64,000 nucleotides of DNA from Sulfurimonas aquatica. Lineage in GTDB: Bacteria > Campylobacterota > Campylobacteria > Campylobacterales > Sulfurimonadaceae. The stretch's first letter is position 1. Each line of letters opens with the position of its first letter. Below the pieces are notes generated by a model. The model did not search any database, was not told where the DNA came from, and saw nothing but the letters and a program-made list of their open reading frames with translations. The position numbers and the translations under genes are program-made. The DNA lies in NCBI RefSeq assembly GCF_017357825.1, contig NZ_CP046072.1, forward strand, positions 1,426,001 to 1,490,000, written 5' to 3'. Of the stretch, positions 1 through 64,000 are shown one piece after another.

Positions 1-687
1 TTGATGATACTTTTCCACTGGTTCTTTAGATATGTAACAAACACCACGAATATCTCTATAGTCTTGTTTTTCATCTATTGCTTTTGTAAGTTGCTCCAGT
101 GCTATTTCACCCATTCCATAAATAAGCACATCCGCTTTTGAATCAAACAAAATTGGTTTTTTAAGCTTATCTGACCAGTAGTCATAATGACTCACACGTC
201 TTAAACTCGCTTCGATTCCACCTAAAACTAGAGGAACAGTGTTTTTAAAATGACGACGGATAAGGTTACAGTAGACACTTATGGCACGATCAGGGCGTTT
301 GTTATTCTTGCCACCTGGAGTATAATCATCTGAGTTTCTAAACTTCTTTGTTGCAGTATAGTTACTCACCATACTATCAACACTTCCACCACTCACACCC
401 CAATATAAACGCGGCTCACCTAAACGCATAATATCATCACCCGACTTAATATCAGGCTGACCTATCATTCCTACTCTGTAGCCTAACTTCTCAAGCATAC
501 GACCTACCATGGCTACACCAATAAAAGGTGAGTCTATATAGGCATCACCACTAACAAGAATTACATCACAGTAGTCCCACCCTCTAGCATCCATGTCTGC
601 ACGGGTTGTAGGTAAAAAATCTTGTTCTCTAAAGTTATGAGTATCTCTATTTTTATTATCGTGGGTGTTTTTGTTTCTTCTACTCAA
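1..687 (-). CDS. YgiQ-family radical SAM protein (N-terminal part, runs off the window)
   Basis: The 229 codons in the window match the N-terminal part of YgiQ/UPF0313 radical SAM proteins: FLPTTRADMDARGWDYCD, then VSGDAYIDSPFIGVAMVGR, GQPDIKSGDDIMRLGEPRLY and GGIEASLRRVSHYDYW. The CxxxCxxC cluster motif of the family lies further downstream, outside the window. The start is a TTG at 687-685 with an AAGG seven bases upstream; the nearest ATG would cut into the conserved FLPTTRADMD block. The substrate of this family is not established. The 3' end is missing because of the window edge, not because the gene is broken. Confidence 0.9.
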   Translation of the reverse strand, partial: MSRRNKNTHDNKNRDTHNFREQDFLPTTRADMDARGWDYCDVILVSGDAYIDSPFIGVAMVGRMLEKLGYRVGMIGQPDIKSGDDIMRLGEPRLYWGVSGGSVDSMVSNYTATKKFRNSDDYTPGGKNNKRPDRAISVYCNLIRRHFKNTVPLVLGGIEASLRRVSHYDYWSDKLKKPILFDSKADVLIYGMGEIALEQLTKAIDEKQDYRDIRGVCYISKEPVEKYHQ

Positions 688-736
688 TGTTTAGCCTTAT
701 TTATAAGAAAAATATACTATTTCTAGCATTTATATG

Positions 737-742
737 TATAAT
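737..742 (+). promoter_or_regulatory. -10 element upstream of the acyl-CoA ligase
   Basis: TATAAT preceded by TG (extended -10), about 34 bases before the ATG at 776, in the divergent gap between the YgiQ-type gene and the ligase. I see no clear -35 hexamer, which is usual for sigma70 promoters of Campylobacterota. Confidence 0.5.
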
Positions 743-775
743 AATACTAAATAGATTCAAAAGAAGAGATTAGTT

Positions 776-2443
776 ATGAATTACCCTTATGAAAACTTAG
801 AAAACTTTACACTAGCAAGTCTTATCAACCGTTCAGCAGAGATATATGTGGATGAACCAGTTCTCTCAAAACTTGATCAAGAACCCACAACTTACGGTGA
901 ACTTCATCAATCCATATTAGCAATGTCGAAACTTCTGCTTGAAAATGGAATCAAAAAAGGTGACAAGGTAGCATTGCTTAGTGAAAATATGCCAAACTGG
1001 GCTGTGGCTTACTTTGCAACCACATACTTTGGTGCTGTTATAGTTCCAATACTTCCAGATTTTCATAAAGCTGATGTTCACCATATTATCAGACACTCTG
1101 ATGCTAAAGCAATTTTTGTTTCACAAAAGCACATTGATACTGTAGAAGAGTTAGATGAAGAGGATTTAACTTTTGTCATAAAACTTGATGATTTAACTAT
1201 AGTAGATGAGCTTACAAATCATAGATATTTGTCCAAAATTAAACAAAAAAATGTAAACATAAAAGAGTTAGCTAAGCCAGATGAAAATGATATGGCAGCA
1301 ATACTCTACACGTCAGGGACAACGGGTAACTCAAAGGGAGTGATGCTCTCACACAAAAACCTTGTAACAAATGCTTTATCTACATATGAAAAAGTCACAA
1401 TACTTCCGAGTGATGTTTTTCTATCTATCCTACCCCTGGCTCATACACTAGAGTGCACAGTTGGACTTTTAGTGCCAATATTACATGGGGCAAGTGTTGT
1501 TTACATAGATAAAGTTCCAACGCCAAGTGTTTTATTAAAAGCATTTAGCATAGTTAAACCTACCATGATGCTTAGTGTACCTTTGATTATCGAGAAGATA
1601 TATAAAAATAAGGTTCTTCCTAAATTTACAAACTCGCTTGCTATGAAAACACTCTATTCAGTACCTCTATTTAGAAAACAACTTAACAAAATAGCAGGAA
1701 AGAAACTCATAGAGACATTTGGAGGCAGGTTGAGATTTTTTGGAATTGGCGGAGCTGGACTCTCTCCCTTTGTAGAAAAATTTTTAATAGAAGCCCAGTT
1801 TCCATATATAATTGGCTATGGATTGACAGAGACCGCACCACTTATAGCAGGTTCTATTCTTGGTGACACTATTAAAATCACGTCAACTGGAACGGCGTTT
1901 CCCGGGGTAGAAATTAAAATAATAAATGAAGATCCTAAAACAGGTAGTGGAGAGATTATCTCTAGATCACCAAGCGTTATGCTTGGTTATTATAAAGATG
2001 AAAAACAGACAGCAGAAGTCATTAAAGATGGTTGGTTTTATACAGGCGATCTTGGACATATCGATGAAGATGGATTTTTATTTATTAACGGTAGAAGTAA
2101 GAATGTAATTATTGGCTCAGGTGGAGAAAATATTTTTCCTGAACAGATTGAGGCCGTTATAAATCAAAATAGTGTTGTATTAGACTCTCTAGTCTTGATG
2201 CAGGATAATAGACTTATAGCAAAGGTCCACCTAGATTATGAGATGATAGATGAGATGTTTAAAGCAAACCATACTCCAGACTCTGAAGTAAAAGAGAAGA
2301 TTACAAACCTTCTTGAAGAGATGAGAGTAGAAGTAAATACAAAAGTTTCAAACTACTGTAAAATGGTTAAATTTTCTGAGCAGATAGAACCATTTGTTAA
2401 GACACCAACTAAAAAAATAAAACGCTTTTTATATGTAGATTAA
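776..2443 (+). CDS. AMP-dependent acyl-CoA synthetase (long-chain fatty acid-CoA ligase type)
   Basis: A 555-residue adenylate-forming enzyme that would activate a carboxylic acid to acyl-AMP and then to acyl-CoA. Visible ANL-family core motifs: the P-loop YTSGTTGNSKG (178-188), GYGLTETAP in the middle, YTGDLGHIDEDGFLFINGR, and a C-terminal TPTKKIKR holding the expected catalytic lysine. The length fits short bacterial FadD-like ligases. The first residues show no signal peptide, so it should be cytoplasmic or peripheral. An AGAAGAGA sequence precedes the ATG. Chain-length specificity cannot be read from sequence; a fatty acid is the default for this group. Confidence 0.85.
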   Translation: MNYPYENLENFTLASLINRSAEIYVDEPVLSKLDQEPTTYGELHQSILAMSKLLLENGIKKGDKVALLSENMPNWAVAYFATTYFGAVIVPILPDFHKADVHHIIRHSDAKAIFVSQKHIDTVEELDEEDLTFVIKLDDLTIVDELTNHRYLSKIKQKNVNIKELAKPDENDMAAILYTSGTTGNSKGVMLSHKNLVTNALSTYEKVTILPSDVFLSILPLAHTLECTVGLLVPILHGASVVYIDKVPTPSVLLKAFSIVKPTMMLSVPLIIEKIYKNKVLPKFTNSLAMKTLYSVPLFRKQLNKIAGKKLIETFGGRLRFFGIGGAGLSPFVEKFLIEAQFPYIIGYGLTETAPLIAGSILGDTIKITSTGTAFPGVEIKIINEDPKTGSGEIISRSPSVMLGYYKDEKQTAEVIKDGWFYTGDLGHIDEDGFLFINGRSKNVIIGSGGENIFPEQIEAVINQNSVVLDSLVLMQDNRLIAKVHLDYEMIDEMFKANHTPDSEVKEKITNLLEEMRVEVNTKVSNYCKMVKFSEQIEPFVKTPTKKIKRFLYVD

Positions 2444-2534
2444 AGGCTCTCTTATAAAAAATATAAAAAAAGTTATTCATAAAGATGAGTCGGTTCTAGT
2501 TCAAGCTGAGATATCAAAAACATTTTATATTCCA

Positions 2535-2945
2535 ATGATAAAGTTATATCTCTTGGGCTCTTTACTTCTATTTATTGGATTTGAGTATCATATAGGAGTA
2601 ATTGGGATAGTATTAGTACTAAGAACACTTTACGTACATTATTATGAGATAAAAGAAAAATCCTCTTATCATTGCCTACTTACTAAAAAAAGATTGATTA
2701 TATTAAAAGGTCATAAATCTAGAGAGGTTTTTCCGATCAACCTTGAAGAGATACGAACTATATATATAAAGCCAATTGGTGGAATATTTGAAAAAATAAT
2801 TGATGTTGGAACACTTGAGGTACTAACTACAGATGGTGGACGCTATGTAATTAGTAATATAAAAGAGCCCTATTTATATCATAGAGCGATTATTGGAGAT
2901 GTTGTGAGTGCTACTCACTACTCCAATAAGAAAAAAAGTGTTTAG
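2535..2945 (+). CDS. Membrane-anchored PH-domain-like (bPH2/YdbS-type) protein
   Basis: Two adjacent hydrophobic segments (residues ~2-27) are followed by a short charged loop and a beta-rich part, YHCLLTKKRLIILKG ... VFPINLEEIRTIYIKP ... GTLEVLTTDGG. This is the order of bacterial PH-domain proteins of the YdbS/DUF304 group, whose function is unknown. The annotated ATG at 2535 has no ribosome-binding site. The frame stays open for 32 more codons back to 2439 and encodes DESVLVQAEISKTFYIP, which resembles the family's usual N-terminus, but holds no ATG, GTG or TTG. The true start may be an ATT at 2439 overlapping the ligase stop. It ends convergently, overlapping ppaC by four bases. Confidence 0.6.
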   Translation: MIKLYLLGSLLLFIGFEYHIGVIGIVLVLRTLYVHYYEIKEKSSYHCLLTKKRLIILKGHKSREVFPINLEEIRTIYIKPIGGIFEKIIDVGTLEVLTTDGGRYVISNIKEPYLYHRAIIGDVVSATHYSNKKKSV

Positions 2946-3865
2946 AACTGAGGTTGAACAAAAGGTATAACTTGTTTTTTTCTACTTAAAACACCATCAA
3001 GCCATACTTTTGAGTTTTCTAGTTTTACGCCAAACGCAGCTTCTATCCTAGAGTCATCATCGCTTACTACTAGAAGTTTTGATCCCTCTTTCATTATGTC
3101 TGTTAAAAGAACTAAAATAGTATGGAGTCCCTCTTCTTCTTTCATAACTTTCATATCTGCCATTATCTCATCTTCGCGAGACTCTAGTACGGAGATATCA
3201 ACCATCTCAAGCTGATTAACGCCAACCTTAACGCCATTCATGTCAAAAGCTTTGTAATCTCTTGTATTTAGATTTCTAGCTGTTGCACCATCTACAGCTG
3301 ATTTTGCAATAAACATATCCATCGCTATAGATTTATAATCTTCAACACCTGCAATTTTTGCAAGTTCTTTTACTGCTTTTGTATCAACTTTTGTACATGT
3401 TGGTGACTTAAAGATAACAGTATCGCTTAAGATAGCAAGCATCATCATTCCAGCTATATCTTTTGGAATCTCTACATCATAGGCTCTATACATTTCATAA
3501 ACAACTGTGTTAGAGCAGCCAATAGGTCTTATCCAGCACTCTAAAGGCGTAGATGTTGTTAAATCACCAAGTTTATGATGATCAACTATACCAAGAATAG
3601 TAGCTTCCATAATGTCTGCAGGAGCCTGTGCTTTATCTGAAAAATCTATAATGTAAACATTTTCTCCAGCTACTGAAGTTTTAAGTTCAGGCACCTTTGA
3701 TTCATATCCAAACTGTTTTAAAATAAATTTTGTTTCGGCAGATATTTCTCCCTGGCGAGTCGGTATACAATCTTCACCAAGTTGATTTTTTAAGTATGAA
3801 AGAGAAATAGATCCTACTATAGAATCACTATCGGGACTTGTGTGTCCAAAAACATATGTTGACAT
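2942..3865 (-). CDS. ppaC: Manganese-dependent inorganic pyrophosphatase (family II, DHH)
   Basis: Hydrolyses cytoplasmic pyrophosphate to phosphate. The 307 residues match the compact family II enzyme. The metal-binding motifs are present: FGHTSPDSDS (6-15), IIDFSD around 72-77, DHHKLGD (95-101) and the C-terminal SRKKQVIPF with the substrate-binding Arg/Lys. There is no CBS insert, so it should not be nucleotide-regulated in the way CBS-containing relatives are. It is a single gene between the convergent PH-domain gene and the signalling pair upstream. Confidence 0.93.
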   Translation of the reverse strand: MSTYVFGHTSPDSDSIVGSISLSYLKNQLGEDCIPTRQGEISAETKFILKQFGYESKVPELKTSVAGENVYIIDFSDKAQAPADIMEATILGIVDHHKLGDLTTSTPLECWIRPIGCSNTVVYEMYRAYDVEIPKDIAGMMMLAILSDTVIFKSPTCTKVDTKAVKELAKIAGVEDYKSIAMDMFIAKSAVDGATARNLNTRDYKAFDMNGVKVGVNQLEMVDISVLESREDEIMADMKVMKEEEGLHTILVLLTDIMKEGSKLLVVSDDDSRIEAAFGVKLENSKVWLDGVLSRKKQVIPFVQPQF

Positions 3866-3904
3866 TTGATGGCCTTTATAATTTTTTGAAATTATACTAC
3901 AGTT

Positions 3905-5647
3905 TTATAAACTTTCTAACTTTTTTATCATACCACTATAACTCTCCATCATAGTGTTAATAGAATCGATGTCAAACCTCTCAGTATGCTCTAAAAGTTC
4001 TTTTGCAAAATCCGAGAAAATCTTGATTTTGTACTTAAACGCCAACTTTAAAAGGGTTTCGCTAAAAAGTTGTATAACACTTAAGTCATTAGTTGAACGA
4101 GCTTCTTGGTATATTGCTTCAAGCTCACTGTAGTGAACACTTAGAAACTCTTTTGACTTTTTAATATCAACACTCTCAAGATCACTCTGTTTTATATTAA
4201 TATTTACAGGAGTAGACATAAGATGCATCAGATTTAAAGTTTTAATAGAAATCTTAAAGAGTTCCATCTTCGAAATTGGACGTTGTAAATGTCCTACAAC
4301 ATTAACTCCCGAATCTATAAACTCTACATTTTTCAAACTTCTAGACGTAATAGTAACAACGGGTGCCTTACTCATTTTTGCTATTACTTTAGAGACAGCA
4401 CTATCATCTCCAACTAATACTTCAAGATCTATAAAGACTATATCAAACTTATTCTCTTTAAATGCTACTATAGCTTCACGAGGATGCTCATAGGCAAATA
4501 CTTTTACAGCAGTTTGTATGAAACTCTGCTCAATTGTATTTCTGTCCTCAAGGGACTCATCAATGACCATTATCTTTCCACCCTCAGGCTTTATGAATGA
4601 AAAGTTAACATTTTCCTCATCAATCTTATCTTTTGCACTATAAAGGACTATCTCTACACCTTTTAGTAAAAGTTTAAATGTTGAACCTTTTGAGAGTTCA
4701 CTTCTAAAAGTGATATCTCCATTCATAAGTTTTGCTATTTTTTTATTCAAACACAGACCTAGACCCGAAGTTCTGTTCTCTGCTACATGTGCATTCTCTT
4801 TTGCATCAAAAATTTCAAAAATTTTATTCTGATTTTCCCTTGCTATTCCAACACCAGAATCTTCAACACTCACAAGTATATCTACTTCATTTTTTCTTGT
4901 GTCAAGATTGTTAACCATTAATTTAACTTTGACATATCCCTCAGGTGTGAATTTTATTGCATTTTCTATCAAGTTGTTCAAAATATCTTTTACTTTTTGA
5001 TCATCCATAATTAATGAATTTGGCATATTTTCATCAATCTCTAAAGAAAAATCAAGGTTTTTAGCATCAGCACTGGGTTGATGCTCTTCAATAAGCGTGT
5101 AAAACAGGTTTTGTATATCCACAACTCTGTTTTGAACCTCCACCGAACCCAACTCAAGTTTTGCTATCTCTATTGTGTTATCCATAAAAAGAAGGATTTT
5201 TTGAGATGATCTTGCTATACTTTTTAAGTAGTGTAGTAAATTCATCTCTTTTATATCGACAGATAAAAGATCTACAAAGGTCAATATTGGTTCAACATTG
5301 GATTTAACTTCTTCTCTTACGTCTGACATGAAATCATACTGTTTCATTTTTGCTTCTTGAGATTTAATCTTCTCTTCTTCAAGATAAGTTTTATATTTTT
5401 CTAACTCAGACGTTAGGTTCTCAATTTTACTAATTTGACTACTTGCATAACTTGTGTTTGATTTTAAACGAAGCTCTGAAATCTCTTTTTCATTAGATTG
5501 AATCTCACTGCTTAATCTTTGAACCTTTTCATCAAAGGCTTTAATCTCTATTTTTTGTTTTTTGTTTTTAATGCCTAGTAGAAGTACACCAAGTAAAAGA
5601 AAAACGATTAGAACTATTAAAAAAATAGATAAAGTATTTAAAATCAT
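3905..5647 (-). CDS. Hybrid histidine kinase-like protein lacking the phospho-acceptor His (HATPase + receiver + C-terminal helical domain)
   Basis: The 580 residues comprise one N-terminal TM helix (5-27), a coiled coil (30-100), a HisKA-like helix, a HATPase domain with N box NLIENAIKFT (225-234), G1 DSGVGI (263-268) and G2 GLGLCL (295-300), a receiver domain (~357-460, acceptor Asp 407) and a helical C-terminal part. Aligning the H box to HEIRTPLNAILGFSELL gives EEVKSNVEPILTFVDLL, with Glu112 where the His should be. The receiver has Arg-Pro instead of Lys-Pro. It would bind ATP but probably cannot autophosphorylate in the normal way. Its ATG overlaps the stop of the upstream HD-GYP gene (ATGA), so the two are translationally coupled. 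Confidence 0.8.
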   Translation of the reverse strand: MILNTLSIFLIVLIVFLLLGVLLLGIKNKKQKIEIKAFDEKVQRLSSEIQSNEKEISELRLKSNTSYASSQISKIENLTSELEKYKTYLEEEKIKSQEAKMKQYDFMSDVREEVKSNVEPILTFVDLLSVDIKEMNLLHYLKSIARSSQKILLFMDNTIEIAKLELGSVEVQNRVVDIQNLFYTLIEEHQPSADAKNLDFSLEIDENMPNSLIMDDQKVKDILNNLIENAIKFTPEGYVKVKLMVNNLDTRKNEVDILVSVEDSGVGIARENQNKIFEIFDAKENAHVAENRTSGLGLCLNKKIAKLMNGDITFRSELSKGSTFKLLLKGVEIVLYSAKDKIDEENVNFSFIKPEGGKIMVIDESLEDRNTIEQSFIQTAVKVFAYEHPREAIVAFKENKFDIVFIDLEVLVGDDSAVSKVIAKMSKAPVVTITSRSLKNVEFIDSGVNVVGHLQRPISKMELFKISIKTLNLMHLMSTPVNINIKQSDLESVDIKKSKEFLSVHYSELEAIYQEARSTNDLSVIQLFSETLLKLAFKYKIKIFSDFAKELLEHTERFDIDSINTMMESYSGMIKKLESL

Positions 5648-6699
5648 GTACTCTCTTCTTCTGTAATTTCTTTAAACATTTCAAGATGAGTACTAAAAAT
5701 ATCTACTAAACGCGGATCAAATTTTGTACCACTTGATTCTATAATATACTTTGAAGCCTCTTCAAAACTCCAAGCTTTCCTAAATGGACTCGCATGAGTT
5801 AAGGACTCTAAAACATCACAGATAGAAACAATTCTGGCAAAAATATGGATTTCATCTCCACTTAAAGCTTGTGGGTAGCCAGTACCATCATAGTTTTCAT
5901 GATGCTGGTGAGCGATCACTCGCACAGCCTGTATAGACTCAATCTGTGATTTTCTTAAAATTCCATCAGCTAATGTTGTATGCCCCTTCATAATCTCAAT
6001 CTCTTCATCACTTAATTTGTCATGTTTATTTAAGATTTTTTTATCAATAAGTATCTTGCCGATGTCATAAAGAGGTGCACAAATATATAAAATATCAATC
6101 TCTTGTTGTGTCAAATTACCTTCAAGTGATGCCAATTTTCTTGCCATAAGAGCAACACGATGGTTATGACTTGCATTATTTTCTGCATCTGACTGAATAA
6201 GTTCTGTTAAGATAGACATTATCTCTTTTTGAGCAAAAAGTAGATCTGAAGAGTATTTATCTTTTACTACTTTAATTTCACCTGCAAGATAATCGCTCTT
6301 TTTATTTAACTCTTTTTTATGCTTATAGAGCTCAATATGACTCTTTACTCGAGATTGAAGTTCTACGGGATGAAAAGGTTTTTTTATATAATCAACGGCT
6401 CCAACTTCGAAACCATGTTCAACTGACTCAATGTCAATCTTATCTGTAAAAAATATAACTGGAGTTTCTCTTATGGATGGGGAGTTTTTGATAATTTTAC
6501 ATAATGCAAAGCCATCAATATCAGGCATCACAACATCTAAGATTATTAAATCAAATCTTTTAGACTTAAGGATTTCTATAGCCTGCTTTGAACTAAGTGC
6601 ATAAGAGAAGTTATAAGAACTGCTTTTTAGTATGTTGATAGCTATCTTAATATTTTCACTAACTTCATTGACTATTAAAATTTCGTTTTTACTCTTCAT
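5644..6699 (-). CDS. Response regulator with degenerate HD-GYP domain
   Basis: An N-terminal receiver (1-125) has acceptor Asp55 (LIILDVVMP) and Lys107, but Asn11-Glu12 replaces the usual acidic Asp-Asp pair. A coiled linker leads to an HD-GYP domain (~165-345) with HNHRVALMARKLA, GHTTLADGIL and a full HHENYDGTGYP (266-276). The signature HDIGK is YDIGK (Tyr211-Asp212), so one metal-binding His is missing. HD-GYP domains normally hydrolyse cyclic di-GMP. This one may be inactive, altered in metal use, or a binding module. It is first in a two-gene unit with the kinase-like protein. Confidence 0.85.
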   Translation of the reverse strand: MKSKNEILIVNEVSENIKIAINILKSSSYNFSYALSSKQAIEILKSKRFDLIILDVVMPDIDGFALCKIIKNSPSIRETPVIFFTDKIDIESVEHGFEVGAVDYIKKPFHPVELQSRVKSHIELYKHKKELNKKSDYLAGEIKVVKDKYSSDLLFAQKEIMSILTELIQSDAENNASHNHRVALMARKLASLEGNLTQQEIDILYICAPLYDIGKILIDKKILNKHDKLSDEEIEIMKGHTTLADGILRKSQIESIQAVRVIAHQHHENYDGTGYPQALSGDEIHIFARIVSICDVLESLTHASPFRKAWSFEEASKYIIESSGTKFDPRLVDIFSTHLEMFKEITEEEST

Positions 6700-6792
6700 G
6701 CCCTGCTCTTGTCTGTATAAATAAGAATTATTATACTGTTTTTAGTTTTTTTTTACTAGCAATACTATTAAATTAGCACTATTATTAATAAT

Positions 6793-7854
6793 TTATAGCA
6801 AGAGTGGTAATTTATTTAGTAGATTTTCACAGTATTCCCACTCATCAAGGCTCTCTTTCCATTCTTTTGGAATAGCATTCACACCCTTGTAAGCACCCAA
6901 AACCATTCCTATAGCGATAGCACGTGAAGCATTGTCTCCACCAACCATTGCATTTGCCTGAAGCGCTAACTTTAGCCCATCTTCTTGCTCAGCATACTTA
7001 AGTATAAAATAGACAGCCCCTGGAAGCGTACCTTCAGTCGGGCTTGCTTTTCCAACTTTTATGGGCTCACTGCGACCAACGTCCCAAAGTCGAGCCATAC
7101 TTGTGATGGCTAAATCATCACTAAACTTTTCTTTATGAAGTGCTGAGTTTTCATCTGCTTCTTCTTGGTACTTTAGTATGGCTTGAGAAACCTTTTGAGC
7201 AAAAAAGCCACCCATCTGAACTCCAACCATCTCTATGGCGTCTGCTGGTTTTTCACCATTTATAACCCTGTGTGTAACGCGTGCAAAAAACTCTCCACCA
7301 CCAAGTGCTTCTGCATTCTTATGAGTAAACATAACTTTACGAGCAACGTCAACAAGTTCTTCTTCAGTCTCATAATAAGCATGCGCTGCAATATGACGAA
7401 TAGCCATGGCGTTTGATATTCCACCAAGACGCTCAACAGGTACACCCTGCTTTATCTGTGCATAAGTCTCTTTTGTCATTGTACATATCCAAGATCCCCA
7501 ACCATTTTCTAGTCTATTCATCCAGTGAGGTATCATATTAGCCACGTTAAAAGGTATTGGTTTTTCTGAAATTGCCGCTAAATGCTCTAAAACTAAGATA
7601 TTGTAATCACCATAGTCTGTAGTTCCACCAGCTTTTTTTCCAGGGTGATAGTTTCTTTGTCCCCATCCTATTCCATGAGTTTGGCCACCCATCATCTCAC
7701 CCGGAGACATGAACCTCTCAATTGGCTTATTTCCATATGCCTCGTATATTTTTTTTGCGTCATACTCATAATGAGAGCCTAAGCAAAGTGCATCACCCAC
7801 TATGGCACCAAAAAATGCACCCTTTATTGACTCTTTCTTAGATATTTCATTCAT
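6793..7854 (-). CDS. ADP-ribosylglycohydrolase (DraG/ARH) family protein
   Basis: 353 residues with the family's N-terminal GAFFGAIVGDALCLGSHYEYD and C-terminal MVGGDNASRAIAIGMVLGAYKG. The second motif corresponds to GGDTDT of classical ARH/DraG hydrolases but reads GGDNAS, as in J1-crystallin-like members, so metal binding may differ. Known members remove ADP-ribose from proteins or small molecules; the substrate here is unknown. No nitrogenase or DraT gene is in the window. There is no signal peptide. The 225-base gap after it toward uvrA is AT-rich with no gene that I can see. Confidence 0.8.
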   Translation of the reverse strand: MNEISKKESIKGAFFGAIVGDALCLGSHYEYDAKKIYEAYGNKPIERFMSPGEMMGGQTHGIGWGQRNYHPGKKAGGTTDYGDYNILVLEHLAAISEKPIPFNVANMIPHWMNRLENGWGSWICTMTKETYAQIKQGVPVERLGGISNAMAIRHIAAHAYYETEEELVDVARKVMFTHKNAEALGGGEFFARVTHRVINGEKPADAIEMVGVQMGGFFAQKVSQAILKYQEEADENSALHKEKFSDDLAITSMARLWDVGRSEPIKVGKASPTEGTLPGAVYFILKYAEQEDGLKLALQANAMVGGDNASRAIAIGMVLGAYKGVNAIPKEWKESLDEWEYCENLLNKLPLLL

Positions 7855-8051
7855 TTAAATATTCCTAGATTTTTCTCAGATTTTAACAAAATTCTATTTA
7901 GTTGAGCTATATTTATTTTAGTTTCATATTTATTTATCTTCCTTTCAGAATATAAACAAAATTTTTAATTTGTAGAGAAAATGTCCCAAGTAAGGTGTGA
8001 AAAAAGCTTAGGTATGAAGATTTTAACGAAAAATAAAATATAAATCGTTAT

Positions 8052-8086
8052 AGAAAGAAAAAAAGTAATGCTATTGGGCATTACTT
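8052..8086 (-). terminator. Intrinsic terminator overlapping the uvrA stop codon
   Basis: On the minus strand, AGTAATGC (78-85 side) pairs perfectly with GCATTACT across a six-base loop and is followed directly by TTTTTTTCTTTCT. The right arm includes the uvrA stop codon at 8081-8083. This is a standard Rho-independent terminator for the TSUP-uvrA unit. Confidence 0.75.
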
Positions 8087-10912
8087 CTTATGTAGCGCCA
8101 ACTCTTTTTTAAGATACTCACCTGTAAATGAGCCAGTTGTTTCGTATGTACTAGCCAGCTCTTCCGGTGTTCCTTCTGCAATGATAAGTCCACCACCGGA
8201 GCCACCTTCTGGCCCCATATCTAAAATATAATCAGCATTTTTAATCATATCTAAGTTATGTTCTATAATTAGCATAGAGTTTCCAAGTTCAACAAACTTA
8301 TGAAGAACGCCAGTAAGTCTATCTACATCTGCAAAGTGAAGACCTGTAGTTGGCTCATCTAGTATATAGAGAGTCTGACCCGTATCTTTACGACTTAACT
8401 CTTTAGAGAGCTTTATACGTTGTGCTTCACCACCAGAGAGTGTAACGGCATTTTGTCCTAGCGTTATATATCCAAGACCAACGTCTACAAGGGTTTTCAT
8501 CTTCAAGTTTATTTTTGGAATGGGAGCAAAAAACTCAAAAGCTTCATCAACACTCATATTTAAGACATCAGAAATAGTCTTGCCCTTGTAAAATACTTCC
8601 AAAGTTTGCGGATTGTATCTTGTTCCACTACAAGAGTCACATTTAACCATGATATCTGGTAAGAAATGCATCTCTATTTTATTTTGCCCTTCACCCTGAC
8701 ACTTCTCACATCTTCCACCTTTTACGTTAAAACTAAAACGCGAAGCTGTATATCCTCTAATTTGTGACTCTTTAGTTTGAGAAAAAAGATTTCTTATCTC
8801 ATCCATAACGCCAGTATAGGTTGCAGGATTTGAGCGAGGCGTTCTACCTATTGGGCTTTGATCAAGGTAAATTACCTTATCGACATGTTCAAGACCAGTT
8901 ATTTCAACGCCGGCTACTTTATTTACTTTTCTAGCATGGTTTAAAAGTTCACGCGCCGTTGGAAGAAGAGTTTGTAACATAAGTGAACTCTTACCACTTC
9001 CACTTACACCCGTAATACAAACAAAGTTATTTAAAGGGATTTTTGCCGATAAGTTATTTATATTGTTAAGAGTTACATTTTTAATCTCTATAAACTTATC
9101 TTGCTTGCGTCTATAAAAGTACTCTATTTTTTTTCTTCCATAAAGGTAGTCAGCAGTTAATGTTTTTGCTTTTTTAAGCTTGTCTAGAGTGCCACTAAAA
9201 ACAACTTCACCACCAAACTTCCCTGCTCCACTTCCTATGTCAACAATAAAATCTGCATTTTCAATAGTCTCTTTATCATGTTCAACAACTATAACGCTAT
9301 TACCTTTTTCTTGAAGGTTTCGAAGCGTTCTTATAAGCTTGAGAGTATCTCGTTCATGAAGACCTATGCTTGGCTCATCAAGTACATACATTACGCCAGT
9401 TAAGCCAGAACCAATTTGTGAGGCTATACGAATTCTCTGAGCCTCTCCACCACTAATAGTTCTAGCGTCACGCCCTAAAGTAATATAACTTAGGCCAACA
9501 TCATATAGGAAGTATAAACGCTCTCGTATCTCATTTAGAATTGGTGCTGCTATCTGCTCAGACTGCTCATCAAAATTGGAGAAATTATCCTCTGCCGCAA
9601 ACCACTCGTAAGTTTTTCCAATTGGCATATCAAGAAGTTCCGCTATACCTTTGTTTCCAACTCTAACAGCAAGAGACTCGCGTTTAAGTCTATGAGAATC
9701 ACATATATTACATATCTTCTCACTCATATAATCACCTAGCTCTTTTTCATCCTTAAACATGTCATACGCTATGCGAATAATTCCAGGGAAAAGTCGTTTG
9801 ACTTCATGGTTTTTCCATAAAAAACTTACCTCTTCTATATTTCCATGTAGAATTGCTTTTTTCTGATGCTCTTCTAGTTCCGAATATGGAACCGTTATAT
9901 CAATATTATTATGGGCACAAAAGCCTTTTAAAAATGTAAAGTAGTAGCCCTTGTTAAAACCATAAACAATTTTAACGGCGCCCTTTTCTATACTTAAGTC
10001 TCTATCTATAATTTTCTCTTGATCAAGAGCATAACGCAAACCTAGACCATCACACTCACTACAAGCACCCTTAGGAGAATTAAATGAAAATGAGAGAGGT
10101 TCTAATGGGTCAAAACTTATTTTACAGTCAAAACAAGCATTATGTTCAGAATAGTGAATGCTTGACTCTTTTATACCTAACTCATCATGGTTAAGTATGT
10201 CTATTTCAAGTTCGCCATAACTCTCTTTAAGTGCTTTTTCAACATCAGCAGCTATTCTTTCTTTGTTTTCTTCTTTTACTACAACTCTATCAATAACCAC
10301 TTTAATAGTATGTTTTTTAGTTTTAGAGAGCTCTATCTCTTCATCTAAACGCACCATAACTCCATCTATCATCGCACGAACATAACCCTTATGCACAAGG
10401 GATTCTAGCATGTCGGCATATGCGCCTTTTTTTTCACGTACAAGTGGAGCCAAAAGTACAAGTTTTGCGCCCTCAGGAAGTTTTGCAACCTCACCAATTA
10501 TGTCCGAAGCTGACATTTGTGAGATAACTTTTTGACACTTATGACAGTGCTGCACGCCAACTCGAGCATACAAGAGTCTAAAGTAATCATATATTTCCGT
10601 AATTGTTCCAACAGTCGAACGTGGATTTTTTGAAGTAGTTTTTTGATCGATAGCTATGGCTGGAGTAAGACCTTCAATCTTATCAACGTCTGGTTTTCCA
10701 ACCCTATCAAGAAACTGTCTTGCATAAGAGGAGAGTGACTCCATGTATCGGCGTTGTCCTTCTGCATAGAGAGTATCGAACGCGAGTGTAGATTTTCCAC
10801 TTCCACTTAGACCTGTCATAACTATTAGTTCATTTTTAGGAATGGTTAAGTTGATATTTTTTAAATTGTTTTCTCTAGCACCAGTAATTACAATTTCATC
10901 TTTTTTCTTCAT
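8081..10912 (-). CDS. uvrA: Excinuclease ABC subunit A
   Basis: The damage-recognition ATPase of nucleotide excision repair, at the usual ~940 residues. Two ABC modules are visible: the first Walker A GLSGSGKST (about 34-42) with signature ISGGEAQRIRIA and VLDEPSIGLHERD, and the second GVSGSGKSS with LSGGEAQRIKLS and ILDEPTTGLHFAD. Zinc-binding cysteine pairs occur at CHKC, CFDC/CSEC, CNIC and CEKCQGEG/CDSC. The ATG directly abuts the stop of the upstream TSUP gene with no gap, so the two are probably cotranscribed. An intrinsic terminator sits at its 3' end. Confidence 0.98.
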   Translation of the reverse strand: MKKKDEIVITGARENNLKNINLTIPKNELIVMTGLSGSGKSTLAFDTLYAEGQRRYMESLSSYARQFLDRVGKPDVDKIEGLTPAIAIDQKTTSKNPRSTVGTITEIYDYFRLLYARVGVQHCHKCQKVISQMSASDIIGEVAKLPEGAKLVLLAPLVREKKGAYADMLESLVHKGYVRAMIDGVMVRLDEEIELSKTKKHTIKVVIDRVVVKEENKERIAADVEKALKESYGELEIDILNHDELGIKESSIHYSEHNACFDCKISFDPLEPLSFSFNSPKGACSECDGLGLRYALDQEKIIDRDLSIEKGAVKIVYGFNKGYYFTFLKGFCAHNNIDITVPYSELEEHQKKAILHGNIEEVSFLWKNHEVKRLFPGIIRIAYDMFKDEKELGDYMSEKICNICDSHRLKRESLAVRVGNKGIAELLDMPIGKTYEWFAAEDNFSNFDEQSEQIAAPILNEIRERLYFLYDVGLSYITLGRDARTISGGEAQRIRIASQIGSGLTGVMYVLDEPSIGLHERDTLKLIRTLRNLQEKGNSVIVVEHDKETIENADFIVDIGSGAGKFGGEVVFSGTLDKLKKAKTLTADYLYGRKKIEYFYRRKQDKFIEIKNVTLNNINNLSAKIPLNNFVCITGVSGSGKSSLMLQTLLPTARELLNHARKVNKVAGVEITGLEHVDKVIYLDQSPIGRTPRSNPATYTGVMDEIRNLFSQTKESQIRGYTASRFSFNVKGGRCEKCQGEGQNKIEMHFLPDIMVKCDSCSGTRYNPQTLEVFYKGKTISDVLNMSVDEAFEFFAPIPKINLKMKTLVDVGLGYITLGQNAVTLSGGEAQRIKLSKELSRKDTGQTLYILDEPTTGLHFADVDRLTGVLHKFVELGNSMLIIEHNLDMIKNADYILDMGPEGGSGGGLIIAEGTPEELASTYETTGSFTGEYLKKELALHKK

Positions 10913-11650
10913 TTATACTCCAAAAATTCTATATATTAAATATGTGACTATCATTATGTAAAAAAGCATTAACAATCTTTTTTGTATATTAGGACTTACA
11001 ATGTGTTTAAAATGTATCCCAATATAGACTCCCAATAAAGAAGCAAGACCTATACTCACACCAGTTTGATAATCAATATGATCATGCAAAGAGTGTGAAA
11101 TCAATCCAGCTATTGAAGAAAATACCACAAAAAAGAGGCCCGCTGAAGTAGCCTTAGCAATAGGTACATGTAAAAACCCCACAAGTATTGGAACAAGTAG
11201 TAAGCTTCCACCAACTCCAATAGTCATACTTATAGTACCAATAAAAAAACCAATAACAAGCAGTAAAGGCTTATTATTTAAAGTTTTTTCTTCAAGACCT
11301 TCCTCTCTTTTTACAAAAAGTCTAATAAGAGCAAATATTGTAAAAGCTAAAAACAGTATCTCTAAAGTCTCACTAGAAAACATAAATGTAATCGATCCAC
11401 TAAAGAGTGCTCCAATAAATCCACCTAAGCCAATAGTGGTGATCATAACTAGATCAAGCGTACCTTTTTTGTTGTTTAAATAACTTCCATAAAGTGAGCC
11501 AAATACCATCTGAACAACTGAGATTCCTATAGCAACTTTTGTATCAAATCCAAGGATAAGGAGCATAGGAACTAAAATAGTTCCTCCACCAATACCAAAA
11601 AAACCAGACATTGAACCAACAATAATTCCAAGTATAATTAATTCAAACAT
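10913..11650 (-). CDS. TSUP (TauE/SafE) family sulfite/organosulfonate exporter-like permease
   Basis: A 245-residue integral membrane protein with about eight hydrophobic helices and the two-repeat organisation of TSUP proteins: GSMSGFFGIGGGTILVPMLL in the first half and GTISMTIGVGGSLLLVPIL in the second. The paired G-x-GGG motifs are diagnostic. Members export sulfite, sulfoacetate or related anions, which fits a sulfur-metabolising host, but the substrate is not readable from sequence. It lies immediately upstream of uvrA with zero spacing. Confidence 0.85.
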   Translation of the reverse strand: MFELIILGIIVGSMSGFFGIGGGTILVPMLLILGFDTKVAIGISVVQMVFGSLYGSYLNNKKGTLDLVMITTIGLGGFIGALFSGSITFMFSSETLEILFLAFTIFALIRLFVKREEGLEEKTLNNKPLLLVIGFFIGTISMTIGVGGSLLLVPILVGFLHVPIAKATSAGLFFVVFSSIAGLISHSLHDHIDYQTGVSIGLASLLGVYIGIHFKHIVSPNIQKRLLMLFYIMIVTYLIYRIFGV

Positions 11651-11759
11651 TGGGTTCCCTAAACATATATGGAATTATAACTCATTAAGTCTTTAGGATA
11701 GCTCTAAAAATTACTAATTATGCATAGAGTATTTAATTTTGCTTTGTGTTTTAATAAAG

Positions 11760-11765
11760 TATAAT
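11760..11765 (+). promoter_or_regulatory. -10 element of the cheX-like/fliN/fliO-like operon
   Basis: TATAAT 27 bases before the ATG at 11793, preceded by T-rich runs with roughly helical spacing, as in Campylobacterota sigma70 promoters. No sigma54 (GG-N10-GC) or sigma28 site is evident here. Confidence 0.5.
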
Positions 11766-11792
11766 AATTCATAATAAGCTAAAAGGTATAAA

Positions 11793-12221
11793 ATGTTCAA
11801 AACTATCGAGGATGCTTCCATAAACTTTTGTATACATCAACTTCGTGAGAACCATCTACTAAAAGATGGTATAAGTGATAAGAGAACACTTATTGCTTAC
11901 ATAGATATAAACATAGAAGATGATACAAAACATAGAGTCTATATAGCTTCCGATGAGAGCTTTATGCAAAAGGTCTCTAAAATATTTTTAGAAGAAGATG
12001 AAAGTGATGAAGAGACACTTATTGATATGAGTTTAGAGACTGCAAACTTAATTATCGGCAGTGCTAAAGTTCTAGCTGAAGATAGTGATACTTTGTCTTA
12101 TGCAATAAGCACACCGCATTTTGAAAAGATTGGTGTTTTTGACTTTGCATATGATCATGCCAAAACAATTGTAGTAGAAGATTCAGAATTAACTATAGCC
12201 ATTAAGGAATTAAATGTCTAA
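11793..12221 (+). CDS. CheX/CheC-like chemotaxis protein
   Basis: A 142-residue cytoplasmic protein. Its middle, SLETANLIIGSAKVLAED, fits the helix with the E-x2-N catalytic signature of the CheC/CheX/FliY phosphatases that dephosphorylate CheY-P. Only one such helix is visible, as in CheX. The position directly before fliN (8-base overlap) supports a motor-switch or chemotaxis role. The match is to a short motif plus context, so catalytic activity is inferred. Confidence 0.6.
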   Translation: MFKTIEDASINFCIHQLRENHLLKDGISDKRTLIAYIDINIEDDTKHRVYIASDESFMQKVSKIFLEEDESDEETLIDMSLETANLIIGSAKVLAEDSDTLSYAISTPHFEKIGVFDFAYDHAKTIVVEDSELTIAIKELNV

Positions 12222-12555
12222 TCAAGATAAGCATAATGCGACTCACAAAGAACACCCTTACAATAGAGAAGAAGAACTTGCATGGATGGACTACTCTGGA
12301 ATATTAGACATGGAAGTAGAGTTTGTCTCAGATTTAGGTGAAACTGAGCTACCTGTAAGAGAAATTCTTAAACTTGAAAAAGGCTCTATTATAGATCTAA
12401 AAAAACCTGCTGGAGAGAGTGTTGAGTCCTATGTAAATGGGCGTATACTTGGTAAAGGTGAGGTTATGGTATATGAAAAAAATCTTGCCATTAGAATAAA
12501 TGAAGTACTTGATTCAAGTGCGGTACTATACCACCTATCTAAAGAGAGACTATGA
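12214..12555 (+). CDS. fliN: Flagellar motor switch protein FliN
   Basis: 113 residues. The C-terminal ~75 form the SpoA/FliMN domain: DMEVEFVSDLGETELPVREILKLEKGSII ... ESYVNGRILGKGEVMVYEKNLAIRI. That is the classical FliN pattern (V-x-V-x-LG, L.L..GS.I.L, VNG..I..GEVV). It forms part of the C-ring that sets rotation direction and supports export. The gene overlaps the cheX-like gene by 8 bases and the fliO-like gene by ATGA, so all three are translationally coupled. Confidence 0.93.
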   Translation: MSNQDKHNATHKEHPYNREEELAWMDYSGILDMEVEFVSDLGETELPVREILKLEKGSIIDLKKPAGESVESYVNGRILGKGEVMVYEKNLAIRINEVLDSSAVLYHLSKERL

Positions 12556-13463
12556 TTAAATTCCTACTTTTTATTATCCTTCCTTTTTCACTTTATGCTT
12601 CAAAAATTTTAAGTTACAATATTTATGAGAGAACTGATAGAGCGGATGTAATGATCACATTTGACACTCCGTACAATGGAATTATTAAGCAGAGTAAAAG
12701 TCAATCACAACTAATAATTAAGTTAGAAAACGCATCTATAGAATCTGCAAGGAACAAGCGAGTATCTTCTGATTTTCTTCACTCTATAGCTATTACACCA
12801 ATGAAAAACCTAACACAAATAGTTGCTTTAGTTACTCCTTCCACAAAATTAATAGTTTCTAAAACTGCCGATGCTTACGGCCTAAGACTTAGGTTTACGA
12901 ACAAGGTTGTTAATGAAAAAAATCCCACAACTGAAGAGAAGCCTACTTCTTTATCAGGACTTCCAACAAAGCCAGAAACTGAAATCTCAACAAGCTACTA
13001 CTTAGTGATTGGCTTATTGATCATAGGAATTATTTTTCTTTTAGTTATTAAGAAGAAGGTACAAAACGCAGGAAATGTAAAACCCCAAGATTCATGGTTA
13101 TTTAAATCAACGCAAAACACTGCAGAGACTACAACTCCTCAAGATAGTTCAAATAGCAGTGAGCAAAATGTATCTATTAGATTTCAAAAAACTATTAATA
13201 GCACAAATAGTGTTGTAATGCTAGACTTTGGAATTGAGAGTTATTTGGTTCTTATGGGAAATAGTAATATTTTACTAGATAAATTTCATGATAATAAACC
13301 AACAAATCAAGAGGAGTTTGAGTCTATCTTGCAAAATAGACATCAGGAGTTAGAAGATTTTCTAGGTACAGGAGACTCTGACTCTTTTACAAATAATAAA
13401 AAAGAGCCTCTACAAGCATACAAAGAGAGAGCAGCCTCACTAATCTATAGCGAAGAAAACTAA
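12552..13463 (+). CDS. fliO: FliO-like flagellar biosynthesis protein with periplasmic AMIN-like domain
   Basis: Layout of 303 residues: signal or first TM helix (1-17), a periplasmic beta-rich region (18-115) resembling an AMIN domain (ADVMITFDTPYNGII ... LIIKLENASIE), a TM helix around 147-165, and a cytoplasmic part with VVMLDFGIESYLVLMGNSNI, which matches the FliO pattern. FliO assists assembly of the flagellar export gate. In other Campylobacterota a FliO with a long N-terminus follows fliN, which agrees with the order here. The FliO assignment rests on architecture, one motif and context. Confidence 0.7.
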   Translation: MIKFLLFIILPFSLYASKILSYNIYERTDRADVMITFDTPYNGIIKQSKSQSQLIIKLENASIESARNKRVSSDFLHSIAITPMKNLTQIVALVTPSTKLIVSKTADAYGLRLRFTNKVVNEKNPTTEEKPTSLSGLPTKPETEISTSYYLVIGLLIIGIIFLLVIKKKVQNAGNVKPQDSWLFKSTQNTAETTTPQDSSNSSEQNVSIRFQKTINSTNSVVMLDFGIESYLVLMGNSNILLDKFHDNKPTNQEEFESILQNRHQELEDFLGTGDSDSFTNNKKEPLQAYKERAASLIYSEEN

Positions 13464-13483
13464 AAGTTTATTTTCTTTAGCTA

Positions 13484-14623
13484 TTAATCGGTAGAGTTTC
13501 TCTCGTATCTTTCTTTTAAAAGTTTTCCAATTGTCTCCAAATTAGCTAAACTAAGCTCATAAGAGTTATCCATCTGTTTATTTGTATGAAAGACTTCTGT
13601 CACTGTAATTCCATAAGGATCTTTCTTCTCTTTAGTAATTTTTTCATCATCAAAAGTATATAAAAATAGAACTTTTCTAGCAGTTTGAATATAGTATGTC
13701 AGTACAATTTCGTCAGAGTGCTTTTTCTCTAGTGCAACAACAACTCTTTGATCCTCTTTATAATCACCAGTTAAGTTAAGGAGTTTTTTTCCATTTTCAA
13801 TATTTAAATATCCTATATAGAATTTATTATAAAGGTCTTGATATCTTTGAATTTTAAAACTCATTAAAAAATTCATATCTATAATAAATTTTTTATTTGC
13901 TCTAATAGTTTTTGTAATCCATGACATAGTGTTATAATATCTAAAAGGGTGAAGCTTTAAAGTATGTGCTTCTATCATATTTGGTGCTTTTATCTTCACC
14001 TTTGGAAGAAGTTCTCGTTTTTCTTTGGCTCTAATATATGCAAGTACATCAGCCGCTGAAAACTCATTTGTGAACCACACCTTACAATACGATGGAAATT
14101 GCTTAGCGCCCGTAGCACCATCATTTAAAATAATAAGTGCTTTTATCTCATAATTTGGAAAAATAATTTCCAGGAGTGCTTTTTTCTTTCTTAGTCGACG
14201 ACGCAACTTTAAGACTGACTTAACAAGTGTCATCTCCACAAAATAGAGTTCATTCTTTGTAGTCACAAACATTGCGTCAAACTCACTAATTTCTCTACTT
14301 TTTGTTCTATAAACTATCTGCTCTTTTTCGCTTATGGAGAGAGTATTTGCATATGCTTTATGTTTATTTTGATGAAAACCTTTAAGAACAAACTTCTCTA
14401 TATAGTCATTTTCTTTTGCATAACGCAGAAGTTTTTCATATACAAAATTTTCAAACACTTCACCTTCAAAGGAGCGGTAAGAACTAAGAAACGCTGGATC
14501 CTCTTCATCAATTCCTTTACGGATTAATGATAAAAGATGCTTTGTATTGTAGTCATAATGGAAAAGATTATCAGCTATATCAAAGTTATCAAGTTTTCTT
14601 ATTGACTTAGACATTTCTAACAT
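13484..14623 (-). CDS. Hypothetical protein with PD-(D/E)XK-like core
   Basis: I do not recognise this 379-residue protein by name. The N-terminal half contains GEVFENFVYEKLLRYA followed by EISEFDAMFVTTKNELYFVEMT and a basic helix KLRRRLRKKK. This E...(E)FD-x(n)-E-x-T/K order resembles PD-(D/E)XK nuclease folds such as the DUF1887/Card1 type, but the final Lys is Thr, so catalysis is doubtful. The C-terminal half has no recognisable motif. No signal peptide or TM segment. Its start overlaps the dusB stop by one base, so it is the last gene of the accD-dusB run. Confidence 0.6.
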   Translation of the reverse strand: MLEMSKSIRKLDNFDIADNLFHYDYNTKHLLSLIRKGIDEEDPAFLSSYRSFEGEVFENFVYEKLLRYAKENDYIEKFVLKGFHQNKHKAYANTLSISEKEQIVYRTKSREISEFDAMFVTTKNELYFVEMTLVKSVLKLRRRLRKKKALLEIIFPNYEIKALIILNDGATGAKQFPSYCKVWFTNEFSAADVLAYIRAKEKRELLPKVKIKAPNMIEAHTLKLHPFRYYNTMSWITKTIRANKKFIIDMNFLMSFKIQRYQDLYNKFYIGYLNIENGKKLLNLTGDYKEDQRVVVALEKKHSDEIVLTYYIQTARKVLFLYTFDDEKITKEKKDPYGITVTEVFHTNKQMDNSYELSLANLETIGKLLKERYERNSTD

Positions 14624-15573
14624 TATGTAGCCATTTCGTTGTTTTTGAAGAAACTATCTATAGTCTCTCTGTATTCGTTAATATCATTGATGTTGTTCAC
14701 CTCATTTCTAAGTACAGAAGCACCTTTATAGCCCTTTGAGTACGTATGTGTATGTTTTCTAAACATCGGTACACCAAAGTCTCCATAAAACTCTATCATC
14801 TTATCGAAATGCTCCATTATTATTTCATGCTTTAATGCAGCATCAATATGTTCTTTACCCGTACGAAGTTGATGAAATATCCAAGGAGAACCAACTGCAC
14901 CACGACCAATCATAACACCATCAGCACCAGTATGTTCAAGTACCCACTTAGCCTTTTCATATGAATCAATATCTCCATTGGCAATAACTGGTATAGAGAC
15001 AGCTGCTTTAATCTCTCTAATAGCATCATAATCAACAGCTGCTTTAAACTTGCCAACACGAGTACGTCCATGAACTGCTAAAAAATCAGCCCCACTCCCT
15101 TCCACTACTTTTGCTATTTCAACATGATTTTTTTCTTCAAATCCAAGTCTAATTTTGACACTTGTTAGCTCTTTATTTGAAGTCTCTTTCATAGTTCTAA
15201 TAATATCACTCATAAGAGGTAAGTTATTGAGTAAAGAACTCCCACTACCATGTCCAACAACCTTTGGTACAGGGCATCCACAGTTTAGATCTAAGATATC
15301 TATTCCATCATGTTCATTGAGTATCTCAACAGCCTGTCTTACTATATCTATATCTGAACCAGATATCTGAACTGAATAGGGATCCTCTAAGGAACTTTTT
15401 TCAAGCATATGCAATGTTTTTTTAGACCCATGAGCTAAAGCATTTGAGCTAAGCATTTCACTAACTGTTAAATCTGCACCAAATTTTTTCACAACACTTC
15501 TAAAAGGGAGATCTGTAAAGCCCGCAAGAGGGGCTAATACATAAATAGGATTATTAAAGGAGAGGTTTTTCAA
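14623..15573 (-). CDS. dusB: tRNA-dihydrouridine synthase (DusB type)
   Basis: A 316-residue FMN enzyme that reduces uridine to dihydrouridine in tRNA D-loops. Motifs: LAPLAGFTDLPFR near the N-terminus, QISGSD, DLNCGCPVPKVVGHGSGSSL with the catalytic Cys, VKIRLGF, AVHGRTR, and PVIANGDIDS/GADGVMIGRGAVGSPW for FMN phosphate binding. Length and motifs fit bacterial DusB. It follows the membrane-protein gene with a two-base gap in a tight minus-strand operon. Confidence 0.95.
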   Translation of the reverse strand: MKNLSFNNPIYVLAPLAGFTDLPFRSVVKKFGADLTVSEMLSSNALAHGSKKTLHMLEKSSLEDPYSVQISGSDIDIVRQAVEILNEHDGIDILDLNCGCPVPKVVGHGSGSSLLNNLPLMSDIIRTMKETSNKELTSVKIRLGFEEKNHVEIAKVVEGSGADFLAVHGRTRVGKFKAAVDYDAIREIKAAVSIPVIANGDIDSYEKAKWVLEHTGADGVMIGRGAVGSPWIFHQLRTGKEHIDAALKHEIIMEHFDKMIEFYGDFGVPMFRKHTHTYSKGYKGASVLRNEVNNINDINEYRETIDSFFKNNEMAT

Positions 15574-15575
15574 AC

Positions 15576-16601
15576 TTATATACTAAAGAAGAGTTCTATG
15601 TTAAAGTGATGTCCACACTCTTTAAGAGCCCTATATGCCTTAAAGTCTAGATATTCATCAGGTTGTGATATTTGTAGTAGAGAGTCAATGGCCTCCATCA
15701 TCTCTAAATCAAAAAGTGTGTAAAGGTATGCATCCATAACTATCTCTTTTTTATCACTTAAACGCTCAAAAAGTTTAATTCTTTGATCTGGCAACATTCC
15801 ACCATGTGATAGTGTTTCTGAGAGTTTAATATAATCTTCTCTTGTCAATTCTAGCTTTTCAAAAAGTGATAAAAGTTCATCTGTTGAGATAGCTAAAGTA
15901 AACTCATCTGCATTAACACGTGCTAAAAGAGGGTATAGAGACTCTTTAGTTAAAAGTGCTTTGTACTTTTCAACAGATGAGAGTGGAGCAGTTTTTACAA
16001 AATCCACAAAAACATCTTTTCTCAAGGTTTCACTATATTTTGATGAATGAGAAAGTATAGTATCTGCTGATACTTCACCAGCTTTATATCTATTTCTCTC
16101 ATTTTGAATCACCATCTCGTTTTCAATCGATAAATTATACTCTTTAAGATCTACAACCTTAGAGTTTTTTATATCTTCTATCGCTTGTAACACAGTGTCT
16201 ATTTTAGTGTTATTTGTTTTCCCTACTATATTGCTATTTGGAAATATAGTAGTATTTTCTAAAAGTGTTCCAAGAATCTTATATTTTTCTGTTTTAAAGT
16301 TATAACTTCTGCTTTTTTTACCAAGATAAGTATCTGAAATAGCATCAATTATTTTCTCATGGTCTTTCTCATACTTGCGAAGGTTTAGTGTTCCCATAAT
16401 AGAGTAAAAGGTCATATGTAATACACTCGCAATATAGAGCACAAAAATAGGTAAAACAACCCATATCGCAATGGACAATGATGGCATTGGAATGCCAAAG
16501 AAATCAATACTAACTGTCTCTTGTGTAATATATGTATGTACGAATGCACCTACTAAAGTCATTAGCAATAAAGCAGCTATTGTATACCTTTTAATCTGCA
16601 T
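15576..16601 (-). CDS. Membrane-anchored hypothetical protein
   Basis: Two N-terminal hydrophobic segments (about 7-25 and 40-68) are followed by a long hydrophilic, mainly helical domain (~75-341). I see no catalytic motif. The predicted topology places the large domain in the cytoplasm. It sits between the dksA-like gene (10-base gap) and dusB (2-base gap) in a housekeeping operon, which suggests a conserved but unassigned role. I do not recognise the family. Confidence 0.75.
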   Translation of the reverse strand: MQIKRYTIAALLLMTLVGAFVHTYITQETVSIDFFGIPMPSLSIAIWVVLPIFVLYIASVLHMTFYSIMGTLNLRKYEKDHEKIIDAISDTYLGKKSRSYNFKTEKYKILGTLLENTTIFPNSNIVGKTNNTKIDTVLQAIEDIKNSKVVDLKEYNLSIENEMVIQNERNRYKAGEVSADTILSHSSKYSETLRKDVFVDFVKTAPLSSVEKYKALLTKESLYPLLARVNADEFTLAISTDELLSLFEKLELTREDYIKLSETLSHGGMLPDQRIKLFERLSDKKEIVMDAYLYTLFDLEMMEAIDSLLQISQPDEYLDFKAYRALKECGHHFNIELFFSI

Positions 16602-16611
16602 GTTTAACCTT

Positions 16612-16962
16612 TTATTTAGTTTTTTCCACTATTTCTCTACAATCGATACAGTATATCGCATGTGGCTTAACTTTAAGTCTCTGAAACCCAATATCATCTT
16701 CACACATCTGACAAATTCCATAATCATTATGAGAGATTTTACTTAAAACTACTTCTATTTCTTGAAGTTCTTTCATCTGTTGTCGAACTATTGCACTCTC
16801 AATCATAGAGTTATTATTTACAGCAGCATAATCACCTTCATCATTTAACTCTAATGAATTAAGTTGATTTAACTCATCATTCACACCATTAATATTTTTA
16901 TTAATTTGATCTTTACGACCTTCTAGTATCTCTTTAAAATAGTTTAACTCACTTGCTTGCAC
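16612..16962 (-). CDS. dksA: DksA/TraR-family zinc-finger regulator
   Basis: 116 residues: a coiled-coil hairpin (~5-80) followed by a C4 zinc finger, YGICQMCEDDIGFQRLKV ... YCIDCREIVE. This is the DksA/TraR layout. DksA binds the RNA polymerase secondary channel and with ppGpp controls stable-RNA and stress promoters. The coiled-coil tip sequence (LNDEGDYAAVNNNS) is not the DxxDxA of E. coli DksA in exact form, as is common for shorter Campylobacterota homologues. Confidence 0.88.
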   Translation of the reverse strand: MQASELNYFKEILEGRKDQINKNINGVNDELNQLNSLELNDEGDYAAVNNNSMIESAIVRQQMKELQEIEVVLSKISHNDYGICQMCEDDIGFQRLKVKPHAIYCIDCREIVEKTK

Positions 16963-16975
16963 TTATGTTTCCCTT

Positions 16976-17434
16976 TTACTTATGATATGGATGATTACTC
17001 AGAATAGAGAAACCTCTATAGATCTGTTCGAGTAAAACAGCCTTTGCAATCTTATGACTCATAGTGATATTTCCTAAACTTATAACAGAATCACTTTTGT
17101 TTAAAAATTCATCCTCAAAGCCATAGGCTCCACCTATGAAAAATTTAATCGACATTTTATCATTTAATAGCTTACTAAACTCAAAACTATCGATTAATTT
17201 TCCATCAGGATGCAATGTGACACTATATCCACTATTAATATGTGACTCTAATGCCTTTGTATATGCCCTTTGTGAGGCATCTGGGGAAATAGTGTGTGCT
17301 TTTGTTACATCTTTAGAAAATATTTCAGTATCTGTCACTTTTGCAAAGCGAGAAATCATTTTTATAAGATCTTTATAGAGAGGGTCATAGATACTCTTCT
17401 CTTTTTTTGCAATAGAGACTATTTCTATATTCAT
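16976..17434 (-). CDS. rlmH: 23S rRNA (pseudouridine1915-N3)-methyltransferase
   Basis: A SPOUT methyltransferase of the expected ~155 residues. The SAM-binding knot is visible in the C-terminal half: [14 protein letters not shown], then [20 protein letters not shown] and the terminal YHK that contacts the rRNA substrate. It modifies Psi1915 of helix 69. It overlaps the ThiE-like gene upstream by four bases and is followed by the dksA-like gene. Confidence 0.95.
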
Positions 17435-17994
17435 TTTAAGAGACCACTTCCTATAACATTATAAGTGATATTTTCTAAATTATCATCTAAATTAACACCA
17501 CCAATAGCTCCAACAAGGTGTTTTGAAAATGAAGCAATTTTTTCTATATCTGAACCTAATACACCACTGATATCTTTTTTTGTTGATGTGTTTCTATATG
17601 CGCCTAGACCTATATAATTTAAATCCATATCATTTGCCATAAGGACTTCTTCTTTGTTGTGAGTAGATATGCCAAGGATTTTTTCAGACTTTATAACGCT
17701 ACGAAGAATTTTCACAGCCTTAAATATATCTTCATCTATTTTCAATAAATCTTCTTGACCAACATGAACGCCATCGCAAAATTCAATAAGTTCATATGCA
17801 TCATTAATAATCAAAAATCCGTCATAAATTTTACGAATGTTAATAAGTTGCTGTTTTATATATGCAATGTCGGCATTTTTATTTCTATATTGTATTATCT
17901 CTGCATTATGTTCTTTAGCGATATTTACGAAATATTCTACAGAGAGACCTCTGCTATCAAGCATTTCTTGATCACATAAGGCATAAAGTTTCAT
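17431..17994 (-). CDS. Thiamine-phosphate synthase-like (ThiE/TenI) protein
   Basis: 187 residues of TIM-barrel type: [10 protein letters not shown] corresponds to the ThiE (I)QlR.K motif, [24 protein letters not shown] to the nD...A...aDGvHlGQeDl signature, and [11 protein letters not shown] to G.S.H. ThiE couples HMP-PP and THZ-P to thiamine phosphate; TenI homologues aromatise THZ-P. It is shorter than typical ThiE (~210), and the C-terminal phosphate-binding G-G region is compact ([11 protein letters not shown]), so either role is possible. It has a two-base gap after accD. Confidence 0.75.
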
Positions 17995-17995
17995 T

Positions 17996-18838
17996 TTAAA
18001 CTTTTAATAAAGTTAGTAAATCTGATAGAGTTTTTTTAAGCTCATTTCTATTTACAATCATATCTATAGAACCCTTTTCAAGTAAGAACTCCGCACGTTG
18101 AAATCCATCTGGTAATGCAGAGCCAATAGTCTGCTCTATAACACGCTGTCCTGCAAAACCAATAAGAGAGCCCGGCTCTGCTATGATTATGTCTCCAAGG
18201 GTAGCAAATGAAGCGCTAACACCTCCCATAGTAGGGTCCGTCAGTACAGATATATATGGAAGATTATGACTAGCAAGTTTTGCCAATGCTGCTGATGTTT
18301 TGCTCATTTGTAAAAGTGAAAACGTTGACTCTTGCATTCTAGCGCCGCCAGAAGCACTTAAGATTATTAATCCCTCACGGTTTTCAATTGCGCGAGATAC
18401 TGCACGAACAATTTTTTCACCTTCAACTGAGCCTAAAGAGCCACCCATAAATGCAAAATCAAAAATAACTAATTGTGCTGAAACACCATTCATTTTACAT
18501 GAACCACTTACTACTGATGATTTTCTACCAGTTTTAGCAAAAGCTTCTTCTACTCTTTTTGTATATGGTTTAGAATCAACAAACTTAAGTGGATCAACAG
18601 GTTCTAGCGATGCATCATACTCTACAAATGTATCTTCATCAGCTAAAAGTGCTAATCTCTCTTTAACGCCAATACGAATATGAAAACCACACTTAGGACA
18701 AACATAGTTCTGATTTTCAACCTCTTTGTAATACATAGTTGACTGACATGACTTACATGTAATCCATTGTGCAGATGCTTCTGCTTTAACAGGCTGTTTG
18801 TTATCAAAAGTTTTATGAAAAAGGTCAAGTAGGTTCAA
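17996..18838 (-). CDS. accD: Acetyl-CoA carboxylase carboxyltransferase subunit beta
   Basis: The 280 residues match AccD. The N-terminal C4 zinc ribbon (CKSCQSTMYYKEVENQNYVC then PKCGFHIR) precedes a crotonase-fold domain with SGGARMQESTFSLLQM and DPTMGGVSASFATLGD, the oxyanion and CoA-binding motifs. With AccA it transfers carboxyl from carboxybiotin to acetyl-CoA, the first step of fatty acid synthesis. It is the first gene of a seven-gene minus-strand run ending at 13484. Confidence 0.96.
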   Translation of the reverse strand: MNLLDLFHKTFDNKQPVKAEASAQWITCKSCQSTMYYKEVENQNYVCPKCGFHIRIGVKERLALLADEDTFVEYDASLEPVDPLKFVDSKPYTKRVEEAFAKTGRKSSVVSGSCKMNGVSAQLVIFDFAFMGGSLGSVEGEKIVRAVSRAIENREGLIILSASGGARMQESTFSLLQMSKTSAALAKLASHNLPYISVLTDPTMGGVSASFATLGDIIIAEPGSLIGFAGQRVIEQTIGSALPDGFQRAEFLLEKGSIDMIVNRNELKKTLSDLLTLLKV

Positions 18839-18982
18839 AAAAAATCCTTAAATTATATAAATAACATTTATTATAGCTAATATATACTTGTTTTATAGAA
18901 TTTTGATTTTATTTTTAAGAAGGAAGTAACCTCTATACTCACAATATATGAGTATAGATTTGTAGTTTATTTAAGTAGAGAG

Positions 18983-19168
18983 TTACTTAGTATAGCATGC
19001 TGTATTTGACCGATTAAGAACAGTAATTACAACTAAGTTGGTAGCTCTTAAACAGATACTGCTAGTATATACATTAGCAGTTAAAGTTTCATAAGTCTCT
19101 TCATTTATAATAATCCCACCCCATGCATTTGTCTTTATATCATTCTGTATAAAAGTGATATAAAAGAA
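18983..19168 (-). pseudogene. Decayed C-terminal gene fragment between gltB and accD
   Basis: The 367-base gap 18839-19205 has no intact gene. On the minus strand an open stretch of 61 codons without a good start reads ...NAWGGIIINEETYETL ... TSSICLRATNLVVITVLNR ... CYTK and ends in TAA. Its composition (Gly-Gly, Thr/Ser/Asn-rich strands, two Cys near the end) looks like the tail of a secreted or pilin-like protein, but I cannot assign a family. It may be a chance open frame. Confidence 0.3.
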
Positions 19169-19205
19169 TCAAATCCAGGTAACATTATAACAATAGAGGT
19201 ATTTA

Positions 19206-22200
19206 CTATTCCCCTCTTTTACTAGCTTCTAAGGTAGGTCTAGCACCTCTTGGAATTATCATCCATATTTTTCTAACTTCACTTCTGAAGCTATGTAGAA
19301 TATCTTGTGCTTTTTGACTTCCTGTTTTGGCAACAAAGTCTTTAAGAAGATTTTTAAGCTCAAACATATCTGCGTCAAACTCATCATTATCAATTCTAAT
19401 TGCTTCTACAAGCTCTGTATTGATCTTTTCGTAGAATGTTCTATCTTCATCATAAACAAATGCTTTACCACCAGTCATACCAGCACCAAAATTATTACCA
19501 GTTTTACCGAGTATTACAACTGTTCCACCTGTCATGTATTCACATGGATGATCTCCAGTACCTTCAACTATAGTAGTAGCCCCAGAGTTTCTTACTGCAA
19601 ACCTTTCACCGACTTGACCATTGATATAAAGAGAACCACCCGTTGCACCATAAAGACAAGTATTTCCACCAAGTGCAAACTCTTGACCACTATTTTCTGC
19701 TGTAATAACAATGTTTCCGCCGTTCATACCTTTACCAATATAGTCATTACCAGCACCATATATGTTGATGTTGATTCCCTTAGTCATAAACGCACCAAGT
19801 GATTGCCCTGCTACACCTTTCATGTTTAACGTAATAGTATTGTCAGGTAATCCATCATTTCCATATCTTGAAGCGATCTCACCTGAAATTCTTGTAGCAA
19901 AACTTCTATTTAAGTTAGAGATCTCTTTTTCTAATACTATTGGTTTTACTGGATTTTCAATTGTAGGAAGTAACTCTTGAATAATCTCTTTTTCATACTC
20001 ATTCTGATCATAAGGCTCATTAAATGGAACCTGACAAGTGTTTACACCCTCAATTCTATAAATCAATGATTCAAAGTCGAATTTCTTAGCAAACTCATCA
20101 TCAATAACTTTAAGAAGATGATCTTGACCCACAATCTCTTCTAAAGATTTATATCCAAGTGATGCGAGAATTTCTCTAATATCCTCAGCCAAAAGAGTAA
20201 AGTAGTTAATAACCTTCTCTACGTTACCTTTAAATTTTGCTCTTAGTTTTTCATCTTGAGTGGCAACACCAACAGCACATGTATTCATATGACAGACTCT
20301 AAGCATTATACATCCAACGATTACAAGCGCACCTGTACCAAATGCATACTGTTCAGCACCAAAAATAGCAGCTTTAACAACATCTAAACCGGTTTTTAAA
20401 CCACCATCAGTTTCTAGTGTCACTTGTCCTCTTAAGTTATTTACCTTAAGAGAGTTATGTGCTTCAGAGAGACCAAGCTCCCATGGATTACCTGCAAACT
20501 TAGCAGATCCAATAGGTGCAGCACCTGTACCACCGTCTCCACCTGAGATAATGATCTTATCAGCATATGCCTTAGCAACGCCAGAAGCAATTGTCCCTAC
20601 ACCTGCGGAAGAAACAAGCTTAACCGCAACTTTTGCTCTAGGGTTAGCTTGCTTGAGATCATAAATCAGCTGAGCTAAATCTTCAATTGAGTAAATATCA
20701 TGGTGTGGTGGAGGTGAAATTAATGTAACACCAGGTTTTGTAAATCTAAGTGTTGCAATAAGTGGAGATACCTTTGATCCAGGTAACTGTCCACCTTCAC
20801 CAGGTTTTGCACCTTGAGCAACCTTGATTTGTAACTCCTCGGCAGATTGTAAATATTCTGGAGTAACTCCAAATCTACCAGAAGCGACTTGCTTAATTTT
20901 AGAGTTTCTATTGCTTTTAAGTCTCTCTTTTGCTTCACCACCCTCACCTGAGTTTGATTTTCCACCGATTGTGTTCATAGCTTCCGCTAAAGTTTGATGA
21001 GCTTCTTGTGAAATAGAACCCATAGACATAGCTGCAGTAGAAAATCTTTTAAAGATTTCAGATATCGGCTCAACTTCATCAACTGAAATCGCTTTTCTAT
21101 CGCTTTTAAGTTCAAAGAAATCTCTAATAAACTTTTTATCTCTTCCATTAACTAGTTCTTTTAGTTTATTCCAATCTTCTTTCTTAGCTGATATCGCAGC
21201 ATCTTGAATTGCAGCGATTGTTGCTTTAGAATAATCATGAAATTCTTCACCTTTTCTATATTTATAATACCCGCCTTTATACAAGCCTTTGGCTTTACCT
21301 TCAAATTCACCTGTAAATGCTCTTTTATGATTAGCGTTTAATCTCTCATCAATATCTTCATAACCTAGTCCTGCTAAGAGTGAGATGCTTCCATCAAAAC
21401 AATCACCTACAACTTCATTGCTTAAGCCAATGACATCAAAAAGGCGAGAGTTTTTATATGATGAAAGAGTTGAAATTCCCATTTTAGACATAATCTTTGA
21501 AAGACCAGCACCCATAGCACGTCTGAATCTTCTTAGGTTAAAAGAAATATCATCTGCATACTCTGTACCTTGCGCTATTTGCTCAACTGTGTAGTAAAGC
21601 AAGTAAGGGAATATAGCTGAAGCTCCATATGCAATCATACAAGCAGCTGAATGTGGATCAAAAACTTCTCCAGTAGCTGCAACGATACTTACTAAGTGTC
21701 TCAGTTTCGCATCTAATAGTCTTTGGCTCATGCATCCAATTAACATTAACATAGGGATTACTTTATTCTCGGGACTTAAATCTCTATCGTCTAAAATAAT
21801 AGTTCTAACACCATTGTCTCTTACATCCACTATAATTTTTTCGATTAAAGCGTCAAGAGAGCCTTTAAGGTCATTAGTGTATATTGTTGAATATTTACCA
21901 ACCTTATATGCTGGATCATATTTTGAACAAGTTTCATCACCAAACTCTTGCAGAATCATAAACTTTTCTTTAGACATAATTGGAAGTACTGTTTTAAGTC
22001 TCTTTCCATGTTCTGCGTCATCTATAAGAATATTTCTTTTTTCTCCAAAGCCGGTATTTAAACTCATTACAGTTTTTTCACGAATAGAATCAATTGGTGG
22101 ATTTGTAACTTGAGCAAATTTCTGCTTGAAAAAGTCTGTAAAATTTCTTTGCTCAGTTGAGAAGGCTGCAATTGGAGTATCGTCACCCATTGAACCTGTT

Positions 22201-23639
22201 GTCTCTTTACCCTCTTTTAGCATTGGCCCAATTACTTGTTTATTTAACTCTTGAGTATAGTTGAAATAGCGCTGTTTTGCTTCCATCTCACTCTCTTCAA
22301 ACTCACAATCTTCAAAATCAGCTGTAATTGCATGCTCTTGAAGATAAGACATATTATCAGAGAGCCATTTGTCATAGTTATGCATACTTTTAAGGTGTTC
22401 GTTAATGTCTTCATTTTTAAGTACTTTTCCGTACTTAAGGTCGATTCCGATCATCTCTCCTGATTGAAGTCTTCCTCTCTCTGCAACATCCTCTTCTGGT
22501 AACTCTAGTACGCCATATTCAGATGAGATTAGCATTCTATTATCAGTTGTACGGATATATTTAGCCGGTCTTAAACCATTTCTATCGATAACACATCCGA
22601 CATATCTTCCATTTGTCAAACTTACTGCAGCTGGCCCATCCCATGGCTCAAAACAAGCACTTGCATACTCATAAAAAGCTCTAAGCTTTGAATCCATAGC
22701 ATGATCATTATGCCAAGGTGCAGGAATAAGAGAGCGAGCCGCTTTAAAAAAGTCTACTCCATTTACCTGTAAAAATTCCATAAAGTTATCTAAACTAGCG
22801 GAATCGCTCATACCGTCTTGAATAACATCCGTAAGTTTACTCATCTCTTCATCTGTAAATATTCCAGACTCAACGGCTGCCATCTTCATTTTTACATTAA
22901 ATCTATTTGCCGTGACTGAGTTAATCTCACCATTATGTGCAATAGTTCTAAAGGGTTGCGCAAGTTTCCATTGTGGTAGAGTGTTTGTTGAGAATCTTTG
23001 GTGAAACAGACAAAAAGAGATTTTAAAATCTTCCGATGCCAAATCTGTGTAAAACTCCTTGATATGCGTTGGCATAACAAGACCTTTATATGATACTACT
23101 ACCGTTGAGAATGATGGGATATAAAATGTTTTGTCATCTTGTAATTTTGCCTCAATCTCTTTTCTTGAAAGATATACGAGTGCGTCTAGTCTTTCAGTAG
23201 CAACTGGAGAGTCTGGTACAACAAAAAGCTGTTTGATAGTTGGTAGCATCTTTAATGCTTGAGCCCCTAGTGCATCAGTATTAATAGGTACTTCTCTTGT
23301 GTAGATAACTTTAAGATCGTTATTTTTACATACAGACTCTATAACGTCAAAATCACTTTCGTTGTTTGAAAACACCATTGCTACGGCATACTCTTCAGGA
23401 ACGTTTATACCATTTTTTAAAAGTTCTTTTTCAAAAAATGATTTTGGCATAGAAAGCAATAAGCCAGACCCATCTCCTGTTTTACCATCTGCCGCTACCG
23501 CACCTCTGTGCATCATTCTTGATAATGAAGTTACTGCATCTTCTAAGTTTCTATGAGTAGGCGTGTTGTCTATTGAAGCTAATAGTCCAAATCCACAGTT
23601 GTCTTTAAAAGAAGTTAATAAATCTAAATTGCATCCCAT
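19206..23639 (-). CDS. gltB: Glutamate synthase (GOGAT) large subunit
   Basis: A 1477-residue enzyme that makes two glutamates from glutamine and 2-oxoglutarate. Domain order: class II glutamine amidotransferase with nucleophile Cys15 (NCGFGLLASID) after a 14-residue propeptide, central domain, FMN barrel (SGEGGEAKER ... SGGDGGTGAAP), the 3Fe-4S cluster CIMLRVCHMNTC, and the C-terminal GXGXG beta-helix (GGNIVITAENSG, GATGGS). No gltD small subunit is adjacent in the window. The gene is monocistronic here, with a large gap downstream. Confidence 0.97.
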   Translation of the reverse strand: MGCNLDLLTSFKDNCGFGLLASIDNTPTHRNLEDAVTSLSRMMHRGAVAADGKTGDGSGLLLSMPKSFFEKELLKNGINVPEEYAVAMVFSNNESDFDVIESVCKNNDLKVIYTREVPINTDALGAQALKMLPTIKQLFVVPDSPVATERLDALVYLSRKEIEAKLQDDKTFYIPSFSTVVVSYKGLVMPTHIKEFYTDLASEDFKISFCLFHQRFSTNTLPQWKLAQPFRTIAHNGEINSVTANRFNVKMKMAAVESGIFTDEEMSKLTDVIQDGMSDSASLDNFMEFLQVNGVDFFKAARSLIPAPWHNDHAMDSKLRAFYEYASACFEPWDGPAAVSLTNGRYVGCVIDRNGLRPAKYIRTTDNRMLISSEYGVLELPEEDVAERGRLQSGEMIGIDLKYGKVLKNEDINEHLKSMHNYDKWLSDNMSYLQEHAITADFEDCEFEESEMEAKQRYFNYTQELNKQVIGPMLKEGKETTGSMGDDTPIAAFSTEQRNFTDFFKQKFAQVTNPPIDSIREKTVMSLNTGFGEKRNILIDDAEHGKRLKTVLPIMSKEKFMILQEFGDETCSKYDPAYKVGKYSTIYTNDLKGSLDALIEKIIVDVRDNGVRTIILDDRDLSPENKVIPMLMLIGCMSQRLLDAKLRHLVSIVAATGEVFDPHSAACMIAYGASAIFPYLLYYTVEQIAQGTEYADDISFNLRRFRRAMGAGLSKIMSKMGISTLSSYKNSRLFDVIGLSNEVVGDCFDGSISLLAGLGYEDIDERLNANHKRAFTGEFEGKAKGLYKGGYYKYRKGEEFHDYSKATIAAIQDAAISAKKEDWNKLKELVNGRDKKFIRDFFELKSDRKAISVDEVEPISEIFKRFSTAAMSMGSISQEAHQTLAEAMNTIGGKSNSGEGGEAKERLKSNRNSKIKQVASGRFGVTPEYLQSAEELQIKVAQGAKPGEGGQLPGSKVSPLIATLRFTKPGVTLISPPPHHDIYSIEDLAQLIYDLKQANPRAKVAVKLVSSAGVGTIASGVAKAYADKIIISGGDGGTGAAPIGSAKFAGNPWELGLSEAHNSLKVNNLRGQVTLETDGGLKTGLDVVKAAIFGAEQYAFGTGALVIVGCIMLRVCHMNTCAVGVATQDEKLRAKFKGNVEKVINYFTLLAEDIREILASLGYKSLEEIVGQDHLLKVIDDEFAKKFDFESLIYRIEGVNTCQVPFNEPYDQNEYEKEIIQELLPTIENPVKPIVLEKEISNLNRSFATRISGEIASRYGNDGLPDNTITLNMKGVAGQSLGAFMTKGININIYGAGNDYIGKGMNGGNIVITAENSGQEFALGGNTCLYGATGGSLYINGQVGERFAVRNSGATTIVEGTGDHPCEYMTGGTVVILGKTGNNFGAGMTGGKAFVYDEDRTFYEKINTELVEAIRIDNDEFDADMFELKNLLKDFVAKTGSQKAQDILHSFRSEVRKIWMIIPRGARPTLEASKRGE

Positions 23640-23752
23640 TTGTATTCCTTCTTGATTATATGTAGGTAATTATTTTTATATTCTATAGTGATATTAAGAT
23701 ATAATAAGTAGAGAAGGATAACTTAAAAAGCATTAAAACAAGGTTAACTTGG

Positions 23753-23758
23753 TATACT
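23753..23758 (+). promoter_or_regulatory. -10 element placed for a leaderless recO transcript
   Basis: TATACT ends six bases before the recO ATG, so transcription starting at the normal distance would begin at or next to the initiator A. There is no ribosome-binding site close to this ATG. Confidence 0.4.
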
Positions 23759-23764
23759 ATCTAT

Positions 23765-24382
23765 ATGCAAGGTTTTATAATTAATCTTAACAAAGTTAAA
23801 GATGAAGATCTAATAGTTACAGTTTTATCTAAGGGAAACTTAGAGACCCTTTATAGATTCTATGGAGCTCGTCATGGAACTATCAACATAGGTTTTAAAA
23901 TAGATTATGAGATAGAACCCTCTTCAAAATCTACAATTGGAAGACTCAAAGATGTCATTCATATTGGTTTTAAGTGGATAAATGACTATAAACTCCTGCG
24001 TTTATGGCAAGACTTCATCTCTCTTTTTCACAAACATTTAAAAGATGCTGAGGACATTGGTTCATTTTACTTTGAACTTATAGATAACGCCTCAAATGAA
24101 TGGAATAAACAAAACCCTAAACGTGTCGCAGTGGAAGCCTATGTTAAACTGCTTGAACATGAGGGTAGACTACATACAGAAGCATATTGCTTTTTATGCT
24201 CAAAAGAGATTACTGGAGACATATCTCTTATAAGAGCTTTTTTACCCACTCATCACAACTGTACACACACATTGGGAATGAATCAAAAAGCCCTTAAAGA
24301 GTTATACGAAAATAAATCTTCGCTATTTTTAAACGATAAAGAAGTTGATAGACTTTGGAGTGTTTTGATGGAAGGGCTTTAA
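23765..24382 (+). CDS. recO: Recombination mediator RecO (Campylobacterota type)
   Basis: 205 residues fitting the divergent RecO of Campylobacterota: the N-terminal OB-fold strand MQGFIINLNKVKDEDLIV, then a helical domain with CFLCSKEI (one CxxC) and THHNCTHTLG. RecO helps load RecA at gaps with RecR. The ATG lacks a Shine-Dalgarno sequence. The stop overlaps the next gene's ATG (TAATG). Confidence 0.75.
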   Translation: MQGFIINLNKVKDEDLIVTVLSKGNLETLYRFYGARHGTINIGFKIDYEIEPSSKSTIGRLKDVIHIGFKWINDYKLLRLWQDFISLFHKHLKDAEDIGSFYFELIDNASNEWNKQNPKRVAVEAYVKLLEHEGRLHTEAYCFLCSKEITGDISLIRAFLPTHHNCTHTLGMNQKALKELYENKSSLFLNDKEVDRLWSVLMEGL

Positions 24383-25464
24383 TGGCTGAGTTATTAAAGA
24401 ATTTATACAATAAAGAGTATATGACACTTTTAGCAAATACCATAGAAACTGAATTTATTTCATTTGACTCAGATAATTTTCTGCAGAGTATTTTTTTTGA
24501 TAATTGGCAAAACCTAGAACTGAAACAGAGGATGAGACACATTTCGACTACTTTGGGAGAGTATTTACCAAAGGACTATAGTAAAGCGATAAATATTCTT
24601 CAAAATGTATTTAAAAAAATGAACAATGCTTATGCACTTGAAAACATGATATTTCAAGATTTTGTTGAAGTCTATGGGTTAGAGAAGTTTGATATCTCCA
24701 TAAACGCTCTTGGAGTTTTCACAGTTGGATCTTCGTCTGAATTTGCCATTCGTACTTTTATACTAAAGTATCCCCAAGAAGCCATGGAGAAAATGCTCCT
24801 TTATGCTAAGTCTGATAATGAACATCTACGTAGATTAGCAAGTGAGGGTTCCCGCCCTCGCCTACCTTGGGCAATATCACTTCCTTTATTTAAAAAAGAG
24901 CCTCAAAGAGTTTTAGAAATCCTTGAAATATTAAAGGATGATGAGAGTGCCTATGTCAGGAAGAGTATTGCAAATAACTTAAACGACATCTCTAAAGATA
25001 ATCCAGAGCTTGTTAAAGAGATAGCGTCTTCATGGATTGGAGAGAGTAAAAATAGAGATATGCTTTTAAAACATGGGTGTAGAACACTTTTAAAACAGAG
25101 CGACAGAGAAACTCTAGAGCTTTTTGGATATTCTAAACCAGACTTTATAAATATTCTAAACTTTCAATATAGTACGGAAGTAGAAATGGGAGAGGCGTTA
25201 AACTTCTCATTTAATATCGTAAGTGAGAAGAAATTAGGAAAATTGAGAGTTGAATATGCTATATATTTTTTAAGAAAAAATCAACAACGCAATAAAAAAG
25301 TATTCAAAATTTCTGAATTTGACTCACAAGAAAAAGAGAAACGTTTTCTTAAAAGCTACTCTTTTAAACCTATAAGTACTCGCGTTTATTACAGAGGTTT
25401 ACAAAAACTATCCATCATAATCAATGGAATAGTCTTTAAAGAGGTTGAGTTTACGCTTTTCTAG
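24382..25464 (+). CDS. AlkD-like DNA alkylation repair (HEAT-repeat) protein
   Basis: About 360 residues of helical HEAT-like repeats: FVEVYGLEKFDISINAL, LRRLASEGSRPRLPWA, ILEILKDDESAYVRKSIANNLNDISKDNP. The segment SEGSRPRLPW and the 'DDESAYVRKSIANNLNDISKD' pattern (two overlapping parts) are typical of the COG4335 branch of DNA glycosylase/AlkD-like proteins. A C-terminal beta-rich extension follows. A TTG at 24355 would extend it by nine residues; I chose the ATG at 24382, which overlaps the recO stop. Activity on alkylated bases is inferred from family. Confidence 0.75.
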   Translation: MAELLKNLYNKEYMTLLANTIETEFISFDSDNFLQSIFFDNWQNLELKQRMRHISTTLGEYLPKDYSKAINILQNVFKKMNNAYALENMIFQDFVEVYGLEKFDISINALGVFTVGSSSEFAIRTFILKYPQEAMEKMLLYAKSDNEHLRRLASEGSRPRLPWAISLPLFKKEPQRVLEILEILKDDESAYVRKSIANNLNDISKDNPELVKEIASSWIGESKNRDMLLKHGCRTLLKQSDRETLELFGYSKPDFINILNFQYSTEVEMGEALNFSFNIVSEKKLGKLRVEYAIYFLRKNQQRNKKVFKISEFDSQEKEKRFLKSYSFKPISTRVYYRGLQKLSIIINGIVFKEVEFTLF

Positions 25465-26002
25465 CCACAAGTGAGGCTACACGAGTCTTTTCACCTCTTA
25501 AGTTAACATCGTCATGCTCTTCATAGTAAATAATATCAAGACCTATAAAGGCATGAAGCAATTCATTTTTACGGAGTAAGTACTCTGGATTAGATGGCTG
25601 TTGAAAGTCACCGTGAGCAACTATAAAAGTTTCAAATATAAGTAGCCCTCCACTTTTTAACGTCTCTTTAATCTGTGGTAAAAGTCTTCTATTTAAGTAG
25701 TTAATATTAATGATTAAATCATATTTATTATACTCTAAATTATACTCATCTAAATCCGCTTCTATCTTAGTAATCGTAGCTAGATTTTTAATCTCACTCA
25801 AGGCATAATCACTAAAGTCCACAGCGTCTACTAAAAAGCCTTTTTCAGCCATAAAGTGAGTATTTCTACCTATGCCACAAGCGATATCAAGTGCATTGCC
25901 AACCGTCGCTCTATCTATATACTTCTCAACTATTGGCTCTATACTATGTCTCATAGGTTGTTCTACGTGGCGTTTATTCCAGCGTTCTTTATCTTCGTAC
26001 AT
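25451..26002 (-). CDS. Class I SAM-dependent methyltransferase
   Basis: 183 residues with the Rossmann SAM motif I ALDIACGIGRNT (~38-49), motif II VDAVDFSDYAL, EADLDEYN and KYDLIININYLNRRLL/GGLLIFETFI. It resembles TehB/UbiE-like small methyltransferases; the substrate is unknown. It lies 13 bases after nspC on the same strand and overlaps the AlkD-like gene convergently by 14 bases. Confidence 0.8.
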   Translation of the reverse strand: MYEDKERWNKRHVEQPMRHSIEPIVEKYIDRATVGNALDIACGIGRNTHFMAEKGFLVDAVDFSDYALSEIKNLATITKIEADLDEYNLEYNKYDLIININYLNRRLLPQIKETLKSGGLLIFETFIVAHGDFQQPSNPEYLLRKNELLHAFIGLDIIYYEEHDDVNLRGEKTRVASLVARKA

Positions 26003-26015
26003 CTATTGTCCTTTT

Positions 26016-27146
26016 TTAACTAAGTCTATTTTTATACTCTTCATACCCGAACTCTTTTATAATATCTAAAGTTCCGTCTTTGCGTTTAATAGCCAAAGAT
26101 GGTAGCTTTATACCATTAAAAGTTGTATTTTTTACAAACGTATAGTGAATTTGATCTTCAAAAATAATTTTATCGCCAATTTGCAATGGTTTATCAAAAG
26201 AGTACGAGCCCATTATGTCACCCGCTAAACAAGTATTTCCACCTAGTCTATAAGTATGTTTTTTCTCTTGCGCTTGACCACTCTCTCTTACGTCAGCACG
26301 GTATGGCATTGCTAAAGTATCTGGCATGTGAGCTTCTGCTGAAGTGTCAAGAATTGCAACTGCCATCTTATTCTCAAAAACATCAAGTACGGATGAAACA
26401 AGAAATCCTGTCTGCCATCCCACCGCTTCCCCAGGTTCTAAATAGACTTTTACGTTATATTTTGAAGAAAACTCTTTGATTAACCAAATAAGTTTCTCTA
26501 TGTCATAGCCTTTTTTTGTTATGTGATGCCCACCACCAAAGTTAATATACTCTAGTTTATCAAAGTATTTTGAGAAATTACTTTCAAAAGCCAAAAGAAC
26601 CTCTTCTAGCTCATCTGCACCCTGCTCACACAGGGCATGAAAGTTGAGTCCATCGATGTATTCTAATACGCTTTCATCAAAGTTGTCTATGGTCGTACCT
26701 AGTCGTGAGTAGAGTCCACATGGATTATAAATATCAACGGGAGATGAAGATACTTCTGGATTTATCCTAAGAGAGAGACTTATATTTTGATTTATACTTT
26801 TTACTCTATCTTTAAATCTCAAAAGTTGCGATGGCGTATTAAAAACTATATGATCAGATATTTTAGCTATCTCATCGATATCTTCATCTTTAAACGCAGG
26901 AGAATAAGTATGTACCTCTTTTTGAAACTTTTCTTTTGCAAGTAGCGCTTCATGAAGTCCACTAGCGGTACAGCCATGAAGATATTTACTTATAAGAGGA
27001 AATGTTGCGTGCATCGCAAAACCTTTGAGAGCTAAGATAATCTTAGCCCCACTCTTCTTTTGTACGTAATCAAGCAGCTGAAGGTTCTTTTCTAAAAGTT
27101 CCTCTTCACATACATAGCATGGTGTTTTAATATCTTCTAAATTCAC
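26016..27146 (-). CDS. nspC: Carboxynorspermidine/carboxyspermidine decarboxylase
   Basis: A 376-residue PLP enzyme of the alanine racemase fold that decarboxylates carboxyspermidine to spermidine. The PLP lysine is Lys41 in LALKGFAMHATFP. Other motifs: CTASGLHEALLA, LRINPEVS, GLNFHALCEQG, NFGGGHHITKKGYD, LEPGEAVGWQTG, and a C-terminal CLAGDIMGSYSF with the second-subunit active-site Cys. It pairs with the dehydrogenase gene upstream (9-base gap), the order typical for Campylobacterota. Confidence 0.93.
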   Translation of the reverse strand: MNLEDIKTPCYVCEEELLEKNLQLLDYVQKKSGAKIILALKGFAMHATFPLISKYLHGCTASGLHEALLAKEKFQKEVHTYSPAFKDEDIDEIAKISDHIVFNTPSQLLRFKDRVKSINQNISLSLRINPEVSSSPVDIYNPCGLYSRLGTTIDNFDESVLEYIDGLNFHALCEQGADELEEVLLAFESNFSKYFDKLEYINFGGGHHITKKGYDIEKLIWLIKEFSSKYNVKVYLEPGEAVGWQTGFLVSSVLDVFENKMAVAILDTSAEAHMPDTLAMPYRADVRESGQAQEKKHTYRLGGNTCLAGDIMGSYSFDKPLQIGDKIIFEDQIHYTFVKNTTFNGIKLPSLAIKRKDGTLDIIKEFGYEEYKNRLS

Positions 27147-27155
27147 CCTGTACTC

Positions 27156-28334
27156 TTATAGTTCTTTAATTTTCCAAGGAAGCCCTTGAACGTTCAACTC
27201 ATCCATAAATACGTCAGGGTCAAACTCTTCCATATTGTAAACGCCAACCCCACTCCATTTACCCTCTAGCATGAGCTTAGCACCTATCATTGCCGGAACT
27301 CCCGTAGTATAAGAGACTGCTTGAGAGTTTACCTCTTTAAAGCACTCTTCATGATCACTTACTTGATAGATGTAAATTTTTTTACTCTTACCATCTTTGA
27401 TACCCTCTGCCACTATTCCTATGTTTGTCTTGCCTTTTGTTCGAGGCCCAAGTGAAGCGGGATCTGGAAGTAGCGTTTTTAAGAACTCTATAGGAACTAT
27501 CTTTTGTCCCTTATGCTCTACCTCTTTGATACCAAGCATTCCAACGTTTTCTAAGCACTTCATATGCGTAAGGTAACTCTCTCCGAACGTCATAAAAAAT
27601 CTTATGCGCTTAAGCCCTTTAATATGCTTTACTAAAGACTCCATCTCTTCGTGGTAGAGAAGATAACTCTCTTTTACGCCAACTTCAGGATAATCCCATG
27701 GCATGTGTATCTGCATTGGGTCAGTCTCTATCCATTTGCCATTTTCCCAGTAACGTCCATTAGCAGAAACTTCACGAAGATTTATCTCAGGGTTAAAGTT
27801 TGTAGCAAATGGATATCCATGGTCTCCCGCGTTACAATCTAAAATATCTATAGTATGTATCTCATCAAAATAATGCTTTTGAGCGTATGCGCAAAACACG
27901 TTTGTAACGCCAGGGTCAAAACCACTCCCAAGGAGTCCCATAATCCCAGCTTCTTTAAACTTCTCATCTCTCTCCCACTGGAGTTTATACTCAAACTTTG
28001 CCTCATCTGGGTGTTCATAGTTAGCCGTATCTAAGTATGGTGTTTTAGTCGCTATACATGCATCCATAATAGTTAAGTCTTGATAAGGAAGAGCCACGTT
28101 TATAACTATGTCTGGATTTACCTCTTTAATAAGAGCGATAATTTCCTCAGTTTTATCCGCGTCTAAAGCTTTTGTAACTATATCCGCGTTTGGAAGTTCT
28201 CTTCTTATCTCTTCACATCTCTCTTGCGTTCTACTTGCTAAAACAATTTTTCCAAAAGTTTTTACATTCTGTACACACTTATGTACAACTACGCGACTAA
28301 CCCCACCAGCACCTATTATCAACGTTGTTTTCAT
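27156..28334 (-). CDS. Carboxynorspermidine/carboxyspermidine dehydrogenase (saccharopine dehydrogenase family)
   Basis: 392 residues: N-terminal NAD(P)-binding GAGGVSRVVVHKC (8-20), then IVINVALPYQDLTIMDAC, YLDTANYEHPDEA, GSGFDPGVTNVFCAYA and the family-conserved NFNPEINLRE. It condenses putrescine (or diaminopropane) with aspartate semialdehyde and reduces the product. Together with NspC this gives spermidine without SAM decarboxylase. It is the first gene of a three-gene minus-strand unit. Its start faces a Fur-box-like region shared with the divergent porin operon. Confidence 0.9.
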   Translation of the reverse strand: MKTTLIIGAGGVSRVVVHKCVQNVKTFGKIVLASRTQERCEEIRRELPNADIVTKALDADKTEEIIALIKEVNPDIVINVALPYQDLTIMDACIATKTPYLDTANYEHPDEAKFEYKLQWERDEKFKEAGIMGLLGSGFDPGVTNVFCAYAQKHYFDEIHTIDILDCNAGDHGYPFATNFNPEINLREVSANGRYWENGKWIETDPMQIHMPWDYPEVGVKESYLLYHEEMESLVKHIKGLKRIRFFMTFGESYLTHMKCLENVGMLGIKEVEHKGQKIVPIEFLKTLLPDPASLGPRTKGKTNIGIVAEGIKDGKSKKIYIYQVSDHEECFKEVNSQAVSYTTGVPAMIGAKLMLEGKWSGVGVYNMEEFDPDVFMDELNVQGLPWKIKEL

Positions 28335-28423
28335 TATTTTTCTCTTGTAAGTTTCTCTAGGGTATTCCCCTATTAGTAATTATATTATATCAAATAATAT
28401 CTACGTTTCTTAAAAGATTTTTA

Positions 28424-28442
28424 AATAATGATAATAATTATC
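28424..28442. promoter_or_regulatory. Fur-box-like operator 1
   Basis: The 19 bases AATAATGATAATAATTATC match the classical Fur consensus GATAATGATAATCATTATC at 17 of 19 positions. It lies in the divergent gap between the carboxyspermidine dehydrogenase gene and the porin, upstream of the porin -10. Confidence 0.7.
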
Positions 28443-28472
28443 ATAACTATTCACATTTTAAAAAAATATTTG

Positions 28473-28478
28473 TAAAAT
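28473..28478 (+). promoter_or_regulatory. Probable -10 of the porin operon
   Basis: TAAAAT preceded by TG, about 65 bases before the porin ATG and placed between the two Fur-box-like sequences, an arrangement that would allow repression by Fur. Confidence 0.4.
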
Positions 28479-28497
28479 TCGCTCAACAATTGATTTT

Positions 28498-28516
28498 GAT
28501 AGTAAATATCATAATC
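28498..28516. promoter_or_regulatory. Fur-box-like operator 2
   Basis: GATAGTAAATATCATAATC matches the Fur consensus at 14 of 19 positions, just downstream of the putative -10 and 28 bases before the porin start codon. Confidence 0.5.
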
Positions 28517-28543
28517 ATAAAATATAAAATTAGGAATTAAAAA

Positions 28544-29776
28544 ATGAAAAACACTACACTTTCTTTACTCGCTTGTGCCCTTATGGCGTCATCTTCTCTT
28601 ATGGCTTCAAATGAGACTGACATAAAAGCGTTAAAACAAGAGATTAATGATTTAAAAGAGATTACTCAGAGCCTTATTGATGAGACGAGCGATTTAAAAA
28701 CTGGTTTTAACTACACTACAGTAGATCCAACAAAGTCTCATAGTGGTCTTGGAGCTGCCGCTTCTAAGGTTTACTACTCAAAGTCTCCACTTAGTATTGG
28801 TGGTTATGGAAAAATGGACTACTCATTCTCTTCAAATGAAGGCGCCGCTGATACGGATTTAATCGACGTGTATAGATTTATACCTTACATTGGTTATAAA
28901 TTTACAGATAACATCATTATGAATACTGAAATTGAGTTTGAACATGGAGGAAGTAAAGATGGAGCCGCTGGTGATGGTTATGTAATCATCGAGTTTATGT
29001 ATCTTGACTTTTTAAGAAATGCAAACTTTAACGTTAGACTTGGTAACCAATTAATGCCAATGGGTCTAATCAATGAAAAACATGAGCCAACTCTTTTTAC
29101 AACTGTTCAAAGACCAAATACGTCTAAAAAACTCATCCCTTCAACATGGCATGAAAATGGAGTTATGGCATATGGACAAATAACTGATAACGTACTCTAT
29201 AAAATAGGTGCTTTTTCCGCTCTTGATTTAACTATGGGTGCGGGTGAAGGAAATGACTGGTTAAGAGATAGTCGTATAGGCTCATTTAGAAATCAAAACA
29301 GACTTGGCTTGGCTATTGTTGGTCGCTTAGACTATACGGGCATTGACGGTTTATTTATTGGAGCGTCTGCATACAATGACACTGACGTAACTATGATAGA
29401 TGCGCATTTTGATTATAATAATAATGACTTTAGAGCCTATGGCGTTATAACGCAGACAACTCGTGAAGATGCGCCTACGGGAGAGCCACAAAAGGCTAAA
29501 GGTGGTTTTGTAAACATAGGATATGATTTACGTTCACTCTTCGCCTCTAACAATAAAATGCCAGTTTTTGCTCAGTTAGAGAGTGTCTCAGCTCAAGATG
29601 AGTTAGCTGGTGGTGGCTCAGTTGAGTCAACTGATACCTTAACTATAGGTATAAATTACTTTCCTCATGAGCAAGTAGTCCTAAAAGCCGACTATGCGAT
29701 GAATAAAGACAACTCTAAAGCGAGTAATATTGATGAAAAAGACATCTTTAGTCTCTCTATGGGATTCATATTCTAA
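28544..29776 (+). CDS. Outer-membrane porin (OprP/coiled-coil type)
   Basis: 410 residues: a signal peptide (MKNTTLSLLACALMASSSLMA), a short coiled coil (NETDIKALKQEINDLKEITQ, ~23-48), then an amphipathic beta-strand barrel ending in the aromatic terminus SLSMGFIF. The barrel has alternating strands with aromatic girdles (GYGKMDYSF, YKFTDNIIMNTEIEFE, FNVRLGNQLMPMG), as in phosphate-selective-type porins of Campylobacterota. The substrate is not readable. It is the first gene behind the Fur-box-like sites and 9 bases before the FMN-binding gene, so it may pass iron species or another substrate for the periplasmic redox protein. Confidence 0.85.
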   Translation: MKNTTLSLLACALMASSSLMASNETDIKALKQEINDLKEITQSLIDETSDLKTGFNYTTVDPTKSHSGLGAAASKVYYSKSPLSIGGYGKMDYSFSSNEGAADTDLIDVYRFIPYIGYKFTDNIIMNTEIEFEHGGSKDGAAGDGYVIIEFMYLDFLRNANFNVRLGNQLMPMGLINEKHEPTLFTTVQRPNTSKKLIPSTWHENGVMAYGQITDNVLYKIGAFSALDLTMGAGEGNDWLRDSRIGSFRNQNRLGLAIVGRLDYTGIDGLFIGASAYNDTDVTMIDAHFDYNNNDFRAYGVITQTTREDAPTGEPQKAKGGFVNIGYDLRSLFASNNKMPVFAQLESVSAQDELAGGGSVESTDTLTIGINYFPHEQVVLKADYAMNKDNSKASNIDEKDIFSLSMGFIF

Positions 29777-29785
29777 GGATTTTTA

Positions 29786-30310
29786 ATGAAAAATATATAT
29801 GTTTTTTTACTTTTATCCTTAGCGCTTCCACTGAGCGCTAAGGTACTCATCTCTCCTTTAGACGCTATGAAAGATGTTTACGGGCAAGACTCAAAAGTAG
29901 TTAAAAAAAATATTATGCTCTCAAAAAGTAAGTTTGAGAGCATACAAAAGAGTGCCGAAGTAAAGCTCTCCACTAAAATATATAGAATATTCACTGCAAC
30001 CAAAGATGACAAAGTCCTAGGTTATGGCGTTCTTGTAAATAATAAAGTACGTTCTAAAAATGCAGTTGTACTTTACTTTATATCTGAAGATATTTTAAAA
30101 AGTATAGAGGTTATCGCATTTAATGAGCCTCAAGAGTATATCCCTACAAAAACATGGAATGATCAGTTTAGAAATATAGATACTGACAATATGCTTCTTT
30201 TAAATCGTGACATACCTACTATTACTGGAGCAACTTTGAGCGCTAGAAGCATTACCGATAGCTCAAGGGTGGCATTTAGTATATATAATGAACTTCTAAA
30301 GGATAAGTAA
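29786..30310 (+). CDS. Periplasmic FMN-binding-domain protein with covalent flavinylation site
   Basis: 174 residues: a signal peptide (1-18, cleavage after LSA) and a single FMN_bind domain. The C-terminal TITGATLSARS contains the [ST]GAT-x-[ST] motif on which ApbE links FMN to the Thr, here Thr150. Upstream KIYRIFTATKDDKVLGYGVL is the usual first part of this domain. Related domains carry electrons in NqrC, RnfG and extracytoplasmic flavin systems. It is followed immediately by two membrane proteins and faced by apbE, consistent with a periplasmic electron carrier that needs ApbE for maturation. Confidence 0.88.
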   Translation: MKNIYVFLLLSLALPLSAKVLISPLDAMKDVYGQDSKVVKKNIMLSKSKFESIQKSAEVKLSTKIYRIFTATKDDKVLGYGVLVNNKVRSKNAVVLYFISEDILKSIEVIAFNEPQEYIPTKTWNDQFRNIDTDNMLLLNRDIPTITGATLSARSITDSSRVAFSIYNELLKDK

Positions 30311-30787
30311 GTGCGCTTTACTCTCATAAAAGATTTAAGAGAAGATAACACGATGAAGCCTGTCCTAGGTGGGCTTCTTTTTTTTATACTACTTTATCTT
30401 ATTTTTGATATTTTTGTTAAAGAGAGTAGTATGGGCTTAACTTTTACTACTCTCATGAATACCTTAGTGGGAAATGAAGAGGAGTTTATTGACCCTATGA
30501 GTAAATCTTCATTTTTAGAGTACATTCACATGGAAGTATTTTTTTCTATGATGATACTTCTCACGCTGAGTAGCGCCTTTATACGCTTATCATCAAAAGG
30601 TAGACACACTCTTCTAGTTTTAAATATTGTAATGATATGTGCCCTCTTCTCTTTGCTAGCATTAGTTCTATCTTACTTCATAAGTAGTGATTTTATCTAC
30701 CCTTATATAGTTAGCTTTTTGTCTTGGCATATACTTGGCGTCTATATGAGCTTGTACTCACTCTTTAGGTTATACTCTTGCAACTAA
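30311..30787 (+). CDS. Four-helix membrane protein, first of a paralogous pair
   Basis: 158 residues with about four TM helices (18-36, 72-92, 103-124, 130-152). The loop MGLTFTTLMNTLVGNEEEFI (41-60) is repeated as IGLSYQSVLDYYLGNEEKFI in the next gene, showing common ancestry. His73 at the start of helix 2 and His140 in helix 4 could ligand haem. The GTG start directly follows the FMN protein stop with AAGG at good distance; ATG at residue 15 is an alternative. I recognise no family. By context it may pass quinol electrons to the periplasmic flavoprotein. Confidence 0.7.
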   Translation: MRFTLIKDLREDNTMKPVLGGLLFFILLYLIFDIFVKESSMGLTFTTLMNTLVGNEEEFIDPMSKSSFLEYIHMEVFFSMMILLTLSSAFIRLSSKGRHTLLVLNIVMICALFSLLALVLSYFISSDFIYPYIVSFLSWHILGVYMSLYSLFRLYSCN

Positions 30788-31224
30788 TTTACAAATACGC
30801 CATTTTATATTTTTTACTTTTCTCCTTAGCGCTACTAGTAAGCGGTTTGGTAATCTTTGATGATAAGATAGGACTCTCCTATCAATCCGTACTCGATTAT
30901 TACTTGGGGAACGAAGAGAAGTTTATAGTTGCTAAATCGCCACAAGGGCTACTCAAAATAATCCTACCGCATATATTTTCTTTTGGACTATTTGTAATGG
31001 TAATACTCCATTTTCTGGCGTTTACTAAGCATGCTAAAAATAAAAACGTATCGATACTGATTTATGCAACGTTTTTTGTATCTTTTTTAGAGTTAGCTAG
31101 TCCATTTTTAATTCTACAAGGAGTTGAGTTTTTTGCATATGTAAAAATTATCTCTTTTGTGACGTTCGAGTTTTTAATTCTCTATGCGCTTTGGCTTGTT
31201 TTTGATAGCATCATTAATGACTAA
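30778..31224 (+). CDS. Four-helix membrane protein, second of a paralogous pair
   Basis: 148 residues with four TM helices (5-27, 59-82, 92-112, 119-144). It shares the GL[ST]-x(8)-LGNEE-x-FI loop with the preceding protein. His65, His78 and His85 fall at or in helix 2 (LPHIFSFGLFVMVILHF), spaced as candidate haem ligands. It starts at a TTG that overlaps the previous gene by 10 bases, and ends inside the convergent apbE gene (51-base antisense overlap). Function is unknown; a heterodimeric membrane redox or anchor unit is the inference. Confidence 0.7.
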   Translation: MQLIYKYAILYFLLFSLALLVSGLVIFDDKIGLSYQSVLDYYLGNEEKFIVAKSPQGLLKIILPHIFSFGLFVMVILHFLAFTKHAKNKNVSILIYATFFVSFLELASPFLILQGVEFFAYVKIISFVTFEFLILYALWLVFDSIIND

Positions 31225-32160
31225 GTCTTTAACATACTCTTTTATATTTTCACTCACCACAAGCTTTCTATCTCTCTCAAGTATTATATACGCGATATTT
31301 AAGCCATCTAAGAACTTATAAGCTTGCTTCCTTGGCATAACGCTTACGGCGGTGGCATAAGCGTCTAAATCACTACTTTTTAGCTCAGAGATAAGAGTAA
31401 TGGATATAAAGTTATCTTGAGACTCTTTTGTTTTAGGATTAATGAGATGGTTGTTTTTCATCTGCTTTACATAACGGTTATAGTTTCCACTCGTACTTAC
31501 TCCCATCTCCTCTTTTAAAGTCTCAAACTCTGCAAATGGTTCATCTGAAAATGGGTTTTGTACATTTATAGTGCATGAGCCTAAACAACGAATGTCTCCA
31601 CTTAGCGCGATAACCGCATAGCTAACTGATTTTTCTTTTAAATAGTCACTCACCTTATCTACTCCAAAACCTTTTCCCATGCCACCTAAGTCTATCTTAA
31701 CCCTCGCATCTATATGAGCCTCTTTTTTATTAAACGCCAAACTATTTAAAGAAGTGTCACTCCTTCTTAACTCATCCCTTGATGGAACTCTCTCATCTTC
31801 TCCAAATCTATACAAATCCTTTGTAATAGAGCCTATTGCAACGTTAAAGTAACCATCTGTAATTTTTGCATACTCTAGACCCAAACAGAGCGCCTCATAA
31901 GAGTAACTGTCCAATGTGGCTCTTTTGTTTTTGTTTAGAAGTGAGATTTGTGAGGATTTTTTATATGAAGAGAGTGAGTTTTCTACTTCATTTAGTATTT
32001 CAAACGCAGGCTTAAAATGCCTTTTGTTATTTTCTTCAAGTGAGAGTGTGACTATAGTTCCCATAAGTACTTTTGACTTGCTCACTACGTCTGCGTTTAC
32101 ATCTAAAAAAAGAAAGAACGTAGCCAGAAAAAGAGCTTGAGTTTGACGTCTGTAACTCAT
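31174..32160 (-). CDS. apbE: FAD:protein FMN transferase
   Basis: 328 residues with a signal peptide (~1-24) and no lipobox Cys visible. ApbE motifs: LMGTIVTLSL, DLGGMGKGFGVDKV, ALSGDIRCLG, STSGNYNRYV, HLINPKTK and SSDLDAYATAVSVM with the metal-binding residues. It moves FMN from FAD onto Thr of FMN-binding proteins in the periplasm, and the convergent neighbour encodes exactly such a target. It is the last gene of the minus-strand unit with dgkA and the transporter-acyltransferase. Confidence 0.93.
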   Translation of the reverse strand: MSYRRQTQALFLATFFLFLDVNADVVSKSKVLMGTIVTLSLEENNKRHFKPAFEILNEVENSLSSYKKSSQISLLNKNKRATLDSYSYEALCLGLEYAKITDGYFNVAIGSITKDLYRFGEDERVPSRDELRRSDTSLNSLAFNKKEAHIDARVKIDLGGMGKGFGVDKVSDYLKEKSVSYAVIALSGDIRCLGSCTINVQNPFSDEPFAEFETLKEEMGVSTSGNYNRYVKQMKNNHLINPKTKESQDNFISITLISELKSSDLDAYATAVSVMPRKQAYKFLDGLNIAYIILERDRKLVVSENIKEYVKDLVINDAIKNKPKRIEN

Positions 32161-32170
32161 AAAGTCTACT

Positions 32171-32542
32171 CTAAACTAGTTCAAACGCCACACATAAAAC
32201 AGCCACCCAGATAAGTCCAGTGAGTATGAGACTTAAAAGTACCATAGTCGCTGAGACGTCCTTAGCCTGCTTGGCAAGTATATGGTAATCCATCGTCACT
32301 AAATCCACAACTCTCTCAATAGCGGAGTTTGCAGCCTCAGCGATAAGAAGAATAAAAAGTGATAGAAAAAGTATGCTAGAGTGCACAAAACTTATAGGAA
32401 GTTGCCAAGCGACTACTCCCATCACAACAAAAAGTAAAAGCTGAAGTTTAAATGAACTCTCATTTTTCACCATGTCCACAAAACCTTCAAGCGCATACAT
32501 TCCATTTTTAAAAAGCGAATATTTTGGTTTATTTAGTTTCAT
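32171..32542 (-). CDS. dgkA: Diacylglycerol kinase (prokaryotic, membrane)
   Basis: 123 residues with three TM helices and the DgkA signature EAANSAIERVVDLV (about 68-81), in which Glu and Asn bind Mg-ATP. It phosphorylates diacylglycerol, recycling it into phospholipid synthesis. It overlaps the upstream transporter-acyltransferase gene by 14 bases, tying two phospholipid-salvage functions together. Confidence 0.93.
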   Translation of the reverse strand: MKLNKPKYSLFKNGMYALEGFVDMVKNESSFKLQLLLFVVMGVVAWQLPISFVHSSILFLSLFILLIAEAANSAIERVVDLVTMDYHILAKQAKDVSATMVLLSLILTGLIWVAVLCVAFELV

Positions 32543-34355
32543 ATTTTTCCTTCATCTTATTAATAATTTCTCTCATCTCATCCGCTTTTGTCTCTTTACT
32601 GACTGACTTTCCAAAGTAAACATTAACTATGCGGCGTTTAAGAAAAACCTTTTTTAAATCTTGCTCTTTGTACTTTGAAAAGCTACTCCCAAACATTCCA
32701 TCTATAAAGACGGGGACGATTACGCCATCATAGCTCTTATCTATAAGCTCATACCCAGAATAAAACTTCCCCAACTCAGCTGATTTGCTTATTTGTCCCT
32801 CAGGGAAGATACAAACAACTTTTTTATCTTGAAGTCTTTGGCTTGCCTCTTTAAACGCGTCTTTTGAAGCACGAGGAGAGAGAGGTATCACATCTCCTTT
32901 TTTAAAGAAATAGTTAAAGCCTCTCCATTCATATATATCTTTATCCATCATAAAGTTTATATGTCTAGCAATTGAGAGCTGTATGATAATCCAATCAAGC
33001 CAACTAACGTGATTACTTATGAGTAGAACTGCGCCCTTTGAGGGAATGTTTTCAAGCCCTATGTAGTTATATCTATGGCGAAGAATTGAGACAGATCTCA
33101 TTACACTCCAAAAAGTATCTACAAAGTAGAGTATTACTAACTTATAACTCAAGTAAACGCCAACCATACCCATAAGATAAAAAAGAACCTCGGAGTTCAT
33201 CCCGTAGTAGGCAAAGATAGTTGTAAGAATTAAAAATGAAACCATAAAAATATTTTGTATAAAATTATTACCGGCTAGCACCGTTCCTAAATGGATACGA
33301 GATGACAGTATCTGAATGCGAGCATTAAGTGGCACCATCAAAAAACCTGAAAAAACTCCAAACAGAGTAAACATAAAGGCCATGATAGGCATCGACTTTA
33401 CAAAGGGAATGAAGAACACAAGGAGAGTTATACCGACTGAACCAACAGCAGTAAGGCCCATGTTTATACTCTCTTTTGATAACTTTGCCGCCAAAATTGA
33501 GCCTATGACTATACCTACGCCTGCAAGAGCCATAACGCCTTGGACAAATATAGTGTTTGTAATTCCAAGTTCGCTCTTAGCGTACTCTCCAAAAATAGCA
33601 AGTACCACTTGAGAGATAGACCAAAAAAGACTCAGAGCGATGATGGCTTCAAATACCTCGCTTTTTCGCGTTACAGCTTTGAGGTTTTTAAGTAAATACT
33701 CGCCTCGTAAGTATTTGTTTGCCTGAAATCTCTTAGCGCTTGGTTTAAGCATCTTGTTTGGAAGTTTAGAAGCGAGATACCACTCTATTATGGAGCTTAT
33801 AACAAGTAACCATCCTATAGGTGCTATGGCTTTTAAGATCTCTGATTCATTTACAAGCTCCGGAGAATACATCCCCTCAAATAAAACAGTATAAAAAATG
33901 ATTCCACCTAAAATAGCTACGGTTGTTGTCGCTTGAATTGCCGCGTTTCCACTGCTAATGTATTTTGTACCTACCAACTCTTTTATATATCCATATTTCG
34001 CAGGTCCATATATAGCGCTTTGAAGTGCCAGTAAAAAGGTCATACTAAATGCGAGTAAAAAGTAGCCATTATAGTAAGAGTACGTTATACCTAGCGTTAT
34101 AAATACGGCAAATGCGGAAGAGTGTTTTAAGATACTGTTTTTAGCAAACTTATCCGCTAAAAAACCAGAGGGAGAAAATACTAATATAAAAGGGAGAAGC
34201 ACAAGAGCGTTAACGATGGCCGTCAGTACTATCTGCATATCTCCATCGTAGACTTTAAAGATGGTGTTTTGGATGATGATTTTATGACCAAGATCAGTAA
34301 AAGCATTTAAAAAGATAACTACGATGTAGTTAATAACCCCTACTAGTTTAAACAT
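32529..34355 (-). CDS. Fused MFS lysophospholipid transporter-like / PlsC acyltransferase
   Basis: A 608-residue fusion. Residues 1-~405 form a 12-helix MFS transporter like LplT (LNAFTDLGHKIIIQNTIF, FLADKFAKNS). Residues ~425-608 form a PlsC-type acyltransferase with NHVSWLDW (H-x4-D) and FPEGQIS. The combination resembles the LplT-Aas lysophospholipid flip-and-reacylate pathway, but without the acyl-ACP synthetase domain of Aas. It probably imports and reacylates lysophospholipids at the inner membrane. It is the first named gene of a unit with dgkA and apbE, preceded by an overlapping small frame. Confidence 0.88.
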   Translation of the reverse strand: MFKLVGVINYIVVIFLNAFTDLGHKIIIQNTIFKVYDGDMQIVLTAIVNALVLLPFILVFSPSGFLADKFAKNSILKHSSAFAVFITLGITYSYYNGYFLLAFSMTFLLALQSAIYGPAKYGYIKELVGTKYISSGNAAIQATTTVAILGGIIFYTVLFEGMYSPELVNESEILKAIAPIGWLLVISSIIEWYLASKLPNKMLKPSAKRFQANKYLRGEYLLKNLKAVTRKSEVFEAIIALSLFWSISQVVLAIFGEYAKSELGITNTIFVQGVMALAGVGIVIGSILAAKLSKESINMGLTAVGSVGITLLVFFIPFVKSMPIMAFMFTLFGVFSGFLMVPLNARIQILSSRIHLGTVLAGNNFIQNIFMVSFLILTTIFAYYGMNSEVLFYLMGMVGVYLSYKLVILYFVDTFWSVMRSVSILRHRYNYIGLENIPSKGAVLLISNHVSWLDWIIIQLSIARHINFMMDKDIYEWRGFNYFFKKGDVIPLSPRASKDAFKEASQRLQDKKVVCIFPEGQISKSAELGKFYSGYELIDKSYDGVIVPVFIDGMFGSSFSKYKEQDLKKVFLKRRIVNVYFGKSVSKETKADEMREIINKMKEKYETK

Positions 34356-34437
34356 CTTCTTCTTTTGCTAGAGTAGTGTTCCAGCCCTTCATGTTTACTT
34401 TAGGTCTTTTATTAACTATAATCCACATACTATCCAT
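34348..34437 (-). CDS. Possible 29-residue small protein coupled to the transporter-acyltransferase gene
   Basis: ATG with AAAAGG eight bases upstream, encoding MDSMWIIVNKRPKVNMKGW and ending ...TLAKEEDV. Its stop overlaps the start of the downstream fusion gene by eight bases. The good ribosome-binding site and coupling suggest a translated leader or small protein; it could also be the relic tail of a longer gene. Confidence 0.4.
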   Translation of the reverse strand: MDSMWIIVNKRPKVNMKGWNTTLAKEEDV

Positions 34438-34509
34438 TAAATACCTTTTCTTTTTGACATTATACCAACAGAACCTCAAAAGTAGGATTACTAATTATCA
34501 CAGTAATTT

Positions 34510-35592
34510 TTATTTTGCCATGCCTCGTAAATAGTCTAACAAATAAATTATAATTCTTTTTCGTGCAACAACAATTTCTGCATGAAGAGTTTGACCAATA
34601 ATTAAAGGTTTATTCTTTATTTTTATATCATTTTTATCAAGCTTAACCGTTGTCTCATAAACAAACTCACCTAAAGAGTTTAACTTACTTGTTGCACTCA
34701 CATAAGTTAGTTTTCCTTTCCATACGCCAAACTGCTTGTACGGATATGCATCTATCTTTAGCCTTACATCCTGCCCCAGGATTACATTCGTCATTTTTGA
34801 TGTAGGAATCTCTACATTAGCTATCATATCCTCATTTTTAGGTACTATGACAAAAACGGGTAGATTATTTTTAATGCTCATATTTTCTCCCCAACTCTGA
34901 GCCAACGCCACAATTCCATCTACTGGCGAATATATTGCATCATTTTTATCCTGATGCATTCCTATATTCCCTCGTTTAGCATTTGAAAGTGTTATGTTAT
35001 TTCTGCTCATTTTATTATCAGCTTCTATAGTTAAAATTTTAGATTTAATCTCATTTAATTTAATAAGATATTTATTCTTTACAATAACTAAATTTGCACT
35101 AGCACTCGCAAGTTCATCCTTAGCTTTTAAGTATTTAATTTTTGTAATAAAACCTTCGCTAAAAAGGTTTTCTGAGAGTTTTTTTTGTTCTTTAGCACGG
35201 ATGAGTGTTTGCTCAGCTGAAAATATCTCAATTTCACTAGATTTTTCAATACTTCGATACTCACTTTGTAAGAGATTGTATAAGACTTTAGAGTTTTCTA
35301 AATTAGTGTTTATTTCTGCAATTTCGTTAGTACTTATGGTTGCTAATATTTGACCTTTTTTAACTTCCTCACCTTTTTTGATAAATATTTCAAGTAAAAC
35401 TCCATTTGAATCAACATATATATCTTTTTGTCCATTGACCGTACTTATTACCCCTGTACCTTTAGCTACAATATTAATGGTTGTAAACCATGATAGACTT
35501 AAAGCAAATATCATTAAGAATAAAAACGAATAGAATGCTCCACGGGCTAATATATGGGGTCTATTTAATAAAAACTGTTGTGTTTGGCTCAT
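34510..35592 (-). CDS. HlyD-family membrane fusion protein of a type I secretion system
   Basis: 360 residues: one N-terminal TM helix (~15-37), a lipoyl-like part (GVISTVNGQKDIYVDSNGVL ... VKKGQILATIS), an alpha-hairpin (85-200), a second lipoyl half (IYSPVDGIVALAQSWGENM) and a C-terminal beta-barrel (PTSKMTNVILGQDVRLKIDAYPY). It bridges the ABC exporter to the TolC-like channel. It is the third gene of the tolC-ABC-hlyD order, 12 bases after the ABC gene. Confidence 0.92.
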   Translation of the reverse strand: MSQTQQFLLNRPHILARGAFYSFLFLMIFALSLSWFTTINIVAKGTGVISTVNGQKDIYVDSNGVLLEIFIKKGEEVKKGQILATISTNEIAEINTNLENSKVLYNLLQSEYRSIEKSSEIEIFSAEQTLIRAKEQKKLSENLFSEGFITKIKYLKAKDELASASANLVIVKNKYLIKLNEIKSKILTIEADNKMSRNNITLSNAKRGNIGMHQDKNDAIYSPVDGIVALAQSWGENMSIKNNLPVFVIVPKNEDMIANVEIPTSKMTNVILGQDVRLKIDAYPYKQFGVWKGKLTYVSATSKLNSLGEFVYETTVKLDKNDIKIKNKPLIIGQTLHAEIVVARKRIIIYLLDYLRGMAK

Positions 35593-35604
35593 TATATTTT
35601 ACCT

Positions 35605-38600
35605 TTATGACAATTCGATCTGTTTTGCGCTTAAATAAAAATAATAGCCTCTATCCGCTATTAAGTCTAAATGTTTTCCACTCTCAACTACAGTTCCTTC
35701 ATCCATAACTACAATTTTGTCTGCATCTCTAATTAAAGATGATTTGTGCGTTATGATAAACATAGTTCTACCAAAACCAATGGTTTTTAGATTATCTTTG
35801 AAGGTCTGCTCAGTCTCACTATCAAGATCATTTGTTGGCTCATCCATAATAAGTATTGGAGGGTTTGAAACTAAGGCTCTTGCAATTGCGATCAACCTCT
35901 TTTCACCACCTGATAGACCCATACCTTTTTCACCAACTTGACTGTCATATCCTTTTGGCATATTAATGATAAAATCATGCGCTCCAGCTAGTGTTGCAGC
36001 TTCAACAACCTGAGCAAGAGTCGCATTTTGCATTCCTATACTAATATTACTGCGAATTGTTCCCATAAATAAGTTTGTATCTTGAAAAACGACACCAATG
36101 TGCGACCTTAGAGAGGCTAACTTTACTTGTGATATATCTTTATTATCAAGAAAGATTGTTCCTTTATCTGGATTAAAACTTCTTGTTAGAAGATTAATTA
36201 GCGTCGACTTTCCACTTCCTATTCTTCCCAATATTGCTACATACTCACCATGTTCTACCTGCAAGTTAAAATTAGAAATAATTTTTTTACTATCTTTTTC
36301 ATATGAAAAAGATACATTTTTAAATTCAACATCAGCCTTGCTTAGATATAGATCAGGTTTCTTTTTATCATTTAATCCTGATTCTGATTCGACGGAATAA
36401 ATTTTATTTAAGCCTGATGAGAGATCATCTGCTGCATATATTTCGTTATAAATTTGTATGATGTTTCCCAGTGGCGTTAGTGCCAACATTGCTATCATAT
36501 TAAACGCCAGTGCCTCACCTATACTAATCTCGTTAGAGAGAGCCAACATAGAAGCATAGCCTAGCACAACTGCAATTGTTAGTGTTTTCATAGCAGTAAT
36601 TGCCGAGTTTGAAACTGAGTTTATTGTTATAGATTTGTTAAGGTTTCTCAGTTTATTGATAAACATCTCTTCCCAAATCTTTTTATTAAAATTTGCCGCA
36701 TTAAATGTTTTAATAACTGAGATATTATTGATAGATTCAATAGTATGAGGGTCAGTGGAAGCATTCCTAGATAGTGTTTTTGGTAAATACTGCCTAGCAT
36801 AATATGTGGCCGTAAATACCGCGCCACCAAATATCAAAACAAAACCACTAAATATAAGAAAGAGTTTAATATTTCCTATCGCAAGTGCAAAAGTAAATGC
36901 TAATGCCGTTATTCCATCTATGAGAACAATAAAAATAACCTGAGATAAGTGCCTCTCAACAACCCTACCATCTTCTAAACTTGACATTATTTGACCAGTA
37001 TTTCTATTGTGAAAATAGGAGAGTGGTAAGGATATAAGATGAGAGTAGGCCCTTCCTAAAATCTCTACTTGTAGTTTACTTGAGAGAAAAAACTGAAGAT
37101 AACTACGTAGTGCGTTCAATAGTCCTGTAAATATAGCCACAACAATTAAAGAGACCATAATAACTATGAGCATATTCTCATTATTTTGTACAAGTACGTC
37201 ATCTATTAAAATTCTAATAAAAATTGGTGGTAAAAGACTTAATATAGATATAAATAAACTAATTGTTAAAATCTCAGCTAATATCTTTTTATATGGAAGT
37301 AGTGTCTCTAAAAATGAATGTAATGTAATCTTTTTATTCTCATTGCTATTTTTTGATGGTTTATCAACTAACATTACCTCCCCATCATAAAACTTTTTAA
37401 ATACATTCTTATGAAGATTTAAAAAACCTTTTGAGGGGTCAATAACTTTATATATATTTTTTTCAAAACCATACACAATAATGGATATATCGTTTAGCTT
37501 GGTAATAAAAGGCTCTTTTATCTTTTTTAATGCAGAGTACTTTAAATTAATTGCCGTTGCATTCATAAACGCTACATCATTAAAAATATCTTCTAAAAGT
37601 GAATAATCAATTCGGTTTATATAGTCATGTACATAGTCTCTATCAACCTTAACGCCATAGTATGACATCAACATTAAGGCACATGCGCTCATTGATGATA
37701 GTGGAGTGTTTGCTGTTATTAAATTGAATCCATCAAGACCTTCATTAATCTCTTCTTCTTGGATATTTCCTACCCTGCTCTTTTCTAAGCTTTTTTGTAA
37801 AAAAGCGTCTTTGGGAACTCCTGAGGCCTTATACATTTCAATAATATTGTTAATTTTCGAGGATAGTGCGGGATTTGAATTAATCATGTGTTTAAAATGA
37901 TCTTTATCAATTGAAACTAATTGCGTATCACCTAAACATTTAATTGTCGCTGCACGAGGAGTATCTGATATTAAAGCCATTTCCCCAAAAAATTTGCCGG
38001 CAACGAGTGTTGTCAACACAACGTCATTTCCATTGATATTTTTTGATACTTCTACAGCTCCAGCAGCTATTATATAAAACTTATCCCCTTCCTCACCTTC
38101 TGAAAATACAATCTCTCCATCACTACGGATATTTTCATAATTAAGTTCAAAAAGCCAGTTCGAAGTCTCTTTGGCAGTCAGTGATCCAAATGATCCAAAG
38201 TTTTTAAAAAATGCCTGTAGTGCTTGGTTGCCCGAATAGACTTGCAAAAAATTCTCAAACTCTTGATTTTGAATACACAAGGTTTTAAAATCATCATAAC
38301 TTAGTTTTGCCAGAACTACATCGCCTATTGCAACAATATCATGAGTTTTAACCTCTTTTTCTAAGATGGCATTTTCACCAAAGTAATTACCACGTCGATA
38401 AGTAGCTATAGTCTTCGTTCGTGCTCCATCACGCATGACTACGTTTGCTTTACCACTATAGACTACATATAAATCTTTGTTTGTCTCTTCTTCATGTAAA
38501 ATAGGTTCTCCATGTGAGAAAAATTCAAGACTAAACTTCTCAGAGAGTGATACCAGTATTTCTTCATCTAAGAAACCAAATATTTGACTATTTTTAAGAA

Positions 38601-38625
38601 GTTCTATCAATCCTGCATTATTCAT
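35605..38625 (-). CDS. ABC exporter with two N-terminal cyclic-nucleotide-binding domains and a degenerate C39 domain
   Basis: 1006 residues. CNB1 (~10-130); CNB2 (~150-260) with FGEMALISDTPRAAT (213-227), the phosphate-binding cassette with its Arg. Then a C39-like domain (~300-430) in which SMSACALML replaces the CGxAC core, so the protease Cys is Ser311 and the domain is likely only a docking module. Six TM helices (~440-720) and an ABC domain follow: GRIGSGKST, LSGGEKRLIAIARAL, ILIMDEPTNDLD, IITHKSS. The layout suggests a type I exporter gated or modulated by a cyclic nucleotide. No substrate gene is adjacent. Confidence 0.9.
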   Translation of the reverse strand: MNNAGLIELLKNSQIFGFLDEEILVSLSEKFSLEFFSHGEPILHEEETNKDLYVVYSGKANVVMRDGARTKTIATYRRGNYFGENAILEKEVKTHDIVAIGDVVLAKLSYDDFKTLCIQNQEFENFLQVYSGNQALQAFFKNFGSFGSLTAKETSNWLFELNYENIRSDGEIVFSEGEEGDKFYIIAAGAVEVSKNINGNDVVLTTLVAGKFFGEMALISDTPRAATIKCLGDTQLVSIDKDHFKHMINSNPALSSKINNIIEMYKASGVPKDAFLQKSLEKSRVGNIQEEEINEGLDGFNLITANTPLSSMSACALMLMSYYGVKVDRDYVHDYINRIDYSLLEDIFNDVAFMNATAINLKYSALKKIKEPFITKLNDISIIVYGFEKNIYKVIDPSKGFLNLHKNVFKKFYDGEVMLVDKPSKNSNENKKITLHSFLETLLPYKKILAEILTISLFISILSLLPPIFIRILIDDVLVQNNENMLIVIMVSLIVVAIFTGLLNALRSYLQFFLSSKLQVEILGRAYSHLISLPLSYFHNRNTGQIMSSLEDGRVVERHLSQVIFIVLIDGITALAFTFALAIGNIKLFLIFSGFVLIFGGAVFTATYYARQYLPKTLSRNASTDPHTIESINNISVIKTFNAANFNKKIWEEMFINKLRNLNKSITINSVSNSAITAMKTLTIAVVLGYASMLALSNEISIGEALAFNMIAMLALTPLGNIIQIYNEIYAADDLSSGLNKIYSVESESGLNDKKKPDLYLSKADVEFKNVSFSYEKDSKKIISNFNLQVEHGEYVAILGRIGSGKSTLINLLTRSFNPDKGTIFLDNKDISQVKLASLRSHIGVVFQDTNLFMGTIRSNISIGMQNATLAQVVEAATLAGAHDFIINMPKGYDSQVGEKGMGLSGGEKRLIAIARALVSNPPILIMDEPTNDLDSETEQTFKDNLKTIGFGRTMFIITHKSSLIRDADKIVVMDEGTVVESGKHLDLIADRGYYFYLSAKQIELS

Positions 38626-40031
38626 CTAAGTTCACTTATATCAATATTTAAAAACTCTGGTGTACTTGCAACTGCATTATAGTAAGTAGCAAAGTAGCGC
38701 ATCATACTTGCTTCATATTCCAATAGTTTAATTTGGCGTTTAGTTAACTCTTTCATATTATCTAAGTAGTTTTTCATCGTAGTCAAACCTAGCTCTAATT
38801 TTTTATCTTCATTTTTTATAATGCTCTTTTGGATATCCACACTCTGCTTCGCTACAAAAAGCAGTTCTTTTATATATTTGATATTAGCTATTGCTTTTGT
38901 AATTTCACTTTTTAAATAAAATTTAATTCTATTTTCATTCGCTTTATATTCTAATTCCGAAAGTCTACCTTTACCTAAATCTGATTTAATCACAGAGTTA
39001 TCAATAGACATAGAAAACTGTAAGCCTACTCCAAATACATTGTGATTATCTTTATATGGGCTCAAAGAGTTATCACTTATGCTAGGATTATGTGTTTCAA
39101 AACCAACATCTAAACTCAAAGAGGGCAACATCTGATTTTCATAAAAACTGTTCATTTGCTTTAAGCTCTCCACATTGATATTATTGATCAATACCATCGG
39201 ATGATTGTCAATATATCTCTCTTTATCTTCTGAATATTTAACATCATATTCAAAAGGCCTATCAGACAACTCAATATCAATATTTTGCAAACCAATTACT
39301 TCTAGGAACTCTAACTTTGCCACTTCTAGACTACGCTTACTATCCGCTACAAGCGTAAATGAATCAGCTCTAGAAGCCTTAATGTCAAGAAGCAATGCCT
39401 TAGCAAATCCACCTAATTCTACCATTCTCTCTTTTTGCTTTAGTAACTCCTCAATCAAAGAAAGAGAAAATAGTTCAAGAGTATACTTCTGCTGTGCTTC
39501 AAAGAGATTCCAATATGCAATTTGTACTTTATATAAAATAAGTAGTGTAGCCTCTAATAGCTTATACTTTTCACTTTGTAACATTTTTTTTGAAATACTG
39601 ATGTGAGTATTATTTACAGTCGTACCAAAGTTTCTTAATAAGTTTTGCGAAAGAGACAGCCCAAGGGAAGAGTCAAACCTTGGAGTTGAAGAGCTAAGAG
39701 TAAAGGGAGGATTACTATCTATAATATCTTTTTGATACTGTATGCTTATGTCTGTTCCAAATGAGTTATACTTTGATAGTTCAATATTATAATTAGTGCT
39801 ATCTGAAGTAAATTGTATTGCGGATTTGTCTTGAGTAAAGTTTACAGAAGATTCTAAAGATAGGTCAAACCGGCCCTCTTCTTTTAAAATATTAAATGAA
39901 GACTTTTTTGGACCATACGAAGAAACGATTAAATCTCTATTTTTACTTAAAGCGCTTTTTATAGCCTGTTCTAGTGAGAGAGTTTGTCCATAGCTGTATA
40001 AAAAAATAACCAAGAAAGAAATTAATCTCAT
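38622..40031 (-). CDS. TolC-family outer-membrane channel of the type I secretion system
   Basis: 469 residues with a signal peptide (1-~19) and the TolC-type duplicated coiled-coil/beta layout: SLEQAIKSALSKNRDLIVSS at the start, LSLSQNLLRNFGT, then long helices (RADSFTLVADSKRSLEVAKL, KSEITKAIANIKYIKELL). It provides the outer-membrane exit. Its stop overlaps the ABC gene start by four bases, so channel, transporter and adaptor are one operon. Confidence 0.9.
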   Translation of the reverse strand: MRLISFLVIFLYSYGQTLSLEQAIKSALSKNRDLIVSSYGPKKSSFNILKEEGRFDLSLESSVNFTQDKSAIQFTSDSTNYNIELSKYNSFGTDISIQYQKDIIDSNPPFTLSSSTPRFDSSLGLSLSQNLLRNFGTTVNNTHISISKKMLQSEKYKLLEATLLILYKVQIAYWNLFEAQQKYTLELFSLSLIEELLKQKERMVELGGFAKALLLDIKASRADSFTLVADSKRSLEVAKLEFLEVIGLQNIDIELSDRPFEYDVKYSEDKERYIDNHPMVLINNINVESLKQMNSFYENQMLPSLSLDVGFETHNPSISDNSLSPYKDNHNVFGVGLQFSMSIDNSVIKSDLGKGRLSELEYKANENRIKFYLKSEITKAIANIKYIKELLFVAKQSVDIQKSIIKNEDKKLELGLTTMKNYLDNMKELTKRQIKLLEYEASMMRYFATYYNAVASTPEFLNIDISELR

Positions 40032-40050
40032 TTATTTTATAATTTCCTTC

Positions 40051-40770
40051 TTAATTAATCTTATCAGCTAAAGTAGTACTCCAACCCTCATAATAACCTT
40101 GACACTCTTTTACTTTTTCAAACAGTGCTTCTACTACAACTTTAACGTCTTCGCTTCTAACGCCATGCTCTTTTACAAGTGCAACACCATTTTCAAACTC
40201 TTCACTACTAATGTCGTCTTTAAATGTAAAACCTTCTAAATCAAGAGTGTTAATAAATCTGTTTTTTTGAGTAGGCACGTCAAACGATACGTAATGCTCA
40301 ACAATGCGAGGTACTTCAAGTTCATCACCCTCTTCTTCTAAAAGAAAGATAATCTTTTCACTTTGAATATGGCACTCTTCAAGTTCAGTTGGCGTTAGGT
40401 TTTTATGATGAAAGTCCCATCTACCATCTTTTACAACGCTACTCTCATAAACATAATTACTTGGCGTTAAAACGCTTGAGACTTGCGCGTCTAAAGATTT
40501 GGAGTCCTTTGCATAGAAGTAAAGTTCACTCCATCCATCAACAACTCTACTACCAACGTATTTGGCTTTTTCTTCATGCTCTAGAAGAATGATTAGACTC
40601 TCTTTTGTCTCTAAAAACTCTTCAAACTGAGGTGCGTTTTCATCGCTTGCGTCAAACTTTATAAAAACGCTAAAAAGCCAAGGGTAACTCTTGGAGTAGC
40701 CAAAAGCGTTCATATCAACTTCTATACTTACTAAACTACCATCTTCTAATCTTTGGAAAAATTCTCTCAT
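40051..40770 (-). CDS. DUF695 / RraB-like domain protein
   Basis: 239 residues. The N-terminal half (~20-130, SYPWLFSVFIKFDASDENAP ... LIILLEHEEKAKYVG) matches DUF695. The C-terminal half (~150-235, EVPRIVEHYVSFDVPTQKNR ... DLEGFTF) resembles the RraB regulator-of-RNase-E fold. There are no TM segments. Campylobacterota use RNase J/Y rather than an E. coli-like RNase E degradosome, so the RraB name need not mean that function. It sits 14 bases after ribBA and 19 before tolC. Confidence 0.75.
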   Translation of the reverse strand: MREFFQRLEDGSLVSIEVDMNAFGYSKSYPWLFSVFIKFDASDENAPQFEEFLETKESLIILLEHEEKAKYVGSRVVDGWSELYFYAKDSKSLDAQVSSVLTPSNYVYESSVVKDGRWDFHHKNLTPTELEECHIQSEKIIFLLEEEGDELEVPRIVEHYVSFDVPTQKNRFINTLDLEGFTFKDDISSEEFENGVALVKEHGVRSEDVKVVVEALFEKVKECQGYYEGWSTTLADKIN

Positions 40771-40784
40771 ATGCTCTCTATTAT

Positions 40785-41813
40785 TTATATATCTATTACT
40801 TCATTAACTTCTAAACCAAAACCACTAAGTCCGACAAAGTCCGTATGCTTAAGCGAAGTAATCAGATTCATTTTTGATATACCAAATGATTTTATTATCT
40901 GCGCTCCAATTCCAAACTCTTTAGGCGCAGAGTTGTCTTGATGGTTTGTCTTATTTATAAAGACCAATATTCCACTGTTTATCTTTAAGTACTCTATGGA
41001 TTTTACTAGATTATTATACTTGTCTTGATTTAAGAGAAGCTCTATATCTGGTATAACATTGTGTACTCTTACGTTTGCAAGTTCTCCAGCGGAGTAAAAC
41101 TCTATAGCGGTATGTTCTATCTTGTCATGATCTTCAAACACGTGGCGTTTAACTTTTACTCCAAAAAACTCTATTTCCTCAACGCTCTTTTCATTTACAA
41201 GTCTCTCATTTGCTAAACGATACTCAACAATATCGGAGATAAAAACAGTTTTAAGATTATGCTCTTCACCAAAGATGTCTAAGTCGTCTCTGCGAGCCAT
41301 TGTTCCGTCTTCTTTAATGATTTCACATATAACGCCAGCTTCGCTCAGACCCGCTAAACGACAAATATCTACAGAGCCTTCAGTATGTCCCGTTCGAACA
41401 AGTGTACCACCGTCTTTAGCTATAAGTGGGAAAATATGCCCAGGTTTTACAAGGTCGTCTGCGTGAGAGATGGGATTTGCAAGTATTTTTATCGTATCGT
41501 CTCTCTCGCCTGCCGAGATGCCAGTTAAAGCGTTTTTCGCATCTACTGAAACTGTAAACGCTGTCTCATATGAAGACGTATTTGAGCTAACCATTGGATT
41601 AAGCTCAAGTCTAGAAGATATGCTTTTTCCTATTGCTACACAGATAAGACCTCGCGCATGCATAGCCATAAAGTTAACATGAGCGGGAGAACTAAATGCC
41701 GCAGCATATACAAGGTCTCCCTCATTTTCTCTATCCTCATCATCTACCATGATGATCATATTGCCCTTTTTAATCTCTTCAATCGCTTCTAATACTCTTT
41801 GTATAGGTGTCAT
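40785..41813 (-). CDS. ribBA: 3,4-dihydroxy-2-butanone-4-phosphate synthase with GTP cyclohydrolase II-like C-terminal domain
   Basis: 342 residues. The N-terminal RibB domain (1-~205) is intact: MVDDEDRENEGDLVYAA, RGLICVAIG, HPGHIFPL-type motif (KPGHIFPLIA) and RTGHTEGSVDICRLAGL. The C-terminal ~135 residues follow the GCHII outline but lack the C-x10-C-x-C zinc ligands and the catalytic region. It should make the xylene-ring precursor for riboflavin, while GTP cyclohydrolase II must come from elsewhere. It heads the run leading to the secretion operon. Confidence 0.88.
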   Translation of the reverse strand: MTPIQRVLEAIEEIKKGNMIIMVDDEDRENEGDLVYAAAFSSPAHVNFMAMHARGLICVAIGKSISSRLELNPMVSSNTSSYETAFTVSVDAKNALTGISAGERDDTIKILANPISHADDLVKPGHIFPLIAKDGGTLVRTGHTEGSVDICRLAGLSEAGVICEIIKEDGTMARRDDLDIFGEEHNLKTVFISDIVEYRLANERLVNEKSVEEIEFFGVKVKRHVFEDHDKIEHTAIEFYSAGELANVRVHNVIPDIELLLNQDKYNNLVKSIEYLKINSGILVFINKTNHQDNSAPKEFGIGAQIIKSFGISKMNLITSLKHTDFVGLSGFGLEVNEVIDI

Positions 41814-41905
41814 AACTACTCTTCTTAAATATTTTGTTTTTATTATATATAAATTATGATTAAAAAGAGGTCAAAGGATTTTTTTAAAATTTAGGACTGA
41901 AACTC

Positions 41906-41934
41906 TTGACAATAAAAAACATTTTGTCTATAAT
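41906..41934 (+). promoter_or_regulatory. Consensus sigma70 promoter for the tRNA pair
   Basis: TTGACA (41906-41911), a 17-base spacer and TATAAT (41929-41934) form a perfect consensus, 36 bases before tRNA-fMet. Such a full -35/-10 pair is unusual in this AT-rich group and fits a strong stable-RNA promoter. Confidence 0.85.
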
Positions 41935-41970
41935 TTCGGCTCACAAACACACAGCGGTTTGTTTAAATAA

Positions 41971-42047
<77 letters not shown>

Positions 42048-42075
42048 ATTTTCAAAACTTAATCTACAATAATGT

Positions 42076-42150
42076 TGGGGTATCGCCAAGCGGTAAGGCA
42101 CCAGTTTTTGGTACTGGCATTCGGGGGTTCGAATCCCTCTACCCCATCCA
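42076..42150 (+). tRNA. tRNA-Gln (anticodon TTG)
   Basis: A 75-base cloverleaf including CCA: acceptor TGGGGTA/TACCCCA, anticodon loop TTTTGGT, T arm GGGTTCGAATCCC. The discriminator base is T instead of the G seen in E. coli tRNA-Gln. It lies 28 bases after tRNA-fMet under the same promoter. Confidence 0.95.
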
Positions 42151-42329
42151 CCCAACAATCTCAAAAAATATTTAATTTTTACACAATTTAACAATTATGT
42201 CATAAAGAAACTACCCTACTTATTTCTCAAGCCTACTATTAACTACAGCTAAAATAGTTTTTTTTAATAACATTTAAGCAACTAGTATATAAAATAATAT
42301 AATTTAAATTTATATTATAAAGGTCTGTT

Positions 42330-42560
42330 TTGAATTTAATAAAGCCAAAGCCGAATCAAAGATATGTTAATATCATGATTGTCACATATGGTGTAGCATT
42401 TTTTTCACTAATGTACATTTTTTCATATGCATTTATTTTTAATGATGTTAGCAATGGTTCAAGCCGTGCTATGAAAAAAAAATTTTGTCAAGAAAATCCT
42501 GATAAGTGCAGAGTAAAACCTAAAAGAAATGAGCTAAATATCCGTCCACTCAACCAATAA
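42330..42560 (+). CDS. Small single-TM hypothetical protein
   Basis: 76 residues starting at TTG, with AAAGG seven bases upstream. One TM helix (about 14-38) is followed by a basic, Cys-containing tail (KKFCQENPDKCRVKPKR). I do not know the family. It is located between the tRNA pair and mlaA; the two Cys outside the membrane could form a disulfide if the tail is periplasmic. Confidence 0.55.
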   Translation: MNLIKPKPNQRYVNIMIVTYGVAFFSLMYIFSYAFIFNDVSNGSSRAMKKKFCQENPDKCRVKPKRNELNIRPLNQ

Positions 42561-42670
42561 ATACATTTTTCAACTTGCTATCTTTTTAAGGGGTTTTCAA
42601 GCCTTATATCTATAAACTCATCAGACTAAAAGTTAATTATGATTTACAGACATAAAAACGAGGGTAGAGA

Positions 42671-43486
42671 TTGAGATTTATTGGTTTTATATTTTTTATA
42701 TTTATAGCTTTTTATTTTCAAGGATGTAGTGCTAAAAACACTCTACACCCTAGTGAAATGTTTAACCAGCAAGAAGAACCATTAAGCTCAGATGAAATAG
42801 AAAGTAATCTTGAAGACGAAGAACTATTTGAAGAATTTGCAGATGAAACTGATATAGAAGAGATTTACGATCCATTTATGAGATACAACGAGGTAATGAC
42901 TACTTTTAATGATGTCGTTTTCGAGAACTTTTTCAACCCTCTAGCAAAAGGTTATAAATATGTCATACACCAAGAGATAAGGGAAAGTGTAAATAACTTT
43001 TTTCATAATATACTTTTTCTACCAAGGTTTGCAAACAACATACTTCAGGCTAAATTTAAAAATGCTACTGAGGAAACTGGCAGATTTGTCATAAATTCTA
43101 CAATCGGTGTTCTAGGATTATTTGACGTAGCAAAGAGTCAATTTAACCTAGAAAAGCATGAAGAGGACTTTGGTCAAACTCTTGGCTTCTATGGCGTGGG
43201 AAGTGGACCACACATAGTACTCCCGATTTTAGGACCATCTAATCTAAGGGATATGCTCAGTCTCTTTCCAGATGCACTACTAAGCCCTATCAACTATGAT
43301 AAAAGTGTTTGTTATACTATAACAGATACTTGGCCAGAGTATATAGCGGTGAGTGCATATAATGAAATAAATAGTTTATCACTAAATCTTGGTGAGTATG
43401 AAAAATTAAAAAAAGACGCTATAACTTTATACCCTTTCTTAAGAGATGTGTATGAACAACATAGGGTTAAACAGATAGAGGAATAA
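42671..43486 (+). CDS. mlaA: MlaA (VacJ) phospholipid-transport lipoprotein
   Basis: 271 residues with a lipoprotein signal ending in the lipobox FQGC (Cys19) and the VacJ core: DPFMRYNEVMTTFNDVVFENFFNP, NNFFHNILFLPRFANNILQ, ETGRFVINSTIGVLGLFDVA, EDFGQTLGFYGVGSGPHIVLP. MlaA removes mislocalised phospholipid from the outer leaflet of the outer membrane. An acidic linker (EEPLSSDEIESNLEDEE) follows the lipid anchor. The start is TTG with GAGGG upstream. It is followed by mlaC in two bases. Confidence 0.93.
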   Translation: MRFIGFIFFIFIAFYFQGCSAKNTLHPSEMFNQQEEPLSSDEIESNLEDEELFEEFADETDIEEIYDPFMRYNEVMTTFNDVVFENFFNPLAKGYKYVIHQEIRESVNNFFHNILFLPRFANNILQAKFKNATEETGRFVINSTIGVLGLFDVAKSQFNLEKHEEDFGQTLGFYGVGSGPHIVLPILGPSNLRDMLSLFPDALLSPINYDKSVCYTITDTWPEYIAVSAYNEINSLSLNLGEYEKLKKDAITLYPFLRDVYEQHRVKQIEE

Positions 43487-43488
43487 AA

Positions 43489-44082
43489 ATGTTAAAAAGA
43501 CTTTTACTAATATGCACTGTTTTGTTATTTACACAGAACTTGGCAGCGAATGATCAAACTGATTTAAAAAATCATTTTTTAAAGATGATAGATGAAGTTA
43601 CTCTTATTATTGGAGATAACTCTTTAAATAAGAGCATAAGAAACAAGAAAATCATTGACGTCTTAACACCGACATTTGACTTTGAGTTAATGGCTAAGCT
43701 TAGTTTGGGTAAATCTTGGAAAAAGTTAAACTCTCAAGATAAACAACAGTTTGTTGAACTATATGTAAAACGAATGGAGAAGTCATACTCTTCAAAAATC
43801 GATGTATATAGCGGTGAAAAAGTAGAAATAAAAAAGATAGAGCAGGCAAAAAGAAACAGAATAGCATTAGTAACAGACCTTATAAGTAACGATGAGAATC
43901 TGGAAATAGTATATAAGTTTCATAAACCAAAAGAAAAAATAAAAGGTAAAGATAAATGGCTTATCTACGATGTAGAGATTTTGGGCGTAAGCATACTTAA
44001 AACAGACAAGGCCCAATTTAGAGAGTATTTAAAAGAACATGGCATATCTGGACTATTGACTAAGTTAGAGCAAACCCTCTAA
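43489..44082 (+). CDS. mlaC: MlaC-like periplasmic phospholipid-binding protein
   Basis: 197 residues: a signal peptide (1-~21) and the MlaC/Ttg2D domain with LTPTFDFELMAKLSLGKSWKK, QFVELYVKRMEKSYSSKID and KWLIYDVEILGVSILKTDKAQF, the family pattern. It shuttles phospholipids across the periplasm between MlaA and an inner-membrane partner. It sits between mlaA and an RND-type gene. Confidence 0.92.
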   Translation: MLKRLLLICTVLLFTQNLAANDQTDLKNHFLKMIDEVTLIIGDNSLNKSIRNKKIIDVLTPTFDFELMAKLSLGKSWKKLNSQDKQQFVELYVKRMEKSYSSKIDVYSGEKVEIKKIEQAKRNRIALVTDLISNDENLEIVYKFHKPKEKIKGKDKWLIYDVEILGVSILKTDKAQFREYLKEHGISGLLTKLEQTL

Positions 44083-44087
44083 ATCAT

Positions 44088-46574
44088 ATGCTAAAAAATC
44101 TATACCATAGATATCTACTAAAATATCCAATATTTTTTCTATCTATAGTTGGTATATTCTTCTTAGTAATGATTACGTTTGCACTCAAGCTCGAGATAGA
44201 TGCTAGTGCAGAGACTTTACTACTTCAAGATGATAAAGATTTACAATACTCTAGAGAAGTTTCTAAGCGATTTGAAGCACCAGACTTTCTTGTTGTAACA
44301 TACACTATTGAAGATGATCTGTTAAGCCAAGAAAACATTGCAAATATAAAAAGTTTGAGCCAAGAGATTCAAACACTTGAAATCGTAGAGTCTATAAACT
44401 CTATAATTAACGTACCACTACTACAAAGCCCGCCCAGACCAATTAAAGAGCTACTTAAAAACATACCAACGCTGCAATCGCAAAACATTGATAAACAATT
44501 AGCAAAACATGAGTTCTTAAACAGCACCATATATAAAGAGAATCTAGTTAGTCCAGACTTTAAAACAACCGCCCTATCCCTAAATCTAAAAAGAGATGAT
44601 AAGTATTTTACTCTTATGCAAAATAGAGATAAGTTTATAGAACTACAAAAGCAAAAAATTTTAAGTGAAGAAGAAAAAGAGAGTTTTAAAGATGCTTCAC
44701 TAAAGCTAAAAAAATATAGAGACTTCATAAGAGAAAAAAACCATAACTCAATAGTAAAAATCAGATCCATATTGGAGAATTTTCAACTTCAACATAATGA
44801 GGTCAAACTTCACTTAGGTGGAGTGGATATGATTGCTGATGACATGGTCAGCTTTGTAAAGTATGATTTAAGAACTTTTGGATTTGTAATTGTCCTATTG
44901 CTCGTAGTGGTTTTATATATACTTCTTAAAAAAATGCGATGGGTGGCGATAGCACTTTCTATATGTGTCGTTTCTCTTATCGTAACAAGTGGTTTTTTAG
45001 GTCTTTTTGGATGGGAAATTACTATCGTATCCTCTAACTTCATCTCACTGCAGTTAATAATGAACATGTCACTAGTAGTTCATCTCATTGTCAAATATAA
45101 AGAACTATATTTTAAACATCCTAGTGAGTCACAAAAAAATCTAATAATAAACTCAACTACCTCAATGCTTAAACCATCATTTTTTGTCGTGATTACTACT
45201 ATGGCTGGTTTTAGTTCTTTAGTATTTAGCAATATATTACCAATTATAAACTTTGGATGGATGATGAGCGTCGGGATAGTTGTATCGCTAATCACGACTT
45301 TTATATTGTTTCCAATACTACTAATATTTTTCAAGAAACATGAAGTTGGAGACTCTACTAAGAATGACGCTCTATTTACCTCTAAAATAGCCCATATTGC
45401 TTACAACTATAAAAAGAGCATACTAGGAATGACTGTAGCTGTAGTTCTATTTTCACTAACGGGTGCATATCAACTAAAGGTTGAAAATAGTTTTATAGAC
45501 TACTTCAAGCAAGATACGCAAATATATCAGGGCATGGCAGTTATAGATAGAAAACTTGGCGGTACAACACCACTTGATATTATATTAACTTTTAAAGAAG
45601 ATAGTGAAACTCTAGAGCCTAAGGCAGATACAGAAGAGGAGTCATATGATGAACTAGATGAGTTTCTTGATGAATTTGAAGAGAGTGAAAGTGATAAAGA
45701 ACGCTATTGGTTTACGCAGACGAAGATGCAAAAAATAAAAGAAGTTCATGAGTACTTAGATTCACTAGAGCCTATAGGAAAAGTGTTGTCTTTAGCTACC
45801 GTTAGTGAAACCTTAAAAACACTAAATGATGGTAAAGAAGCGGATGGTTTAACATTAGCGCTTTTATATAAAGAGTTGCCTCAGGAGTTTAAAAAGATAA
45901 TACTATCGCCTTATGTAGATATTCAAAACAATCAGGTAAGAATAAGCACAAGATTAATTGATTCAATGCCAGATTTACAAAGAGATCAACTACTCAAAAA
46001 AATTGATAAAGATCTTCAAGAGATACTCAATCCAAAGTACGTAGAGTACAAGATGTCAAATATTTTAGTTATGTATAACAATATGCTTCAATCACTTTTT
46101 GATTCGCAAATAAAGACTATTGGCATCGTTCTCATACTACTCTTTGTAATGTTCCTAATCCTCTTTAGAAGCCTAAAAGTAGCCACTATCGCGATAATAG
46201 TAAACAGCATCCCAGTAAGCGTTATTTTTGGATTTATGGGATGGATTAATATCCCGCTAGATATGATGACTATTACAATTGCGGCTATTAGCATAGGGAT
46301 TGCAGTTGATGACACCATACACTATATTCATAGATTTACTTTAGAGTATAAACAAAGCAATAATATTAAAACGTCTATTTTTAATTCGCATGCGAGTATA
46401 GGAACGGCGATGTTTTATACCTCGAGCATCATTATGATTGGATTTTCCATTCTTGTGCTATCGAACTTTATCCCAACTATCTATTTTGGCTTACTAACTA
46501 TGCTAGCAATGTTTATGGCAATTGCGTCAGACCTTTTGCTTCTGCCTGTTTTACTTCTCTTATTCGGCATTTAA
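44088..46574 (+). CDS. RND/MMPL-family exporter linked to mlaA-mlaC
   Basis: 828 residues with the duplicated RND layout: TM1 (~15-33), a periplasmic domain, a five-helix bundle (~258-415), TM7 (~440), a second periplasmic domain and a final five-helix bundle (~665-826). ISIGIAVDDTIHYIHRF carries the conserved Asp-Asp of the proton pathway. An acidic insert (DELDEFLDEFEESESDKE) lies in the second periplasmic domain. It belongs to the predicted-exporter/HpnN-like group. Being third in an operon with mlaA and mlaC, it may power or receive lipid transport in place of MlaFEDB, none of which is encoded here. Confidence 0.85.
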   Translation: MLKNLYHRYLLKYPIFFLSIVGIFFLVMITFALKLEIDASAETLLLQDDKDLQYSREVSKRFEAPDFLVVTYTIEDDLLSQENIANIKSLSQEIQTLEIVESINSIINVPLLQSPPRPIKELLKNIPTLQSQNIDKQLAKHEFLNSTIYKENLVSPDFKTTALSLNLKRDDKYFTLMQNRDKFIELQKQKILSEEEKESFKDASLKLKKYRDFIREKNHNSIVKIRSILENFQLQHNEVKLHLGGVDMIADDMVSFVKYDLRTFGFVIVLLLVVVLYILLKKMRWVAIALSICVVSLIVTSGFLGLFGWEITIVSSNFISLQLIMNMSLVVHLIVKYKELYFKHPSESQKNLIINSTTSMLKPSFFVVITTMAGFSSLVFSNILPIINFGWMMSVGIVVSLITTFILFPILLIFFKKHEVGDSTKNDALFTSKIAHIAYNYKKSILGMTVAVVLFSLTGAYQLKVENSFIDYFKQDTQIYQGMAVIDRKLGGTTPLDIILTFKEDSETLEPKADTEEESYDELDEFLDEFEESESDKERYWFTQTKMQKIKEVHEYLDSLEPIGKVLSLATVSETLKTLNDGKEADGLTLALLYKELPQEFKKIILSPYVDIQNNQVRISTRLIDSMPDLQRDQLLKKIDKDLQEILNPKYVEYKMSNILVMYNNMLQSLFDSQIKTIGIVLILLFVMFLILFRSLKVATIAIIVNSIPVSVIFGFMGWINIPLDMMTITIAAISIGIAVDDTIHYIHRFTLEYKQSNNIKTSIFNSHASIGTAMFYTSSIIMIGFSILVLSNFIPTIYFGLLTMLAMFMAIASDLLLLPVLLLLFGI

Positions 46575-46615
46575 CTCACCAAAAGATATCTCTTCAAAGT
46601 CCAGGCTTGAGCATA

Positions 46616-46912
46616 TCAATTACATAAACACTCATATTGACTGTTAAGTACTTCCTTGCCATTGAAGGCTACAGAACAAGATTTATCGCTATCGGGTGCT
46701 AAGTTAAACCCCGCTCTGTTTCCTTCATAGTTCTCGTTTGAACGGCAGATAGATAAAGCGTTTCCATTTTTATGCACTCCCGATATCACTGGCGACTTAT
46801 TGGCGTCTGAACAAGCTTTAGCACAACTTTTTCCATACGAAGAGACCCACTCTAACGCAGATGCCGAGCTTACTATAAACATAGATAGGACAATAGTAGA
46901 TATGATTTTCAT
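46616..46912 (-). CDS. Small secreted six-cysteine protein
   Basis: 98 residues: a signal peptide (MKIISTIVLSMFIVSSASA) and a mature part of ~79 residues with six Cys (GKSCAKAC, LSICRS, KSCSVAF, YECLC), probably three disulfides. I do not recognise a family. Monocistronic, with a stop convergent to the RND gene. Confidence 0.65.
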   Translation of the reverse strand: MKIISTIVLSMFIVSSASALEWVSSYGKSCAKACSDANKSPVISGVHKNGNALSICRSNENYEGNRAGFNLAPDSDKSCSVAFNGKEVLNSQYECLCN

Positions 46913-47000
46913 AAAACACTCCTCTGTATTTGTATTATTATTACTTATAAATCATACATATTTTATCTGAGTATAATTAAATTAAACCTTTTTAAGTGTT

Positions 47001-47492
47001 TTAAATATAAGTTTGCAATTTATCATAATCTTCTTGTGACAAATTTTCAACACTCTCTTTATCTATAATTTGAACACCTGTAATATCCTTGTTATCAGCA
47101 TTTTCACGTAAGTACTTTACTGCAAGTTTTCCTTTAGCAAAAACTTCATGCTTTATAATTTGACCAAATGCGTTATAAGTTAGGTTTTCCCCATGTAACT
47201 TGCCATTATCGTACATCTTACTGCTTTTCACAGTCGCGTTAGCTTTTGATATGAAGTACTTTATCTCTTCACCTTGTCTCTTATCGTCTACAAAATGTTC
47301 TATCTTTGACATAACGCCTTGAGGTGTAGTATGCTTAACTTTTTTAATCCCATCTTTTAAATAAATAAGTTCTCTAACATAAGCGTCTTTTGCGTCATAA
47401 AAGTGCTTTGTAACAAATGTGTCACCATCATCATAAGTTTCAGTTTGTATGTTTCTGCTTGGGTATTTTGTAATCTTGTGGTTTTCTTTCAT
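47001..47492 (-). CDS. MORN-like repeat (YwqK-type) protein
   Basis: 163 residues with degenerate repeats of the form Y-x-(D/N)-G-x-x-H/x-G-E-x-x-x-Y (TYDDGDTFVTKHFYDAKD, MYDNGKLHGENLTYNAFGQI), which are typical of the 'YwqK antitoxin' / MORN-2 family. Despite that name, no toxin partner is adjacent, and I infer only a repeat-protein fold. No signal peptide. Confidence 0.65.
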   Translation of the reverse strand: MKENHKITKYPSRNIQTETYDDGDTFVTKHFYDAKDAYVRELIYLKDGIKKVKHTTPQGVMSKIEHFVDDKRQGEEIKYFISKANATVKSSKMYDNGKLHGENLTYNAFGQIIKHEVFAKGKLAVKYLRENADNKDITGVQIIDKESVENLSQEDYDKLQTYI

Positions 47493-47574
47493 GCTCTTCC
47501 TTATATGAGAGAATTGTAGCGCAATGCAGGGACTAAGAGCTTAAAACAGAATAATATAAAGTATAATACCTCAT

Positions 47575-50091
47575 ATGAAAAATCTACCAATACATGAAGT
47601 CTTAGAAGATCTAAAAAGCTCCCTTAACACCAACAGTACTCTTATCTTACAGGCCCCTCCTGGAGCGGGAAAAAGTACTGCTGTACCCATATCTTTACTA
47701 AAAGAGGCTTGGCTTGGCGATAAAATAATCATCATGCTGGAACCAAGACGAGTGGCCGCTCGTATGGTTGCCACTCAAATGGCAAGACTTTTAGGAGAAG
47801 ATGTTGGACAGAGCATAGGTTATCAAGTAAAGATGGATAGCTCTTACACCAAGCAGACTAAGATTTTAGTTGTTACAGAAGGCATCTTAGTCCGTAAACT
47901 CCAAAGTAATCAAACTCTAGATGATGTTGCCATGATTATCTTTGATGAGTTTCATGAGAGAAGCATTCATACTGATTTGTCTTTAGCTCTCTCCTTACAA
48001 GTTCAAGAACTTCTTCGTGATGATTTAAAAATCTTAATCATGTCTGCAACGCTAAACGCAGACGCAATTTCTTCTTTACTTGGAAGCGTTCCCATTATCA
48101 CTTCAAAAGGAAAAATGTATGACATAGAGAATATCTACTTAGATATCAAGACTAAGCAGCCTGATTCTAGGTCTTTAAACAGTTTACTCTTAAACACGAC
48201 ACTTAAAGCCCTAAAAGAGAACGATGGAGATATTTTAGTTTTTCTAGCTGGCGTTAAAGAGATAAAAAACTTACAGGGTGCGCTTTTGAGCTCTTCGCTA
48301 GATAAAGATATATTAGTACTGCCCCTCTACTCTTCTCTTTCAAAGAGCGAGCAAGACAAGGCCATAAACAAATCCTCTAAACGCAAGATAATCCTTAGCA
48401 CAAACATCGCTCAAACTTCCCTTACGATAGAAGGCGTAAAAGTTGTTATAGACTCTGGTTTAGAGAAACAATCACGATATAACTACTCAAGCGCGATGGA
48501 TCATTTAGACTTGGCATTTATCTCAAAAGATGCGGCTACTCAAAGAGCTGGTCGAGCTGGTCGTTTATCAGAAGGAAGATGTTACAGACTTTGGCATGAA
48601 GCGAAAATACTCCAACAATCTACAAAACCTGAAATACTCAGAGCAGACTTAACTTCACTCATCTTGGATTTGGCATTATGGGGAGTGGATGATTTTTCAG
48701 AGTTAAAGTTCTTAGATATTCCAAATCACAATGTCATCCAAGAGTCTAAAGAAGTATTAAAAGAACTTGCCATGCTAAATGACTCCCTTAAAATAACGAG
48801 CTTTGGAAAAGACGCGCTAAGTCTTGGTCTACATCCTCGCTTTGCTTACATGATTTTAAAAGCTAATGATTTAGGCTTTGCATATGAAGCCTGCCTTTTA
48901 GCGTCTCTATTAGGTGAAAAAGACATTTTCAAAAACTCTCAAAAAGATAGCGACATATACTCAAGGTTTATACATCTTTTAGAAAAAGATTTTGATAGTG
49001 AGTATATAAACAGATTCAAGGCCAAAGAGGTTATAACTGGCGCGGAGTTTTTTTACAAGAAACTAAAGAGCGTTAAAAGCGTAGCGAAAAAGAGCAGCTC
49101 ATTTAATGAAGATATACTGAGCGTTTTACTTCTTTTTGCATATCCAGATAGACTGGCTCGACAGCGCTTGAAAAACGACAACAAGTACATACTCAGTAAT
49201 GGCAAAGGCGCGATACTTCACGTTGAAGATTCATTGTTTAATCAAGAGTTATTGGTTGTAGCAAACCTAAATGCGCACGATAGAGACTCTGTTATAAATC
49301 TAGCACTTAGTATATCAATGGCGGAGATAGAAAAGTATTTTTCTGATTTTCTTGTTAAAAAAGAGTCTATCAGTTATAACAAAGAAGCTAAAAAATTTGA
49401 CGTTAGAGAGAGTACTTACTTTTTACAACTGCCACTTCATTCAAAACCAAGTCAGCCTTCAAAAAAACAAGACTTTAAAAAACTGCTTTTAGCACTTGTT
49501 AAAAAAGAGGGTTTAGAGATTTTGACTTGGAGTAAAAAGGCCACAAGCTTAAGAGATAGAGTAAACTTTTTAAATCATCATCAAGAGTTTGTAGACTTTA
49601 GCGATGAGAGACTACTTAAGAGACTCGATACTTGGCTAGAGCCTTATCTCTCAGGCATAACGACTATAAAAGCGTTAGAAGCCTTAGACACACACGCTAT
49701 GCTGTTATCTCTTCTATCATGGGAAGAACAAAAGCTTTTAGAGACTATGGCTCCCTTAAGTATCAAAGTCCCTAGTGGCTCCAACATACACATAGATTAT
49801 TCTGATTATGAAAAACCATCCATGAGCGTAAAAATACAAGAAGTTTTTGGACTTCATGAAACGCCAAAAGTACTTAACAACACTTTAGCATTACAAATTC
49901 ATCTCTTAACGCCAGCTATGACGCCCATGCAGATAACATACGATTTAAAAAGCTTTTGGGAAAACTCATATGCCGAAGTTAGAAAAGAAGTAAGAGGGAA
50001 ATATAAACGCCACTACTGGCCAGAGGACCCTTTTGAGGCGATAGCCACCAGTAAGACTAAAAAACATATGATGAGAGAGTTAAAAGAGTAA
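47575..50091 (+). CDS. hrpB: ATP-dependent helicase HrpB
   Basis: An 838-residue DEAH-type helicase: Walker A QAPPGAGKSTAVP (~26-38), DEFHERS as the Walker B/DEAH variant specific to HrpB, MSATLN, the motif VI QRAGRAGRLSEGRCYRLW, and the C-terminal HrpB domain (KRHYWPEDPFEAIATSK). Its cellular role is poorly defined in bacteria. The 82-base gap upstream of the start separates it from the divergent YwqK-type gene. Confidence 0.95.
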   Translation: MKNLPIHEVLEDLKSSLNTNSTLILQAPPGAGKSTAVPISLLKEAWLGDKIIIMLEPRRVAARMVATQMARLLGEDVGQSIGYQVKMDSSYTKQTKILVVTEGILVRKLQSNQTLDDVAMIIFDEFHERSIHTDLSLALSLQVQELLRDDLKILIMSATLNADAISSLLGSVPIITSKGKMYDIENIYLDIKTKQPDSRSLNSLLLNTTLKALKENDGDILVFLAGVKEIKNLQGALLSSSLDKDILVLPLYSSLSKSEQDKAINKSSKRKIILSTNIAQTSLTIEGVKVVIDSGLEKQSRYNYSSAMDHLDLAFISKDAATQRAGRAGRLSEGRCYRLWHEAKILQQSTKPEILRADLTSLILDLALWGVDDFSELKFLDIPNHNVIQESKEVLKELAMLNDSLKITSFGKDALSLGLHPRFAYMILKANDLGFAYEACLLASLLGEKDIFKNSQKDSDIYSRFIHLLEKDFDSEYINRFKAKEVITGAEFFYKKLKSVKSVAKKSSSFNEDILSVLLLFAYPDRLARQRLKNDNKYILSNGKGAILHVEDSLFNQELLVVANLNAHDRDSVINLALSISMAEIEKYFSDFLVKKESISYNKEAKKFDVRESTYFLQLPLHSKPSQPSKKQDFKKLLLALVKKEGLEILTWSKKATSLRDRVNFLNHHQEFVDFSDERLLKRLDTWLEPYLSGITTIKALEALDTHAMLLSLLSWEEQKLLETMAPLSIKVPSGSNIHIDYSDYEKPSMSVKIQEVFGLHETPKVLNNTLALQIHLLTPAMTPMQITYDLKSFWENSYAEVRKEVRGKYKRHYWPEDPFEAIATSKTKKHMMRELKE

Positions 50092-50093
50092 GC

Positions 50094-50525
50094 TTATCTA
50101 ATTAGGTGTTTTAGTATATCAACAACTTGTGGTTCAGACTCTACAACTGCAGATGCGGCACCGTCAATCTCTTTAAGCGCGTGTATAAACTCTTGGGGAT
50201 GAATAACGATTAACTTCTTATCTAGAGCAGCTGCATAACCAGCGTCAAACGCGGCATTCCACTGTTTGTACTTCTCACCAAACTTTACAACTACTATATC
50301 AGCATGTTTAATGTAAGTATGACTTCGCATAGAGTTTATTTTTGCGCTTACATGGTCATTGTAGAAGTTATTCTCTTGGTCTCCAACTACATTTTTACCT
50401 ATGTCATCGCTACTTGCATGGTCATGTTCTGGCGTTAAAAACTCTATATCATAACCTTCACAACCTCTTATGATTGATTCTCTCCAGTTAGAATGAATTT
50501 CCCCTGCTAAATATACTGTATACAC
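50094..50525 (-). CDS. ytoQ: YtoQ-family protein
   Basis: 143 residues beginning MYTVYLAGEIHSNWR with LTPEHDHASSDDIG, VVKFGEKYKQWNAAFDAGYAA and VIHPQEFIHALKEID. This is the YtoQ family, with a nucleoside 2-deoxyribosyltransferase-like fold. Substrate unknown. It lies 24 bases after the GGDEF/EAL gene. Confidence 0.88.
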   Translation of the reverse strand: MYTVYLAGEIHSNWRESIIRGCEGYDIEFLTPEHDHASSDDIGKNVVGDQENNFYNDHVSAKINSMRSHTYIKHADIVVVKFGEKYKQWNAAFDAGYAAALDKKLIVIHPQEFIHALKEIDGAASAVVESEPQVVDILKHLIR

Positions 50526-50549
50526 ATTTTTTCCTTTTTATATTTTTGT

Positions 50550-52157
50550 TTATGAAATTATATAATCTAGCTCGCGTTTGGAGTTATTAATAGAAGGCTT
50601 ATCTATATAAAAACCCTGAGAGTAGTCTATCCCCAACTCTTTGACTTTATCCATCACTACGCTTGAGTGGACAAACTCAGCAACAGTTTTAATACCGAGT
50701 TTTTTCGCAAAACTCACTATTGTCTCGACTACTAAAAGCGCTGATTTATCGACATCTATGTCTTTTATGAGTGAGCCATCTATTTTAATATACTGAGCTT
50801 TTATCTGAATGAGATACGAGAAGTTAGAGTACCCACTACCAAAGTCATCTATAGCCACCTTAGCGCCATAGCGTTTAAGTTCTGTGATAAAACGCTCAAC
50901 TCTTTGAAAATCTTCAACCGACTCAGATTCAAGCAGTTCAAAGGTAACGCGAGATGCTGCTTTGAAGTTTTTTACTTTTTCAAGTATAAAGTTAAAAATT
51001 TCACTACTCATAATGTCTTCTATTGAGAGGTTAATGTTAAACTCCATATCACTATCTTTAAATGCTTCAAATGACTTGTCTATCATCTGTTTTGTTATTT
51101 CATTATAGATTTTTATTTTCTTAGCAATAGGGATAAAAAGAACGGGAGAGAGAACTTTCTCATCTTTATCGATGAGACGGGCTAAACACTCATACTTAAC
51201 TATTTTAGATGTTTTGTTATCTATTATCGCTTGAAAATAGGGAACAATTCTAGACTCCTTTACTGCTTCTCTTACAATTTCTGAGAGTTCAATGTTTCGT
51301 TCGTAGTCATTTTCAAAGTTCATTCTATCTTCATATATCCAAAAAGGCACACCAATTTGTTTTGCATAGTTTAATGCCATTGAGACTTTTGAGAATATTT
51401 TTTCGTTATCTATGCTTGAAGAGGATGCCATAGTAAAATCAACAAATATCTTACTTTTTTGATGCATAACAAAAAAAGAGTTTATCTTCTTGTACAGTTC
51501 ATTTAGGTAGAGTTTCAACTCATAAAAACTCATCTTTTTATCTAAGATAAATCCAAACTCAGCGCCAGAGAGTCTGTAAATTTTATACTCTGTTATAGTT
51601 TTACTTAGGTATTTTGAAATCTCTTCTATTACATAGTCACCTATAACAAAGCCATAGAAGTTGTTTATAGTTGCAAAATTATCTATCTTTATTAGGACAA
51701 GTCCATACTCATCATCTACTTGCATATCTTTTCTGAGTTGGTAAACGTTTGGAAGAGACGTTAGCTGATCTGTAAAGAACTTGCCAAAAAGTTGCGTTCT
51801 ACACTTATTTGCTATCTCATCTTTATTTATATACTCAAGATACATCTCATTTAGAACAACATCTATGGTTGCAGTCTCATCACAAACACTGTTGCTAGAA
51901 AACATCGTTAAAGAGGTATTTACTTTGTCATCATGTTTCATTAGTGTGATATATATATCAGAAGGTAAACGCGAAAGTTCTTTTTTGAGGGTTTGCACTA
52001 AAACTGTATTATGAATATAGGAAGATATATGGATAACATTACTACTCTTTATCAATTTTTCAACTTCACGAACTACAGAAAATACCTCACTTGAAGATGA
52101 GAGTGAAAAGTTATTTATTTTAAATCCATCAATCTCTTCACTCATACTTTTCTCCAT
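50550..52157 (-). CDS. Degenerate GGDEF / EAL-domain protein (probable c-di-GMP phosphodiesterase)
   Basis: 535 residues: an N-terminal ~120-residue sensor-like region without TM, a GGDEF domain (~125-275) whose signature is SGAEF, so probably not a cyclase, and an EAL domain (~290-530). The EAL signature reads ECL but the catalytic residues are visible: NINLSIEDI, ELLESES, IDDFGSGYSNFSYL, KIDGSLIKD and the terminal GIDYSQGFYIDKP. I therefore predict an active c-di-GMP phosphodiesterase modulated by the GGDEF-like domain. Confidence 0.88.
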   Translation of the reverse strand: MEKSMSEEIDGFKINNFSLSSSSEVFSVVREVEKLIKSSNVIHISSYIHNTVLVQTLKKELSRLPSDIYITLMKHDDKVNTSLTMFSSNSVCDETATIDVVLNEMYLEYINKDEIANKCRTQLFGKFFTDQLTSLPNVYQLRKDMQVDDEYGLVLIKIDNFATINNFYGFVIGDYVIEEISKYLSKTITEYKIYRLSGAEFGFILDKKMSFYELKLYLNELYKKINSFFVMHQKSKIFVDFTMASSSSIDNEKIFSKVSMALNYAKQIGVPFWIYEDRMNFENDYERNIELSEIVREAVKESRIVPYFQAIIDNKTSKIVKYECLARLIDKDEKVLSPVLFIPIAKKIKIYNEITKQMIDKSFEAFKDSDMEFNINLSIEDIMSSEIFNFILEKVKNFKAASRVTFELLESESVEDFQRVERFITELKRYGAKVAIDDFGSGYSNFSYLIQIKAQYIKIDGSLIKDIDVDKSALLVVETIVSFAKKLGIKTVAEFVHSSVVMDKVKELGIDYSQGFYIDKPSINNSKRELDYIIS

Positions 52158-52263
52158 AAATTAAAATAGTATTTAAGTATAGTAGCATAATTCCAAATTG
52201 TAAAGTATAGTTTAACCACACTTTCAATATACTCTCATATATTTTTTATTGTGGTGGTAGAAG

Positions 52264-52920
52264 TTGAAATCTTTCCAAAATCTTATTCTTCTTCAAAACC
52301 TTTATAGGCTCAAGGCTATAGGTTTTGAGTATATAGACCATTTTAATATTAATGAAAAAAGAAACTATGAAACGCCACATAGCATTAGTGAGTTGGCATC
52401 AAATATTTCATCGTGTCATCTTTGTGATTTAAGTAAATCAAGAACGCAGAGCATGAGTGGTTTTGGAAATGAAAACGCGGACTTAATGATAATAGACTTT
52501 AGTGTTTCACAGTCGCAGGATTCTACAAATTCATATTATGCTGCAAGATCAGGAGAGACTTTAAAAAACATGATTGAGAATGTACTCAAACTTAGCATAG
52601 ATGATGTTTTTTTAACACATGAGGTAAAATGCAAGCCATTAAATGCAAATGTACCCTCACCTTCTGAGTATAATTCTTGTAAGAACTATCTATTTTCACA
52701 GATTAAATTTATTCAACCAAAAGTCATTGTTACTCTTGGCGAAGACGCTTACTCAAACCTGACTGGTGATAACAGTAGTTTTGACAACGCAAGAGGACAC
52801 GTGATAGATTTTGGGGAGTCAAAACTCATCCCAATATATCATCCTCAATATCTACTGAGAAACCCAGACTTAAAAAAAACGACCTTAAATGATCTAAAAA
52901 CCATCAAGAGCTGCTTATGA
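52264..52920 (+). CDS. Uracil-DNA glycosylase superfamily (family 4-like) protein
   Basis: 218 residues with the four cluster Cys of iron-sulfur UDGs (CHLC at 51-54, VKCKP, NSCKNY), VIVTLGEDAYSNLTG and the C-terminal IPIYHPQYLLRNP. The first catalytic motif, normally GExPG-x-x-E-D, reads IIDFSVSQSQDS, so uracil excision is uncertain. The start is a TTG. It overlaps the next gene's ATG by four bases. Confidence 0.8.
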   Translation: MKSFQNLILLQNLYRLKAIGFEYIDHFNINEKRNYETPHSISELASNISSCHLCDLSKSRTQSMSGFGNENADLMIIDFSVSQSQDSTNSYYAARSGETLKNMIENVLKLSIDDVFLTHEVKCKPLNANVPSPSEYNSCKNYLFSQIKFIQPKVIVTLGEDAYSNLTGDNSSFDNARGHVIDFGESKLIPIYHPQYLLRNPDLKKTTLNDLKTIKSCL

Positions 52921-54185
52921 AAAAACTATTATTTTTACTTCTCCCTGTTTTTATGTTTGCTCAGAGTTTTATGCTCTCAAACATTCCACTTCCAAAGACC
53001 TATATACAAAATCTAGACCCATACGAGTGTGATCAACTCTGTCTACAAGATTTTTTAGATAACGATATGATATTTTCTTTTCTCGCTCATGCTAAAGAGA
53101 AACTCCAAGACGAAAAGCAAAATGAGACGAGAGTTATGCTTGTCTCTATCTTAAACTTAGGCTCTTTTAGAACTGGAAAAACATTTAAAGTTGCTATCTT
53201 ACTTCCTTATAAAAAGATAGGAAAGTATGCCTCTTCAACTACTAATGCAACCTTTGCTTACCTTATCACTAAAAGCCATCCTTTTATGTTAAAAAGCTAC
53301 AAGATAGAGAGTGAAGAGAGTTTGGACATTCAAAAAGCCTTAGAGCAGATTCAAGCTGATGGATTTGAGTATATTATCGCCCCGCTAACGATGCAAGGAG
53401 CAGAGAATATAGCTGAAATAGATCCGCAAATAAATATTTACTTTCCAACCATCAATAAAAATGATATGAATACATCATCACCTTTTCTCTCATTTGGTGC
53501 TATTGATTATATGGCACAAAGCAAGGCTCTTTTAAAAGAGTCTGTTTCACCTCTTGTAATATTTTCTGACAAGTCGTCTGTTGGTAAAAAACTCTCTACC
53601 TATCAATATAAACAATTTTTTACAGAAGATGAAGTTGACTTGAATGATACAGATCAATCTCTATATATAGATGTAACTGAAGATGAAAATTTAGAAGAAG
53701 AGATAGAAAAAAAAGCTATACAATACTACATATCTAAACGCACAACAAATATAGAGTCCCATCTTAAAGAGAATGAAAAAATCGTAAACGGTTCATTTTT
53801 TATAAACACGCCTATCATCAAAACAGGGATGATAATGTCACAGCTGACACTTTATGATGTAAACGCGACAAATGTTCTCTCTACTCAGATAAACTACGAC
53901 CCTCTACTACTATCTATGACCCAGTATAATGACCGTAAAAATATGATAGTGGCAAACTCCATTACAGAGCATAATAACGTTCTTATTGAGACAAACTCAC
54001 TTCTTGGCAACAACATTGTTTATGACTGGATAAATTATAGCACTACTGTTGGAATTGATTACTTTTATAGTTTATCAACGAATGAGCAAAGAGCATATAG
54101 TATCAGAGTAGAAGACAATCAGATGCAGTATACGACTGAACTACTCAAGCCAAAAGCGTCAAAGTTTGTAAAGTACTCTCAATAG
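52917..54185 (+). CDS. Periplasmic hypothetical protein, type-1 binding-protein-like fold
   Basis: 422 residues with a signal peptide (MKKLLFLLLPVFMFA). The middle part (FKVAILLPYKKIGKYASS ... IQKALEQIQADGFEYIIAPL ... PLVIFSDKSSVGKKL) has the alternating beta-alpha look of type 1 periplasmic binding proteins and LpoA-like penicillin-binding-protein activators. I do not recognise a named family. It is coupled to the glycosylase-like gene but probably unrelated in function. Confidence 0.6.
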   Translation: MKKLLFLLLPVFMFAQSFMLSNIPLPKTYIQNLDPYECDQLCLQDFLDNDMIFSFLAHAKEKLQDEKQNETRVMLVSILNLGSFRTGKTFKVAILLPYKKIGKYASSTTNATFAYLITKSHPFMLKSYKIESEESLDIQKALEQIQADGFEYIIAPLTMQGAENIAEIDPQINIYFPTINKNDMNTSSPFLSFGAIDYMAQSKALLKESVSPLVIFSDKSSVGKKLSTYQYKQFFTEDEVDLNDTDQSLYIDVTEDENLEEEIEKKAIQYYISKRTTNIESHLKENEKIVNGSFFINTPIIKTGMIMSQLTLYDVNATNVLSTQINYDPLLLSMTQYNDRKNMIVANSITEHNNVLIETNSLLGNNIVYDWINYSTTVGIDYFYSLSTNEQRAYSIRVEDNQMQYTTELLKPKASKFVKYSQ

Positions 54186-54197
54186 ATAATTACATAC

Positions 54198-54575
54198 CTA
54201 TTTAAAAAGAGTTTGAATAAGGGTTTTAACTTCTGTATTCATCTTTTGAGCTTTTCCTTCAAAAGATATAAATGCCAAAAGAATACTTAGCTCAAAAATC
54301 TTCTCTTCACCTCTAAAGATACTCTGTTTAAGAGAAAATGAAGCAGCTCTCATCTCAACAAGTTCACTTTTAATCTCAAGTAAATCACCGAGCTGAGCGC
54401 TACTATAAAAGTCCCCCACAACTCTACGAGCGACAAAATGACCACTCTCTAAAAATGGCGTTATATTTTTAGTAAAAAACACTTCACTTCTAGCTCTCTC
54501 ACAAAAGTTCAGATAGTTTGAGTGATATACAACTCCACCTGTATCTGTATCTTCGTAGTAAACCCGTATCTTCAT
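54198..54575 (-). CDS. ybgC: Acyl-CoA thioesterase (YbgC/FadM hotdog type)
   Basis: 125 residues with the 4HBT signature VYYEDTDTGGVVYHSNYLNF followed by CERAR, including the catalytic Asp, and a C-terminal hotdog strand. YbgC enzymes hydrolyse acyl-CoA or acyl-ACP and often go with tol-pal genes, none of which is seen here. It is the last ordinary gene before the repeat-rich accessory stretch. Confidence 0.9.
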   Translation of the reverse strand: MKIRVYYEDTDTGGVVYHSNYLNFCERARSEVFFTKNITPFLESGHFVARRVVGDFYSSAQLGDLLEIKSELVEMRAASFSLKQSIFRGEEKIFELSILLAFISFEGKAQKMNTEVKTLIQTLFK

Positions 54576-54619
54576 GCTAAACCCCTATATATCCGTCACT
54601 ATAGAGCTTTTTCAAATTC

Positions 54620-54782
54620 ACCGGACACTAAACTGGCCCCTAAATTATCTTAAACTCAAAGCGATTCTTAAATTATATTTTCCGTATTGTACAGAAAAAC
54701 AATACTATCTACTATTAGAATAATTCTAAGCATCTTCCATATACCCAGAAAAACCCTCCCTAACAAATCTATATGATAAAGA
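54620..54782 (+). repeat. Direct repeat copy R1
   Basis: Shares CACTAAACT, AATTATATTTTCCGTATTGT, ACAGAAAAACAA and, at its end, CTAACAAATCTATATGATAA with copy R2. R1 has a 12-base insertion (GGCCCCTAAATT) after CACTAAACT. It lies just downstream of the orphan 376-residue gene. Confidence 0.7.
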
Positions 54783-54791
54783 AACGCCAAT

Positions 54792-55922
54792 TCAAATAGT
54801 AAGTGCAACACTTATTAAATCTGATTCTTCAGGAATCATAAGTATTGCCGTTCCTCTGTGATTTGTCACAGAAAACCTTTCCTTTTTTATAAGTTGATCT
54901 CCCCGAATATCACAATTAACCATGAAAACAGGATTTTTCTTTTGGGAAAATAGTTGTTTATAATCTTTTATATGTATTACTTCAACATCAGTTACTGTAA
55001 CTAAAGTACCAAAAGTATCTATAATGGGTAAGAGTTTCTCTTTCATTTTTTCTAAATCATCTTTTGTTGGCAACTCAGGTTTGTCATAAATACTACTAAA
55101 TTTTTTACCAACAACTTTTGCTGGCCACCAATCATCACATGTCAAATATAACTGCGCAGCATCTTTCCTTTTGATTGTTAACAATATGAATGGAGTGTAA
55201 CTGCCCATAACCATATCCGCAATCTCAACTGGAAGTTTTTTTAAGCATTCTACTGAGTTATTTGTCCATCTTGAGTGTCCAAACCATAATGAACTTGGTG
55301 GAATCTCTAAAGGATTTTTTTTATGGTCATATTCAAAATCTTCACATAAATTTAATGGCCTAAATATCTTTGCTAAAGCCTCAACGACTGAAAACCTAAA
55401 TTCTCTATCGGACAGATCTTTTTTGGTATTTAAAATAAAGCTCTTAACATCATCTGATTGAGGAGCTTCTATCTCTTTGATACATTTTTGCAAAAATTTT
55501 AGAGGCTTAGATTGTTTTTTCATAGAGACAACCCACACATTATCCAATTCGGAACTCTGAAACTTTTCTGTAAACTCTTTAATACTCTGAAATTCTGAGA
55601 GCAAAGAGTCACTAATATGTTTTTTTGCGAAAGAAGAATCAGTTATCTCATTCCTATAGAAAAGCTCACTTTTTTTATAAATTTCAAAAGCAAGAGCCTT
55701 GTTGTACCTAGTCCCACCATTGTAGGTGAATGAATAGTTATATTTTATTTTAATTCTATTTGGAAAATCGTTTTCATTTTCTTTTGCTTGAATCTCAACC
55801 GTTTTAAAAGATTCGTAGCCTTCACTGCCATAATCAGAACCTGAGTAATCTGCTTCCATCCATATATCTTCACTCGTAATAATTAAAACTGATGATTCTT
55901 TACTTGTTGTCGGTAATCCCAT
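54792..55922 (-). CDS. Orphan hypothetical protein, bracketed by direct repeats
   Basis: 376 residues that I do not recognise. It has no signal peptide, TM helix or clear catalytic motif. There is an acidic N-terminal part (DYSGSDYGSEGYESF), a central helical region, and a C-terminal mixed region (LWFGHSRWTNNSVECL, LYLTCDDWWPAKVVGKKF, NPVFMVNCDIRG). Repeat R1 lies 10 bases beyond its 3' end and R2 about 330 bases beyond its 5' end. The setting suggests acquired DNA. Confidence 0.6.
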   Translation of the reverse strand: MGLPTTSKESSVLIITSEDIWMEADYSGSDYGSEGYESFKTVEIQAKENENDFPNRIKIKYNYSFTYNGGTRYNKALAFEIYKKSELFYRNEITDSSFAKKHISDSLLSEFQSIKEFTEKFQSSELDNVWVVSMKKQSKPLKFLQKCIKEIEAPQSDDVKSFILNTKKDLSDREFRFSVVEALAKIFRPLNLCEDFEYDHKKNPLEIPPSSLWFGHSRWTNNSVECLKKLPVEIADMVMGSYTPFILLTIKRKDAAQLYLTCDDWWPAKVVGKKFSSIYDKPELPTKDDLEKMKEKLLPIIDTFGTLVTVTDVEVIHIKDYKQLFSQKKNPVFMVNCDIRGDQLIKKERFSVTNHRGTAILMIPEESDLISVALTI

Positions 55923-56250
55923 TTATTTTACTCCTCTTTTTACTTGTTCTTCATCAGCTGATTGACCAATTCTGAACTTGTTACGATAAAAAGAATTATA
56001 TTTAATATGGATGACAAGATGTGTCACACCATAACCTATAGATTTTAGTATATTCTATTTTTAATGATATGCCCAAACTGTGCCTAAAAAATAAAATTGA
56101 ATGAATTGAAGAAGAGTAGAGTTGTAAAGTTCGTGTTTATCTCTTTAATAGTTTTTGTTATGTAGTTTTAGAATTTCCGTATCCGAAAAATAAATCTTCG
56201 CTTAAGATAACAAATGAACTTTTATTTTCAAGATATTAAACAGTACTAGA

Positions 56251-56400
56251 ACCGGTCACTAAACTATCTGAAACTGAAAGTGATTCTTCAATTATATTTT
56301 CCGTATTGTACAGAAAAACAACACTATTTATCATGATAAAAATATATGTATATTTTTGTGTCCGCAAAGACTCTCACCTAACAAATCTATATGATAAAGA
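56251..56400 (+). repeat. Direct repeat copy R2
   Basis: The most complete copy: ACCGGTCACTAAACTATCTG, AAACTGAAAG, then AATTATATTTTCCGTATTGT, ACAGAAAAACAACACTATTT and the end block CCTAACAAATCTATATGATA. It is the same orientation as R1 and R3. It lies between the orphan gene and the HPP-family gene. Confidence 0.75.
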
Positions 56401-56512
56401 GATATTGGCTCGTTTAACGTATTCTTTCATTTCAAATCAAATACAATAGAGGCCAATGTGAATCTACTACTAGAATTGGTGTAGAACAATCAAATAGTTT
56501 AACAACATATAA

Positions 56513-56617
56513 TGATGTTTCAAAGTTCTTAGGGAAGGAAAGTTCGCAGAGGATAAGCACTACTATAAAAATGACATAGGGCATCCAATATTTATTCGAT
56601 CAGAAATTATGACTTAA
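56513..56617 (+). pseudogene. Short gene relic
   Basis: The frame starting MMFKVLREGKFAEDKHYY and ending HPIFIRSEIMT then TAA looks like the tail of a real protein. In another frame just upstream, 56461-56532 reads ESTTRIGVEQSNSLTTYNDV before a stop. Together they suggest a frameshifted C-terminus. Family unknown. Confidence 0.35.
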
Positions 56618-56726
56618 CAGTAAATATGGGTGCTTGCTTTTCAACTTTGTTCTTTTATAGAACAAGATAATATTGTTTTATCAATTTAATTATTCATCTA
56701 ATCAAGCAGACGAATAACTATTTATT

Positions 56727-57650
56727 TTAAGTTTTTTTAATAAGCTCTCTCATCGCCCACTGTGCAAATTCACTCCGAGGACAGCTATCAATTCGTCCGT
56801 AGTTTTTTCCTTCTGAACACCGATAAATAATTAAATCATTTTTGGGATTTGGATTGGATGCTTCATCTATTACTTGACGTACAGACCATTCATGACCGTG
56901 TTTTCCATTGGTATAAAAATGACCCAGTTGAATTTCACTAGCACTGAGCTTATCATTATCTGCATGTTCTAAAGTGAGTGTAAAGAGATTCTTCAGATCT
57001 TCTATGGTGATATCAATCACTAAATCCATATCTTTAACTGCTTGCTCGATATTCTTACTTTGGATAGAAGAATACGAGGTATCCTGAGGGTTTGTTTGTT
57101 TTTCCATAAAACGCATCATGCGAACAGGATAACGTCGCCAAGCGAAGAAACTATTAAAAATTATTGCAACAATAAAAATACTTAAGACATTAATAAAGAC
57201 AGGAGTCAAGATGTACATAAATCCTAAATCATGTATAACAGGACCTCCTACTACAGCAACAAGAGCTGTAGCACCCCCAGGAGGATGGATACAATTTAAC
57301 AGATGCATAGCTCCAATGGACAGACCAACTGCGAGCCCTGCTGCAATAAAGATGTTAGGAACGAGCATATAACAAGCGACACCTATAAAGGCGGAGATAA
57401 TATTTCCCATAAAAAGTGCCCAAGGCTGCGATAAAGAACCATGAGGAATAGCGAAGAGTAAAACAGCAGCTGCCCCCATTGAGGGAACTAAGAAAAATGC
57501 AGCTTCAACTCCTATGATAAGATAGCTGATATAAAAGCTAATAGATATACCTAGGATACTTCCTATCGTAGCTACTATTTTTTCGCTGTTACTTGTTCTG
57601 GAATGTTCAATAAAAAAGAATTGTTTAAATATTAGAAGCATATTATTCAT
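56727..57650 (-). CDS. HPP-family membrane protein with C-terminal soluble domain
   Basis: 307 residues. Four to five TM helices (~25-170) contain the family signature NCIHPPGGATALVAVVGGP. The remaining ~125 residues are hydrophilic (LGHFYTNGKHGHEWSVRQVI ... YRCSEGKNYGRIDSCPRSEF) and do not look like a CBS pair. Some HPP-family members are linked to nitrite transport, which would fit the ammonium-transporter fusion 2.5 kb away, but this is inference. Direct repeats R2 and R3 flank it. Confidence 0.82.
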   Translation of the reverse strand: MNNMLLIFKQFFFIEHSRTSNSEKIVATIGSILGISISFYISYLIIGVEAAFFLVPSMGAAAVLLFAIPHGSLSQPWALFMGNIISAFIGVACYMLVPNIFIAAGLAVGLSIGAMHLLNCIHPPGGATALVAVVGGPVIHDLGFMYILTPVFINVLSIFIVAIIFNSFFAWRRYPVRMMRFMEKQTNPQDTSYSSIQSKNIEQAVKDMDLVIDITIEDLKNLFTLTLEHADNDKLSASEIQLGHFYTNGKHGHEWSVRQVIDEASNPNPKNDLIIYRCSEGKNYGRIDSCPRSEFAQWAMRELIKKT

Positions 57651-57703
57651 ATTTAATCATAGCATATAAAAATTTATAATACACCAAAATATAAGGCCAT
57701 AAT

Positions 57704-57778
57704 ATGAAATATTTATTTACATTCATAGTGATACTAACATTATTTTCAGTAATAGAAAGATTGACACCTAAAGATTGA
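57704..57778 (+). CDS. Possible 24-residue membrane peptide
   Basis: ATG preceded by AAGG at seven bases, encoding MKYLFTFIVILTLFSVIERL followed by TPKD. One hydrophobic helix, like small membrane proteins or type I toxins. It is divergent from the HPP gene. Too short to be sure. Confidence 0.3.
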   Translation: MKYLFTFIVILTLFSVIERLTPKD

Positions 57779-57793
57779 GATCTCCCCTTATAA

Positions 57794-57860
57794 ACCGGTC
57801 ACTAAACTATCTGAAACTGAAAGCTATTTTTTAATTTTATAACTGTAATTGTACAGAAAT
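57794..57860 (+). repeat. Direct repeat copy R3 (truncated)
   Basis: ACCGGTCACTAAACTATCTG followed by AAACTGAAAG is identical to R2 for 30 bases. Similarity then fades but returns at ATTGTACAGAAA. The end block shared by R1 and R2 (CTAACAAATCTATATG) is absent. Confidence 0.65.
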
Positions 57861-57903
57861 CAAGCAGTGTATTTTTAGTACCCAGATAGGTCTGTTCCAA
57901 AAC

Positions 57904-58050
57904 CTAAAGTCTTTTGCAGCACCTTGATTGGCTCCCAATATTATCACTACTTACCTTAGGTAATTTAAGCATAAAACAAGCACCATCATCACTATTTTTA
58001 ACTTGTAAAGTACCTTTGAGGTGTTTAGTTGTCAACCGCGGAGTTAAAGC
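57904..58050 (-). pseudogene. Relic of a histidine kinase C-terminus
   Basis: On the minus strand: TTKHLKGTLQVKNSDDGACF then MLKLPKVSSD and a stop. This is the last strand pair of a HATPase domain (x-GG-x-L-x-V-x-N...GA-x-F-x-x-x-LP). The N and G boxes are gone, and an in-frame stop lies just upstream. Only the final ~45 codons of the kinase remain. Confidence 0.6.
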
Positions 58051-58168
58051 TCATAAACTAGAAAAGAAGCCACTACCAGCAACGCACAAAAAAGTGGGAA
58101 AATATGTATTTTTAGGTTTAACTATCACTGCAGATATAGGAGTAATCATTTATTATTTTACTTATTAA
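58036..58168 (+). pseudogene. Relic of a membrane-protein C-terminus
   Basis: The plus-strand frame ending at 58168 reads KLEKKPLPATHKKVGKYVFL then a hydrophobic helix ending YYFTY. Only this last third looks like protein; the upstream part of the open frame (57914-58035) is antisense to the kinase relic. I read it as the tail of a lost membrane protein fused by deletion. Confidence 0.4.
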
Positions 58169-58285
58169 CTTGAGTATTGTGGATAAGATGGTTTTTAAAT
58201 GCTTATTGAGTAGTTCAAAAGACGATAATTGATTATATGCTCACTTAATATACAATATTTTTGTACTTTCAAAAATATTATTGAG

Positions 58286-58291
58286 TATAAT
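58286..58291 (+). promoter_or_regulatory. -10 element for a probable leaderless antiporter transcript
   Basis: TATAAT ends seven bases before the ATG at 58299, and no ribosome-binding site precedes that ATG. It also lies inside the alternative TTG-started frame (58281), which argues for the ATG start. Confidence 0.4.
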
Positions 58292-58298
58292 TGGTTGT

Positions 58299-59915
58299 AT
58301 GGAAACATTACTGTTAGCAATTTTTACAACTATTTTTATTGCCACACTACTAAATATTTTTTTTAAAAAATATAATATTTCACATATACTTGGATACATT
58401 TTTACTGGTACGATTATCAGTTATCTTTTTGATTTCAATACACTAAAAATTGACTCTCTAGATTTGGTTGGAGAGTTTGGTATCGTTTTTTTAATGTTTA
58501 CTATCGGGTTAGAGCTAAGTTTTAAAAAAATGAAAAAGATGAAAGAGATTCTACTTTTAAATGGAGCTCTGCAACTTCTTCTAAGTGTACTAATATTTTT
58601 TCCTCTAGCTTTTTATATGTTTAAGTTGGATATTACAAGCTCGATCATCATCGCTTTGGCATTTTCCTTGTCATCAACTGCAATCGTTTTGCCATACTTG
58701 AAACAATCTAAAGATAGCTATACACCATATGGTAAGAGATCAATTGGTATTTTAATTTTTCAAGATATATCGGTAATCCCGATTTTATTACTAATAACTT
58801 TTTTATCTTATGGAGTGGCAGGTGCTAATGTATCACTTTTGGAAGTGATTGTAAAAACTGTGTTGGCACTTGTATTTATAGTATTGTTCATTCTTTTCAT
58901 CGGGGATAAGGTTGTAGATTTCTTACTAGAATTTGCAGCAAAAACACAAATAGAAGAGATTTTTCTAGGTGCAATTTTTGCCATTGTTCTTGGTATGGCA
59001 GTGCTAATGCATACAATAGGGTTTACTTACTCTTTAGGTGCTTTTATAGCCGGAGTTTTAATTGCTGATACAAAATTTGCAATGAAAGTGGAATCTGACA
59101 TCTTAAGCTATAAAGATCTACTTTTAAGTATCTTCTTTTTTAGTGTCGGTACAAAAATTGACATAGTTTATCTGTTTTCAAATCTTCATACAGTTTTATC
59201 TATTTTTATATTAGTTACTCTCGTTAAAATAGTTATTATTTACTTCATTATAAAAAGAAAGTCCGATACAAATACAGCAATGAAAACAGCATTAGCTTTA
59301 GCACAAGTCGGAGCCTTCTCTTTTGTAATTTTTGATCTAGCTGCATCGAATCAGCTGATTACTCATGATATTGCCAACTTTTTATTTTTAGTTACATTTG
59401 TATCAATGATTGTGACACCCTTTGTACTTAACAATATCTATAAACTTTCATCTTATTTTCAAAAAGAGTTTTTTGAATCAGATGTTATTACTCCAATTGA
59501 CAATAAAAATCATGTGATTATAGTTGGGTTTGGTACGTTAGGAAAGGCTGTTGCTAAAGAACTGCATAAAAAAAAGATTGACTTTATCATTATTTCTGAT
59601 AACTTACAACATGTTTTATTGGCGAGAAGGATTAACTTTCTCGCATATTTTGGACATCTTAATAAACGTCCAGTTATGGAGTCACTAAAAGTTGAAGAGT
59701 GTTCTAGTGTGATTATAACCACTCAAAATGAGTATAAGAAAAACATTATTGCTCAGTCTGTAAAGAATTACTATAAGAAGGTAAATATCATCATAAAGAT
59801 TGATACGGATGAGGAGGGACAACATTTCAAAAATATGAAAAATATTGATTTTATCAACTCAAACCATGAGTTGTCGTCACGATTGGTTGAACTTTCATTA
59901 AAGTATCTAAAATAG
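58299..59915 (+). CDS. CPA2-type cation:proton antiporter with TrkA-N domain (KefB-like)
   Basis: About 538 residues: 12-13 TM helices (1-~385) with VGEFGIVFLMFTIGLELSF and AFSLSSTAIVLPYL, the CPA2 substrate-site region, SLGAFIAGVLIADTKF, then a cytosolic Rossmann TrkA-N domain (~405-538) beginning HVIIVGFGTLGKAVAKEL. This is the layout of KefB/KefC-like K+ or Na+/H+ antiporters. No glutathione-gating ancillary gene (kefF/G) is adjacent. A TTG at 58281 would add six residues. Confidence 0.9.
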   Translation: METLLLAIFTTIFIATLLNIFFKKYNISHILGYIFTGTIISYLFDFNTLKIDSLDLVGEFGIVFLMFTIGLELSFKKMKKMKEILLLNGALQLLLSVLIFFPLAFYMFKLDITSSIIIALAFSLSSTAIVLPYLKQSKDSYTPYGKRSIGILIFQDISVIPILLLITFLSYGVAGANVSLLEVIVKTVLALVFIVLFILFIGDKVVDFLLEFAAKTQIEEIFLGAIFAIVLGMAVLMHTIGFTYSLGAFIAGVLIADTKFAMKVESDILSYKDLLLSIFFFSVGTKIDIVYLFSNLHTVLSIFILVTLVKIVIIYFIIKRKSDTNTAMKTALALAQVGAFSFVIFDLAASNQLITHDIANFLFLVTFVSMIVTPFVLNNIYKLSSYFQKEFFESDVITPIDNKNHVIIVGFGTLGKAVAKELHKKKIDFIIISDNLQHVLLARRINFLAYFGHLNKRPVMESLKVEECSSVIITTQNEYKKNIIAQSVKNYYKKVNIIIKIDTDEEGQHFKNMKNIDFINSNHELSSRLVELSLKYLK

Positions 59916-60093
59916 ATTAATATGTTAATTAAATAAAATCTTTTTATGCTAGAGGAGAGAGTATCCTACATTCATAATAAATCCTTTTATATGTAAGTTC
60001 TTTTTGTTTAAGTTGAAAAACTATTCAACTTTATAGCCTAATTTTTATACAATTGCTAGGCTTTATCCTTTACAATAATGCTAAACTTATAGT

Positions 60094-61920
60094 ATGAATG
60101 AGATAAGCAACATAGACTTACTTTGGATAGTTGTTAGTGCTTTTTTAGTTTTTCTAATGCAACTTGGTTTTTCGATGGTAGAGACTGGAATAGTTAGAGC
60201 TAAAAACACCATTAATGTTGCAATGAAGAACCTTATAGATACTATCTTTGGAATTATATTTTTCTGGCTATTTGGCTATGGAATCATGTTTGGATATGAC
60301 TTCAATAGTCTTATTGGGACAGATAGTTTTGCAATTGATGGAAAGAATTTTAGTGAAAATGGATTTTTCTTTTTTCAGGCAATGTTTGCAGCTACAGCAG
60401 TAACAATTATTTCTGGTGCTGTAGCTGAAAGAATGAAATTTAACGGTTATATTATTGTAGCCATTGTCGTCACTGCATTAATCTATCCTCTATTTGGTCA
60501 CTGGGCGTGGTCTGACTATGGCTGGCTAAAACAACTTGGTTTTGTTGATTTTGCTGGTTCAACTGTGGTACATTCTATAGGTGCATGGATAGGATTAGCA
60601 GGAGCTATCGTCTTAGGACCACGTCTTGGAAAATTCAAAAATGGAAAAATTAAATACTTCTCTCCAAGTAATCACAACTTTGTAGTATTTGGTGTTTTTA
60701 TTCTCTTCTTTGCCTGGTTTGGTTTTAATGCAGGTAGTCTTCTAAAATTTGATCCACTTGTCACTTCAATCCTCTTAAACACTACAATAGCTGCTTCATT
60801 TGGTGGTCTTGCTGGTTGGTTACTTACTTTTATTAATAAAGAAAAAGTCAGTGTAGAGGTTTTTGCTTTTGGAGTGATAGCAGGCCTTGTTGGTGTTACT
60901 GCCGGATGTGATCAGTTTGATGCACACACATCTGCATTTGTTGGTTTTGTTTCTACATTGATTATGCACTTTTTTGACACCCTTATACTTAAAAAGTTTA
61001 AAATAGATGATCCACTTAGTGTAGTTGGAGTTCATGGTTTTACCGGTGCCTGGGGAACTATCGCTGTTGGTATTTTTGCTGTACTACCAGAAAACACTAC
61101 TCGTTTTGAATTTATATCTATACAAATGATTGGAGTGTTTACAGCCTTTGTTTTTGCATTTAGTTTAGGATTAATTCTCTTTTTTATTTTAGCAAAACTA
61201 AACCTTTTAAGAGTACGTAAACGTCATGAAGTAATTGGTCTCAATGTGAGTGAGCATAATGCTAAACTTCCTTGGGTAGAGACAATTGAAAGTATTATTA
61301 AAATCATGAAAACTGGAGATATAAAACATAAAATACATGAAGAAAGAGGTACAGAAGTTGGTCTTGTAGCAAAGTTTTTTAACTATCTTTTGGATGTATT
61401 AAGGCAAAAGCAGATTAATCTTCAAAATTCAAATATAAAACTCCGTTCAAAAGCGGATATTGATCCTCTAACTCAAATATTCAATAGACGGGCCTTATTA
61501 GAAAAACTCAAAGGTAAAAATCTTTATGGAGCAAACTACTCTATAATTATGATTGATATTGATAAATTTAAAATGGTTAATGATACTTATGGGCATAGTG
61601 TTGGCGATAGTGTTTTAAAAGAGTTATCCATTATTGTCAAGAATATAGTAAGAGATAAAGATATATTTGCAAGATGGGGTGGCGAAGAGTTTCTTATTTT
61701 AGCAAATTCTAAAAATTTACAAGAAGTTGAAATTATTGCAGAAAAAATACGACAAAAAGTAGAAGCTTATAATTTTACAACTGTTGGAAAAATTACAGCT
61801 TCTTTTGGACTTAGCAGCCCAAAAAATGAAGAACAAACATTTGAAAATATTTTAGAATATGCTGATAAAGCACTCTATCAAGCTAAAGAGTTAGGTCGTA
61901 ATAGAGTTTGCAGTTGGTAA
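60094..61920 (+). CDS. Ammonium transporter fused to a diguanylate cyclase (Amt-GGDEF)
   Basis: 608 residues. Residues 1-~375 form a complete Amt/Rh domain: AERMKF after the periplasmic gate, pore His160 (TVVHSIGAW) and His314 (VGVHGFTGAWGT), and FFAWFGFNAGS. A linker with HAMP-like helices (~395-450) leads to a GGDEF domain (~455-608) with DIDKFKMVND, an RxxD inhibitory site (RDKD, 520-523) exactly five residues before GGEEF (529-533), and a standard C-terminus. It should sense or transport ammonium and make cyclic di-GMP. No glnK gene is adjacent. Confidence 0.93.
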   Translation: MNEISNIDLLWIVVSAFLVFLMQLGFSMVETGIVRAKNTINVAMKNLIDTIFGIIFFWLFGYGIMFGYDFNSLIGTDSFAIDGKNFSENGFFFFQAMFAATAVTIISGAVAERMKFNGYIIVAIVVTALIYPLFGHWAWSDYGWLKQLGFVDFAGSTVVHSIGAWIGLAGAIVLGPRLGKFKNGKIKYFSPSNHNFVVFGVFILFFAWFGFNAGSLLKFDPLVTSILLNTTIAASFGGLAGWLLTFINKEKVSVEVFAFGVIAGLVGVTAGCDQFDAHTSAFVGFVSTLIMHFFDTLILKKFKIDDPLSVVGVHGFTGAWGTIAVGIFAVLPENTTRFEFISIQMIGVFTAFVFAFSLGLILFFILAKLNLLRVRKRHEVIGLNVSEHNAKLPWVETIESIIKIMKTGDIKHKIHEERGTEVGLVAKFFNYLLDVLRQKQINLQNSNIKLRSKADIDPLTQIFNRRALLEKLKGKNLYGANYSIIMIDIDKFKMVNDTYGHSVGDSVLKELSIIVKNIVRDKDIFARWGGEEFLILANSKNLQEVEIIAEKIRQKVEAYNFTTVGKITASFGLSSPKNEEQTFENILEYADKALYQAKELGRNRVCSW

Positions 61921-62030
61921 GGGTTTACCTAAAAAGAAGCCTTGAGATTCATCAACTCCTTAGATTTGAAACATAGGTTGTCATTACTACTTTTGCGTGT
62001 TCCACAAAGTGTTCAAAAAGTAAAAATTCA
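61891..62030 (-). pseudogene. Frameshifted relic of an EAL-domain C-terminus
   Basis: The minus strand encodes FEHFVEHAKVVMTTYVSNL in one frame, followed after a frameshift by GVDESQGFFLGKPLPT and a stop. EAL domains end with A-E-x-V-E...G-(V/I)-D-x-x-QG-(F/Y)-(x)-x-x-KP, so this is the end of a lost phosphodiesterase gene, convergent with and overlapping the last codons of the Amt-GGDEF gene. Confidence 0.55.
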
Positions 62031-62100
62031 TAGTACCAAAATGTTTGAAACAAAAAGCACATTTTTTTATTTATTGGGGTAATTCTACTATACGAAAGTC

Positions 62101-62505
62101 TTAGCTTTCTAATACTTTCGCATCTTTTATGATTCCGACTATACAAAGTACCCAGCCTATTATCATGATAGAACCTCCAATAGGCGTGATGGCTCCTAAT
62201 AATTTGATATCCGTAAGTGCAAGAGTGTAAAGTGAGCAAGAAAATATAAGTGTACCTGTAAGTACAAAATAAAATCCTTTTACTATTTTTGATGAAGCAG
62301 GTACTAAGTGTGCCATTAACGCTATGCCAAATAGACCTAAAGAGTTATAGAACCAGTAGTCAACTCCCTTATTGTAGATAGTGTTTCCATACTCACTAAG
62401 GTAAGGCTGTAAGCCATGAGCACCAAAGGCTCCTATACTTATGCCTAAAGCCATCATAAAAGATGCAATTATCAAAAAAGATTTTGTGTTTGCTGTAATG
62501 TTCAA
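62101..62505 (-). CDS. DUF423 (YgdD-type) membrane protein
   Basis: About 134 residues with four TM helices and the family's N-terminal GAFGAHGLQPYLSEYG, the middle GVDYWFYNSLGLFGIALM and the C-terminal LGAITPIGGSIMIIGWV. Function unknown. A TTG at 62505 with AAGG in front gives the family's usual short N-terminus; a GTG at 62541 would add 12 residues and overlap the upstream gene. Confidence 0.85.
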   Translation of the reverse strand: MNITANTKSFLIIASFMMALGISIGAFGAHGLQPYLSEYGNTIYNKGVDYWFYNSLGLFGIALMAHLVPASSKIVKGFYFVLTGTLIFSCSLYTLALTDIKLLGAITPIGGSIMIIGWVLCIVGIIKDAKVLES

Positions 62506-62528
62506 GTTAATATCCTTAATTATATTTT

Positions 62529-62768
62529 TTAAAGTTGACACCCTGCGTTGTTTGTTCCAAAATAATAACCTTTCTCATTCATACAACTCATTGCGACTTC
62601 ATACTTCAATGTATGATCTGTATTACTATTAAATTCAAAAGTTTCAACAAAGCCTTTTATTGAATAGCCATCTTGCAATTTTACACTATTAATATCAGTT
62701 CCATGTTTTACTATAACCCACAGGGGTATGCCCGATTGTGCCAAAACATCATATTTATCTACTTTCAT
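62529..62768 (-). CDS. Small hypothetical protein
   Basis: 79 residues with a good AAAAGGTG ribosome-binding site before the ATG. No signal peptide or TM. Two Cys near the C-terminus (AMSCMNEKGYYF, NNAGCQL). Unknown family. It is immediately upstream of the DUF423 gene on the same strand. Confidence 0.5.
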   Translation of the reverse strand: MKVDKYDVLAQSGIPLWVIVKHGTDINSVKLQDGYSIKGFVETFEFNSNTDHTLKYEVAMSCMNEKGYYFGTNNAGCQL

Positions 62769-62785
62769 TTTTCACCTTTTTTATT

Positions 62786-62827
62786 TATAATAATCACTTA
62801 GGGGTCTAATCCTAAGTGATTATTATA
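62786..62827. terminator. Long perfect hairpin in the 346-base divergent gap
   Basis: ATAATCACTTAGG (62790-62802) pairs with CCTAAGTGATTAT (62811-62823) across an eight-base loop, and four more A-T pairs extend the stem to 17 bp. There is no clear T-run on either side and it sits between two divergent starts, so it could be an operator or a terminator of lost genes. The rest of 62769-63114 shows nothing I can name. Confidence 0.4.
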
Positions 62828-63114
62828 TCTTTGTTTCTATCATCTTTTCTTTCATACTCAAAAAAATGTTCTTTTAATTGTTTTGTCCTACTCTTTTGTC
62901 TCTCAAACACGGAGTTAAAATAGGCACTATCTACTCCTGTTATTAAGAAGTTTCCAAAACCTACAACTTATTAAACTTTTTATAAAACTAAGCTATCATA
63001 TTCATCACATGACCCACTAAGTATATGTTAGGACATGTAGATGACTTTTAAAATATTTTAAACTTTATGTTTTGCTTAAAAAATGAGAAGTGATATAATC
63101 AGGACTTGAATACT

Positions 63115-64000
63115 ATGCTTAAGAAATACTTTAACAATAAGAGTATATTAACACTTAACTATCATGATGCCCTAGAAGAAATTGCATATAGAGGGTATAT
63201 AAACAATTTTAAATTTCAACAGATGCGATATACAGCATTAATGACAGCTTTTTTTTATGCAACCTTTGTCGTGTTTGACCCTTACCTAACTGATAATGTG
63301 GATTTTTCATTTACAGCACGGATATACAACTTCTCCATGGTCATAATATTTCTTTTAGCTTTTGGAGCTTCTTGGATCAAGAGGTATGACAAAGTGTTCT
63401 ATACCTTATTGCTCTATGCACCGATTCACGCTGCTGCTGGAGATCTTTATTTAATATATCATGGTTATGATATATATATGGCCGCATACTATTTTTTTAT
63501 GATATGGGCCTTTGTGGTTGCCGGTATCTATTTTTTTCAAGCACTGCTGATCAATCTCTTGCTAGTCCTTTTTTCTTTTTTCTTTTTTGCATTGATTCCG
63601 ATACCTATAATTAGTTTACCTGAAATTATTGTGCATCAACTTTTGGTCTTATGCGCTATCTTGATGAGTGGCTTTGCAGCCTATTTGATTGAGTTTAACA
63701 GTCGCCAAAGTTATGAGATGAGACAAGAACTACTTGAAGCAAATATACTAGCGCAAAGTTCTCTTAAAGCAAAATCTGAGTTTTTAGCCAATATGAGTCA
63801 TGAGATACGTACTCCTATGAATGTTATTCTTGGCTTTGTTGAACAGCTTTCAAAAGAGAAAAAAGATTCTAAACATGTTGAATTATTTAATATCATTAAA
63901 AAATCAGGTGCTACCTTATTAAGTATAATAAATGATATTTTGGATTTTTCTAAAATAGAAAGTGGAAAGTTAGAATTTGATAAACAGCCGTGTTCACCTA
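63115..64000 (+). CDS. Membrane histidine kinase (N-terminal part, runs off the window)
   Basis: The first 295 residues are visible: a soluble start, about six TM helices (~40-195) resembling a 6-TM MASE-like sensor, a short coiled coil, then a HisKA domain with [20 protein letters not shown], phospho-acceptor His229, and [15 protein letters not shown]. The ATPase and any receiver domains lie beyond the window. Its H box is intact, in contrast to the kinase-like protein at 3905-5647. Confidence 0.92.

Follow-up and report, generated by a model that had tools for sequence, protein, structure and literature searches.

PMC8238504 describes flavinylation systems as having two components, a carrier in the membrane and an extracytosolic protein that is flavinylated; several of these systems are linked there to iron assimilation. 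In the account of PMC10979944, proteins of the DUF4405 and FezC families bind haem b, DUF4405 genes have apbE nearby in a minority of cases, and the haem sites of FezC have been modelled as forming by homodimerisation. About half of the genomes with flavinylation machinery are said there to lack a previously characterised electron-transfer system; many such genomes were then assigned a carrier from a set of five that were themselves uncharacterised (3635 of 6230 genomes, PMC8238504), with others still without. On the side of iron control, the motif reported for Fur binding in H. pylori is a 7-1-7, TAATAATnATTATTA (PMC4557348); ribBA of that species is reported to be Fur-repressed, and RibBA to raise external iron reduction (PMC4557348, PMC6041382).

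We analysed a 64,000-nucleotide stretch of the Sulfurimonas aquatica genome (the window) in which two adjacent genes encode small membrane proteins, called here A and B. We propose that A-B could be the two membrane subunits of a flavinylation module induced by iron shortage, acting as a heterodimeric, haem-b-type carrier from quinol to FMN for Fur-controlled ferric reduction, a reading which we see as having about an even chance of being right. The features of the locus are as follows.

28429..28443, no strand assigned: palindrome of Fur-box type, a perfect 7-1-7, TGATAATAATTATCA (TGATAAT-A-ATTATCA), about 100 nt upstream of the porin gene
28497-28511: weaker copy of the palindrome, with 2 mismatches
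28544..29776, forward strand: outer-membrane porin, Porin_O_P-like (Pfam PF07396), 410 aa, opening the conserved operon
29786..30310, forward strand: exported RnfG/NqrC-like FMN-binding protein, 174 aa, with weak NCBIfam, Pfam and PDB matches
30233-30235: codon of Thr150 of the RnfG-like protein, the candidate FMN-attachment residue, within ITGATLSAR
30311..30787, forward strand: A, a 4-TM protein of 158 aa with a GTG start; codons of H73 at 30527-30529 and of H140 at 30728-30730
30778..31224, forward strand: B, a 4-TM paralogue of A, 148 aa, with a TTG start; codons of H65 at 30970-30972 and of H78 at 31009-31011
31174..32160, reverse strand: ApbE, FAD:protein FMN transferase, 328 aa, convergent with B
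40788..41813, reverse strand: RibBA, riboflavin synthesis (Pfam DHBP_synthase E 6.6e-78, GTP_cyclohydro2 E 1.2e-12)

The 158- and 148-residue products from which the earlier note set out are both encoded here, in reading frames that overlap by 10 nt. The GTG start of A comes directly after the stop codon of the preceding FMN gene. In relatives of A a similar MRF..K stretch opens the protein, starting from an ATG in most of those read, and because the Phe of this stretch (column 16 of our joint alignment) is kept in 57/57 A proteins, the 158-residue form is supported; counted from the second start, H73 becomes H59 and H140 becomes H126. Elsewhere on the reverse strand of the window, positions 34510-38625 hold an HlyD-like membrane-fusion gene beside that of a 1006-aa ABC exporter, whose N-terminal repeats, read by eye, resemble cyclic-nucleotide-binding domains, and at 32529-34355 a 608-aa protein looks, again by eye, like a fusion of an MFS transporter with an acyltransferase, its gene adjoining a diacylglycerol-kinase-like gene.

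The order porin, exported RnfG-like FMN protein, A and B, facing apbE, is conserved. Two of the 52 loci L007-L058 have a single 4-TM gene (L027 and L028, here called single-type) and 50 have the A-B pair, counting the window itself (L029) and several species held twice (e.g. L031 and L016); the FMN gene stands directly before A-B in 48 of these 50, the other two being interrupted by contig ends. Across 121 genomes of the family A was found in 71, and the FMN protein also in 71/71, while two more genomes are FMN-protein-only at these cut-offs: G033, whose FMN gene is at the end of a contig, and G080, in which B was detected. A wider search of 298 genomes across the phylum gave 26 matches to the B profile, 13 within the family and 13 beyond it, three of the latter (L081, L083, L084) being a different protein outside the operon. 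No single-type relatives were found in plasmids and viral contigs.

The operon core persists while its surroundings change. A multihaem cytochrome c gene lies between B and apbE in L009 (6174-7274, Pfam-checked), L010 of the culturable S. indica NW8N, L014 and L024, which form one Sulfurimonas group, and a NapC-type cytochrome c gene follows B in L107; other neighbours encode a copper oxidase and, by eye, MntP and sensor proteins, for which a link to iron is not clear. The different protein just mentioned (L081:1081-1785, also in L083 and L084) is 4-TM-like, with a CxxCH haem-c motif in its first loop and QAHIHMFG at TM2; it matches the B profile weakly (E about 1e-4), has no Pfam match in L081, where the preceding gene may, by eye, encode a haem-binding subunit, and may be a c-haem relative of the A/B scaffold.

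The partners of A-B point to flavin chemistry. The RnfG-like protein has an N-terminal signal or anchor (read by eye), and its family matches are weak: NCBIfam RnfG at E 1.4e-4, below the cut-off of that family, Pfam FMN_bind at 17.1 bits against a cut-off of 22, and PDB 9eri_G (RnfG) at E 0.0075; its L028 homologue clears FMN_bind at 22.6. At the putative flavinylation site, T150 is present in 20/20 aligned rows, within TGAT or a variant of it, and we take it, by analogy with NqrC and RnfG, to be the candidate FMN-carrying residue. ApbE enzymes attach FMN covalently to such a threonine. By its profile matches the ApbE of this locus is an FMN transferase (Pfam PF02424, E 1e-53, 183 bits against a cut-off of 25.6; FMN transferases in the PDB, best E 3.1e-20), and the porin also passes its family threshold (PF07396, 21.3 bits against 20.9). 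With the FMN protein and ApbE as partners, a redox role of A-B becomes much more likely, and A-B are the sole membrane-carrier candidates in the operon.

Flavin supply is brought in by a ribBA-type gene (a recurrent 342-residue type, its identity checked on the L008 and window copies), which stands directly before apbE, on the same strand and with a gap of -50 to 98 nt, in 18 of 39 loci with apbE. These 18 are all of the Sulfurimonas-type loci L007-L026 that have that position in view. Among the 18 wider-sampled loci with apbE (L092-L111) ribBA was beside apbE in none, and in the window it lies 8.6 kb from apbE, not adjacent to it.

On sequence comparison A and B are paralogues, which bears out the suggestion of the earlier note that they arose by a diverged duplication. 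BLASTP aligns them at E 3e-6 (26% identity over 115 aa). Profile-profile comparison gives E 1.7e-10 over 125 columns, and 4.5e-5 with the loop masked, both with a B profile that contains the two single-type rows; of 13 controls, the reversed profile scored E 0.14 and 12 local column shuffles 0.0097-0.8. Leaving out the single-type rows gives E 1.6e-8 and, with the loop masked too, 0.0015 at a probability of 16.5%, so that the loop carries much of the paralogy signal. In a tree built from 72 rows after thinning, A and B form separate groups (support 100/100 and 99/97), and the single-type rows (support 95/59) join at the branch between them, although long branches make both the root and the position of these two rows unsure.

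The four membrane helices read in each protein by the earlier note reappear in AlphaFold2 models, each with four long helices and a short helix in the first loop (pLDDT 93.6 for A, 92.1 for B), and the loop sequences that it quoted as shared are exact and at the same place in both products. Conservation is lower in the LGNEE loop than at the histidines: the Gly of the loop is found in 57/57 A and 47/53 B proteins, and some distant B proteins have lost the loop. The first loop, which carries LGNEE, has acidic and basic residues in a ratio of 4:0 in A and 3:2 in B, and the second loop is basic; this charge balance is a modest sign that the LGNEE loop may face the periplasm.

Histidine conservation was read from a single alignment that joins 57 A with 53 B proteins from loci L007-L058 and L069-L088. 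It left out L001-L006 (own genome or decoy matches), L081, L083 and L084 (the different protein outside the operon), sequences below 110 aa, duplicates and contained sequences; filtering took 67 A and 69 B sequences to 57 and 55, the latter figure counting the two single-type rows as well. The histidines that the earlier note had singled out, conceding that their variation among homologues would tell against its haem idea, are kept almost without exception: H73 of A (column 87) in 57/57 proteins, H140 of A (column 156) in 56/57 with a gap in the remaining one, and H65 (column 89) and H78 (column 102) of B each in 53/53. The same note placed a His at the start of TM2 in both; a His is indeed present in each, but in different columns (87 and 89), two residues apart. 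Column 89 is E, D, Q, N or K in A and column 102 is A, S or T, while column 87 in B is L, V, T or A. Jointly, A and B have four histidines of invariant type, to be set beside the four central histidines that form the haem sites in DUF4405/FezC-like cytochromes.

The single-type proteins of L027 and L028 have His at columns 87, 89 and 102 together, and an extra His at column 141 that is mostly absent from A and B; the TM4 His of A (H140) is absent from them. A and B hold complementary parts of the single-type set, with the addition of the TM4 His in A. This suggests that the histidine ligands may have been shared out after duplication, which would make a heterodimer necessary, an interpretation drawn from two single-type sequences and a tree with an uncertain root.

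Family searches gave little to name these proteins by. Against Pfam, the 43 rows of A (alignment A1) gave 8 families at E <=1, each in 1/43 rows, and the 47 B-type rows (alignment A2) gave 22, none in more than 5/47 rows, the best being TgpA_N (E 2e-4, 3/47 rows) and the most widespread ANM3_C2H2_Zf (best 0.015, 5/47 rows); cut-offs are known for the first row only of these alignments, and other rows might pass one. The earlier note had recognised no named family, which is consistent with these results and with NCBIfam, where nothing useful was found for A or B; the match to a non-redox family that it had held against its own idea did not emerge from matches so scattered and weak.

Of the cytochrome b and DUF4405-like families to which that note had pointed, prokaryotic cytochrome b561 (PF01292) matches the B protein of the window at 18.1 bits (E 0.0025), far below its cut-off of 30.1; this weak match is seen in 2/47 B-type rows, with a best E of 0.0017 in the further row, and in 0/43 A rows. 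DUF4405 (PF14358) is absent from the Pfam matches at E <=1 of the 47 B-type and 43 A rows, and has six helices per chain against the four modelled in A and in B. In the S. aquatica genome itself the DUF4405 profile has three matches, all elsewhere than A/B; the sole one over threshold (C1:1492433-1492597) lies 2.4 kb past the end of the window, so a recognised DUF4405 member coexists with A-B. None of the NapH-, MsrQ-, PepSY-, DsbD- or NQR/RNF-like membrane subunits (PF12801, PF01794, PF03929 or PF16357, PF02683, PF03116) is among the A or B matches.

PDB sequence searches with alignments A1, A2 and A3 returned one chance match (E 0.84) and nothing else. Foldseek against the PDB reached E 3.0 for B and 3.7 for A at best, and VIA-align, with 26 and 150 chains compared, gave Z of up to 7.8 for B and 10.6 for A with unrelated helical bundles, an uninformative range; haem A synthase, which comes up for A (Z 6.2, 131 aligned, rmsd 4.1), scores below such bundles.

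Given the want of any good haem-protein profile match, the histidines of A-B might hold a quinone or a metal ion in place of haem, so that the pair would be a membrane anchor which oxidises quinol and itself reduces the FMN protein. By rough counting along the helices, A-H73 and B-H65 both lie close to the periplasm at about equal depth, A-H140 is mid-membrane and B-H78 is close to the cytoplasm, and these differing depths would suit such an arrangement, as would the invariant Lys in TM4 of B (53/53), which could line a quinone site. However, electron transfer across the membrane without haem, flavin or an Fe-S centre is hard to picture, and buried invariant histidines are the usual mark of b-type cytochromes; we consider a haem-free A-B unlikely.

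The evidence that ties the preferred haem-b carrier to iron begins with the palindrome. The 15-mer before the porin is the only 0-mismatch site in the 2.85 Mb genome, and of the two sites with 1 mismatch one lies directly before feoA-feoB and the other (182196) within coding sequence. At <=2 mismatches the 15-mer is found in 29/30 homologous porin upstream regions, which are related by descent and not independent, against 1/311 other upstream regions of the same loci (excluding intergenic regions common to divergent genes and a mislabelled L111 porin row) and 18/1200 dinucleotide shuffles; the reversed 15-mer never comes below 3 mismatches in the 30 regions. Genome-wide there is no enrichment at <=2 mismatches (58 sites per strand, where the reversed 15-mer gives 73). 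At <=3 mismatches, the classic 19-mer Fur box occurs at one place in the 64 kb window, before the porin (0.05 expected), and genome-wide as 5 matches at 4 places against 3 for the reversed pattern, a scan that is weak on its own because 2 of the 4 places are inside ORFs. The operon promoter thus has a putative Fur site of conserved type, and the operon is apparently under the control of Fur, the cell's iron sensor.

Neighbouring genes add to this. In L028 the single-type operon diverges from feoB, and between feoB and the porin (3586-3616) there is an inverted repeat of 15 nt around a 1-nt centre, with 93% complementarity, which is perhaps the Fur box of that lineage. The single-type operon of L027, which has no porin match, lies after a FUR gene, and the region upstream of its FMN gene gave no inverted repeat; the L111 operon is divergent from genes for imelysin and di-haem oxidoreductase (DHOR) (3036-5749), with one Fur-type box between. 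FeoB is present in the S. aquatica genome itself. The L028 FeoB, used as query against 592 called genes from 43 stretches, where gene calling misses genes in GC-rich loci, retrieved no FeoB and gave a weak GTPase match only.

Fur control could also be explained without an iron substrate if the same Fur-controlled flavinylated module were an iron-sparing respiratory branch, in which the flavin protein replaces c-type cytochromes and serves a non-iron periplasmic acceptor; the cytochromes c that adjoin some clusters would fit this. Against it, the gene groups recurring around the operon include no recognised terminal reductase, the presence of feoB, fur and imelysin beside it speaks for iron uptake, and a haem-bearing A-B would not save iron, and we find such a branch improbable. 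That A-B is instead an iron or metal permease using the FMN protein as its ferric reductase would accord with the Fur-type box and the iron genes near single-type loci, but is very improbable, as no transport motif was recognised by eye in the A/B helices and the genome already has FeoB.

Returning to the haem-b carrier, we infer the following course for the electrons. Menaquinol in the inner membrane would pass them to the A-B heterodimer, whose conserved histidines would bind haem b. A-H73 and B-H65 could have one haem between them, probably close to the periplasmic face, and a shared periplasmic haem is the most plausible site because these two histidines are at similar depth; A-H140 and B-H78 may ligate a second haem or a quinone and, since their depths differ, need not share a haem. 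From A-B the electrons would reach the FMN fixed by ApbE on Thr150 of the exported RnfG-like protein, which may dock on the outward-facing LGNEE loops. The FMN protein might then reduce ferric iron that enters via the co-transcribed porin, and the Fe(II) would be imported by FeoB.

In favour of this mechanism we count the constancy of the operon, the co-occurrence of the FMN protein with A, the invariant histidines, the histidine set of the single-type proteins, the Fur-type box, the ribBA-apbE pairing, the feoB, FUR and imelysin neighbours and the cytochromes c. Against it stand the lack of a haem-protein profile or clear fold match, the histidine depths, the lack of FeoB among the 592 called genes, the variable neighbours, the separation of ribBA from apbE in L092-L111 and the window, the unenriched 15-mer and the kinship of the 30 upstream regions.

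Considering how such a pair could have evolved, we suggest, more tentatively and with rather less than an even expectation, that a single 4-TM ancestor, with three histidines in TM2, gave rise by duplication to two copies that retained complementary histidines, A one of them together with a new TM4 His and B the other two. The resulting obligate heterodimer would feed a Fur-controlled, porin-assisted ferric reductase, and would be, in Campylobacterota, a membrane cytochrome of a new, flavinylation-coupled class, perhaps providing a siderophore-independent iron route. Single-type and split-type proteins together offer a readable case of histidines divided between duplicated subunits. A-B is also a candidate flavinylation carrier, without a Pfam name, in 71/121 sampled genomes of the family, and the conserved site of iron-response type makes its role directly testable.

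Among published work, judged by title and start of abstract, we found no description of this operon, a comparison that covers articles and not the individual clusters in the supplementary tables of PMC8238504. Its FMN protein is like RnfG and NqrC in being an exported protein of FMN_bind type with a conserved candidate flavinylation Thr, and differs in that no other Rnf or Nqr gene was recognised beside it here and its profile scores are all weak. The RibBA-linked ferric reduction described for H. pylori and C. jejuni (PMC6041382, PMC4557348) likewise ties Fur-controlled flavin supply to external ferric reduction, and ribBA joins apbE in 18 related loci here; those accounts, in contrast, concern riboflavin made by the cell and not protein-bound FMN with a membrane carrier. 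With the NapH-, MsrQ-, PepSY-, DsbD- and NQR/RNF-like systems of PMC8238504 the locus shares a gene arrangement in which an electron carrier of the membrane is encoded alongside an FMN protein, ApbE or both, but none of the five membrane families set out there is among the Pfam matches of A or B. Cytochrome b561 also has haem-b membrane helices and is weakly matched by B, although far under the cut-off.

The closest likeness is to DUF4405 and FezC as PMC10979944 describes them: multi-helix membrane proteins with conserved histidines, some DUF4405 genes lying near apbE, and a similar working in outline. Unlike these, A-B consists of two diverged paralogues and not of one 6-TM chain or a homodimer (FezC being compared by its description only), and is partnered with an RnfG-like FMN protein and a porin behind a Fur-type box. 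A-B may be a variant of the known flavinylation-associated cytochrome type, outside DUF4405 by profile.
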